Assembly (NCBI GenBank): GCA_963169875.1
Contig: CAUJEL010000207.1
Span: 1 to 37,660 of the forward strand
Length of the DNA stretch: 37,660 bases
Origin: Candidatus Zhuqueibacterota bacterium
GTDB taxonomy: Bacteria; Zhuqueibacterota; Zhuqueibacteria; Residuimicrobiales; Residuimicrobiaceae
Direction of reading: 5' to 3'
This document shows, piece after piece, positions 1 to 37,660 of this stretch. Positions within the stretch are counted from its first letter, which is position 1, and each line of letters opens with the position of its first letter. Below the pieces are notes generated by a model. That model was not told the DNA's origin and ran no database searches. It saw only the letters and a list, made by a program, of their open reading frames with translations. The translations under genes were made by a program, and so were the position numbers.

Positions 1-135
1 TTTTTATTAATTGTTCTGGCTTTCTGAACTGCTTGTTCCTTTTTGTCAAAATGGTTAGAGGCCTTTTGGGCTCCCCCTCTGACAGTTCCAGCCGTCATTT
101 TGGGCTGGTACTATATGATGGGTTTTTCTTGCCAT
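1..135 (-). pseudogene. DUF2188-family small protein, frameshifted, cut by window edge
   Basis: Reading leftwards from an ATG at 135 (AAAGGA ribosome site about 6 bases upstream) gives MARKTHHIVPAQNDGWN, which matches the start of DUF2188 proteins (small proteins of 70-80 residues, function unknown). After that the frame hits a stop. Removing one base near position 84 restores RGGAQKASNHFDKKEQAV and QKARTINK up to the window edge, which is the rest of the DUF2188 pattern. So the sequence shows a family member broken by a single-base insertion, or a sequencing error. The 3' end lies outside the window. The family assignment rests on my memory of the motif order, not on a search. Confidence 0.72.
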
Positions 136-352
136 AACAAATCCTTTCGTAAAACTATATGACTCTAATAAAATTTCAATTATTCTATAGCAAATGTCAT
201 GCCAACATCAATAGGTGGTGTGGTTGCGTGTGATGTACATCAATATATTGTTGTTTTTAATATTATTGTGCCTTTTATTTATAGCATATAATCAGATATT
301 TTGTCGTTCTGAAATAACTGTGGAATTACATAATTGCTATTTGTGTGCCGTT

Positions 353-376
353 TGTGATACACTTTTGTGTATCACA
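353..376. promoter_or_regulatory. perfect 10-bp inverted repeat, operator-like or hairpin
   Basis: TGTGATACAC and GTGTATCACA are perfect reverse complements separated by TTTT. The outer TGTGA/TCACA resembles CRP/FNR half-sites, but the spacing is much wider than the N6 of a CRP site. A different repressor or an RNA hairpin is equally possible. Confidence 0.5.
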
Positions 377-797
377 TCATTTTAATGGTACTATTTAGGT
401 ACAAGTGCCTGAGCATTCGAGTTCTTATAATATTAATAAATCATATTAATCATATCACTTTGTAATCAGGAAATAAACTTTTTAAAGCTTTTCACTTAAT
501 TTGCTTTAAATAGTATACCAGTGCAGAACTACTTAAAGAGCATCTGGACGCAGATGAAAGTCTCGGATATTTATATAACATTTTCCGAGATGGCCGTCTA
601 AAATATATAATTTTGGTCCAATATTTATCCGCAAGTTTTTCAGATAAAATTGAGAAATGGACACACAATCAGCGGTTAAGGGCATGAATATTTTGCTTTT
701 TTCCGAGATGTGCAGTCTCAAAAACTGCCCCTGATTCTCTATCAGAACTGGTAATAAATCCGGGAACATTTCACGGCGCTGCGCTTTAAACCTGTAG

Positions 798-805
798 AAA
801 GGAGG
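798..805 (+). promoter_or_regulatory. Shine-Dalgarno that fixes a GTG start
   Basis: AAAGGAGG sits five bases before the GTG at 811. This strong site, followed by a typical signal peptide, decides the non-ATG start of the next gene. Confidence 0.8.
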
Positions 806-810
806 CAGCC

Positions 811-1653
811 GTGAAATCACACTATTGCCTTTCGCTGGGAATATCGCTGGCCCTGACGCTGGCGATCCTTGGATTCGAGCCTGCAGCGGCACAGCGCCAA
901 CAGCCGCAGCGCCGCGGTGGCCAGAACCAGCAGCAGCAAACCACTCAGGAGCAGAAAAAAACAAACGATCATCGGCGCGCAGAGTCCTTTGGCCATCGCC
1001 GCAGCGAAGCCAAACCATCTGATCAGAGCCGTCCTGAAAAAGAGTATGGGCGCGATAGCCGCAGGGAGAGCCGTTCTGAAAAAGAGCACGAGCGCTACAG
1101 CCGCGGAGAAAACCGTCATGAACGGCGCCCGGATTCCCGGTCACACCAGGGCGAAACCTGCAAACCTCCCGCAGGTAAGCGCAACCATGACAGCCATGAC
1201 CGCACTAAAAAGCATTACCAGGAGCGCTTGAAAACGCTGCAACATAACCATTATGGATTTTGGGGCCACCACGATCATTATGTAGTCGCAAAACCGCTGT
1301 TCCGCTATTTCCGGCACAACCGTTACTATCATGTCAATGAATATGTGGCCGGTGTGCTGCGCGAAGCAATCGATTTGGGCTATGAGGAGGGCTACCTGGC
1401 CGGGCGCACAGATGCTGAGGATGATTGGGCATACAATTACAGAGACTCTTTCGCTTATCGGGATGCCAGCCTGGGATATCCCGGCAGGTATGTCGATCTG
1501 GACGAATACCGCTATTTTTTCCGCGAGGGTTTCCGGCGCGGTTACGAGGATGGATATCATCGCGTTTATCACTATGGCCGCTACACCGATGGGAGACACC
1601 GAATCCTCGCCACTGTATTAGCGGGCATATTTTTTCTGTTGCCACTGGATTGA
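811..1653 (+). CDS. secreted charged protein with C-terminal GYxxGY/FREGF repeats, unknown function
   Basis: The 280-residue product starts with a clear signal peptide (residues 1-27, cleavage after AAAQ or nearby). Residues 28-140 are low-complexity Gln/Arg/Glu/Ser/His with imperfect repeats of RSEKE/RRESRSEKEHE type, probably disordered. The folded part is about 150-265 and is rich in Tyr, Gly and Asp. It contains two copies of a motif: LGYEEGYLAGRTDAEDDW near 190 and FREGFRRGYEDGYHRVY near 237. I recall similar hypothetical proteins from Acidobacteria and other environmental bacteria, none with a known role. The C-terminus ends in a hydrophobic stretch (ILATVLAGIFFLLPLD), which could be a membrane anchor. 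The gene is monocistronic: it stands alone on this strand and is followed at once by a perfect hairpin. Function is unknown; a periplasmic or envelope location is inferred from the signal peptide. Confidence 0.85.
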   Translation: MKSHYCLSLGISLALTLAILGFEPAAAQRQQPQRRGGQNQQQQTTQEQKKTNDHRRAESFGHRRSEAKPSDQSRPEKEYGRDSRRESRSEKEHERYSRGENRHERRPDSRSHQGETCKPPAGKRNHDSHDRTKKHYQERLKTLQHNHYGFWGHHDHYVVAKPLFRYFRHNRYYHVNEYVAGVLREAIDLGYEEGYLAGRTDAEDDWAYNYRDSFAYRDASLGYPGRYVDLDEYRYFFREGFRRGYEDGYHRVYHYGRYTDGRHRILATVLAGIFFLLPLD

Positions 1654-1660
1654 AAAAAGC

Positions 1661-1704
1661 TCAAGAAAAAGGGGGAGGAATAATTATCTCCCCCTTTTTC
1701 TTGA
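1661..1704 (+). terminator. perfect 16-bp hairpin after the 811-1653 gene
   Basis: The arms 1661-1676 (TCAAGAAAAAGGGGGA) and 1689-1704 are exact reverse complements around a 12-base loop, starting 7 bases after the stop codon. A/T tracts inside the stem give a U-rich 3' arm, which makes it a plausible intrinsic terminator although no separate T run follows. Confidence 0.75.
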
Positions 1705-1806
1705 TAAATGGTCAATCCGAGAGAAAAGCAGTACACATCAGCCAGTAGTTCGAAAACCGGGAGCCAGGATCGACACCGACCGGGATAGCGATAAAAATTT
1801 AAGATG

Positions 1807-1836
1807 AAAAAAGCGGACTGAAAAGCCCGCTTTTTT
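1807..1836 (-). terminator. intrinsic terminator of the surface operon
   Basis: AAAAAAGCGG at 1807-1816 pairs with CCGCTTTTTT at 1827-1836. Read on the minus strand it is a GC stem followed by a T run, 10-40 bases past the stop of the PorV/PorQ gene. The A run on the other side makes it potentially bidirectional. Confidence 0.85.
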
Positions 1837-1846
1837 TATGCGTTAA

Positions 1847-2845
1847 CTAAAATACCAGCCCGAACGAGAGCCGGTGCACATCGGGGAGAATATCATAGAC
1901 CGAATAGGCGTAATCAAAGCTGACTGGAATGCCGGTGAAAAAGGCGTTGACCCCGAATCCGAGGTCGTATAACGATTCATCCATGTTGATTTTGTAGCCG
2001 CCGCGCAGCGCCAGGCGATCGAAGAAGGTGATCTCGGTGCCGAGATGGATGCGTTCGCGGTTGTCGTTGGGGTGCACCGCATCCACGGCGATGAGTCCCT
2101 TGGCGAAGGGGGTGCGGAAGAGATCCATGGCGATGCCGAATTCAAAATTGAGCGGCAGGGCATAGGCTTCGGTTTCCAGCCGCGTCGGCACCAGGCGATT
2201 GGGATAGGTGCTGTTTTCGTCCCATTTGACGCTGAGATCTGCCCCGTCATAGCGCATGTCCGGGCCGAAATTGGACATGCTCATGGCGATGGTGAGGTTG
2301 CGGAAGGGCAGTTGATACCAGGTTCCGACATCGAATGCAAAGCCGTTCGCGGTTTCGTTCCAGATGCGCTGCTGGATGTAGCGACCGGTCACGCCGACAC
2401 TGAAGCGGTCGGTCAGCGCCTTGGCGTAACTCAACGCCACAGCCATGTCCTGAGCATCAAAATAACCGCCGGTGCCGTTGGGCTGGAATTCGGTGGTGAT
2501 TTCCATCTCCTCGACGCTCAGCATCATCACACTGGCTGCGACCGCACCGAATCCACCTGCGTTATAGACATAGGCAGCGGCATCGACGTCGAAGGTGTCG
2601 AACCAGCGCGTGTGTGAGAAATGGGCGGCATGACTCTTGACTTGTGTGATGCCGGCGGGATTCCAGAAGGGGGCACTGGCGTCCCGGGAGACCGCGACAA
2701 AGGCGCCGCCCATGGCGGCGGCGCGGGCGCTGACCGGGATTTTCAGAAATTGCGCGCCGCTGGTGCCGAGATTGGGATTCTGCGCCCACAGCGTGAAAGC
2801 CCATGCCATGAGGAGTGCCGTGTAGTGTAGGTGTTTTATCTTCAT
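1847..2845 (-). CDS. PorV/PorQ-family outer-membrane protein
   Basis: The 332-residue product has a signal peptide (1-21, AWAFTLWAQ) and the hallmark N-terminal motif of the PorV/PorQ family: GTSGAQFLKIPVSARAAAMG followed by GAFVAVSRDASAPFWNPAGI. The rest is an alternating beta-barrel with repeated aromatic girdles, ending in the strand-like HRLSFGLVF with a terminal Phe, as usual for outer-membrane barrels. In the type IX secretion system PorV shuttles cargo to the attachment complex; many FCB genomes hold several paralogues next to their cargo. Here it is the last gene of the operon. Its GAGGAGGG ribosome site overlaps the TGA stop of the upstream sorting-domain gene, so translation is probably coupled. 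This supports a dedicated role in exporting or anchoring that neighbour (inference). Family assignment is firm; the specific role is not. Confidence 0.9.
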   Translation of the reverse strand: MKIKHLHYTALLMAWAFTLWAQNPNLGTSGAQFLKIPVSARAAAMGGAFVAVSRDASAPFWNPAGITQVKSHAAHFSHTRWFDTFDVDAAAYVYNAGGFGAVAASVMMLSVEEMEITTEFQPNGTGGYFDAQDMAVALSYAKALTDRFSVGVTGRYIQQRIWNETANGFAFDVGTWYQLPFRNLTIAMSMSNFGPDMRYDGADLSVKWDENSTYPNRLVPTRLETEAYALPLNFEFGIAMDLFRTPFAKGLIAVDAVHPNDNRERIHLGTEITFFDRLALRGGYKINMDESLYDLGFGVNAFFTGIPVSFDYAYSVYDILPDVHRLSFGLVF

Positions 2846-2855
2846 CTTGCCCTCC

Positions 2856-5657
2856 TCACTTGATCACCGCAAAGGTGCTTTTATAGTGCGCATCCGCCGT
2901 CTTGACGATATAGAGGTAGATCCCGGGAGCGATCTCGCGTCCACCCTCCGCGCGCAGGTCCCAGGTTTCCGTGCCATGAGCAGCCGAATGCTCGATGGTT
3001 TTGACGCGATCGCCGGCCACGGTATAAATATGGATGGTGCACGCGTGCGGCAGGTTTATGAATTGAATCTGTCGCACCGGCTCCTTGCGTAGTTCGCCGA
3101 ATTCCGGTTCATACAGGGAAGACACCATGTATGGATTGGGCACGACGCGGATCCTGTCGAGTCCATCATCTTGACGCACCGGGGTGAAGGCGGCGCCTTT
3201 GATCTTGAAGGCGTAGCTGTCCTGCAACGAAGGCAGAACCGGCAACTGAGCCTCAACGGCGTAGATGTTGCCGGGTTCCGGCGGCCGCGCCGGGGGAAAG
3301 GTGACCAGGCCGCGAAGGCCGTTGAAATCGAAGGTCTCGCCGCTGCGCAATGAATCCACCGCGATCTCCTTGCCGCTGTAGGAAATGAGCAACGAGACAA
3401 ATCCCTCCCCGGCCGCATTGCTGCCGCGCCCGGTGGTGTTGATTTGATATATGGCGGCGATCACCGACGCGGGATCGTAGACAGTGCACGTCAAATCGTA
3501 TTGGTCTGTTCCGCCGATGCGGGAGATGCTCTTGATATAATCCGGCGGATCGAGGCTGAAAATCACGCCGTCGCTGGTGGCGCTGGATTTGCCGAGCGCG
3601 AGCGGCTGCAGGGGCGTCACCACACTGCCATCATCGCGCACAGCCTGGATGGCAAAAAAGAGGGTGAGATAATCGCCGGCTTTGGGCAGGAACTGCGGCA
3701 GCGCCGCCGGGTCCGGATCTTCGATTTTGATCTTCATGCCCTTGTTGATGGAATAGGTGGTGCCGGAGCGATAGCTGCGCGGATCGGAGCCGATGTAATC
3801 GCCGGTGGTGAGGTCGATGAGATGGAATGAGTTGGGCGCGGCGAATTCGATGCCAATATTTTTGGCTTCCGCATAGGACGAATCGCTGATAACCGGTATG
3901 ATGCGCGTTTTGAGCGTTCCACGCGTGGTCTGCTGCAAATGGGCGAATTTGAGGTGATAGGAACGGTCACCCAGGGAATCCGCGTCCACCGGCGTGACAT
4001 TCACCAGATAGTTGGATTTTCCGCGCAGATGTTCGACCGGATAGGCGGAGACGGGGGTGCGGTTGGTTGCCTGGGACTTGGGAATGACCGCCACGGTATT
4101 CAGGGCGTCTGGTGAGTTGCCCTTGGGACTCTCGAGGCTTTCCACCGAGGCGTCCCCGCGGTCATAGGCCGTGATGGTATACCAGTATTCAAATCCGTTA
4201 TTCACCGAGGTATCCGTGAAACTGTGCTGCAAGCCCAGGTCGAGTCCGATGTTATTCACCAGATCGAATTTGGCGATGGGCACGGGATCAACGCCCACAC
4301 TGGGATCGACATTACGGTCCAGTTGGTCCCAATGCAAGCCCTTGTCCGTGCTGCGGTAGATGCGATAGCCTTCGAAATCGTATTCTCCCGAATAGGTATC
4401 CAGCGAGCGTTCGGCAGCATCGTCCCAGAAGAGGGTGACGCGGCCATCCCCGGCATGGGCGCTGAGAGTCGGTGTGGTGGGCGGCTTGCTGATTTCAAAG
4501 TTGAACGCGAGGATCTTTTGCGCGGTTTTGAGCGACGTATAGAGATCCTCTTTATTGGTGCCGGCTACGAGGACCGTGTAAAACACCAGGGTGTCGCCGC
4601 GCTGCAGGAAATAAGTACCGGTACTGAAAGTCGCAGTGAGATCGAGTCCGGACGCGGGGATCGTGGCCGGATCATCATAGTGCTTGCCCGCGCTGCTGCC
4701 GAGATGGAAATACTTGGGGACCAGGGATTGCGGCCGGATCAAGCCCGGATTGCTGGAGAGGATGGCGTACTGCAGGCTGTCGTCGTCGCGGTCATCATCA
4801 TAGAGATTGTAGTGCATATCGGTGATGCCCAATTCACTGCCATTGACTTCAGGGGATTGCAGCAAGGCGACGCCAAAGTAGCCGGTCACGCCGCCGCTCC
4901 ATTCCGCTGAAAAGCCGTCATCAAAGAAATAAAGAAAATTGTTGGCTTTGTCGAAATCGAGTCGGTCGTCTCCGTATTCCGGTGTGCCGCCGCTGATATC
5001 ACCGATGTCAATATCATTATACATGGCGAAGTAGACGCTGTCCAGATCCCGGGGGCCCTTGTTGATCAGCTCAAATTTGAAGAAGATGAGGTTCTGTGCG
5101 AATTTGACGCCATAGGTGTATCCGGTCTGATGAACCTCCAGGCCGATGGGGGCGACGGTATTGTTGTGATCATCATAGACGCAGTAGCTGTCCTGATCCG
5201 ACTTGACCACGGGATTGCCCTGCGCATCCTTGACCGGCCAGCCCAGGGTTGGTTCCCAGGAGAGCGGGTTGTCGCTGAAGGCAATTTTGGCATAGCTTTT
5301 ATTATGATAACCACCGACGGCTTCCCATTCCTCATTGGTGGTATAGCGGCCCTGAATGACATTGCCCGGAACCCCGACCATGGGATTGATGCGGTAGTTA
5401 TAATTTTTGCCCGAACCGATGGGAAATTCTCCCGAGGGCCCCTGGGTGAGGCGTCGCGGGTAGAGTTTGCCGCGGTTTTCGAAAAACAGGCCGATGTTGC
5501 TGGCGTTATGGATGCCGCCGGCGCGGTCTTCCACGCCCAGGGATTTGGCCAGCGTCCTCTCGTCGCGCTCCACATCCTTGTCCTTGAAGGACGGTTGAGC
5601 CAGTGACAGGGAGGCGGCCAGAGAGAGCAGAGACATCGCGATTATAAGTTTCTTCAT
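2856..5657 (-). CDS. large secreted protein with fibronectin type III domain and C-terminal sorting domain
   Basis: The 933-residue product has a signal peptide (1-20, SLAASLSLAQ). Residues 45-390 form a region of unknown family common in FCB surface proteins (NIGLFFENRGKLYPRR, later MYNDIDIGDISGGTPEYGDD). A fibronectin type III-like domain at about 393-510 shows GRVTLFWDD, YDFEGYRIYRS and a terminal FEYWYTITAYDRG. Two or three further beta-rich segments follow. The last 90 residues (VRVVPNPY, IYTVAGDRVKTIEH, APGIYLYIVKT) are a FlgD-like/T9SS type A sorting domain. The protein is therefore expected outside the cell or on its surface. It lies between the TonB-dependent receptor (79-base gap) and the PorV-like gene (10-base gap), suggesting that the three act as one surface complex. 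Substrate is unknown. No catalytic motif was recognised. Confidence 0.88.
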   Translation of the reverse strand: MKKLIIAMSLLSLAASLSLAQPSFKDKDVERDERTLAKSLGVEDRAGGIHNASNIGLFFENRGKLYPRRLTQGPSGEFPIGSGKNYNYRINPMVGVPGNVIQGRYTTNEEWEAVGGYHNKSYAKIAFSDNPLSWEPTLGWPVKDAQGNPVVKSDQDSYCVYDDHNNTVAPIGLEVHQTGYTYGVKFAQNLIFFKFELINKGPRDLDSVYFAMYNDIDIGDISGGTPEYGDDRLDFDKANNFLYFFDDGFSAEWSGGVTGYFGVALLQSPEVNGSELGITDMHYNLYDDDRDDDSLQYAILSSNPGLIRPQSLVPKYFHLGSSAGKHYDDPATIPASGLDLTATFSTGTYFLQRGDTLVFYTVLVAGTNKEDLYTSLKTAQKILAFNFEISKPPTTPTLSAHAGDGRVTLFWDDAAERSLDTYSGEYDFEGYRIYRSTDKGLHWDQLDRNVDPSVGVDPVPIAKFDLVNNIGLDLGLQHSFTDTSVNNGFEYWYTITAYDRGDASVESLESPKGNSPDALNTVAVIPKSQATNRTPVSAYPVEHLRGKSNYLVNVTPVDADSLGDRSYHLKFAHLQQTTRGTLKTRIIPVISDSSYAEAKNIGIEFAAPNSFHLIDLTTGDYIGSDPRSYRSGTTYSINKGMKIKIEDPDPAALPQFLPKAGDYLTLFFAIQAVRDDGSVVTPLQPLALGKSSATSDGVIFSLDPPDYIKSISRIGGTDQYDLTCTVYDPASVIAAIYQINTTGRGSNAAGEGFVSLLISYSGKEIAVDSLRSGETFDFNGLRGLVTFPPARPPEPGNIYAVEAQLPVLPSLQDSYAFKIKGAAFTPVRQDDGLDRIRVVPNPYMVSSLYEPEFGELRKEPVRQIQFINLPHACTIHIYTVAGDRVKTIEHSAAHGTETWDLRAEGGREIAPGIYLYIVKTADAHYKSTFAVIK

Positions 5658-5736
5658 ATTATTCCACCGAATTTGACAGAGCGGTTCAAGCTGTTATTCA
5701 CGTCTTGTAGATGCACCATGACGCCGTGCAGCGGAT

Positions 5737-8202
5737 TTATCGTCTCAGGCCAAAGCCCAGGCGGATGCTTCGCGGCGGACCGTAATTGGACGGATCGCGC
5801 ATATATTCGGTCGAGTAGCCGCCCACCTGGGTGAAGTCAGGATCACCGGTGTCGCCATACACCCAAAGGATGTTGCGATGATTGGTGATGTTGAGGCATT
5901 CCACAAAGGCGCGCAGGTTAAATCCATAGCCGATGTTGAAGGACTTGCCGACCTCCAGGTCGATGGTGTATTTGCCGGGCCGGCGCAGTGAGTTTTTATC
6001 CACAAATCCGATGTCCCGTCCGGAGGGCGTGTAGGGAAATCCCGAGGCTACCTGAACGATGAGACTGTAATCGGTGTTGGCCAGCACGTGCGATCCAAAC
6101 AGTTTGGGGCCTTCATCCCGTGGCACGCGCAAGAGTCCCTGCAGGTTTACATTGTGGCGCTGGTCAAAGTCCAGGAAGTAGAGCTTGGTGCTCTCTTCGG
6201 TGCCGGGATATTGCTCCGCTTCGGAGGATGCGCTGCCTTTGGCGATGGAGTAGGTGTAGCTGAGTCCGCCGCTAAAATAGCGGCCCGGCCGCACGTCCAC
6301 ATTGACTTCAAAGCCTTTGATGTTGGCATAGTCTTCGTTGATGTATTCGGTGTACCCCACGTAGCGGCCCGAGTTGCCGGAGAAGGCTTCGTAGTAGCGC
6401 GTGCCGATGAGGCCGGTGACGTCCTTGTAATAGGCGGTGAAATGCGCGGCCATGCGGTCGGAAAATTGATGGGAGAGGCCCACTTCGTAGGCGATGGTGC
6501 GTTCGGCGTCGAGGCTGGGCTGCCCGAAGAGCGGCTCACGCACCTTCAGGTCATACTGCTGATTCTCGAACAGGTATTGATATTCCGGATTCTGGAAAAA
6601 ATGTCCATAGGCAAAGTGCAGTTTTGTGCGCTCGGAAACCGGATGCGCGATGCCCAGGCGTGGACTCAGCTGGGTGCGTGCTTTTACTGTGATCAGATCA
6701 TCATGGGAGAGCGGGTCTTTGCGGAACGTCGCGTTGGCGTTGAAATAATCATAGCGCAGGCCCAGATTGATAATCAAAAAGGGGAATTCGATTTTGTCCT
6801 GAATATAGCCGGCTGCTTCGAATGGTTCAATCTTGTAATCGTTGATATAGGGATAGTTGCGTTTGGGATCGTAGATGCTGAACAATTTGAGCCAGTGTTT
6901 GCGGTATTGCAGGCCAAATTTGACTTCATTGATTTTACCAACCTGCCATACCACGTCGGTTTTCACATCAGCGGTTTTGTTTTTGCTGTCGTAGATGTCG
7001 AAGGGATCGGCCTTGGCCCAGAATTCATAGCCGTCCCCGGCTGTGGGAATGTATTCCCACTCGGTGGCGCTGAGGTAATCGGCGGTGTCCTTGTCGACCC
7101 CTGTGTACCATTTTTCTTCAAAATAGGAGATGCGCAGATCATAGAACAGATTGGCGCGAGGGCTGTGGTTGACCATGAGCATATTTTGTTGGGAATTGGT
7201 GCGATGGCGCAGGTACTGATCGGGAATATACTTAAAGCTGTGACTGTAACGCTGAAATTTCGAGTTGGTGTTGCGATTCGAATAGGTGAATTTGAGGCGC
7301 GGATTCAGCTGGTACGACAATTTGCCGAACAGGGTGTTGTTGCGCTCGTAACCAAAAGGCAGGTAACTGCCGTTATGATTTTTTTCGGCGGTGATGAAAT
7401 ATTTCAGTTTTTTGATGAACAGGGGACCGCCGAGGCTGCCATTGATGCGGTTCTCCTGGAGGTCGGCAAAGCGGTCGATGCCGAATTCACTGGTGCGAAC
7501 TTCCAGGTTGCCTGAGTGAGTGTCGCCACCGTCACGGGTGACGATGTTGACGATACCACTGAGGGCGTTGCCGTATTCGGCGTTGAAGGTGCCGCTCAGC
7601 AGGCTCATCTCCTGAATGGCATCGTTGTTGATCTGGGTGATCATGTGGCCGAGCAGGGGATCCTGGACGTACATGCCGTCGATCATGAAGCCGACCTCAT
7701 TGGAACGGCCGCCACGCAGGTGCAGGGCGCCGTTCTGATCCGCGATGCCGGCCTGGAGGGAGAGGACATCCGTGAATTCCGAAACGGGTAGTCCTTCGAT
7801 TTCATCCCTGCGCATGGTCGCCCCGGAACTGGTAATGTCCTTTTGGATCAGGGGGCGGTCAGCCACGATCACCACTTCCTTCATCTGCACCGCTGAAGGT
7901 GTGAGCTTGGTGGATATCTGCGTGGTTAAATCGACCATGATGCGGACGTTGGTGAAGAGCTGGCTTTCGTAGCCGACGAAGCTCACCTTGACCGAGACGG
8001 TTCCGGGCGGGACGTTCAGGATCGCGTATGCGCCGTTGATATCCGAGACCGCCCCCAGGGCGGTGCCGGCGATTTGAACATTGGCGCCGGGGAGCGGTTC
8101 TCCGTTTTGCGCATCCGTGATTGTGCCCGCCACTTTGCCGGTCACGCCGGCGAAGAGAAGAACAGGAGCAAGCACCAAAAGGCAAACCATTATTTTTTTC
8201 AT
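5737..8202 (-). CDS. TonB-dependent outer-membrane receptor with carboxypeptidase-regulatory-like N-domain
   Basis: The 821-residue product has a signal peptide (1-19) and a CarboxypepD_reg-like Ig-fold domain at about 22-105 (GKVAGTITDAQNGEPLPGAN, ending VSFVGYESQ). A TonB-box-like MKEVVIVADRP follows near 107. A plug domain at about 120-225 contains LHLRGGRSNEVGFMIDGMYV and SALSGIVNIVTRDGG-type endings (here GNALSGIVNIVTRDGGD). The remaining 590 residues form the 22-stranded barrel, full of aromatic beta-strands and long polar loops. Such receptors import ligands across the outer membrane using TonB/ExbBD energy; SusC/RagA homologues import glycans or peptides. There is no SusD-like lipoprotein beside it, so it is not a standard Sus pair. 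It is second in the operon, 94 bases after the duplicated-domain secreted protein. Ligand unknown. Confidence 0.93.
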   Translation of the reverse strand: MKKIMVCLLVLAPVLLFAGVTGKVAGTITDAQNGEPLPGANVQIAGTALGAVSDINGAYAILNVPPGTVSVKVSFVGYESQLFTNVRIMVDLTTQISTKLTPSAVQMKEVVIVADRPLIQKDITSSGATMRRDEIEGLPVSEFTDVLSLQAGIADQNGALHLRGGRSNEVGFMIDGMYVQDPLLGHMITQINNDAIQEMSLLSGTFNAEYGNALSGIVNIVTRDGGDTHSGNLEVRTSEFGIDRFADLQENRINGSLGGPLFIKKLKYFITAEKNHNGSYLPFGYERNNTLFGKLSYQLNPRLKFTYSNRNTNSKFQRYSHSFKYIPDQYLRHRTNSQQNMLMVNHSPRANLFYDLRISYFEEKWYTGVDKDTADYLSATEWEYIPTAGDGYEFWAKADPFDIYDSKNKTADVKTDVVWQVGKINEVKFGLQYRKHWLKLFSIYDPKRNYPYINDYKIEPFEAAGYIQDKIEFPFLIINLGLRYDYFNANATFRKDPLSHDDLITVKARTQLSPRLGIAHPVSERTKLHFAYGHFFQNPEYQYLFENQQYDLKVREPLFGQPSLDAERTIAYEVGLSHQFSDRMAAHFTAYYKDVTGLIGTRYYEAFSGNSGRYVGYTEYINEDYANIKGFEVNVDVRPGRYFSGGLSYTYSIAKGSASSEAEQYPGTEESTKLYFLDFDQRHNVNLQGLLRVPRDEGPKLFGSHVLANTDYSLIVQVASGFPYTPSGRDIGFVDKNSLRRPGKYTIDLEVGKSFNIGYGFNLRAFVECLNITNHRNILWVYGDTGDPDFTQVGGYSTEYMRDPSNYGPPRSIRLGFGLRR

Positions 8203-8296
8203 CGTGGCAACCTCTTCAATTCTGAGGAATGGGCAGGCAGGGCAAACGCCCGTTGCCCTGCCCGCTGAAGTATCTGTTCGGTCACTGAACTGTGAA

Positions 8297-8570
8297 TCAA
8301 CGCACCAGCGTCATCTTTCTGGTGAAGCTGTTTTGACCGGTGGTGAGCCGGTAGAGATAAACGCCTGCGGCTGCCTGGTTTCCAGCAGCATCGCGGCCGT
8401 TCCATTGCACCCTGTGTATGCCAGCCGGAAGGACGCCGGACGCGATGGTTTGCACCAGCTGGCCGGCGAGATTGTACACAGCCAAATGAACGTCGCTCTT
8501 TTCCTGGAGTGAGAACTGAATGGCTGTGGACGGATTGAACGGATTGGGCCAGTTCTGGCTCAAATCGTGG
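8297..8570 (-). other. FlgD-like / T9SS type A C-terminal sorting domain coding segment
   Basis: This is the terminal 90 codons of the duplicated-domain protein. It shows the conserved NWPNPFNPST entry, an AVYNLAGQLVQTI strand, GIHRVQWNGRDAAGN and the GVYLYRL exit with a basic C-terminus (RKMTLVR). The same module ends the proteins at 15162-17354, 22821-24554 and 31590-33974, in variant form the one at 2856-5657, and survives as a remnant at 37371-37547. This implies one shared export and anchoring route. Confidence 0.8.
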
Positions 8571-10276
8571 CGCACCGGGAGCTGTTCGTCGGGTCTGGTT
8601 TCAACCGAGGTAAAGATGGCGTTATACTGAGCTGCCATAGCTGTGCTGGCCGCCATCATGTCGCCAAGGGATTCGCCGTAGACGACACCCAGGGTGATTG
8701 TATGGGAACCATGCGCGGGAATGACAAAGCTGCCGGCGTTCAGGCTGTAGATGGAACCATCGCCGCCAGCCACCATGTCGGCGTCAAAGCCGGCGTCGGC
8801 GGTCTGGTGATAGCGGATCGAATCGGTGGAGGCGTCGGCATTGGGATCCTCCGGTGAATAGACGCCCCAATCAAGGGTCTTGAACGAGTAGGCCGGGTGG
8901 GAGAGCAGGCGCACACCTGCATAGCCCGCTTCGCCTTCGCGATAGCAATAGGCGGTTTGTGAGGCGGCGTCGTATTTATTGGTCTCCCCGCCGTAATTGT
9001 CGTTGATGCGCGGCACCACCACCGCGCCGAGATGGAACGTCCCGGCCTCCGAGGAGTCGTTGTAAACGGTAAACTCGGCGATGACGTACGGCTGATCGTT
9101 CCACAAGTAAGTATGAAGATCGAAGGACATGTGGGGCGGCAGCGGGGCCGAGGCGGGATCTTCTGAATCGTAATAGCGGCTGTCGAAATGAACAAAGCCC
9201 TCCACATCGGCTTTGGTTGGGAACGCCAGTTGCACCGTGCCGTCCAGTGGATTGTGATTCTCGTTATAATCACAAACCGCTGTTTCGGACAGCGCGGCGA
9301 TGATGTTGACGCGCTCGAGATAACGCACACCATCGGTGTTGGGGGCATAGAGGCGAATGCTGCCCGCATTGCTCTGGCGTATGCCGATTTTTCCGCCTTC
9401 CAGATAGGTCGTCACCACATCCGCGATGTTATCGTTATACTGGGTTTGCGCGGCCGCCGCCGCAGCTGCCATTTCGTCGAAGGATGTGCCGTAGACAATT
9501 GCATAACTCACAATCACAGAGTCATAGGGCGGGATGACAAAACCGCCGGCGTTGAGGCTGCACAAAGAGCCGTCGCCGCCAGCGACCATGGTGTCGTCGA
9601 AACCGGGGTCCGCGGTCTGGTGATACCGGGTCTGATCGGTTGCGGCATCGGCACTGGGATCCGGAGAGTAGGTGTTCCAATCCAGGGCTTTGAAGGAGTA
9701 GGCGCTATGCGAGAGCAGCGCAATGCCGGCATAACCGGCTTCGCCTTCACGGTAGCTGTAGGCCAGTTGATTGGCTGCGTCATACTTGTTGGTTTCGCCG
9801 CCGTAATTGCCGTTGATGCGCGGCACGACCACAGCGCCGAGATAGAACGTTTGTTCGAGATTGGAATAATTGATGACCGTGTAGCGGGCGATCACATAGG
9901 GCTGATCCGTCCACATGAACGTCCTGAGATTATACTTGACATTGGGGGGCTGACCCGAGTAGTCGCTGTCATACTTGACGTACCCTTCCACATTCGCTTT
10001 CAACGGAGTGCTGACCTGAAACGAAGCCACATCGCCCGCGTCGTGATCTTCGTTATAATCGCTGACGGCCTGTTCGGACAGCGCGGCGATGATATTGACG
10101 CGTTCGAGCTGGCGCGTGCCCGCATTGCTGGGCACGACCACGCGAATGCTGCCGCCGTTGGTGATGCGGATGCCGATCTTGCCACTTTCAAGGTTGACGG
10201 TGGCGTGGGTGGTCACGGCTGTCAATCCGACAACAACAGCCATGCACAGCAACAGACGTAACAATTTGGATGACAT
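8297..10276 (-). CDS. secreted protein with two tandem homologous domains and C-terminal sorting domain
   Basis: I start at the ATG at 10276 (GGAGGAGG ribosome site 5 bases upstream) rather than five codons earlier, because the signal peptide (MSSKLLRLLLCMAVVVGLTA) begins there. The 659-residue protein consists of a signal peptide (1-25), domain 1 (about 27-285), domain 2 (about 291-545) and a FlgD/T9SS-type sorting domain (about 570-659; NWPNPFNPSTAIQF, AAGVYLYRLTTG). The two domains are close copies: both hold (G)GKIGIR, LERVNIIAALSE, DQPYVIA, LGAVVVPRIN, NYGGETNKYDAA, YREGEAGYAG, RYHQTAD and MVAGGDGS in the same order. I do not recognise the fold; it looks beta-rich, possibly a carbohydrate- or lectin-type surface module. 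It is the first gene of the surface operon and probably its most abundant cargo (inference). Confidence 0.85.
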   Translation of the reverse strand: MSSKLLRLLLCMAVVVGLTAVTTHATVNLESGKIGIRITNGGSIRVVVPSNAGTRQLERVNIIAALSEQAVSDYNEDHDAGDVASFQVSTPLKANVEGYVKYDSDYSGQPPNVKYNLRTFMWTDQPYVIARYTVINYSNLEQTFYLGAVVVPRINGNYGGETNKYDAANQLAYSYREGEAGYAGIALLSHSAYSFKALDWNTYSPDPSADAATDQTRYHQTADPGFDDTMVAGGDGSLCSLNAGGFVIPPYDSVIVSYAIVYGTSFDEMAAAAAAAQTQYNDNIADVVTTYLEGGKIGIRQSNAGSIRLYAPNTDGVRYLERVNIIAALSETAVCDYNENHNPLDGTVQLAFPTKADVEGFVHFDSRYYDSEDPASAPLPPHMSFDLHTYLWNDQPYVIAEFTVYNDSSEAGTFHLGAVVVPRINDNYGGETNKYDAASQTAYCYREGEAGYAGVRLLSHPAYSFKTLDWGVYSPEDPNADASTDSIRYHQTADAGFDADMVAGGDGSIYSLNAGSFVIPAHGSHTITLGVVYGESLGDMMAASTAMAAQYNAIFTSVETRPDEQLPVRHDLSQNWPNPFNPSTAIQFSLQEKSDVHLAVYNLAGQLVQTIASGVLPAGIHRVQWNGRDAAGNQAAAGVYLYRLTTGQNSFTRKMTLVR

Positions 10277-10458
10277 GGAAACCTCCTCCATTTAGGGGTT
10301 TGGGTTTATACAGCCAAAAATTTGCGGCCTGGTTTGATCAAGCATTTTCCCCACCTCACCAGCTTATCCCAACCAGACAAGAGACAGGTTACATTTGTTG
10401 ATTAAAAAAGTCTTGATTTGGTGCCCGGTGGGCATGAACCCTCCCGGTGTTAGTAGAA

Positions 10459-10525
10459 TGGGCGTCAGCCCACCGGATTTTAGCCAAGCTGAAATGGCTG
10501 TAAGCTGCAGAGTGGGCGTCGCCCA
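10459..10525. repeat. cluster of three short palindromes, REP-like
   Basis: Three hairpins follow each other: TGGGC-GTCA-GCCCA (10459-10472), AGCCA-N8-TGGCT (10482-10499) and TGGGCG-T-CGCCCA (10513-10525). The two GGGCG palindromes are similar to each other. The cluster starts 6 bases past the stop of the YfcC-type gene, so it may also act as a transcript end or 3' stabiliser for the peptide operon. This kind of GTGGGCGTCAGCCCACC sequence is, from memory, a dispersed repeat in many bacteria. Confidence 0.65.
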
Positions 10526-10530
10526 TCAGG

Positions 10531-11928
10531 TCATTGCCAATGAAAGATAACCGGCGGTATCAACAAAAGCAGCGCCAGTATGAAAAAGAATATTTGTATG
10601 GGCAGCATCCATCGGGCCCATTTTTCCCAGGGGATGCCCGCCAGTCCCAATACCCCCATGGTGACGCCGGAGGTGGGCAGGACCGGATTGATCCATCCTT
10701 CGCCAAAAACAAAGGCGAGGACCGCCGTCTGCCGGGTGATGCCGATGACGTCCGCCAGCGGCGACATGATCGGCATGGTCAGCGCTGCTTGTCCCGACCC
10801 GCTGTGGACGAAGAAATTGATGATGCCCTGGGTGACGAACATGGTCTGCGCCGCAACGACGGCCGGCAGATGTGAAATCAGTCCGCCCAGATGAAAGAGC
10901 AGGACATCGAGGATTTTGCCGTCGTTGGCGATGACGAGAATGGCGCGCGCGCAGGCGATGATCAGGGCAACGCCCATCATGTCTTTGGCGCCGGCTTTGA
11001 AGCCCTCGGTGATCTCGTTCACGGAGAGCCGGCCGACGATGCCCGCCGCCAGACCCAGTCCCAGAAAGAGCCCGCTCATTTCGGTGATACCCCAGCCATA
11101 GCGGATGACACCGACGACCAGCCAGACCAGAGCCAACAGGAAAGCCAGAAGCACTGAGATGTGACGGCGTTCCATGCGCGCTTGCGTCGCATGGTTCTTG
11201 TCAAGCTCGAGGCCCCGTTTGCGATCGATTTCATAGACCAGGCTGATTTTGGGATTGGCCTTGACCTTTTTGGCATAGCGCATGACAAACCAGGTCATGA
11301 AGAAGGTGCTCAGAAACCAGACGAAGAGCCGGTAGGGCCATCCAGACAACGGCGGCAGCTGTGCGATCTCCTGGGCAATGCCCAGGGTGAAGGGATTGAT
11401 GACCGCGCCGGCGAACCCGGCCGCGGCGCCGAGAAAGGGTATAGCCGTGCCCACCAGGGAGTCGTAGCCGAGCGAGATCGCCAGCATCATGAAGAGCGGC
11501 ACAAAGAGCATGGTCTCTTCGCACATGCCAAAGGTCGTGCCCGCCACGGAAAAGAGGATCATGGTTGCGGGGATGAAAAATTTCTGCATCTGCGGCTTGT
11601 GGCTGAAAAACCACGCCATCCAGTTCACGCCCGCGGTGATGGCACCGGTGTTCTGAATGATGGTGAAGATGCCGCCGATGATGAAACAAAAGGCGATGAT
11701 CTTGGCTGCCTCCATGAAGCCCTTGAGGGGCGCGGTGAGCAGAGCCATCAGGCCCTGCGGCTGGCTGTCCACCCGGGTGAAGGAATTGGCGATCACCAGC
11801 GTCTTGCCATCCACTTCGTGGCGCTGATATTCCCCCCCGGGGATGATCCAGGTCAGGACGGCCACGGCAGCGACCATGGCGAAGATCATAAACAGGGTGT
11901 TGAATGAAAATTTGCTTTGACTGGCCAT
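10531..11928 (-). CDS. YfcC-family (DcuC superfamily) membrane transporter
   Basis: The 465-residue polytopic protein has about 11-13 predicted membrane segments. Family marks are TWIIPGGEY near residue 25, followed by a short periplasmic loop, IIGGIFTIIQNTGAI, GTTFGMCEETM and VPLFMMLAISLGYDSL, then NPFTLGIAQ, and in the second half HSGSGQAALTMPIMSPLADV and NPVLPTSG. These are the conserved stretches of the YfcC/ArcD-like branch of Pfam DcuC. The family moves amino acids, dipeptides or dicarboxylates; no substrate is proven for most members. It is the last gene of the operon, 10 bases after the cyanophycinase-like gene and with almost no ribosome site of its own, so it is likely translationally coupled. 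The context suggests uptake of the amino acids or dipeptides released by its neighbours (inference). Confidence 0.88.
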   Translation of the reverse strand: MASQSKFSFNTLFMIFAMVAAVAVLTWIIPGGEYQRHEVDGKTLVIANSFTRVDSQPQGLMALLTAPLKGFMEAAKIIAFCFIIGGIFTIIQNTGAITAGVNWMAWFFSHKPQMQKFFIPATMILFSVAGTTFGMCEETMLFVPLFMMLAISLGYDSLVGTAIPFLGAAAGFAGAVINPFTLGIAQEIAQLPPLSGWPYRLFVWFLSTFFMTWFVMRYAKKVKANPKISLVYEIDRKRGLELDKNHATQARMERRHISVLLAFLLALVWLVVGVIRYGWGITEMSGLFLGLGLAAGIVGRLSVNEITEGFKAGAKDMMGVALIIACARAILVIANDGKILDVLLFHLGGLISHLPAVVAAQTMFVTQGIINFFVHSGSGQAALTMPIMSPLADVIGITRQTAVLAFVFGEGWINPVLPTSGVTMGVLGLAGIPWEKWARWMLPIQIFFFILALLLLIPPVIFHWQ

Positions 11929-11938
11929 GACACGCTCG

Positions 11939-12775
11939 CTATTTTATCCGGTAGACATCGCCCGGCAGTAACAAATCGACTTTGATATTTACAGCGCCGA
12001 GAAAACCATTCTCATTGCTGCGGATGTTTTTGGCCTTGCGCGCATCGTAAATGATCACCGCGTCCTGTCCGTAGACGCGAAACCGGCCGTCGGGATAGAC
12101 CAGGATGGCGGCTTCTTCATCGATGCCGATGCCCGGCAGTTCGGGATGCTCGAGCACGATGCTGATGAGTCGGTTGTGGCGCTTGCGCATGAGGAAATGC
12201 TGGTCAATGATTGCGTTTTTGACGAACCCAAAGCCGCGCTTGGTCTCGACATTTTTCTTCTGGATGTTATAAAAGATTTTGGTGGAATCCTTGTTCACCA
12301 GTTCATTGCCGGTGATCATCACTTCGCTCATGACCGCGGCGCCGGCGCTGGTGCCGCCGATGATGCCGCCGCGTTCATAATAGAGCCGGTTCAGGGCTTT
12401 TTCCACGCGGGTATGACCGACGCGGTTCATCAGCCGATCCTGGTCGCCGCCGGTGAAAAAGACGCCGCTCGCTGCATCGATTAAAGCGACGATGCTGTCC
12501 GAGTTGGCCACCTCCGGGGTGACGATATGGCGCATGGTGATTTTCCCGGCACCGCACTGTCGCAGTTGGCCCGTCAAGATGGTGCCGTATTCAATCGGGT
12601 CCTCGCTGGCGGAGGTGATAATAAGAATGGGTCCGCCGTTGCAGAGAGTGACAAATTCCTGCATGGCGTCCATGGGCTTGTCGCCGCCGCCGATGATGAG
12701 CAGGTGGCCTTTGTGCGGCGCCCCCGCAAACAGGAGCGCGGGCAGCAGGATTAACAGGGGGAGATGTCTTTTCAT
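11939..12775 (-). CDS. exported cyanophycinase-family serine hydrolase (peptidase S51)
   Basis: The 278-residue product has a signal peptide (about 1-19, LLPALLFAGA) followed by the S51 fold: LLIIGGGD (25-32), SASEDP (56-60 region), FFTGGDQDRL (106-115) and the nucleophile elbow GGTSAGAAVMS with Ser143. DQHFLMRKRHNRL holds the expected catalytic His193, and GIGIDEEAAILV is the usual C-terminal signature. Cyanophycinases cut multi-L-arginyl-poly-L-aspartate into beta-Asp-Arg dipeptides; relatives cut Asp-containing or other peptides. The size matches CphB (about 270 residues), but the signal peptide marks an exported, CphE-like enzyme. It lies between the M20 peptidase (6-base gap; the GGAG site overlaps the peptidase stop) and the transporter. 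Substrate cannot be told from sequence alone; cyanophycin or isoaspartyl peptides are the leading ideas. Confidence 0.9.
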   Translation of the reverse strand: MKRHLPLLILLPALLFAGAPHKGHLLIIGGGDKPMDAMQEFVTLCNGGPILIITSASEDPIEYGTILTGQLRQCGAGKITMRHIVTPEVANSDSIVALIDAASGVFFTGGDQDRLMNRVGHTRVEKALNRLYYERGGIIGGTSAGAAVMSEVMITGNELVNKDSTKIFYNIQKKNVETKRGFGFVKNAIIDQHFLMRKRHNRLISIVLEHPELPGIGIDEEAAILVYPDGRFRVYGQDAVIIYDARKAKNIRSNENGFLGAVNIKVDLLLPGDVYRIK

Positions 12776-12781
12776 AAACGA

Positions 12782-13891
12782 TTACTCCGCTTCGATCAGA
12801 TGCATGACCAGTTCATAGCTTTTCATCAGGTCGGAAATATGGATGTGTTCTTCATTGGCGTGCGGATTGTAAGCGCCGATGCCGGTGTTGATGATCTGCA
12901 CGCCGTGCTGGTTGAAGACGTTGGCATCGCTGCCGCCGTAGTATACCATCGGATTGGGTTGGACGCCGATGCGGGCGAAGGCGCGATGCAGCCGCTGCAC
13001 CAGCGGCATCTGGGCATGAAACTGGAATCCCTGAAAACTGTGCAAAAAAACAGGTTCGCATTGGCCGCCCCATTTCTGAGCGGCGCGCTGGCAAAGGCTG
13101 CGGAGTTGTTCCTGCATGCGGTCTATTTCCGCATCGAGGAAAGAGCGTATCTCTCCGGTCAGATCGATTTTATCCGGGACCACATTGTCGGCGGAGCCAC
13201 CGTGGATGGTGCCAAAGTTGGCGACGGAGTGCTCGTTGACGCGGCCGACCGGAAACCCATTCATGACCTGCGCTGCCATGGAGAGGGCGTTGATGCCTTT
13301 TTCCGGGGCGACGGCGGAGTGGGCGGGACGGCCGCTGAAATGGATTTTGAAATCATAGGCGGTTGGGGTAGAGGCCACGTAGCCGCCGGGCACGGCGGTG
13401 CAGTCAAAGACAAAGCCCTGCTTCGCCCTGATGTGGTCAAAGTCGAGCGCCATGGCGCCGAGCATGCCCAATTCTTCGGCTACGGTGAAGATGATCTCCA
13501 GGCTTTTATGCTTTTTCTGTTTCCGGATCAGTTCCTGGATCACATAGAGGATCAAGGTCACGCCGGCGCGGTTATCGACGCCGAGGATGGTGGTGCCATC
13601 GGAGCGCAGCGTATCGCCATCGATGACGGGCTTGAGGTTGGCGGTCGAATGCACGGTATCCATGTGCGCCAGCAGGAGCAGGGGCTCTTGATCGTTATTT
13701 GAACCGGGCAGACGGATGATGAGGTTGCCGCAATTGCCGTTGATTTTTGCGCCCGATTGATCTTCAACCACATCGAGTCCGAGCTGTTCGAGCCGCTGTT
13801 TGAGAAAATCCGCGACGGGCCGCTCCTGGCGGGAGACGGCATCGATCTTGACCAGCTGCAAAAAGAGATCTATCAATTCTTTGTCATTCAT
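12782..13891 (-). CDS. M20-family metallopeptidase, PepT-like
   Basis: I choose the second ATG (13891): AGGTG lies 7 bases ahead of it but only 1 base ahead of the ATG at 13897. The 369-residue product carries the M20 zinc ligands and acid/base residues: HMDTVH (His77, Asp79), GVDNRAG (Asp106), AEELG (Glu139-Glu140) and VFDCTA (Asp about 163), with a GGSDANVF segment and PHANEEHIH near the end. The dimerisation (lid) domain lies between about 175 and 290. It resembles the PepT-like tripeptidase/aminopeptidase branch, with no signal peptide, so it acts in the cytoplasm. It is second in the operon, 34 bases after the RpiR-type regulator. In context it would cut imported di- or tripeptides to free amino acids (inference). 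Confidence 0.9.
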   Translation of the reverse strand: MNDKELIDLFLQLVKIDAVSRQERPVADFLKQRLEQLGLDVVEDQSGAKINGNCGNLIIRLPGSNNDQEPLLLLAHMDTVHSTANLKPVIDGDTLRSDGTTILGVDNRAGVTLILYVIQELIRKQKKHKSLEIIFTVAEELGMLGAMALDFDHIRAKQGFVFDCTAVPGGYVASTPTAYDFKIHFSGRPAHSAVAPEKGINALSMAAQVMNGFPVGRVNEHSVANFGTIHGGSADNVVPDKIDLTGEIRSFLDAEIDRMQEQLRSLCQRAAQKWGGQCEPVFLHSFQGFQFHAQMPLVQRLHRAFARIGVQPNPMVYYGGSDANVFNQHGVQIINTGIGAYNPHANEEHIHISDLMKSYELVMHLIEAE

Positions 13892-13925
13892 AATCATTCA
13901 CCTGAGATGAAGCTGTACATGGAAA

Positions 13926-14786
13926 TTAACGAGCCGGGTTGATGAAGTAGGCATCGTTTTTGATGCTGTCTTCGATGATTTCCAGGGCGTGCAGGGTTCG
14001 GTCCTTGTCTTTGAAATTGAGTTCCGTGATCATGGCGTTGATCACGGTCACCACAGCGCCCAGGGAATTGCTGAACATGATGTTATCAGTTTTTATCTGG
14101 AAACAATAGGTTGCGGAGAGACGCGCCGGCGCGCTTTTTTTATCCGTGAAAACGATGCTGTTTATTTTGTGTTTTTTGGCTACCGTCAGAGCCTCGACGG
14201 TCTCGCGCGAGTAGGGTGAAAAGCTGAACGCGATGATGAGGTCTTTGGGCCCCATGTAGGCGATCTGTTCGTGATAGCGAAAATAATCCATGGAGATATA
14301 CTGGGCATCGTAGCTGTACTGGCGCAGCAGAAAGGTCATAAGCTGGGCGAGGTGGGAAGAAATTTCCAGTCCCAGGCAATAGATGCGCTGGGCTTTGATG
14401 ATGCCATCGACCGCCTGGGTGAAGACCGTCGGGTCGACCGATTTGATGGTATCCTGAATATTGAGGATCACATTTTGCGATGCCAGTTTGAGGACATCGG
14501 GAGATCTGCCTTTTTCCGCCACTGCGATGTGGAAGCGGGCTGTCGGGGAGATCTGATCTTTAAGAAAGGATGACAGGGTCGTTTTTAATTCTTTGTATCC
14601 GCGAAATCCGAGGTGCTGGGCGAAGCGCACAATGGTGGCTTCGCTGGCGCCGGTTTTATGGGCGACTTCCTGAATTGGCAGCAGGGCGACCATATCGAGG
14701 TGGTCGAGAAAAAAACGGGCCACTTTTTTTTGATGCCCCGTCAATTGCGGCAGCAGGGCATAAATTTGTTCCTCAATTTTTTTCAT
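13926..14786 (-). CDS. MurR/RpiR-family transcriptional regulator (HTH + SIS domain)
   Basis: The 286-residue product has the RpiR layout. A helix-turn-helix at about 1-77 contains LTGHQKKVARFFLDH, VAHKTGASEATIVRFAQHLG and FRGYKELK. A SIS (sugar isomerase) domain follows at about 105-250 with IYCLGLEISSHLAQL, DLIIAFSFSPYSRETVEA and KKHKINSIVFTDKK. RpiR proteins usually sense phosphosugars through the SIS domain, yet this one heads a peptide/amino-acid operon. Members that control peptide or amino-acid genes do exist, so the ligand is open. A promoter and a palindrome lie directly upstream, which fits autoregulation of the whole four-gene unit. The ATG has only a weak ribosome site. Confidence 0.92.
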   Translation of the reverse strand: MKKIEEQIYALLPQLTGHQKKVARFFLDHLDMVALLPIQEVAHKTGASEATIVRFAQHLGFRGYKELKTTLSSFLKDQISPTARFHIAVAEKGRSPDVLKLASQNVILNIQDTIKSVDPTVFTQAVDGIIKAQRIYCLGLEISSHLAQLMTFLLRQYSYDAQYISMDYFRYHEQIAYMGPKDLIIAFSFSPYSRETVEALTVAKKHKINSIVFTDKKSAPARLSATYCFQIKTDNIMFSNSLGAVVTVINAMITELNFKDKDRTLHALEIIEDSIKNDAYFINPAR

Positions 14787-14831
14787 GGCGGTCGCCGTGC
14801 CTGCAAGATAATTTTCAAAAGCCCTGAAATA

Positions 14832-14847
14832 TGAAAGTAAACTTTCA
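14832..14847. promoter_or_regulatory. palindromic operator TGAAAGT-AA-ACTTTCA of the RpiR-led operon
   Basis: TGAAAGTAAACTTTCA has perfect 7-base arms around AA. It lies five bases downstream of the predicted -10 box and spans the expected transcription start, 46-61 bases before the regulator's ATG. Size and symmetry match operators of RpiR-family proteins (for example HexR, TGTAxTWWWAxTACA). Autorepression is inferred. Confidence 0.7.
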
Positions 14848-14851
14848 CAGG

Positions 14852-14880
14852 AAGATAGTTTATTTGCAGAAAAAAGTCAA
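14852..14880 (-). promoter_or_regulatory. sigma70-type promoter of the peptidase/cyanophycinase operon
   Basis: On the minus strand TTGACT (14880-14875) and TATCTT (14857-14852) are separated by exactly 17 bases, with the palindromic operator just downstream. Confidence 0.65.
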
Positions 14881-15161
14881 GTCGATTTTATAATTTTTTG
14901 CGGCTATTTTTCAATTGTATCCGTACCTATTAATTCGTATACTGCAAATCAATAGCCACAAAGCGGTATACTCATCATATTCTGGTGGCCTATGGCGTTG
15001 CACAGAGGTGGGAATCATTCTCTCTGTGGTTCTCAGAAAACCACGGTCGCTGGAGAAGAGCAGGTAATAAAGTGGAACCAGACCGGTATTATTTCAGCCT
15101 TGACAATGTGAAATTTAACGATTGTAGCAACAAGGGGTAATGAAGCAGACCGGGAGCGGAA
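14881..15161. other. intergenic stretch with no gene seen
   Basis: The region separates the 3' end of the esterase gene from the RpiR promoter. No reading frame, terminator with a T run or repeat was recognised in it. Confidence 0.5.
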
Positions 15162-17354
15162 TTACTTCAGCAGCAGTGTTTTTTCTGCCAACCGGTATGG
15201 GCCGGCGTTCAGGATCAGATAGTAGATGCCGCTCCCCAATCCACGCGCATCCCAGGTAATGTTGTGTTCTCCGGCTGGCAGGCGTTCTTCGATGAGCCGG
15301 GTCACTTCCTTGCCCAGAAGAGAATAGACCCGCAGGCTGACGTGCGCTGAGGCGGGGAGTGAAAAAATCACGCGGGTGCTGGCATTGAAGGGATTGGGAT
15401 AATTCTGTTCTAATCGCGGCGTCTGCGGCAATTGGACGTCCGGCGCCATGGCGACTCCGGTGGTTTTGTCCTGGATCTGCGCCGCCGGTTCCGCGCCGCC
15501 ATCATCGTACTTCCACTCCGATCCCAATTTGAAATAGATGGTATTTTTATTGTCGATCAATTGCGCGTCAAAGAAGAGGCCGGAGGTCGCGGCATCCCAG
15601 GCGTGCATCTCCACCGCAAGGAGATTTTCCCCATTGCGCACATATCCCAAGCCATTAGCCGCATTAATCACCACCATTTTATTCATCATCATGGTTTTGA
15701 CCGGTGTCGTTACATAGGTAATCTCGTCGTTTGCCGGGAAATTGATGCGTTCAATTTCCCGGCCATTAAGGTAGACAATGGCGGCGTCGCGGCCCTTGAC
15801 GAGAAACCCCAATCCGGTGAGGAGGCTGACATCCGCCACCTGAAAAGGGCGGCGGAAATAAGCCGTGATAACCGGATCGCACACGGTTTTCAGACTGGAG
15901 GTGGTGCCGTAGCCGATGGAGGTGGGTCCGCTCTTCCAGTTTGCATCATCAAACCCCTGGTCGCGCCATTTCCGCAGCACCCTGGTGGTGTCGATGGTGA
16001 AGGTGACCACGGCTGATTCCTGCATCCGGTTGCCTCTGACATCGGCGGCGCGGAAATAAACAGTGCGCGTTTTGCCGTGATCGCCATGCAGGGTGTCGAT
16101 GTGGGTGCGCTGCCCAGTGGTTTGAAACGTATGTTCCATCTGCTCCCAGGGTTTGTCCTGGTCGCTGTATCGCACGGTGGCGTAAGAATCGGTCTGGAAT
16201 TGCAGCGGCACCGCGGTGGTGTAGGCGGTGAAAGGCGACGCCGGTGTCTTGGTGAAAACCGGCGGCTGCTGGTCGTCATAGGGCGTCCAGGCGTCGATTT
16301 TTTCGATGGCGGCGATGAGTTCGTCGGCGATTTTGCGATGGGTGGCGACGCTGGGGTGCCCCTCGTAGACATATCCGCCTGGATATTCGTGATAATAGGT
16401 ATAATACACATCGTTGTTGCCGCCCGCATTTTCCTCCGTGACGATTTCCGAGATCACCCCCTGCAGCCATGCCACATGCGGCGCCACGGCGAGGATTTTG
16501 ACGCCGGGGTAGACATCGCGCAGCGTGGCGATGAATTGATGATAGCGCGTTTTATAAAGGGTTCGATTGAAATCACTGACCGGACCGTTCCAGCCGCCGA
16601 ATCCGGAATAATCGTTCAGGCCCAGGCCGATGACCACCAGGTTTGGGATCCACTGTTCGAAATCCCAGGGCGGTGTGGCCGTGCAGGTGTGGGTTTGATC
16701 GAAGCAGTCGGGGATGTTATTTACCGTGGAGCCCTGCCAGTCCATGACCATGCCGAATCCGGAGCGGCTGGTCATCATGTACTGGGCGTTGAAGTGGCGT
16801 GCGGTGATGGGGCCAAAACCCTCGTAGATATTGGTGAGCGGTGCATCGTTGGCCGGTTTGTCGGGTTTGTCATATTCGTTGCCCGAGGCGCTGGTGAAGG
16901 AGTCGCCGACGAATTCGATTTTACGCCCGGGTTTGGCCGGTGGCGGCAGCAGCGTCTTGCCGTCATCGAGGATGAAGCCGTGAAAGGAGAATTTAGCCCA
17001 GCTGGTCTCGTTGCGTTTGTGGAAGAGGATGGTATGCACGCCGTCGCTCAAGCCGCTGGCCAGGGTATAGGAAGCGAGGCCGTTGTTGGCCGGATGGAAA
17101 ACCGGCAGCAGGACGCCGTCGATGAAGATGTTATAATAACAGAAATTGTCGTTCAATTTGACGCCGATGCTGGTGCCCTGGAATTCGGCATAGATGCAGA
17201 CGCCGGGCCAGGAGTGGGAGGGCGCCAGAGGATCGCTGAAATCCCAGCGGCCGAAATACTGGATGTTGGGGTCATCCGCCGGTATTTCGACGGCGGCCTG
17301 AGCCAGACAGGGACCTTTTAACAAAATCAGAACGAGCCACAGAGTATATTTCAT
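15162..17354 (-). CDS. secreted CE2-like SGNH/GDSL esterase with C-terminal sorting domain
   Basis: The start is set at ATG 17354 (AAGGA 7 bases upstream, signal peptide MKYTLWLVLILLKGPCLAQA). The 730-residue protein has an N-terminal jelly-roll typical of carbohydrate esterase family 2 (about 28-135; WPGVCIYAEFQGTSIGVKLND), then an SGNH hydrolase domain at about 140-355. This carries block I IEFVGDSFTS with nucleophile Ser152, IGLGLNDYS (block III Asn) and the catalytic His333 in GHPSVATH. An extra beta domain (about 365-460, similar to chitobiase C-terminal Ig modules), a galactose-binding-like domain (about 470-620; GFDDANWKSGPTSIGYG) and a FlgD/T9SS-type sorting domain (640-730; NYPNPFNASTRVIF) follow. 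CE2 enzymes remove acetyl groups from xylan, mannan or glucan. A polysaccharide deacetylase acting outside the cell is therefore the best reading; the exact glycan is unknown. Confidence 0.87.
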   Translation of the reverse strand: MKYTLWLVLILLKGPCLAQAAVEIPADDPNIQYFGRWDFSDPLAPSHSWPGVCIYAEFQGTSIGVKLNDNFCYYNIFIDGVLLPVFHPANNGLASYTLASGLSDGVHTILFHKRNETSWAKFSFHGFILDDGKTLLPPPAKPGRKIEFVGDSFTSASGNEYDKPDKPANDAPLTNIYEGFGPITARHFNAQYMMTSRSGFGMVMDWQGSTVNNIPDCFDQTHTCTATPPWDFEQWIPNLVVIGLGLNDYSGFGGWNGPVSDFNRTLYKTRYHQFIATLRDVYPGVKILAVAPHVAWLQGVISEIVTEENAGGNNDVYYTYYHEYPGGYVYEGHPSVATHRKIADELIAAIEKIDAWTPYDDQQPPVFTKTPASPFTAYTTAVPLQFQTDSYATVRYSDQDKPWEQMEHTFQTTGQRTHIDTLHGDHGKTRTVYFRAADVRGNRMQESAVVTFTIDTTRVLRKWRDQGFDDANWKSGPTSIGYGTTSSLKTVCDPVITAYFRRPFQVADVSLLTGLGFLVKGRDAAIVYLNGREIERINFPANDEITYVTTPVKTMMMNKMVVINAANGLGYVRNGENLLAVEMHAWDAATSGLFFDAQLIDNKNTIYFKLGSEWKYDDGGAEPAAQIQDKTTGVAMAPDVQLPQTPRLEQNYPNPFNASTRVIFSLPASAHVSLRVYSLLGKEVTRLIEERLPAGEHNITWDARGLGSGIYYLILNAGPYRLAEKTLLLK

Positions 17355-17387
17355 GATGAGTCCTTCATAGATAAACTTTCTTGCCAT

Positions 17388-17416
17388 AAATTACAAATAG
17401 TTGGATTTGATATCAA
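17388..17416 (-). promoter_or_regulatory. sigma70-type promoter of the esterase gene
   Basis: On the minus strand TTGATA (17416-17411) and TAATTT (17393-17388) are 17 bases apart. The start codon at 17354 is about 27 bases past the expected transcription start, leaving room for the ribosome site. Confidence 0.5.
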
Positions 17417-17740
17417 GAGAAGAGTGAGCGCCAGAGCAATTTATTTTGATGAAATATTAATCAGCCTGTTCAATTGATAAACCGCCGGGTGCGCAAAGGT
17501 CGCCGAGTTGTATCGTTTAATGTCACAAGAAGATTCTCGGACTGATTTTTCAAGTCATTACATCAGAAAGCCAGGTCAATGTACCATTATTTTATTTTTC
17601 ACTCTGCGCCCCTCGGCATTCTTGGCGGTGAATAGTACGAGTCAGATATTTTTGGCGAAAAATAATACCGCAAATTTAACCTTAAAATGAAAATTACGGT
17701 AATACTTCAGGCAAAGATGTGAATTATTGCGGCATACCCC
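17417..17740. other. intergenic stretch, AT-rich, no gene supported
   Basis: It lies between the SIR2-like gene's stop and the esterase promoter. Its base composition is AT-rich. A 60-codon frame on plus has no ribosome site and resembles nothing known to me. Confidence 0.5.
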
Positions 17741-18712
17741 TTATCCGAACAGTCCGCAGTAAACCTCTTCTGCTTTGCTGATTTCCAGCACCTGCAGTCC
17801 GACGTTTTCGAAAAAGATCCGGCGCTGATCATCCAGATTGCCAATTTTTTCCGTGGGACCGTGGACGTACCAGCCGCTGGCGTTTTCGTCCTTATCATGT
17901 AAGGCGCGCCAGAAGCGGTATCTCTGAATCAACAGCCAGCGAATGGAGACTTCGTCGATGCCCAGGCCCAGTCCCTGGATCCAGAGTTTGCGGCTCATGA
18001 ACGCCGGGAGCCAGCGCGCTTTCTCAAACGACAACGGTTGGTGTGCGGCTCTGTTGTAGATATGTTTGGCGATCTGCTGGGTCATGTCGCGCAGACGCTG
18101 CACGGTGCCCATGTATTGATCGAGTCCAACGCGCAGACTGCGCCAATAATCGCGGTCGCCGTGCAGGTGCCACAGCGCGAAATCGCTCAGGGGATCCTGG
18201 ATGGCGGCTGGCGCATAGTAACGGTCCCAGGGATAATAATCGCTCAGCGCGTTACCCCGGCCGAAGCGGCGGCGTTTCATGCTCCTCTGGGGGAGCGCAT
18301 CCTGTAAACAGTGGTCGTAATTGGTCGTCAGCACTGGCACTTGATTGTGTTGCGCCCAGCCCATGAGGGCCTGATGCGGGGGACCGGGCTTCATGTTTTT
18401 GAGGAGTTCGGCGATGTGTTTCTGCAAATTAAAACCCGGCGTGGCGGAGTTGCCCATGGCTGCGGCGATGATGTCGAATATCTCCGGGTAGCTGGCGGGT
18501 TTGCGGCCGTCGACCCCGGGAAGGAGATGAGTGAGGCGTTGGTATGCTTTGGACTTGGTCTGGAAGGCCGCTTTGATGAGCTGCTGGATCAGCTCTTGCC
18601 AGCTGATGCCGCCACCCCCGCCCTGGGCGAGGTTGATGCCGTTGCCGATGAGCAGGGTGAGGTTGGCGTGCTCTTTGGTGAGGACGCGTTTGGCTTTGAG
18701 AAAATCGGGCAT
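17741..18712 (-). CDS. SIR2-like NAD-binding protein (SIR2_2 type), possible defence NADase
   Basis: The 323-residue product (ATG at 18712) shows the SIR2 Rossmann signatures: LTLLIGNGINLA (18-29, GxGxN), VLTTNYD (127-133), WHLHGD with the expected catalytic His184, and IQGLGLGIDEVSIRW (245-259). It lacks the zinc-binding Cys cluster of true protein deacetylase sirtuins and matches the SIR2-like domains that cleave NAD+ in anti-phage systems (ThsA, DSR, SIR2-HerA, pAgo-SIR2). It has no second domain, so sensing or assembly would have to come from a partner. The 102-residue gene directly upstream ends 17 bases before this ATG. A TTG at 18733 overlaps that stop as TTGA and could be the true, coupled start, adding seven residues. 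A defence role is inferred from the family, not shown. Confidence 0.85.
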   Translation of the reverse strand: MPDFLKAKRVLTKEHANLTLLIGNGINLAQGGGGGISWQELIQQLIKAAFQTKSKAYQRLTHLLPGVDGRKPASYPEIFDIIAAAMGNSATPGFNLQKHIAELLKNMKPGPPHQALMGWAQHNQVPVLTTNYDHCLQDALPQRSMKRRRFGRGNALSDYYPWDRYYAPAAIQDPLSDFALWHLHGDRDYWRSLRVGLDQYMGTVQRLRDMTQQIAKHIYNRAAHQPLSFEKARWLPAFMSRKLWIQGLGLGIDEVSIRWLLIQRYRFWRALHDKDENASGWYVHGPTEKIGNLDDQRRIFFENVGLQVLEISKAEEVYCGLFG

Positions 18713-18729
18713 GGGGTCGGACCAGATTA

Positions 18730-19038
18730 TCAAAGTACCATTTCCAGGGCGCTGCGCGCTTTATCCGGGATTTTGATCTCGCGGTTGGCGAGGAAGCGGT
18801 TGAGGGCTGCTTCAACCCAGGGCTTGTCGCAGCTTATGCGGGTGATCGCAATATAATCCACACCGAGGATGTAGCCGAGAACCTCAATACGGACCGGCTG
18901 CGTTTCGCCCTGGAGATTCACCGTGGCGCTGATGGTTTTGGCGGATTTGTCAAATTCCAGCTCCTGTACCGTGCCGATGCCATCGAGGTACTGGTTGACG
19001 AACATTTTGGCGGCCGCAGTTTTCATATTATTGAACAT
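18730..19038 (-). CDS. 102-residue protein of unknown function, coupled to the SIR2-like gene
   Basis: The product starts MFNNMKTAAAKMFVNQYLDG and is preceded by AGGAG 9 bases upstream. Residues 20-75 look like an antiparallel beta-sheet (GTVQELEFDKSAKTISATVN, QPVRIEVLGYIL), and 76-102 like a helix with an amphipathic end (WVEAALNRFLANREIKIPDK). There is no signal peptide, transmembrane helix or zinc motif. I vaguely recall short bacterial proteins with the same pattern but cannot name a family. The stop codon TGA is read into a possible TTG start of the SIR2-like gene, so the two are almost certainly co-translated. A role as sensor, activator or inhibitor of the SIR2 effector is a hypothesis only. 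Confidence 0.8.
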   Translation of the reverse strand: MFNNMKTAAAKMFVNQYLDGIGTVQELEFDKSAKTISATVNLQGETQPVRIEVLGYILGVDYIAITRISCDKPWVEAALNRFLANREIKIPDKARSALEMVL

Positions 19039-19135
19039 TTTTTCAGGCTCCTGATATATTTTATTGCGTTCTGGAAAAAATCAAATTTTGTCGCAGGTTG
19101 ATGCGTCTTGCCAGGTTCCGGAAAATAATCATGCA

Positions 19136-19164
19136 TATATAACTATATTGTGCGCCATAATCAA
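19136..19164 (-). promoter_or_regulatory. promoter of the 102aa-SIR2 pair, shared module
   Basis: On the minus strand TTGATT (19164-19159) and TATATA (19141-19136) are 17 bases apart. The segment around it (19141-19200) aligns without gaps to 21014-21073, the promoter of the beta-lactamase-fold gene; upstream of both -35 boxes stands CCTGCATTTnTTTCCC. The leader to the ATG at 19038 would be about 90 bases. Confidence 0.6.
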
Positions 19165-19420
19165 GGGAAACAAATGCAGGCCGGTCAGTCTGGTGCTCCT
19201 GCCTGAGGATCCGGCCTGGCATCAGCCTTCAGTGTTGCTGCATCCTAGCCGATTGGTTTTTTAAAAAAATTCTGCCAGGCCGTTGTGGATGCCGCAGCCT
19301 GGAGCCGTGCGTACGCCACGAGCACTGCCCCAGGCTGTCGGATGCAGCGCATGTGGCGCTTGCAAAGCAATACAAACGGCATCAGAGAATTTGCAGTTTG
19401 CAGCTGATGGAACGCGACGA
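19165..19420. other. intergenic stretch downstream of the serine hydrolase gene
   Basis: Apart from the upstream part of the shared promoter module (to about 19200) I see no gene. Frames running in from the hydrolase gene on minus are shadows. Confidence 0.45.
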
Positions 19421-20974
19421 TTATTTCGCCGGTTTGAGTAAAAGATCCTGAAAATCGAAGCTGAAATCCGTGGCGCTGGACACAGCTTTCATTTTTGCGC
19501 TGTCGATAGTGCCTTCCGGCGTCAGTGTGAACGTTACAAAGGCATCGGCGCGCAGTTCGCGATCTCGCCAGCGCGCCACAAAGGTATCGTAGTGCCAGTG
19601 CTCCAGGTCCGCCACCAGACTGGGCGTATGGGTGAAGCGCATGACCAGTTTCTCCGCTTCCCACGTGATCGTAATATCGCCATACCAGGCGTCGGCATAG
19701 GTGCCGGCATAGGCCGGCAAATCCAGGGAGGGTTTGCTCGCCGTGTTTCTCGAAGCAGTGGCCTTTTGCTCCTCGACCGTTTGGGCGGAATCGCTTTTGG
19801 CCTTGCGCCGGGCAAAAGCCGATACCCAATCAAAGGTAGGCGCGGCGAGAAAGCGATCGAGTACATCATAGACCAGGGCATTGAATGCATACCCGGACTC
19901 CTGGTTGGTGAGCACTACCACGCCAAGACGTTTTTCCGGAATCATCGCCAGCCGTGATACATAACCGGGCAGTCCGCCGGTGTGCGATACCATCTTGAAA
20001 CCACGATAATCGCGCAACTCGAAGCCCAGGGCATATCCCGCAAAGTTGGCTTTAAGGGGCGCCAGCTCGGGCGGCGGAACGGTTAATGGAAGAGGAGTGA
20101 TATAGCCCCACAATTGCCGCGTTGTAGTTGGTTTGAACAGCGGCTCGCCGCCGGCCAGCTTGCCCGAATCGAGCTGCACGATCATCCATTGAGCCATGTC
20201 TTCGGCGCACGAAATGATGGCGCCGGCGGCGCCGACATTGTCGTTGACAAAGGGTTTGACGATCCGGAGTACGCCGTCCACTTCGGCATGAGGCGTGGCG
20301 ACGTTTTCGGCGGAGAGGATATCAGAGCGCCGCACCAGGCTGTGCGTCATCCCGCCCGGTGTGAGGATGCGGCTGCGGATAAAGTCCTCCCACGACTGGC
20401 CACTGACCGCTTCAATGACCTGTCCGGCCACGGTGTAGAGGACGTTGTCATAGGCATAGGTGGTGCGAAAGCTCTTGGCCAGGGGAATGAATTGCAGCCG
20501 CCGTACGATTTGGTCGCGCGTATAGTCCGTGGGGGGCCACCACAGCAGGTCACCGGCGCCCAGTCCCAGACCGCTGCGATGCACCAGCAGATCGCGGATG
20601 GTGATCTCGGCGGTCACATAAGGATCGGCGAGCCGGAACGCGGGCAGATAGCGGATCACCGGCGCGTCCCATTGCACTTTGCCCTCTTCCACCAGCATGC
20701 CCAGGGCGGTGGCGGTGAAGGCTTTGGTGTTGGAGGCGATGGCGAATAAAGTCTGACTGTCGACGGGAGTGGAATCGCCGAGTTTGCGCACGCCATAGCC
20801 TTTGGCGAGCAGCACCTGGCCGTCCTGGACGATGGCCAGCGCGATGCCGGGAACATTGAAGGTTTGCATGGTGCGCTGAACAGCGGCGTCCAGATTTTTC
20901 AGGGCTTTTGAGGGCGTCGCGGCGGAGAGCGGCAGACACAACATGAGCAGGCAGCAGAGTGTTCTAATTATCAT
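19421..20974 (-). CDS. secreted serine hydrolase, class C beta-lactamase fold with DUF3471-like domain
   Basis: I start at ATG 20974 (AAAGG 6 bases upstream), which yields a signal peptide (1-19, LCLPLSAA); the open frame upstream contains the promoter and is not coding. The 517-residue product has the penicillin-binding/beta-lactamase motifs SNTK (Ser81, Lys84), YDN (Tyr175, Asn177) and HTGG (331-334, standing in for KTG). Residues 25-390 are the hydrolase domain, and about 420-517 a lipocalin-like DUF3471 domain (YAGTYADAWYGDITITWE). Relatives are D-aminopeptidases, esterases and peptidoglycan or peptide hydrolases; true beta-lactamase activity is uncommon in this layout. It is probably periplasmic and transcribed alone. 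Substrate unknown. Confidence 0.9.
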   Translation of the reverse strand: MIIRTLCCLLMLCLPLSAATPSKALKNLDAAVQRTMQTFNVPGIALAIVQDGQVLLAKGYGVRKLGDSTPVDSQTLFAIASNTKAFTATALGMLVEEGKVQWDAPVIRYLPAFRLADPYVTAEITIRDLLVHRSGLGLGAGDLLWWPPTDYTRDQIVRRLQFIPLAKSFRTTYAYDNVLYTVAGQVIEAVSGQSWEDFIRSRILTPGGMTHSLVRRSDILSAENVATPHAEVDGVLRIVKPFVNDNVGAAGAIISCAEDMAQWMIVQLDSGKLAGGEPLFKPTTTRQLWGYITPLPLTVPPPELAPLKANFAGYALGFELRDYRGFKMVSHTGGLPGYVSRLAMIPEKRLGVVVLTNQESGYAFNALVYDVLDRFLAAPTFDWVSAFARRKAKSDSAQTVEEQKATASRNTASKPSLDLPAYAGTYADAWYGDITITWEAEKLVMRFTHTPSLVADLEHWHYDTFVARWRDRELRADAFVTFTLTPEGTIDSAKMKAVSSATDFSFDFQDLLLKPAK

Positions 20975-21336
20975 AAAATGCCTTTTAGAGATGGAATTGG
21001 TTTTAGAATATTTAACTATTTTCTCAGATATAGTCAAGGGAAAGAAATGCAGGGCGACCAGTCTGGTCGCCTTGCAGTGGCACCAGAGCATGTGTTTGTA
21101 GGTCGGTGAGCCTCGTCGACCTACAGAGCAAGGCTCGTCCTGATCAGCATGGGAAGGTATCTGCACCTCCTGCTTTCTCCACATCCTTCAGGTCCAGCGG
21201 TGGGGACTGCGAATAAGGCAGATTGTACCGCGAACGGTACAAGTTCCTTACAAGAATGACATTTTTATGATTTTTTCCACTTTCCCCTCGTGTGATGCAG
21301 TAAGCATCTTTTAGCTGCACCCCGGCGTGCAGTGAG
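20975..21336. other. intergenic region packed with inverted repeats
   Basis: Four hairpins stand in 280 bases: GGCGACCA-GTC-TGGTCGCC at about 21053-21071; TGTAGGTCG/CGACCTACA at 21097-21125; TTGTACCG-CGAA-CGGTACAA at 21223-21242; and CTGCAC/GTGCAG around 21315-21333, just past the stop of the porin-like gene and a weak terminator candidate. No gene is supported. The first hairpin begins about 15 bases upstream of the -35 box of the serine hydrolase gene. Confidence 0.65.
21009..21037 (-). promoter_or_regulatory. promoter of the serine hydrolase gene, shared module
   Basis: On the minus strand TTGACT (21037-21032) and TAAATA (21014-21009) are 17 bases apart, with a leader of about 28 bases. 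The block 21014-21073 matches 19141-19200 at about 45 of 60 positions by eye, 19 of 20 in the core TCAAGGGAAAnAAATGCAGG. Confidence 0.65.
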
Positions 21337-22377
21337 CTAATTGAACAAATAATTGAATGTGATCCGTGGAAACACATCTGCTGCTTTATGAATATTTAGG
21401 CTGCTTTTGTCTCTGAAATACATCACCCAAAGATTGGGCTGGACATGAATCTCTTTCACTGGAGCATAGTCCAACCCAATCGATATAAATAGTTCGTAAA
21501 AACCCTGGTTTGCAGCGTAACGGTTCGGATCATAGTAATCCAGCCGGCCAAAGATTTTATGTTTGTCTGTGAGCTGATGCCAGATAAAAAATGAGGTCCC
21601 GAAAGCAGCAGTGCCGGATCCGCCCGATTTGATTCGCTGCTGAACCACCTCAAAGCCAGCTGTCGTGACACTCGTCATGTACGCTGCCATTGTTTTGATT
21701 GTGACGGCATCGAGATCATTAGCTGCCGGTTTGTAATCAGCGGTCGCTTCAAGATGAAAATGATCGGCCGGTTTGATGTTTATCATGGTGTAGAATTTCT
21801 TATACCGGTCATTCTCCGGTCTTTGTGCATTGCCGTTGCCGATCATGACAGCATACCCGATAGGCGTAGCTGAAGGAAGAGTGCCTCGCAAAAGGACCCC
21901 CAGATCACTTCCGCTGCCGAGATTACGCGCATCAGCGATGGATTTTTCAATCGATCGATAGCCCCAGATACCCTCCACGGATGACCAGGTGGGTGTTGGC
22001 ACCAATCCGGCAAGAAGCTGCGAGCCTTTAAAAATATTCCGCCACTCCGCATAGGCCGTCTTTACATACAAACTGAATCTGCCTCCCGGCTCCAACGTTT
22101 TATTATTACCCTCCAACTGAAAGCGGGTGAAAAATGTCTCGGATATCGTATGATCATAGAAAAAATGCAGCCGGCGAAGTTCAAATGCCTGAAAATCGTG
22201 GGGAATGTTGCTGCTGTATTGTGTATTGACATCGCCATAGGCAAGCTGGTCTCCACCCGCTTTATAAAAATAATCCGCGACAATAAGTCCATGAAGATGA
22301 CCGCGGGGTTTTTCCTGTGCCCAAAGGGCACAACTGCACAGGAGTAAGACGAGCAGATATCCCGAGCGATCATTCAT
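21337..22377 (-). CDS. outer-membrane porin-like beta-barrel protein
   Basis: The 346-residue product has a signal peptide (1-20, LLLCSCALWAQ) and GAGGAG five bases ahead of the ATG. The mature chain is a run of amphipathic beta-strands with aromatic ends (FELRRLHFFYDHTIS, FFTRFQLEGNN, LYVKTAYAEWRNIF, HFHLEATADYKP). The C-terminus FPRITFNYLFN ends in the typical barrel strand. The early VADYFYKAGG and the central SLYVKTAYAEW strand resemble phosphate-selective or carbohydrate-type porins of FCB bacteria, but I cannot fix a substrate. It is transcribed alone. A promoter TTGCAG-N17-TAAATT lies at 22461-22433. Confidence 0.8.
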   Translation of the reverse strand: MNDRSGYLLVLLLCSCALWAQEKPRGHLHGLIVADYFYKAGGDQLAYGDVNTQYSSNIPHDFQAFELRRLHFFYDHTISETFFTRFQLEGNNKTLEPGGRFSLYVKTAYAEWRNIFKGSQLLAGLVPTPTWSSVEGIWGYRSIEKSIADARNLGSGSDLGVLLRGTLPSATPIGYAVMIGNGNAQRPENDRYKKFYTMINIKPADHFHLEATADYKPAANDLDAVTIKTMAAYMTSVTTAGFEVVQQRIKSGGSGTAAFGTSFFIWHQLTDKHKIFGRLDYYDPNRYAANQGFYELFISIGLDYAPVKEIHVQPNLWVMYFRDKSSLNIHKAADVFPRITFNYLFN

Positions 22378-22432
22378 AAAAACTCCTCATCATTGGCTAA
22401 AGATTTCAGTGTCCGGTCTATTTCACATAGCT

Positions 22433-22461
22433 AATTTATTATTGTACTCGCGCGGCTGCAA
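22433..22461 (-). promoter_or_regulatory. candidate promoter of the porin-like gene
   Basis: On the minus strand TTGCAG (22461-22456) and TAAATT (22438-22433) are 17 bases apart, about 55 bases ahead of the ATG at 22377. Confidence 0.45.
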
Positions 22462-22711
22462 AGCGTGGGCATTAAACTCGACAATTGCTGCACTTGGTTC
22501 AGCTTGATGCATTCCGCCTTTTTGATCAGAACGTTCCGAACCAGGGGGCATCCTTACCAACTGGCGGTTGGGCGATAGACATTTCTGCTCGCAGCCGGTA
22601 GCTTTCTATAGAGACAAAATCCCGGTATTGTGTGAATATAGCTTTTTACGGATTCGTGAGCAAGTCATTTGTAACCGCATGGCAAATTAGCGCTGACATC
22701 TTGTGGTGATT
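22462..22711. other. intergenic stretch, nothing recognised
   Basis: It lies between the porin promoter and the large hairpin at 22712. No frame with a ribosome site and no repeat were seen. Confidence 0.4.
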
Positions 22712-22756
22712 GGACAGATCGAGCGCCGCCGTGGCGTGGCAGCGCTCGATCTGTCC
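22712..22756 (-). terminator. perfect 15-bp compound hairpin downstream of the 577-residue protein gene
   Basis: GGACAGATCGAGCGC (22712-22726) pairs exactly with 22742-22756, and the loop holds a second stem CGCC-GT-GGCG. It lies 65 bases past the stop at 22821. It lacks a T run, so it could be a Rho-blocking 3' end, a bidirectional terminator or a structured RNA rather than a classical terminator. Confidence 0.5.
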
Positions 22757-22820
22757 TGCAATGTCAGGAGAGGAAGCGGAGGGACGCCGTCGCAGTGTTC
22801 GCGGCAGCGTTTAATAGTTG

Positions 22821-24554
22821 TTAGCGGACCAGTGCCAGCTTGATCACCTGCTGCCGGTCGCTGGTGCTCACCTCTGCATAATAAACCCCGGTCGGCATGT
22901 CATTCCCGTCGGCGTCGCGGCCATCCCAACTCAGCGTGTGGCGGCCCGCGCTCTTGAATCCGCTGAAAAGCGTCTGGATGAGGCGCCCGCGCACATCATA
23001 GATCCCGGCGCTTACCTCCGTGGTCGCTGGCAGCTCCAGATCGATGCGGGTCGACTGGTTGAAGGGATTGGGATAATTGCCGCTCAACGCATACCCGGAC
23101 GGTGCAGTCGGCCGTTCGGCTACATCAGTGACCGCCAGTGAACCGTTGACGAAGAATCCCATGATATCTTCAAAGCGCCCGTTCGCCGGATCATAATATT
23201 CAAAGACCGAAAAAAATCGATTATTGACGGAATCCCAGGCCAGACCGATGCCGCTGCCCTCGTATTTATCGGTAGAGGAGAAGTAGTTGATGTTTTCAAA
23301 CTCGGTCACGGTGCTCACACCGTTGTGGGCGATGAAGGACATTTGCCGACTGCTCAGATCGACGCGCAGCCGTTGGCCATAGAGATCGGTTTTGAGCGCA
23401 GAGCTGTAGCGTGGATCGGCCCACATCACCATGAATTCATTGCCGGTGAAAGAAAAGGCTACTTCGGGTGTGCTGGCATCTCCAGGTGCCAGGCTGATGG
23501 GGAAATTGGAGCGTACGCCAGTGGAATCGCCGCTCAGATTGACCGGCCGCAGCCGAAAGTCGCTTCCTGTACGGAGAAAGTGGATGCGCTGCCCCCAGAT
23601 ATCATCGCTGGTACCATCGGGCGTTTTACGTCCTCTCCAAACCACCAGACACTCTTCCCAGGCGGGGCGGTAGAGACCGCCGCCTCTGTTGGCCTGGACG
23701 TTGGGAACAAATGTCCACGGGTCTGCTGTAAATTTTTCAGAGACCTGAAGGGGGTCTTCGGCGCCGCCGGCAAGAACCTGGCCGGTGCGACGCAGCAACA
23801 CGCCATCAGCACGGACCCGCTGTGCCTTGATATAACCGTCGCCCGTATTAAAGACTACGAGAAATTCGCGAATGCCACTCTCTGCGACGTCGACGGCGTG
23901 CTCCCAGTAGGCCGGATTGGCAGCGATCTTGAGATTGACCGCCGGATCAGCCGGCGCCGCCAGCGTGCCATCGGCATTGATCAACTGACCGTACACGTCA
24001 CCCCCATTCAGGTTGTAATGGAGCGGGTCATCGCGCCGGTCATTGCCCCACACCACCAGGAAACGGTTCAGGCCGGTGTTAAAGGCCACAGCCGCATCCC
24101 CGACACTGGCCGAATGGGTGCAGATCGGAAAGGAGTGATCACTCAGCGCCCCGGGCGCATCAAAAAATGAGCCATCGGCGTTGACAAAAACGCCGCGAAT
24201 ATCGCTGTTCGCAGCCGTATTGCGATAATCATTGAACACCACCAGAAAGCGCTGATTGACCGGATCGAAATCGACATGGGGTGCCCATTGATAGTTTTCG
24301 GCCCGGAGGATCGGGAAATTATCCCCGCGGGGCAAACCGTCGGCGGTTATAAACTGGCCATATATATCAGAATCAACATTGCGAAAATCCTCCCACACCA
24401 CCAGATATTCATTGGCATGAGGATTATAGGCTGTCTGCGGATAGTAAGAACTCACTTTGTTGATGGCAACGCTGATCGGCGGCGCGGTAAAAACCTGGCC
24501 GTGCAAGGGCACGGCCATAACAAGCAAAAGGTAAAAAAGCCGACTTTTTTTCAT
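22821..24554 (-). CDS. secreted repeat protein (probable beta-propeller) with C-terminal sorting domain
   Basis: The ATG at 24554 has AGGAG six bases upstream and opens a signal peptide (MKKSRLFYLLLVMAVPLHGQ); the frame's earlier start adds only five residues. The 577-residue product contains at least six repeats of 50-60 residues of the type YNPHANEYLVVWEDFRN-x-DSDIYGQFI-x-ADG, seen again as FDPVNQRFLVVFNDYRN, FNTGLNRFLVVWGNDRR, and more loosely WEECLVVWRGR and FTGNEFMVMWADPR. This points to a propeller. A FlgD/T9SS-type sorting domain occupies about 490-577 (NYPNPFNQSTRIDL, TGVYYAEVST). Such VVWxDxRN proteins are common secreted proteins in FCB bacteria; function is unknown, with binding to a surface or polymer the usual guess. 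Confidence 0.85.
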   Translation of the reverse strand: MKKSRLFYLLLVMAVPLHGQVFTAPPISVAINKVSSYYPQTAYNPHANEYLVVWEDFRNVDSDIYGQFITADGLPRGDNFPILRAENYQWAPHVDFDPVNQRFLVVFNDYRNTAANSDIRGVFVNADGSFFDAPGALSDHSFPICTHSASVGDAAVAFNTGLNRFLVVWGNDRRDDPLHYNLNGGDVYGQLINADGTLAAPADPAVNLKIAANPAYWEHAVDVAESGIREFLVVFNTGDGYIKAQRVRADGVLLRRTGQVLAGGAEDPLQVSEKFTADPWTFVPNVQANRGGGLYRPAWEECLVVWRGRKTPDGTSDDIWGQRIHFLRTGSDFRLRPVNLSGDSTGVRSNFPISLAPGDASTPEVAFSFTGNEFMVMWADPRYSSALKTDLYGQRLRVDLSSRQMSFIAHNGVSTVTEFENINYFSSTDKYEGSGIGLAWDSVNNRFFSVFEYYDPANGRFEDIMGFFVNGSLAVTDVAERPTAPSGYALSGNYPNPFNQSTRIDLELPATTEVSAGIYDVRGRLIQTLFSGFKSAGRHTLSWDGRDADGNDMPTGVYYAEVSTSDRQQVIKLALVR

Positions 24555-25269
24555 ACATAACTCCTGCACTTGTTCTTTTCATCTTGATAAAAATGGCGGC
24601 GCCAGCAGTTCTGGATCACCTCCGGAGCCGGGATGGTTACAGCCGTTTAATTAGTGATAATAACCGACTCGAATCTCCCAGCTATTCCAGTTTGAGAAGA
24701 GGGATGATGATACCGATGCAATTTATGGCAGGCGGATGTTTTAATGTGTTATCGGGGTTTCAAGTTGGAGCGGGATCTGAATGGATGCAATCAAGGTATC
24801 ATCTTGCACCGATACATCTGCTCGCAGAGTTCGAGCTGAGAGGCTTTGGGGCGGAGTTCTCTCGGTGGTGTGCCTGTTGGCATTTCGTTATTATGCGGGT
24901 TTTGCGGACGGAAGGCAGGCGCGCTGACGGAGCGGCTAAACAAACTATCCACGAGGACACACCTTCTTCCCTGTTTGATACGTGCAGAGATTCTTCCAGA
25001 CGTGCAGTCCATTTGCATTGAATTGGCTGGTTCATGAACAATACCCGGATTCTGTGCTAACTTGCCGGCAGCGATTGCAGGCCCGCAATTCATGGGTAAA
25101 TTGAATCAGGATTGCGCCGATCGAAGACACCGGATCAGGATAATAAAAGAGGCTCCCCCTGGCCTCATCCCCGCAGGAAATGATCTCTCAAAATTCTTAG
25201 AGTTGATAAAATAAATCTTGAATTATATGCAAATATTTTTAATTTAAGGTTTCAAGATAGGAATTGAGG
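24555..25269. other. long intergenic region between divergent genes
   Basis: Seven hundred bases separate the minus-strand secreted protein from the plus-strand sigma factor. Open frames exist (for example 24584-25021 on plus) but have no ribosome site or familiar motif. The segment 25044-25139 is one copy of a diverged repeat also found at 30176-30270. The last 80 bases are AT-rich and should hold the sigma-factor promoter; I see no consensus housekeeping box, which would fit control by an alternative sigma factor. Confidence 0.5.
25044..25139. repeat. diverged dispersed repeat, copy 1
   Basis: The segment starts CCCGGATTCTG and ends ACACCGGATCAGG. It shares with 30176-30270 the order CCCGGATTCT, TAACTT, TCATGGG, GAATCAGG and ACCGGATCAGG, at similar spacing and in the same orientation. 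It is non-coding in both places. Confidence 0.6.
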
Positions 25270-25830
25270 ATGGATAACAGTGCGGCAAGAGAGCTGATCG
25301 CTGCCATCATGAGGGGCGATTCTGAAGCTGAAAAATTATTCTTCGATGGATTCCGTCACGAACTCTTCTTTTTCATAAAGATGAGAATCGGCATGGGCAA
25401 TCCGGATGTAATGGATATTGCGCAGGATATTTTTATCGATGTATTCAGACGGATTCGCGCCGGGGAATATGATCATCGCAAAGGCTCTGCGGGCGCTTTT
25501 GTCATCACCACGGCCAAATTCAAGATAATGGATTATCTGAAAAGCCGGCATCATCGCAGCCATGCCTTGAAGAGCGAACTAATCGAGGAAAACATCCCAA
25601 ATCCGCAAGCACAGCCCATCGACCGCCTCATCAACGCGGAGGAGATACAGGCTTTTGCGAACATGCTCGACCGCCTGCCGCAGCCGCACCGGACTATTCT
25701 CATCAGATACTTTTATGACGGATTAAAAATACATGAAATCGCAGCGGAATTGGGATTGGATGAACAGCGAGTCAGCAATTACAAGAGCTATGCCCTGACG
25801 TTGATGAAAAAACTTATCCAAAATGTTTAG
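25270..25830 (+). CDS. ECF-type sigma-70 family RNA polymerase sigma factor
   Basis: I start at ATG 25270; the frame also opens at a TTG two codons earlier. TAGGA stands about 8 bases upstream. The 186-residue product has region 2 at about 23-95 (DVMDIAQDIFIDVFRRIRAG, TAKFKIMDYLKSRHH) and region 4 at about 125-182 (LDRLPQPHRTILIRYFYDGL, IHEIAAELGLDEQRVSNYKS), with no region 3. It is thus a small, extracytoplasmic-function-type factor, probably one that transcribes a narrow regulon, including perhaps its own operon. Next, 57 bases downstream, comes a membrane anti-sigma-like protein, the usual partner. The CHAT protease that converges on this pair may be part of the same pathway (inference). 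Confidence 0.92.
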   Translation: MDNSAARELIAAIMRGDSEAEKLFFDGFRHELFFFIKMRIGMGNPDVMDIAQDIFIDVFRRIRAGEYDHRKGSAGAFVITTAKFKIMDYLKSRHHRSHALKSELIEENIPNPQAQPIDRLINAEEIQAFANMLDRLPQPHRTILIRYFYDGLKIHEIAAELGLDEQRVSNYKSYALTLMKKLIQNV

Positions 25831-25887
25831 ATTTCTTCTGTAAACTCTAAGTATAGGTAGTACAGCCGACACAAAAATGAGGCGTCA

Positions 25888-26553
25888 TTGTACTTTTTCA
25901 TCCTTAAAAAACTGTTCAACAGAACTGACTATATGATTGATCGCTATCTTGATGGCAGCATGTCGGAAGCCGAACGGGAACGATTCGAGCAGCAGTACTT
26001 TGAGAATCGAGCGCTTTTCGATAAATTGCAGAAAAGAAGTGCACTGCGGCAACAACTCACAGGCATGTTGAAGCAGTGCGAGGATACGGTGCTCCACCCA
26101 CAAGACGGGCGGGAGGTAAGGACGCGTCACGGCTGGATCGATAATCCGGGAGGCCGCAGAAAGCTCGGCTGGGCCGGCGCGGCCCTGGCGACGCTGGGCC
26201 TTTTTCTGCTCATTTTCATCGTTCGGCCCGAGGATGAGGGCTCCTTCGCGGTCAATCGGGTGCTCGAAAAAGAGCTGGGCGTCCGCATTCTTCGCTCACA
26301 GACCGTCTCTGTACTTGCGCCCACCCTGTCGCAAAAAGTCTCCGGCACGATCACATTTGCCTGGGATAAGGGCCCCAAACCGCCCTTTGAGGTTGTCCTC
26401 ATCGACCATGCAGGAAACGAGGTCGCTTCCTGGCAGACCGATCAATACACGCTGCACCGTACCCTGGACTATCCGCCGGGCCTCTATTACTGGAAATTGC
26501 TCAGCCAGGAGGAATGGATCTATACCGGGAAATTTATCCATGCAAAACCTTGA
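25888..26553 (+). CDS. single-pass membrane anti-sigma factor-like protein
   Basis: The 221-residue frame starts at TTG 25888 with GAGG five bases upstream. An ATG at 25933 (residue 16) has no ribosome site but overlaps the stop of a 19-codon ORF (25877-25936) as ATGA, so leader-coupled initiation is possible. Residues 16-60 (MIDRYLDGSMSEAERERFEQ...) match the helical N-terminal sigma-binding segment of many anti-sigma proteins. There is no HxxxCxxC zinc motif, so it is not a redox-sensing ZAS protein. One membrane helix is at about 93-112, and the C-terminal 105 residues form a beta-rich periplasmic domain (SGTITFAWDKGP, PGLYYWKLLS) similar to FN3-like sensor domains. It should hold the neighbouring sigma factor inactive at the membrane until an envelope signal or proteolysis releases it. 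Confidence 0.82.
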   Translation: MYFFILKKLFNRTDYMIDRYLDGSMSEAERERFEQQYFENRALFDKLQKRSALRQQLTGMLKQCEDTVLHPQDGREVRTRHGWIDNPGGRRKLGWAGAALATLGLFLLIFIVRPEDEGSFAVNRVLEKELGVRILRSQTVSVLAPTLSQKVSGTITFAWDKGPKPPFEVVLIDHAGNEVASWQTDQYTLHRTLDYPPGLYYWKLLSQEEWIYTGKFIHAKP

Positions 26554-26566
26554 GGGACTCCTCATC

Positions 26567-26593
26567 CCCTGGGAATTGATGATAAACCCAGGG
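26567..26593 (+). terminator. candidate terminator of the sigma/anti-sigma operon
   Basis: CCCTGGG (26567-26573) pairs with CCCAGGG (26587-26593), 13 bases past the stop codon region, followed by CTCCCTTTTG. The right arm lies within the first unit of the tandem array. Confidence 0.5.
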
Positions 26594-27037
26594 CTCCCTT
26601 TTGTATAGCAAACCTGGGGACGCGATCAACGGATTAATCACCATGCCTGCCTGAATGAACCCAGGGCCCTCTCTTTTTAAAACAAGCTTGTGGACGCCAT
26701 CAATGGAGTATTCAACAGGCGTCACTGAATGAACCCATGGCCCCATTGTTACAGCATCCTGGTGGACGCGATCAATGGAGTCGTCACCGGGCATACCTGA
26801 ATGAACCCCTGGCCCCATTGTTACACCAAGCGGGTGGAGGCAATCAATGGAGTCATAACCTGGTATACCTGATAAACCCATGCCCCCTTTTTTTTACAGC
26901 AAGCTGGTGGAGGCAATCAATGGAGTCATAACCTGGCATACCTGATAAACCCATGCCCCATTTTTTTTACAGCAAGCCTGTGGACGCCATCAATGGAGTC
27001 ATCACCGGGCATACCTGAACGAACCCATGGCCCCATT
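26581..27037. repeat. tandem array of six 72-74 bp units plus a partial unit
   Basis: Units: 26581-26652, 26653-26726, 26727-26798, 26799-26870, 26871-26943, 26944-27016, and a 21-base partial 27017-27037. Each begins GA(A/T)(T/A)(G/A)AACCC and carries GTGGA(C/G)GC-ATCAATGGAGTC then CC(G/T)GG(C/T)ATACCT. Units become more alike towards the right: units 3-6 are closely similar while units 1-2 are diverged. Units of 72, 73 and 74 break any reading frame, so the array is non-coding. It fills exactly the gap between the converging stops of the anti-sigma gene (26553) and the CHAT gene (27038), so it lies in the 3' region of both transcripts. Confidence 0.9.
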
Positions 27038-29812
27038 CTACTCGCCATAGAGCACAAATCCACTCCACAAAGCCGGACTGGCATTCTGATTCGATTGAAT
27101 GAACTTGCATTTTGCCTGCCGCAGCGCCTCTTTGTAGTTTTTCGCAGTAAACGTATTTTCATAGAAATCGATCATGAGTTCGGCTGCCGCCTGGTCCTGC
27201 ACTTTCCACAGGGAGGCTATGACGTTGCGCGCGCCGGCATGGAGAAAGCACCGCGTCAGACTCATCAGCCCTTCGCCCTTGAGAATCTGGCCTACGCCGC
27301 TTTCGCAGCTGCTGAGGACGACCAGATCGGCGTCGAGGTTGAGACCGTAGATATCGCCGGCGAATAAAATGACGTCGTCCTGATTTCTGGCTTGCGCGCC
27401 ATGGAAGGCGATGCCGGAAAGTTGCGGCTGCTCCGGATTGACAAAGCTGTGCGTCGCGAGATGGATGACGCGTGCGCTATTGCATTCCTGCATAAAGCGT
27501 GCTTTGGAAGCCTGTTTCCCCTGACAGGAGGCGCCGCTGCGTTGATGTTTTTGAAACGTGGATACGATTTGACGGACCTCATGGGCGGAGGATGGCAATC
27601 TGCTAAAGCCATCCCCGGACCGGGTGATCCAGGATGGATATTTATTTTCGCTGTCGATAAATTGCGCGAACAAATCCGCGGCGTTTAATTTGAATCCCGG
27701 CTTGTCGCTGAACGGCGCATAGGCAAGCAGGTCATGGCGATTAACGGATGCACGCTGTCTTTTATCTGAGACAGCGCCTTGATAAATGCGCGAAGAGTAG
27801 TGATAGGAGATGTTGTGCTTCTCCACCAGATAGACCCGTCCGGCGTCCGCGACCTTGTTCATTTGCGGCAAAGAGGCATCTGTTGAACCGTCCGCTAGAA
27901 GCGCTTCATAGGCGACGCTGTAGAGAACGTCATGGGGGAGAATGACCAGATTCTCCCTGCCGGCGATCGCACCATGCACCGGTGCAATCAGCGTCTCATA
28001 GAGCAATCGGCTGCTGTTGAGGAAGAGGACCTCGCGGTCGCCCTTGATGGCCCGGCAGAAGGTGTGGATCTGTTCTCGCATTTCCGGGGTGAAGCTTTTG
28101 CGGACCACCTGGTGGCCATCTGCGTTGATGGCAAATATGTAGAGTGTGCTGTCGGCAATATAGTACTCGAGCAAAGCGCTTTTTTCATCCAGACTTTTGC
28201 CCAACTCTGCCATGGAGATGTCGCTGGGCGCATATTTGTGCCGGTAATAGTGCGGGTATTTCTTTTCCAGATCCCTGATCATCTGTTGATACTCGGAAGC
28301 GCAGGCATAATAGCTGGCTTGCAGCGTCAGACAGGTGCTGTCATCCGGTTGTGCGCCCTGTTCCATCTGCAGGTCGAGGTCGGTGATGGCCCGGGCGAGG
28401 CGGGCATTGAGTTCTCTTTCGCGTTCAAGCGTGGCTTCATCAATCCCGGATAATTTTCTCGTCTGCAAATCACGCAGCGCCAGAGCCAGCGCCGCGGACT
28501 TGCTTTGCTGCACGAAGCGAAAGGCCAATTCCTCATTGCGGTTTTTATCCATCAGGTCTGCTAATTCCAGCGCGACACCTGTCGCTTGCTGAAGGATCTG
28601 ATCGGCGCGTTCGCTGAGGATTTGCCGGGAGCGTTCCCGTCCGATTTGCAAATCGCGGCGCATGGAATCGAGCACCGCGGCGGCGATCGAAAACATGTCC
28701 AGGGATGCCTGCAGCTCCATGGCGGCATTTTTATTCGTGTGAGCGAGCCGGTGATGCGTTTTGGCCTTGATCTCGATCGCCTGCAGAAATTCTTGACTGA
28801 TGGGCCAGCTGGCTTGCCGCGGCGACCATCCGGCTTTGAGCTGCGGCGCCGGTTTGAAAGATTCCAGCGATTTATTGATAAATTCGAGGCTTCGCGGATA
28901 TTCCTGTCTGGCATAATAAAGGTCGGCGATGGCATTGTTGATGCTGCGATACATGAACGGCAGCGGTATATTAAGTTTTTGGTGAACGGCAGCCGACTTT
29001 TGGTACCAGAGAATGGCGTTGGCATGGTCCCCCATTTTTTTATAGACATCGGCAAGGTAATGGCACGAGTTGGCGAAATAGATGTTCTCACCATAAAGGG
29101 TTGCGATCATCGTCCGGGTGCGATTATGATATTCTACGGACTTTTCATATTCTCCTTTCATGCCGTACATTTCAGCGATATTGTTCAGGGGAGCGACCAG
29201 CTTTTCGTGGCAATCACCGTAAAGTGCGGTGAGAATATCATAGGCGGTTTTATAGTACTGCAGCGCTTTATCCCAATCGGACACCATGCCGTGGCAGTTG
29301 CCCAGGCCGAGATAGAGGTTGGCGGTAAAGGCGTGATTTTTGCCGACGGTCTCAATCGCGAGCGCCAGGGCGCGCTGGATATTGTCGAGAGCGCCGCCGA
29401 AATCCTGTTTGCGGCCGTACAGGACTGCCAGATTATGGTACGATTTTGCCACCATAATTTTATCGGGTTGAGGCTGGGCGAGACGAATGGCGAGCGCCTT
29501 GCGGAAGCAGCTGTCCGCTTTGGCGGGTTGATCGAAGCAGATTTCAGTCCAGCCGACGCTGTCGAGGCTCTCCGCCACTTTGAGATGATCCGGGCCGAAC
29601 AGGTTTTGGCGGATGGCCAGGGCTTGCCGCGCATGCAGCTGTGCGGTTTTAAAATCGCCAGTGCTGAAACTGGCGTGCGCCTTTTTTTGTTCCTCATCGG
29701 CCAGCAGGGTGTCGCTGCGAGTCGCAGTGGGGTTCGGCCGGCTTGTCTGGCTGATCAGCAAACCCGGCAGATAGAGAAGGAGGAGGAAGATTAGGGCCAT
29801 TCGCAACTTCAT
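27038..29812 (-). CDS. secreted TPR-CHAT caspase-like cysteine protease
   Basis: The 924-residue protein has a signal peptide (1-21, LLLLYLPGLLISQ). About seven tetratricopeptide repeats at 30-330 carry ALAIRQNLFG, YHNLAVLYGRKQDFGGALDN, LNNIAEMYGMKGEYEKSVEY and YLADVYKKMGDHANAI. A helical linker at about 340-560 has strong coiled-coil character around 400-520. A CHAT domain (about 640-924) holds the catalytic dyad: His788 in VIHLATHSF and Cys836 in LVVLSSCESGVG, followed by GEGLMSLTRCFLHAGARNVI and SLWKVQDQA. CHAT domains belong to the caspase/separase clan; TPR-CHAT proteins act in programmed proteolysis and type III-E CRISPR (Csx29). With a signal peptide this one should work in the periplasm or outside. 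It converges on the sigma/anti-sigma pair. A weak promoter TTTCAA-N17-TATATT lies at 29914-29886. Confidence 0.93.
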   Translation of the reverse strand: MKLRMALIFLLLLYLPGLLISQTSRPNPTATRSDTLLADEEQKKAHASFSTGDFKTAQLHARQALAIRQNLFGPDHLKVAESLDSVGWTEICFDQPAKADSCFRKALAIRLAQPQPDKIMVAKSYHNLAVLYGRKQDFGGALDNIQRALALAIETVGKNHAFTANLYLGLGNCHGMVSDWDKALQYYKTAYDILTALYGDCHEKLVAPLNNIAEMYGMKGEYEKSVEYHNRTRTMIATLYGENIYFANSCHYLADVYKKMGDHANAILWYQKSAAVHQKLNIPLPFMYRSINNAIADLYYARQEYPRSLEFINKSLESFKPAPQLKAGWSPRQASWPISQEFLQAIEIKAKTHHRLAHTNKNAAMELQASLDMFSIAAAVLDSMRRDLQIGRERSRQILSERADQILQQATGVALELADLMDKNRNEELAFRFVQQSKSAALALALRDLQTRKLSGIDEATLERERELNARLARAITDLDLQMEQGAQPDDSTCLTLQASYYACASEYQQMIRDLEKKYPHYYRHKYAPSDISMAELGKSLDEKSALLEYYIADSTLYIFAINADGHQVVRKSFTPEMREQIHTFCRAIKGDREVLFLNSSRLLYETLIAPVHGAIAGRENLVILPHDVLYSVAYEALLADGSTDASLPQMNKVADAGRVYLVEKHNISYHYSSRIYQGAVSDKRQRASVNRHDLLAYAPFSDKPGFKLNAADLFAQFIDSENKYPSWITRSGDGFSRLPSSAHEVRQIVSTFQKHQRSGASCQGKQASKARFMQECNSARVIHLATHSFVNPEQPQLSGIAFHGAQARNQDDVILFAGDIYGLNLDADLVVLSSCESGVGQILKGEGLMSLTRCFLHAGARNVIASLWKVQDQAAAELMIDFYENTFTAKNYKEALRQAKCKFIQSNQNASPALWSGFVLYGE

Positions 29813-29973
29813 AGGAAATTCCCTGTACTGGTTGGTGCGCTGGAGTGCGATTCAGCCCGATCGCAACGAGAGCTGATCCTGTTACAATATATCGAATCCG
29901 CGGGAGATTTGAAATATCTTTCCAAGGAATATGCTTGACCACTTTTTGACTAGCTCTCTTGCCATCGACTCAT

Positions 29974-30012
29974 AAAAAAAGGATGCCCGCGGAGATGCAC
30001 ATCCTTTTTTTT
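29974..30012 (-). terminator. strong intrinsic terminator upstream of the CHAT gene
   Basis: AAAAAAAGGATG (29974-29985) pairs with CATCCTTTTTTT (from 30000), leaving a 14-base loop. T runs flank it in both directions. On minus it would end the isochorismatase transcript 260 bases after its stop and insulate the CHAT promoter. Confidence 0.75.
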
Positions 30013-30045
30013 ATTAAAAACCGGGACTGGACAGCATGAATTTAT

Positions 30046-30159
30046 CACCGCCAAGGACACGAAGACAGGCAAAGAAAAAAGCATCGCTAAAGCCATTATC
30101 AATACTGAGAAGAAATTTGCATTTCCGAAAAAAAACGCTCTGCGCGCCCGTCGGTTTAT
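30046..30159. repeat. MITE-like inverted-repeat element, degenerate copy
   Basis: It begins CACCGCCAAGGACACGAAGACAG-like (CACCGCC...ACACGAAG) and ends CTCTGCGCGCCCGTCGGTTTA. The ends match those of the element at 34751-34914 in the same order. Related ACCGCAGAGACGCAGAG stretches are, from memory, frequent between genes of environmental bacteria. There is no coding capacity. Confidence 0.6.
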
Positions 30160-30175
30160 GAATGGCTCAGGTTAG

Positions 30176-30270
30176 CCCGGATTCTTGTTAACTTATGCAC
30201 TGCGTTCACACACTTCTGCCTCATGGGAGAATGGAATCAGGGTTACGGCGATAGTTGATACCGGATCAGG
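30176..30270. repeat. diverged dispersed repeat, copy 2
   Basis: Second copy of the repeat at 25044-25139, starting CCCGGATTCTTGTTAACTT and ending ACCGGATCAGG. It abuts the stop codon of the isochorismatase-fold gene. Confidence 0.6.
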
Positions 30271-30271
30271 G

Positions 30272-31186
30272 CTATTTCTTCGCTTCTTTCAGCCGCTGAA
30301 AATTTATTTCAAACACGGACAGGTTGGCATCATTTTTATCTTTTGCCTTGAGGAAGGCTTTTTCATAATTGATCAGCGCCAGTTCGTTCTGGCCGTTGCG
30401 TTCGTACGCTTCACCGAGGCTGTCGAAGCAGTTGGCCTCATCCGGGAACAAGCGGGCGTTAGCCTTTAAGAGAACGATGGCATCAGGCATTCGTTGTTTC
30501 AGCATCATGACATAGCCCATTTGATTCAGCGCAGCGGGCGCCGTGATTCCGAACTCTGTTCGCCACTTTTCGTCGCTCATGGATTCCAGAGACTCAATTG
30601 GGGCGGCGAGAATGTCCATGCTCAGCGCGACCAGGGAAAGAGGCCAGCCAGCGGTGATGTTGCGGATCATGGTGGTATATTCGGCTTTCGGGCTGATCAG
30701 GGCTTCGTTAACCATGACCGTTTCATACGCCCGGTCGAGCGCGCCAAAATAGGTGGCCAGGACGCAGCCGGTCGCGGAAAGTCCAGACAAATACAAGGAG
30801 GTTACGCCTTTTGCCTTGAGCAGCTCATCCAGATTTGTTTTGGTGAAGGCGCTGGGGTGGTGTTTGATCACTCGGGGATCGCTCTCCAGGATATTGACAG
30901 AGGCCGGGAATTCAAAGGCCGGGTCGCCGGGCGCCAGGGGCTGGCCGAGTTCGTGGTGATAGACCAGAATGACGGGATAGTCATGTTTTCTGAACACTCC
31001 GATGAGCTCATTGATCGCCTCCATGCCGGTTGCGACATCCTGCTGATCCATCATGGGTAGATAGGCGTTCTGAATATCGATGACGAGCAGGGCCGGTTTG
31101 AAGGGAGGGGCAGCCGGCTGACTCCAGAGTGGCGTAATAAAAATAACACATAACAGCAAGGCTACTGTGGCGCCTGTTGATTTCAT
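30272..31186 (-). CDS. exported isochorismatase-fold cysteine hydrolase fused to TPR repeats
   Basis: The 304-residue protein has a signal peptide (1-22, FITPLWSQ) and AAGGAG five bases ahead of the ATG. Residues 28-195 are an isochorismatase/nicotinamidase-like domain with the Asp-Lys-Cys triad: Asp37 in LLVIDIQN, Lys108 in VIKHHPSAF and Cys141 in LSATGCVLATY. The cis-peptide region SGLSATGC is intact, so activity on an amide or enol-ether bond is expected. Residues about 225-300 form two tetratricopeptide repeats (NQMGYVMMLKQRMPDAIVLL, CFDSLGEAYERNGQNELALI). The fusion and the export signal are unusual, since most family members are cytoplasmic single-domain enzymes. It is transcribed alone, in the same direction as the CHAT gene but separated by a terminator. 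Substrate unknown. Confidence 0.9.
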   Translation of the reverse strand: MKSTGATVALLLCVIFITPLWSQPAAPPFKPALLVIDIQNAYLPMMDQQDVATGMEAINELIGVFRKHDYPVILVYHHELGQPLAPGDPAFEFPASVNILESDPRVIKHHPSAFTKTNLDELLKAKGVTSLYLSGLSATGCVLATYFGALDRAYETVMVNEALISPKAEYTTMIRNITAGWPLSLVALSMDILAAPIESLESMSDEKWRTEFGITAPAALNQMGYVMMLKQRMPDAIVLLKANARLFPDEANCFDSLGEAYERNGQNELALINYEKAFLKAKDKNDANLSVFEINFQRLKEAKK

Positions 31187-31589
31187 ACAATCTCCTTCCC
31201 TTTGATGGTACTCTTTTTTTATCCATAATTAATACGCCCATCATCGCAAAAAGTTACCGGGATTAAATCGGCGATCGTTGCATGGAAGGCAGCGCCCGGG
31301 ACGGAGATAGAACCTGCGATCTCTGAATTGATCGGTCCGGAAAAACAGGCTAAAAAAGCACTTAAGTTTTTGTTTATTGGTTCGGGCTGGAAAATACTAG
31401 GGGCTAAAACGGGGTTAGTTTTCCAGAGTGAGTATCCATCGTCAAATTGAATCGTAGGCAAGGTGGGTATTGTCCCACCTTGCTCTCATGAAATCCTCAT
31501 GTAAGTTTTATATAAGGTATTACGGTCACTTCGTCCATGTTAATCTATGAAATGACCGGCTTTTTTCAAAACCTGCCGGAAAATTTTCC
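31187..31589. other. intergenic region with one perfect hairpin
   Basis: The only clear structure is GCAAGGTGGG (31458-31467) pairing with CCCACCTTGC (31474-31483) around TATTGT. There is no T tail, so a terminator is uncertain. An 80-codon minus frame (31219-31461) has no ribosome site or known motif and is left out. Confidence 0.5.
31458..31483. repeat. perfect 10-bp hairpin
   Basis: The arms are exact reverse complements with a 6-base loop. It stands about 105 bases past the stop of the Ycf48-like gene on minus. Confidence 0.6.
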
Positions 31590-33974
31590 TTATCTTAGCA
31601 GCAGCATTTTCCTGGAAGCTGAAAAGCCACTTGCTGAGAGTCTGATAATATAGACGCCCGACGGTGCTTGACAACCATTTGCATCATTTCCTGACCATAT
31701 TACTTTGTACTTCCCTGTCTGCGCAGAGCCATGATGCAGCCTCGCGACTTGCTCACCAAGTAGATTTATCACTTCTACTTCTACTTGACCAGGATGAGCG
31801 ATGCTAAACTCGATATTGGTTTTGCTGTTGAAGGGATTGGGATAGTTCTGCAGTAGGGCAAAATCGAGCGGATGAGTGCTTGCAGATGTATGCTGAGCGA
31901 CAGCGGTGACTTGGGGCGCCCACGCCAGGCCCTGCAAACTCGCAACTCCGGCAGATCCGACGGGCGTTCCTGCACCTGTTTTAAGATCGATTGTGATGAT
32001 GGGGCTATTGGTCGAGTACTTTAAACCATAAAGTGTTCCCGAAGGCGAAAAAGAGATTGATGGCATCAGTATATTGTCGCCAGTCGCACCGATTATGGTT
32101 GTTGACCCATTTGAAGGATCGATGGTCACGAGGAGGTCCTTATTCGTACCTGAAGCAGAAGTCGCCGAGGCGTAGAGTTGACCAGTGGTAGGATGAGTCG
32201 CAAGTCCGTAGTATTTCAACTGTGGATCTGAACCGATGAGGGCAGTTTCACCGGATGCCAGATTAATACGGTAGAGCTGTCCACTCACCGTTGCGCCATA
32301 GAGGGTGTCCGTCTTAAAGGTAAAAGCTCGCATATTGCCGACCGGGAGTGTTTGCAAAAGAACAGTTTTTCCGGTGGTAGCACTGATGCTGTAAAGCTCT
32401 GTCATTCCTGTAGTGGTATTTGTGCCGATCAATTCCTGGGATATTGGATTTATCACGATGCTTTGTACCGGTTTCGATACCAAAACGGATGAAACAAGCG
32501 TAGCTTTGGCTGTCACCGGATCAACGGAATAAATGTTTTTCGCGGCCGCAGCATAAAAAGTACCAGGCTGAACACGCTCGATGGCTATTCCTTCGCCTTG
32601 TAACAAGATGCGGTATCGGTGTGACGAAATTGAGTTGCTTATGACAATGATTGAATCGCTTGTGACTTCTCCGGTAATCGGGGTAAAGCAAACATTGATA
32701 TTAACCGTTTCCAAGGAATTTAAGGTTGTAGGTAGAGCAAGGGAATTGCATATCTTGAAACTTATAGTTGACAGAATCATATCCGAAATTATCAGGGGAT
32801 TTGTGCCATAATTGGTGATAGAGAGATTTTGCGGTTTGCTGCTCATACCGGCATGGGTTTGATTGAATTTCATGATGGTCACAGGATAGCAGCCGATGGT
32901 GGCGTCCTGGCCAATTCTCCATTTATAGATCACGGTGCTGTTTTGAGCACCAGCCCAACCAATATCCCGAGATACAAATGCAGGAGTCGTTCGCGCAATA
33001 TCATCGATCTTTGTCCAGCTGGCGCCTTGATCTAAAGTAAAAGCAGTGCCAGGATATTTTCCAACCAGATTGCCCCAGGTACCTCCACCCGCGAGCATAT
33101 ACCCGGCAGGCGTTCCGGGTAAATAGGCAGCCCAAATACCGCTGACTTGTGGTTCGGTTGCAGTCCTGTTCCATGTCCATCCGCCATCGAACGTATTTGC
33201 AATTCCATAAAAGTCCATACCTGCCCCCGCTGCAACCAATCCATTGAGAGAATCCTTAAAAGCTGGCCAGACATGCACACTGGCCGGCGACATAAATTCT
33301 GTTCTCGAAACAGACCAGGTTTTTCCGCGGTCCTTGCTTTTGAAGACTCGACCGCTTGATCCATAGCACCCGCCATAGATTACGGTGTTTCCAGCCGTAC
33401 AGTACATGTTAATGGATGCGTACTCTCCAGTCAGCAAGGGCACATTGCATGAATCTGGGATGCGTTGCCAGGTCGCACCTCCATCTAATGAAGTAAATAT
33501 TGAATTATAACCATTTTCCGGATCGAAAAGCGCAAAACCATCGTTCGCATCAAAAAAGTGGACAAAGGCGGGCCCTGTATTGGGGATTGGAATTCCATTT
33601 GTTTGCAATGTCCAAGTTTTTCCACCATCTGAGGTTTTATAGACCCCTGCTTTCTCAGACTGTCCCCATAATGCGGCTGCAACCCAGGCCGTGCTCTCAT
33701 CGATGGCGGAGATATTGCAGAGGAAAAAATTATCCGGGAGAGGGATTTGCCCGGACAGCCAATTTTCACCACCATCTACTGTTCGGCAAAACCAGGTACA
33801 GGGTGAAAACCCGCCACCCGTATTATCCATTCCACACGCCCATACTACATTTTCATTAATGGCGCTGATTCGATAAACGTTCTTTTTTGCGGGGAAATTA
33901 GACTGCTGCACGATCCACTGCGCAGACACAATTGAGCAAAAAATCGTTATTAGTAACAACGCTGTTTTTTTCAT
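31590..33974 (-). CDS. secreted Ycf48/BNR-repeat protein with ASH-like domain and sorting domain
   Basis: The 794-residue protein has a signal peptide (1-18) and AGGAGG four bases ahead of the ATG. Residues 20-360 carry Asp-box repeats as in Ycf48/sialidase propellers: TVDGGENWLSG, TSDGGKTWTLQ, SLDGGATWQRI, SKDRGKTWSVS and TFDGGWTWNRT. Residues about 365-465 form an ASH/choice-of-anchor-like domain (LSITNYGTNPLIISDM). Residues 470-700 form a second propeller-like part (YSVDPVTAKATLVSS, LYRINLASGETALIG). The last 80 residues are the FlgD/T9SS-type sorting domain (NYPNPFNSKTNIEF, PSGVYIIRLSASG). It is AT-richer than most genes of the window, which suggests more recent arrival or different selection. 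No enzymatic motif was recognised; binding or adhesion is likely. Confidence 0.87.
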   Translation of the reverse strand: MKKTALLLITIFCSIVSAQWIVQQSNFPAKKNVYRISAINENVVWACGMDNTGGGFSPCTWFCRTVDGGENWLSGQIPLPDNFFLCNISAIDESTAWVAAALWGQSEKAGVYKTSDGGKTWTLQTNGIPIPNTGPAFVHFFDANDGFALFDPENGYNSIFTSLDGGATWQRIPDSCNVPLLTGEYASINMYCTAGNTVIYGGCYGSSGRVFKSKDRGKTWSVSRTEFMSPASVHVWPAFKDSLNGLVAAGAGMDFYGIANTFDGGWTWNRTATEPQVSGIWAAYLPGTPAGYMLAGGGTWGNLVGKYPGTAFTLDQGASWTKIDDIARTTPAFVSRDIGWAGAQNSTVIYKWRIGQDATIGCYPVTIMKFNQTHAGMSSKPQNLSITNYGTNPLIISDMILSTISFKICNSLALPTTLNSLETVNINVCFTPITGEVTSDSIIVISNSISSHRYRILLQGEGIAIERVQPGTFYAAAAKNIYSVDPVTAKATLVSSVLVSKPVQSIVINPISQELIGTNTTTGMTELYSISATTGKTVLLQTLPVGNMRAFTFKTDTLYGATVSGQLYRINLASGETALIGSDPQLKYYGLATHPTTGQLYASATSASGTNKDLLVTIDPSNGSTTIIGATGDNILMPSISFSPSGTLYGLKYSTNSPIITIDLKTGAGTPVGSAGVASLQGLAWAPQVTAVAQHTSASTHPLDFALLQNYPNPFNSKTNIEFSIAHPGQVEVEVINLLGEQVARLHHGSAQTGKYKVIWSGNDANGCQAPSGVYIIRLSASGFSASRKMLLLR

Positions 33975-34386
33975 GCATCCTCCTGCCGGAACTACAAAGT
34001 GCGTTTCTTCAAAGCATGATTTGGATCGAACGTTGATGCACTTTAAAGCAAATGATGCAACGCAAACGTGATGCTTTAATTTCCGTTCCAGGCCAGCGCA
34101 GAAGAGGGCGATTCAGGAGAGATAGAAAAGAATTTATTGATTTTAATAATGCGCCTTAATTGGCATCCCCGAGAGGTTTATAAGAAATATAATCAAAGGT
34201 GCTAACCATGTCAAGTGAAAAGATAAAAATGGCACAGGTATTGTAATTACAATTTCACCATTGACCACTAGGGTGTCCTGTTGATGGAATGGTTTGATAC
34301 GGTGACATTCAGAAAGTTAGAAAAATGTTAATAATTGCCGTTATTGGACTTTATTAATAGACAAGTTTTACGATGCCGGGGAACTC
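33975..34386. other. intergenic region with one perfect 14-bp palindrome
   Basis: ATTGTAATTACAAT at 34240-34253 is self-complementary and could be an operator. Around 34000-34080 CATGATTTGGATC...GTGATGCTTTAA contains short inverted pieces in the promoter area of the Ycf48-like gene. No gene is seen. Confidence 0.45.
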
Positions 34387-34581
34387 TCAGTGTGGGAGGT
34401 TGCTTATCGATGCGATAGCGGAGCCGTAATGCGCGGGGAGGAGGTTTGATTCGGCAATTTGTCGCGCCAGGGTGGTTTTCCTGGTCTGCCTGGGCCCGGC
34501 GAGGATTTGCATGAATCGTCGCGGCTCCTTCAGCATCGCCTGAATCTGTTCAAGAACAGTTGAAATACAAAAAAGCCTCAC
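34387..34581 (-). pseudogene. N-terminal remnant of an AAA_14/DUF4143-type ATPase
   Basis: The 64-codon frame from GTG 34581 reads EQIQAMLKEPRRFMQILAG, then PRQTRKTTLARQIAES, then LPAHYGSA, the exact opening of AAA_14/DUF4143 ATPases (families of about 400 residues). It then loses the pattern and stops. In addition the Walker A motif has Arg where Gly is required (GPRQTRKTT against GPRQTGKTT). So the gene has lost its 3' seven-eighths and the remaining P-loop is damaged. The stretch up to the neighbouring genes contains no further part of the family. The twin palindromes directly upstream may be its old operator. Confidence 0.78.
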
Positions 34582-34624
34582 AATTTACTCGACTTGTTGA
34601 GTAAATTAACTCAATGTATTGAGT
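34582..34624. promoter_or_regulatory. twin palindromic operators 22 bp apart
   Basis: ACTCGACTTGTTGAGT (34587-34602) and ACTCAATGTATTGAGT (34609-34624) both read ACTC-N8-GAGT. Their centres are 22 bases apart, two helical turns, so two dimers would bind the same face. The first has perfect 9-base outer arms (34582-34590/34599-34607). They lie immediately ahead of the ATPase remnant's start. Confidence 0.65.
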
Positions 34625-35039
34625 AAAAACAAGGATTCTTAAACGGTTTATTAATACAAGGCACGAGACAGTAGATCTTTCAATACATCATATATGCTGG
34701 CAGTGAATTATTGGAAAAGTCGAAATCAACCGTTACTAACCCGAATTATTCACCGCCGAGAACGCGGAGAAACGCAGAGAAACGCAGAGAAAAGAAAAAC
34801 TATTAAATAGCATCAATAGCAACTTTTTGGACTGAGATGAAATTGAAAGCAAAACTTGTTATATCATCCCAGTAAAATCAGCTCAGCATACTCTGCGCGC
34901 TCTGCGGTTTAAAAATTGAAAAGGTTAGTTAGCTTATTTATGATCTGTTGTTTGAAAAAATTGAAATAATTGTATTATTCGTACAACTTTTGCATATACA
35001 TAAACCCTTCAGTGTCCCCAAATTGTAAAAAATCGCCAC
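34625..35039. other. intergenic region with a MITE-like element
   Basis: Apart from the inverted-repeat element at 34751-34914 I see no gene or promoter. The stretch is AT-rich. Confidence 0.5.
34751..34914. repeat. MITE-like inverted-repeat element
   Basis: The left end CACCGCCGAGAACGCGGAG followed by two AAACGCAGAG direct repeats is roughly the reverse complement of the right end CTCTGCGCGCTCTGCGGTTTA (34891-34911). The interior is AT-rich and non-coding. A shorter, degenerate relative lies at 30046-30159. Confidence 0.7.
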
Positions 35040-37148
35040 TCACTGCCTGATCTGCATCTGATCGAGCAGAAACGCGTACTGCAGCGCCAGGCGGTGGAAA
35101 CGTTTGAAACGCCCGGAGGCGCCGCCGTGGCCGCTCTCCATGTCAATGTCCATGATCAGCATATGGTCATCCGTCTTCAGATCGCGCAGTTTGGCCACCC
35201 ATTTGACGGGCTCGAAATACTGCACCTGGGAATCGTGCAAGCCGGTGGTCACGAGCATGGCCGGATAGGCCTGGCTGCTGACGTTATCATAGGGGGAGTA
35301 GGAGAGCATATAATCGTAATAGTCCTTGACGTTGGGATTACCCCATTCGTCGTATTCGGCGGTGGTCAGCGGGATGCTCTCATCCAGCATGGTGGTGACC
35401 ACATCGACCCAGGGCACGGCGGCGATCACGGTGTGAAAGAGACCCGGCCGCAGGTTGACGACCGCGCCCATTAACAGCCCGCCGGCGCTGCCGCCCAGGG
35501 CGGCGAGAAGCTCCGTTTTGGTGTAGCCTTCCTTGATCAGGAACTCAGCGCAATCGATGAAATCGTAAAAGGTGTTCTTCTTTTTCAGGAGCTTGCCATC
35601 CTCGTACCAGGCGCGACCCAGTTCCTGGCCGCCGCGGATGTGGGCAATGGCATAGATAAAACCGCGGTCGAGCAGACTGAGCCGGTCGGGGCTGAAAGTC
35701 GGATCCATGCTGGCGCCATAGGAGCCGTAGCCATAGAGGAGGCAGGGATTGCCGCCGTGTTTTTTCAGGCCTTTTTTATAGACAAGGGTCAGGGGAATGC
35801 GGACGCCATCGCGCGCCGGCGCGAAGAGGCGTTCGGTGAAATACTCCTGCGGATTGTAGCCGGCGACCACTTCATCCTGTTTGCGCAGCTGCCGCTCATG
35901 GCTGTGCAGGTCGTAATCATAGACCGACCAGGGCGTGGTGAGCGAGGTATAGCGGTAGCGCAGCACGGTGCGGTCGTATTCGGGATTGTCGGAGACATAT
36001 GCCACATAGGCCTGTTCGCCGAAATCGAGATCGTGGCTGGCGCCGCTGCTTTTTTCGATGATGCGGATGCGGCGCAGGGCGTTGGCGCGTTCGCTGACGA
36101 CGAGAAAATCCTTGAACGGCTCGATCGATTCCAGGAGCACATCCGGGCGATGGCCGATGACCTCCTGCCAGTGCTGCACACCGGTCTTGCCGGGCCGGGC
36201 CTGCATCAAACGAAAATTCTGCGCATCGAGATTGGTGACGATCAGGAAGCGATCGCCGTCATGATGGACGCTGTACTCGAGGCCGCGCTGGCGCGGTTGA
36301 AAGATGCGCCACGCGGCGTCCGGCGTGTCGGCATCGAGGTAGCGATATTCACTGGACAGGGTCTGCTCGCTGTTGATGAAGAGCCAGCGATCGGTCTTGG
36401 ATTTGTCCACGCTGACGTCGAAGGTGTTATCCGTTTCCGTATAGACGACAGCGTCGCCAGCCGGATCGCCCCCGAGGCGGTGTTTCCACACCTGAAAAGG
36501 ACGCAGCGTGCTGTCCTTGGCGACGTAAAAGAGAGTGTGGTTGTCATTGGCCCAGACGAAATTCGCGGAGGTGTTGGCGATTTTTTCCGCCGCCATTTCG
36601 CCGCTGCGGAGATTCTTGAAGCGCAGGGTATATTTGCGACGGCTGAGGGTGTCGATGCCAAAGGCCAGCCAGTGGTTGTCGGGACTCACGGAGAGACCGG
36701 CCACGGAATAGTATCCTTTGCCCGCCGCCATCTCGTTGACGTTGAGCATGACCTCTTCCGGATTATCCAGCGAGGCTTGTTTGCGGCAATAGATGGGATA
36801 CTCCTGACCCGTCTCGTAGCGCGTATAGTAATAATAGCCGTTTTTGAACCAGGGGACTGAGTCGTCGTTCTGTTTGATGCGGCCGGTCATCTCTTCATAG
36901 AGTGTTTCCTGCAGCTTTTCGGTGTGCTGCATCATGGCTTTGGAATAGGCGTTTTCCGCATGGAGATGGGCGAGCACCTCGGGATTATCCCGCTGATTGA
37001 TCCAGTAATAGGGATCGATCCGCGTCTGGCCGTGCAAAGTCAGGGGATGGTCGATTTTTTGCGGACGCGGGGGCAGCTGTTTGACAGACGGGCTGCATGC
37101 GGCCAGGATGAGGGTACTGAGGATCAGGAGACGCCAGCGTGATTGCAT
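35040..37148 (-). CDS. oligopeptidase B-like S9 peptidase, lipoprotein
   Basis: The 702-residue protein starts with a lipoprotein signal (RLLILSTLILAACS; lipid-bearing Cys18, Ser at +2), preceded by AAGGAGG four bases from the ATG. It has the prolyl-oligopeptidase architecture: an N-terminal segment (HGQTRIDPYYWINQRDNPEV), a seven-bladed propeller (about 95-425) and a C-terminal alpha/beta hydrolase domain. The catalytic triad is Ser554 in GGSAGG, Asp639 in GLHDSQV and His674 in SGHGGASG. Sequence blocks such as NPCLLYGYGSYGASMDP and AIAHIRGGQELGRAWYEDGK point to the oligopeptidase B (PtrB) branch, which cuts short peptides after Lys or Arg. The classical enzyme is cytoplasmic; this one should be anchored in the envelope. 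It is transcribed alone. Confidence 0.93.
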   Translation of the reverse strand: MQSRWRLLILSTLILAACSPSVKQLPPRPQKIDHPLTLHGQTRIDPYYWINQRDNPEVLAHLHAENAYSKAMMQHTEKLQETLYEEMTGRIKQNDDSVPWFKNGYYYYTRYETGQEYPIYCRKQASLDNPEEVMLNVNEMAAGKGYYSVAGLSVSPDNHWLAFGIDTLSRRKYTLRFKNLRSGEMAAEKIANTSANFVWANDNHTLFYVAKDSTLRPFQVWKHRLGGDPAGDAVVYTETDNTFDVSVDKSKTDRWLFINSEQTLSSEYRYLDADTPDAAWRIFQPRQRGLEYSVHHDGDRFLIVTNLDAQNFRLMQARPGKTGVQHWQEVIGHRPDVLLESIEPFKDFLVVSERANALRRIRIIEKSSGASHDLDFGEQAYVAYVSDNPEYDRTVLRYRYTSLTTPWSVYDYDLHSHERQLRKQDEVVAGYNPQEYFTERLFAPARDGVRIPLTLVYKKGLKKHGGNPCLLYGYGSYGASMDPTFSPDRLSLLDRGFIYAIAHIRGGQELGRAWYEDGKLLKKKNTFYDFIDCAEFLIKEGYTKTELLAALGGSAGGLLMGAVVNLRPGLFHTVIAAVPWVDVVTTMLDESIPLTTAEYDEWGNPNVKDYYDYMLSYSPYDNVSSQAYPAMLVTTGLHDSQVQYFEPVKWVAKLRDLKTDDHMLIMDIDMESGHGGASGRFKRFHRLALQYAFLLDQMQIRQ

Positions 37149-37370
37149 ATGTCCTCCTTGGATAGAGGTGAGGTGCAGGGATTGATGGTGAAAGTTTGGC
37201 GAATGAGAAACAGCGCTAAAGTAGACAATTGGAGGGAAAAAAGCAAAGAATTATGAAAGGGGGTGCGGGAAGGCGCAAAATGTCGAATAGTGCTAGCGAT
37301 TATCAGGGGGTGCGGGAAAAATGATTTACATAAAATTATGGAGACTGCCATTTTCTATAAAGCGTTCAGC
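37149..37370. other. intergenic stretch with a short direct repeat
   Basis: GGGGGTGCGGGAA occurs twice (about 37259-37271 and 37305-37317). A weak promoter for the oligopeptidase gene (TTGCTT-N17-TACTTT on minus) may lie near 37220-37250. Nothing else is seen. Confidence 0.4.
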
Positions 37371-37547
37371 TTATTTTTGAACTACCAACTTTTTCCGTTC
37401 TACAAAGTTGCCCGATTTAATTTCGTATATGTACACACCCGAGCTTAAACCATGAGCTGACAAGTCAAGGTTATGAACTCCTGCATTCTGAAATTCATGA
37501 AGTGTTTTTATTTTTTGCCCTAGGAGTCTGTCGGATTTGAGCTTATT
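37371..37547 (-). pseudogene. remnant of a sorting-domain protein (C-terminal end only)
   Basis: Reading left from 37547 gives a 58-codon frame ending at TAA 37371: LLGQKIKTLHEFQNAGVHN, LDLSAHGLSSGVYIYEIKSG and NFVERKKLVVQK. This is the second half of a FlgD/T9SS type A sorting domain. An in-frame TAA stands directly upstream (37548-37550), there is no start codon or ribosome site, and the PNPFN entry is missing. So it is the tail of a decayed gene, or the end of a gene frameshifted close to this point; the rest would lie to the right of the window. Confidence 0.75.
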
Positions 37548-37660
37548 TTAGGAGCAAATCTAATCGACTTGATTTTTTTCATACGTTAATGAGAATTCTA
37601 AAGATGATCAATTTCTTTTAACCAAGATCCACCTGTTCTTTGTCAATTTGCTCTCAAAAT

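Follow-up and report, generated by a model that had tools for sequence, protein, structure and literature searches.

In type III-E CRISPR systems the TPR-CHAT protease Csx29, a cytosolic enzyme switched on by RNA-guided Cas7-11, is encoded together with the ECF-like sigma factor CASP-sigma (RpoE) and the sigma inhibitor Csx30, and Csx29 cuts Csx30 (PMC10028731). A protease, an anti-sigma factor and an ECF sigma factor are likewise encoded and act together in the type III CRISPR system CalpL/CalpT/CalpS, in which the SAVED-Lon protease CalpL is triggered by cyclic oligoadenylate (PMC11417357). In the Myxococcus DdvS/DdvA pair, the transmembrane anti-sigma factor DdvA carries a CHAT domain in its own chain (8rot, 8rw5; PMC4374960). 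Separase, the eukaryotic clan CD enzyme that cuts cohesin under the control of securin, cleaves after Arg; its residue D2151 binds the P1 Arg, and K670 has been given as the Csx29 counterpart (PMC9729208). Regulated proteolysis of membrane anti-sigma factors that have a periplasmic domain is represented by RseA/DegS/RseP and RsiW, and the site-1 enzyme of RseA-type systems is a Ser protease with a PDZ domain.

The window analyzed here is a 37,660-nucleotide stretch of contig CAUJEL010000207.1 from a Candidatus Zhuqueibacterota bacterium (assembly GCA_963169875.1), within which a sigma factor gene and an anti-sigma gene, both on the + strand, converge on a TPR-CHAT protease gene on the - strand (Table 1). 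The three genes had been named in a first-pass annotation of the letters, and all of them were confirmed at the positions given there. The sigma reading frame is open from a TTG at 25264, although the ATG at 25270 is the likelier start; the 188-residue product is a short protein with regions 2 and 4 (Sigma70_r2 and r4 above cut-off), as expected of an ECF sigma factor. The repeat unit between the converging genes was found nowhere else in the genome. A known defence system was rejected as an identity for the locus, as PADLOC gave a generic TPR match only.

Table 1. Positions of genes, domains and residues discussed in the text, numbered along the window.
Feature	Position	Strand	Basis
ECF sigma factor gene	25270..25830	+	TIGR02937 E 2.4e-20; PF04542/PF04545/PF08281 above cut-off
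Single-pass anti-sigma gene, 221 aa	25888..26553	+	directly 3' of sigma gene; profile weakly matches solved anti-sigma factors (3hug E 0.002)
Anti-sigma transmembrane segment, residues 94-112	26167..26223	+	hydropathy 2.22; flanking charge +3 on the N-terminal side, -2 on the C-terminal side; helix in model
Arg136-Ser137 codons, juxtamembrane periplasmic linker, candidate cleavage site	26293..26298	+	Arg in 22/23 anti-sigmas of window type
Ig/FN3-like periplasmic domain, residues 142-218	26311..26541	+	conserved PGLYYWKL...GKF motif; structure model
Tandem repeat between converging anti-sigma and CHAT genes	26585..27037	.	6.2 copies of 73-bp unit
TPR-CHAT protease gene, 924 aa, predicted exported	27038..29812	-	PF12770 E 2.3e-59, PF13424; AlphaFold model
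Codon of Asp873, in the SLWKVxD motif; may be the S1 residue that binds P1 Arg	27194..27196	-	invariant 46/46
Catalytic Cys836 codon	27305..27307	-	invariant in 46 CHAT proteins
Catalytic His788 codon	27449..27451	-	invariant in 46 CHAT proteins
CHAT signal sequence, residues 1-21	29750..29812	-	hydrophobic N-terminus

The anti-sigma protein consists of a helical N-terminal domain, one transmembrane segment and an Ig/FN3-like C-terminal domain. In the structure model, helices at residues 12-22, 27-39 and 41-69 precede the transmembrane helix (94-111), a layout that, with the weak 3hug match, corresponds to that of ZAS-type anti-sigma factors. No family scored above cut-off in the profile search (zf-HC2 reached 16.8 bits against a cut-off of 22.2), and the HxxxCxxC motif of ZAS proteins is absent from the window protein. 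Because 18 of 23 related anti-sigmas of the same type retain HxxxCxxC, the window protein is of the ZAS lineage by descent and has lost its zinc motif locally. The earlier description of a one-pass anti-sigma-like protein without a zinc motif thus holds for the window protein itself, with the refinement that the loss is not shared by most of its relatives. Foldseek searches with the Ig-like domain returned general Ig/FN3 folds only; a type IX sorting domain, suggested by a look-alike C-terminus, was rejected because its profile match lacked significance (8glj, E 0.88).

The CHAT domain occupies residues 600-924 of the protease (PF12770 E 2e-59, 201.6 bits against a cut-off of 24) and is preceded by TPR repeats; the AlphaFold model has a pLDDT of 87 and a pTM of 0.86. 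The signal peptide and the intact His788/Cys836 dyad reported in the first-pass annotation were both borne out, the two residues being invariant in an alignment of 46 proteins that reaches down to 23% identity. Asp873, equally invariant, appears to be the counterpart of the separase Asp that binds the P1 Arg, an assignment based on the motif and published residue numbers. In an HMM alignment to Csx29 the Asp873 column holds Ser, as compared with the published K670; the Csx29 counterpart is alignment-dependent, and neither residue is Asp. A near-invariant Arg in the linker of the anti-sigma protein matches the Arg-type S1 site predicted for the CHAT enzyme. The model places this residue, Arg136, in a loop between the membrane and the Ig-like domain, where confidence is lower (pLDDT block mean 69), and the position after it is occupied by S, G, A or T. 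Its conservation does not extend to the TYFW-type anti-sigmas, which are more distant members found at CHAT loci; E127 and R136 are spaced differently from the separase ExxR site, and the conservation of Arg136 could alternatively be structural.

Sets of sigma, anti-sigma and CHAT genes, usually convergent, recur in KSB1, Calditrichota, Aminicenantes and some Bacteroidota (among them Bacteroidales and Microscillaceae), with CHAT proteins that share only ∼25-35% identity. Convergent sigma/anti-sigma pairs with a CHAT gene were found in six relative genomes, a further trio lies in another class of the window's phylum, and the window's own genome contains a second set in divergent orientation. 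Linkage was then counted from the CHAT side. TPR-CHAT genes of the window's class were chosen by PF12770 score, not by the presence of a sigma gene, and were counted only where 3 kb was assembled on both sides; sigma genes were detected in the surveys with an iterated model. A sigma gene lay within 3 kb in 29 of 48 cases (39 of 60 under looser counting), as against ∼1.4 of 48 expected by chance (∼3% for each gene, given 1393 sigma matches over 315 Mb). More than 5 kb away from the surveyed CHAT genes, 173 kb of sequence contained a single sigma gene, and none of the 13 giant CHAT genes in these genomes had a sigma neighbour. In the reverse direction, a CHAT gene adjoined 12 of the 14 anti-sigmas of window type with readable flanks. 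Sigma linkage formed clusters in the CHAT tree, requiring 18 changes where shuffled labels required 43. The clade that holds the window protein is well supported and has 29 rows; of the 24 that are labelled, 20 have a sigma neighbour.

The association has limits. In the closest relative, from the same genus, the sigma/anti-sigma pair and a CHAT homologue are all present but on different contigs; sigma-CHAT linkage was not seen in genome G049; and only 4 of 42 such TPR-CHAT genes of Bacteroidota lie within 3 kb of a sigma gene. A universal tie of TPR-CHAT genes to sigma factors is ruled out by these Bacteroidota loci and by the giant CHAT genes, and CHAT proteins therefore have other jobs too. 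The first-pass annotation had made conservation of the neighbourhood in relatives a check on its proposal, and this mostly came out in its favour: the trio is kept across several phyla, with the same-genus assembly and the Bacteroidota counts as the exceptions.

We consider it marginally probable that the CHAT protein is the periplasmic site-1 protease of the anti-sigma factor and that the trio works as a single regulatory module. The basis for the module is the gene association, its conservation, the matching predicted compartments, the intact catalytic residues and the almost invariant Arg in a flexible linker; the retention of all three homologues, though unlinked as assembled, in the same-genus genome also speaks for it. 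What we infer is the cutting itself and where it occurs, the signal that triggers it and the steps that follow. As first proposed from the window, CHAT protease and anti-sigma ectodomain are both predicted to be periplasmic in the trio loci checked, and the other trio CHAT proteins listed also have signal- or lipoprotein-like N-termini. In a resting cell, the cytoplasmic N-terminal domain of the anti-sigma factor would tether the ECF sigma factor to the inner membrane. The TPR-CHAT protein would be exported to the periplasm, where its TPR arm may sense an envelope-derived signal or a partner, or may dock on the anti-sigma factor. The activated His788/Cys836 protease would then carry out the site-1 step of regulated proteolysis by cutting the anti-sigma factor in its periplasmic linker, Arg136 being the most likely residue after which it cuts. 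A membrane site-2 protease and cytoplasmic proteases would finish the anti-sigma factor and free the sigma factor. The M50 site-2 protease family is present in the genome (two PF02163 matches). The cell-death switch that had also been suggested for the locus found no support in this analysis.

The CHAT protein could instead be an output, with the sigma factor driving the CHAT gene and the exported protease having other envelope proteins as its substrates or serving as a stress effector. Many sigma operons contain their targets, and codirectional sigma - anti-sigma - CHAT operons exist, the sigma gene lying upstream in the same direction in 25 of 39 cases. At 21 non-operon loci, the similarity of sigma and CHAT upstream regions was slightly raised, 10.6 as compared with 10.4 for shuffled pairings (p = 0.053), a difference that falls short of supporting a CHAT promoter like that of the sigma gene. 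We nonetheless regard an output role as unlikely to be the explanation, since convergence, with separate promoters, is the commonest order for anti-sigmas of the window type, and since it leaves the almost invariant linker Arg and the matching compartment unexplained. Output and regulator could also both hold, as positive feedback. Less likely again is a non-proteolytic periplasmic co-sensor, a split DdvA in which the TPR-CHAT body binds the Ig-like domain and signals without cutting: the CHAT domain of DdvA is indeed on the anti-sigma factor itself, and the ectodomain motif PGLYYW...GKF is strongly conserved, but the invariance of His788, Cys836 and Asp873 across the whole alignment points to selection for catalysis. 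That the genes are neighbours by chance or through general clustering of regulator genes, with no functional link, is very improbable; the missing linkage in the one close relative, in G049 and in most Bacteroidota would fit it, but the excess over expectation, the absence of sigma neighbours from the giant CHAT genes and the reverse test all speak against it.

We know of no substrate for most bacterial TPR-CHAT proteins; in the window's class, a simple genomic rule names the adjoining membrane anti-sigma factor as a candidate substrate, in which a cut site is predicted. Were the site-1 reading correct, control of sigma inhibitors by CHAT proteins would not be a CRISPR speciality, a possible origin of the Csx29 circuit would be suggested, and a separase-like enzyme would join the short list of envelope-stress site-1 proteases. 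A full-text literature search for CHAT proteins with anti-sigma factors found only PMC10028731, with ECF classification surveys outside its scope.

Among known proteins, the nearest folds to the CHAT model include Csx29, separase and DdvA. Csx29 is the nearest over the full length (8eey, Z 28.0, 506 aligned; Foldseek rank 1), although the NCBIfam Csx29 model scores 24.8 bits on the window protein against a cut-off of 300. Unlike Csx29, the window protease is predicted to be exported, its putative target is membrane-anchored and has an Ig-like ectodomain, and the separase P1-Arg position, K670 in Csx29 (PMC9729208), is apparently Asp. Separase shares the clan CD fold and a helical arm (Z ∼22-23 over 627-684 residues) and differs in host, substrate and control; CalpL differs in protease type and trigger. 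DdvA is the best PDB sequence match of the CHAT profile (E 6.5e-5), the His, Cys and Asp residues being aligned, and its N-terminus weakly matches the anti-sigma profile; DdvA is a fused chain, whereas the window CHAT is a separate protein, and none of the CHAT ORFs at the examined loci matches the anti-sigma model. As in RseA and RsiW systems, a periplasmic site-1 cut is proposed, here by a TPR-armed Cys protease of clan CD. The repeated neighbourhood of genes for an exported, separase/caspase-like CHAT protease and a sigma/anti-sigma pair, in the little-known lineage of candidate division KSB1 and its relatives, suggests that CHAT cuts the inhibitor to switch genes on, as Csx29 does inside the cell, and the window system is apparently an extracytoplasmic, CRISPR-independent variant of protease-controlled anti-sigma regulation. 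More tentatively, we propose a widespread, CRISPR-independent form of envelope signalling in which a periplasmic, separase-like, Arg-specific protease may serve as dedicated anti-sigma site-1 protease. To the Csx29/Csx30/CASP-sigma circuit and the fused DdvA anti-sigma factor, such a system would be a free-standing counterpart, perhaps older than both.

The contig carrying the window, C207, belongs to a 5.0-Mb genome; the nearest named relative of the window is bacterium UBA2214, and the remaining close matches are mostly from candidate division KSB1. The anti-sigma factor opens with a helical N-terminal domain, followed by a single membrane helix (residues 94-112) whose flanking charge is positive-inside and by a flexible segment; its C-terminal domain is Ig/FN3-like. 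The CHAT protein begins with a signal sequence, after which come TPR repeats and the CHAT domain that holds His788 and Cys836. A search of the genome found no second site for the tandem repeat lying between the converging genes.

Features of the module and its surroundings in the window
Feature	Position	Strand	Remarks
ECF sigma gene	25270-25830	+	
Anti-sigma gene	25888-26553	+	starts 57 bases after the sigma gene
73-bp tandem repeat	26585-27037		6.2 copies, 79% matches; 453 bases of repeat in the space between the anti-sigma and CHAT genes
TPR-CHAT gene	27038-29812	-	oriented towards the sigma/anti-sigma pair
Isochorismatase-family hydrolase gene	30272-31186	-	adjoins the CHAT gene; signal-like N-terminus, C-terminal TPR stretch
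Two secreted proteins with type IX-like sorting domains	22821-24569 and 31590-33974	-	one on each side of the module

Relatives were searched with each of the three proteins separately, and the loci recovered were identical. The trio occurs together in genomes G019, G016, G013, G022, G026 and G009, with the sigma/anti-sigma pair converging on the CHAT gene. A second trio in the window's own genome (L039, 3810-9166 of contig C137) is divergently arranged and about 27-31% identical, and its anti-sigma factor has a zinc motif. Seventy-seven named loci extend the trio to members of Calditrichota, Aminicenantes, Bacteroidales and Microscillaceae, the genes being convergent, divergent or in a single operon; the proteins of these loci share just about 25-35% identity, and gene order has therefore either persisted or been re-established over long periods. 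The neighbourhood described in the first-pass annotation is confirmed and recurs across several groups. Its retention in relatives holds for many genomes, but not for the same-genus genome G001 as assembled. There, a Na/Pi cotransporter gene comes after the sigma/anti-sigma pair and the closest homologue of the window CHAT is on a separate 3.6-kb contig; linkage was lost or not assembled, and all three partners are retained.

Because selection by sigma was to be avoided, CHAT loci were picked by a PF12770 search of the class, giving 80 stretches from which already known loci were excluded. Among 48 TPR-CHAT genes whose two flanks are each assembled for at least 3 kb, 29 had a sigma gene within 3 kb (39/60 with partly assembled flanks included), where the class density of 4.4 sigma matches per Mb gives an expected share of about 3%; the surveyed genes share kinship, and a binomial value calculated from these counts is therefore not to be taken as a probability. 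Sigma lies upstream in the same direction in 25 of the 39, downstream in 8 and convergent in 6. Farther than 5 kb from CHAT, the surveyed contigs contained one sigma in 173 kb, and none of 13 giant CHAT genes (about 2,800 aa) in the same genomes had a sigma neighbour. On the CHAT tree the sigma label changes 18 times versus 43 in shuffles (0/500 as low), and sigma-linked genes span many separate lineages. The window CHAT belongs to a 29-row clade with good support; among its 24 rows whose neighbourhood could be read, 20 have sigma, 18 of these with this anti-sigma type. Within Bacteroidota, only 4/42 CHAT genes of the same family have sigma within 3 kb, and TPR-CHAT therefore has other uses; a sigma neighbour is characteristic of KSB1 and Calditrichota, with scattered occurrences elsewhere.

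Several variants were observed. The giant CHAT protein is present in many class genomes (L291-L310), with no sigma near in the stretches read, and the own-genome copy on contig C195 has two CHAT matches. Seven loci (L227, L241, L272, L274, L275, L276, L280) have the same-direction order sigma, 130-176 aa protein, CHAT; the middle protein lacks a TM segment, ends in an HLNxCxxCF-like motif and is perhaps a soluble zinc anti-sigma factor. CHAT-adjoining anti-sigma genes in L041, L044, L191, L192, L195 and L202 encode TPR-like rather than Ig-like ectodomains, so the kind of ectodomain differs between loci that all retain the link to CHAT. In L078 (9455-15940), L081 and L085 (33-13037), between two and four TPR-CHAT genes stand in tandem; the last of these loci, from Bacteroidales, has four in a row and no sigma found there.

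In the reverse direction, an anti-sigma profile search of the phylum yielded 17 members of the window's type, three of which end at contig edges and fall outside the flank count. Twelve with readable flanks adjoin a CHAT gene, one of them in another class (L311), and two do not (G001, G049). A functional link among the three genes is very likely.

How the partners interact is less certain, and an exported CHAT enzyme acting as the protease of the membrane anti-sigma factor, as first proposed, has an about even or slightly better chance of being correct. Across the listed trio loci, the N-terminus of CHAT is signal- or lipoprotein-like (one start, in L082, is uncertain) and the anti-sigma factor is single-pass with an ectodomain of 104-188 residues; the predicted compartments of the two fit. 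The His/Cys dyad is invariant across 46 CHAT proteins with identity down to 23%. Position 136, in the juxtamembrane linker on the outer side of the anti-sigma factor, is Arg in 22/23 proteins; the next residue is Ser, Gly, Ala or Thr in all 22, while the Arg neighbours vary, and the predicted structure shows this segment as a loop of lower confidence. Separase reads a P1 Arg via Asp2151, whose Csx29 counterpart is Lys670 (PMC9729208). Judged by motif and spacing, D873, an invariant Asp within SLWKVxD in the CHAT proteins here and also kept in DdvA, probably occupies the position of separase D2151. Together, the dyad, R136 and D873 suggest cutting rather than binding alone. Arg136 is a tentative candidate for the cut site; cleavage there would leave a membrane stub as substrate for a site-2 protease, candidates for which the genome encodes. 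Nothing observed supports cell death as the output.

The closest folds to the window CHAT are Csx29, separase and DdvA, plus many TPR proteins. A literature search found no description of a membrane anti-sigma factor paired with an exported CHAT protein that stands on its own; many journals were outside its reach, so this is no proof of novelty. In bacterial EACC2/TRADD-N systems, ECF sigma genes have been noted as neighbours of caspase genes (PMC8195603). In the type III-E circuit, target RNA binding by Cas7-11 leads Csx29 to cut Csx30, which inhibits the sigma factor CASP-sigma (PMC10028731), and CalpL/CalpT/CalpS follows the same principle with a Lon protease (PMC11417357). In DdvA, a transmembrane anti-sigma factor, a CHAT domain forms part of the solved chain (8rot, 8rw5); the signal that activates DdvA was unknown as of 2015 (PMC4374960). 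The window module would work like these systems yet is not a member of them, because its CHAT scores far below the cut-off of the Csx29 model, its protease is exported, and its CHAT and anti-sigma domains are on two separate chains, whereas DdvA unites them in one.

Follow-up and report, generated by a model that had tools for sequence, protein, structure and literature searches.

The window analysed here, a stretch of 37,660 nucleotides from a Candidatus Zhuqueibacterota bacterium, contains two converging genes whose stop codons (26551-26553 for an anti-sigma gene on the + strand, 27038-27040 for a CHAT gene) lie 484 bp apart, and the gap between them is filled by a non-coding tandem array, as the original prediction had it. 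This raises the question of whether the array serves either of the genes or is an ordinary repeat in a place that tolerates it. The features of the junction are the following:

25264-25830, + strand: ECF-type sigma factor gene (Pfam Sigma70_r2 and r4; NCBIfam sigma70-ECF, 72.8 bits, cutoff 42.9)
25888-26553, + strand: putative anti-sigma gene, placed after the sigma gene and with the array on its downstream side
26554-26584: unique spacer of 31 bp, comparable in size to the whole gap of relatives (-14 to 41 bp)
26585-27037: tandem array of six units of 71-74 bp and a 16-bp partial unit
27038-29812, - strand: TPR-CHAT protease-like gene (Pfam CHAT, 201.6 bits, and TPR_12), whose stop codon, TAG, abuts the array

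Architecture of the array and ends of the flanking genes

Tandem Repeats Finder (TRF), applied to the window, places the array at 26585-27037 with a period of 73, 6.2 copies, 79% matches, 5% indels and a score of 447, against a best score of 54 when the whole window was dinucleotide-shuffled 50 times. When the units are cut at AACCC, they start at 26585, 26658, 26732, 26804, 26875, 26948 and 27022 and measure, in this order, 73, 74, 72, 71, 73 and 74 bases, followed by a partial seventh unit of 16 bases that runs up to the last base before the CHAT stop codon, which is where it had been predicted to end. The expected six copies are thus present, whereas the expected unit length of 72-74 bp has to be widened to 71-74 bp because of the measured lengths. 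The distance of 27 bases first given between the anti-sigma stop and the array depends on the choice of cut, and amounts to 31 bases with the AACCC cut. The 31-bp spacer itself was considered as a decayed further unit, and this was rejected, as 902 of 2000 shuffles score equally high.

The array thus consists of head-to-tail units longer than about 10-20 bp, repeated above chance and confined to a single locus, neither dispersed nor mobile, which are the properties of a minisatellite. The unit is present at one locus only in the source genome (G000, a draft of 215 contigs), without a match at E<=0.001 in the other 81 genomes of the phylum, and is absent from the same-genus genome G005; the off-locus matches listed by a loose search (E<=10, 82 genomes) are short and weak, the best covering 26 bases at E 0.0018. 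It therefore survives the check for scattered copies on which the original prediction depended. Bacterial minisatellites and VNTRs in general (PMC2884548) likewise sit in gene gaps as single-locus tandem arrays with units of more than 20 bp; a 90% identity threshold is used there, and the copies in the array, at 65-89%, lie below it.

Both flanking genes end where their relatives end. The putative anti-sigma protein has no Pfam match at E<=0.001 and matches zf-HC2 below cutoff (E 0.0074); matches to zf-HC2 at E<=1 are found in eight of nine aligned members of its family, the window's included. These nine proteins share a C-terminal YYW...G-F block and end close together. The CHAT protein aligns with nine others over the HLATHS and SSCESG motifs and the C-terminus, and the stop positions of all 10 proteins agree to within two residues. 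Since the C-termini of both proteins are conserved, the array has altered neither gene, and since both genes end at conserved positions, it constitutes extra DNA in a spacer that would otherwise be close to zero. Separately, catalytic-type His and Cys motifs are carried by all 10 aligned CHAT proteins.

The same junction in related genomes

The anti-sigma protein was searched for in 82 genomes of the phylum and matched in 16 of them; the 20 places listed correspond to 19 distinct loci (L056 and L064 are pieces of one gene), all of which were examined, with one genome per species in the comparison. A converging CHAT gene is present at eight of the 19, namely the window (L009), L011, L012, L013, L014, L053, L056 and L057; none was seen converging at L010, L015, L016, L054, L055 and L058-L063 within about 1.5 kb on each side, some of these loci being cut by contig ends. 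Five of the seven relatives have stop-to-stop gaps of 13 (L011), 33 (L012), -14 (L013), 41 (L053) and 12 bp (L057), a spacer too small for a terminator. The other two have a long gap without an array: 816 bp in L014, where an MBL-fold gene is located (metallo-beta-lactamase core domain of NCBIfam, 56.8 bits, below the cutoff of 100), and 613 bp in L056, including an open frame of 134 codons. The junction of the relatives is thus either almost empty or occupied by other inserted DNA. In G005, the homologous anti-sigma and CHAT genes lie on different contigs, and TRF finds no array on the contig with the CHAT gene.

As an observation in its own right, the ECF sigma factor, putative zf-HC2 anti-sigma and TPR-CHAT protease form a tail-to-tail module that is recurrent in the phylum (25264-29812 in the window; 8 of 19 loci), the stops of which lie within about 40 bp of each other in five of seven relatives. 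The source genome carries a second such set (L015/L047 3810-9166, G000:C137), arranged head to head instead of tail to tail, and at a related locus (L050 9229-9445, G017:C121), another 72-bp tandem array, distinct from that of the window and with 3.0 copies at 95%, is situated immediately upstream of the sigma gene. The module recalls Craspase, in which a sigma-factor inhibitor is the substrate of the TPR-CHAT protease Csx29 (PMC10028731); by analogy, the module may represent a protease/anti-sigma switch that is free of CRISPR.

Copy history, comparable arrays and the favoured explanation

The units on the CHAT side are more alike, as predicted: units 3 to 6 (u3-u6) are 79-89% identical among themselves, against 65-78% between them and u1 or u2, and u1 and u2 are 75% identical to each other. 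The closest pair of blocks, identical at 68 of 73 positions, is formed by the second half of u4 with the first half of u5, and the second half of u5 with the first half of u6:

26841-26985 (approximate): the pair of 73-bp blocks with the highest mutual identity, offset from the AACCC borders

The closest-matching duplication is therefore internal and not at the CHAT end, so that the proposed growth of the array from that end holds for the similarity of the units and not for the site of this duplication. Because the most similar blocks span u4/u5 and u5/u6, duplication borders must have fallen inside the unit. In the first half-unit, u5 is nearest to u6 (34/38 identical), and in the second, u4 is nearest to u5 (34/35) and u3 to u6 (33/36). 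Such a change of nearest neighbour between the two halves of the unit describes a mosaic copy history, which is the expectation from repeated duplication.

Sequence comparison reveals no clear origin of the array in either of the neighbouring genes: against the 3' 600 bp of the anti-sigma and CHAT genes, it gives weak + strand matches, and 9 and 12 of 200 mononucleotide shuffles do as well, a weak result for a comparison made with two genes on two strands. In the same-genus genome (L018), the spacer beyond the CHAT gene also matches weakly, at a score attained by 25 of 300 shuffles.

Tandem arrays are common elsewhere in the source genome. A survey of 63 stretches of G000 (995,103 bases; TRF period >=30, length >=100) yielded 14 arrays, among which that of the window has the most copies and the second lowest match (79%). 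It shows similarity to no other place in the sampled 995 kb. Three of the surveyed arrays (L080 5912-6273, L121 11161-11455 and L135 15753-16121) are similar to 4-8 other places each, so that some arrays in G000 are built from dispersed repeats, and the L090 array resembles coding TPR repeats. The same process is visible at the other convergent pair of the survey (L133 7603-7765, G000:C153), where a 76-bp tandem duplication takes in the stop codon of a gene together with the codons just before it, which shows how such arrays can start.

Among the matches listed from the open-access literature, no title concerns an array between convergent bacterial genes. A very close published precedent is the rnc-fpg1 MIRU-VNTR of M. 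tuberculosis (PMC2734929), where a gap of 1-54 bp in other mycobacteria is replaced in the complex by 279-358 bp of repeats that start 40 bp past one stop and finish at the following gene's border codon. As in the window, direct repeats fill a gap that is near zero in relatives. The rnc and fpg1 genes are co-directional, the main repeat there is 37 bp long and strain variation has been observed, whereas the genes of the window converge and its copy count comes from one genome. Repeat length at rnc-fpg1 correlates with expression of the downstream fpg1 gene (PMC2734929), and thus an effect of the window's array on expression is possible in principle. In the window, however, it is the 3' ends of both genes that face the array, and hardly any spacer is present in five relatives.

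In light of these findings, we consider it likely that the array is a single-locus, VNTR-like minisatellite, ordinary and mostly neutral, at a gene junction that tolerates it. The short spacer separating the anti-sigma and CHAT genes would have undergone tandem duplication of a segment of about 73 bp; replication slippage or unequal recombination, its breakpoints falling within the unit, would then have raised the number of copies, which would since have diverged to 65-89% identity. Lying outside both coding sequences, the junction tolerates additional DNA, and the array would be at most a passive spacer that widens the distance between the two 3' ends by about 450 bp. Both the mechanism of duplication and the near-neutrality of the array are what we infer from this pattern. 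Weak selection for length is possible, since this array has the most copies of the 14 and has persisted despite a divergence that suggests age.

Functional readings of the array and its significance

An unlikely alternative, although the next most probable after the minisatellite, is that selection maintains the array as a spacer or collision zone, which the two converging transcripts would enter and where its length or weak sites in each unit would stop transcription or separate polymerases and overlapping 3' ends. Its position within both 3' regions fits this notion, two unit junctions carry weak 5-bp hairpins that are followed by T8 tracts, and a hairpin is present at its anti-sigma edge:

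26567-26593, + strand: perfect 7-bp stem with a 13-nt loop (CTCCCTTTTG), a possible weak terminator of the anti-sigma transcript with a poor T tract

This stem straddles the first unit border and folds at -12.4 kcal/mol (z -1.25); as background, 7-bp stems occur in 47 of 1000 shuffles and in 33 of 470 80-mers of the window. Nevertheless, the hairpins at the unit junctions are no stabler than those of shuffles (mean z +0.20 on the + strand and +0.32 on the - strand, any loop allowed), and a scan for terminator-like sites, covering loops of up to 8, found none. Five relatives cope with almost no spacer, and arrays are not enriched in convergent gaps. The 12 arrays of the survey that could be placed comprise 2 in convergent, 1 in divergent and 9 in co-directional context, against 111, 112 and 485 of 708 background gene pairs, with gene calls that are crude longest-ORF calls (one such ORF in the window, a spurious one, extended over 66% of the array).

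The suggestion that the array acts as structured RNA was not sustained by any of the folds. The whole spacer has no excess structure on either strand (z +1.97 and -0.43), the aligned units give an unfavourable covariation term on both strands, and Rfam has no match at gathering scores in the window, which assigns the array to no structured-RNA family. A series of intrinsic terminators, with a stable hairpin and a T tract in each unit, was likewise considered and rejected, the junction folds not exceeding shuffles and covariation lending no support. As for the idea that the array took the place of an ordinary terminator, the spacers of -14 to 41 bp at five related loci leave little or no room for one, and the 7-bp terminator-like hairpin is still present at the edge of the array; from these comparisons, the array probably replaced no terminator.

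Somewhat less likely again is a selected buffer between the sigma/anti-sigma operon and the convergent protease gene, in which copy number would tune mutual interference. In such a case, the array would keep apart two transcripts whose tails would overlap without it, as must happen in relatives.

It is very unlikely that the array is a tandem set of sites bound by a protein, whether the sigma factor or some other regulator. The copies are regularly spaced, and the stretch around GGACGC-ATCAATGGA appears better kept than the remainder of the unit, as far as six copies, too few for a test, can indicate. However, the complete unit has no second site in the genome, the array lies downstream of the genes it would control, and related sigma/CHAT loci are without it. 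The conserved sigma-factor binding array originally envisaged is thus unsupported, because those loci retain the sigma factor and have no array.

An assembly artefact is harder still to credit: the genome is a draft in 215 contigs, but the copies differ mutually at 11-35% of positions, and the longest exact repeat within the array is 31 bases, a length spanned by ordinary reads, which makes an assembly error unlikely. Identical copies may have been collapsed during assembly.

MIRUs are mini-ORF units that are dispersed over many loci in the mycobacterial genome. The array resembles them in unit length, in its tandem copies in a gene gap and in the stop beside a start in its consensus, and differs from them in being at one locus, rather than many, with most frames broken. 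A series of MIRU-like mini-ORFs, made of 72-bp units running from ATG to TGA with the TGA directly followed by ATG, is the least credible reading of all, as only u3 and u4 hold intact 23-codon frames (picked by eye from the translations), the other units are frame-shifted by indels or lack a start, and the variable columns show no codon phase (10/9/6, 19 columns each), which also agrees with the earlier view that no selection for protein is visible.

The minisatellite thus offers a clean natural case in which a convergent junction with virtually no spacer gains several hundred bases harmlessly to both genes. If its copy number varies between strains, the array would provide a typing marker for the lineage, and a natural test of the effect of spacer length on the expression of converging genes.
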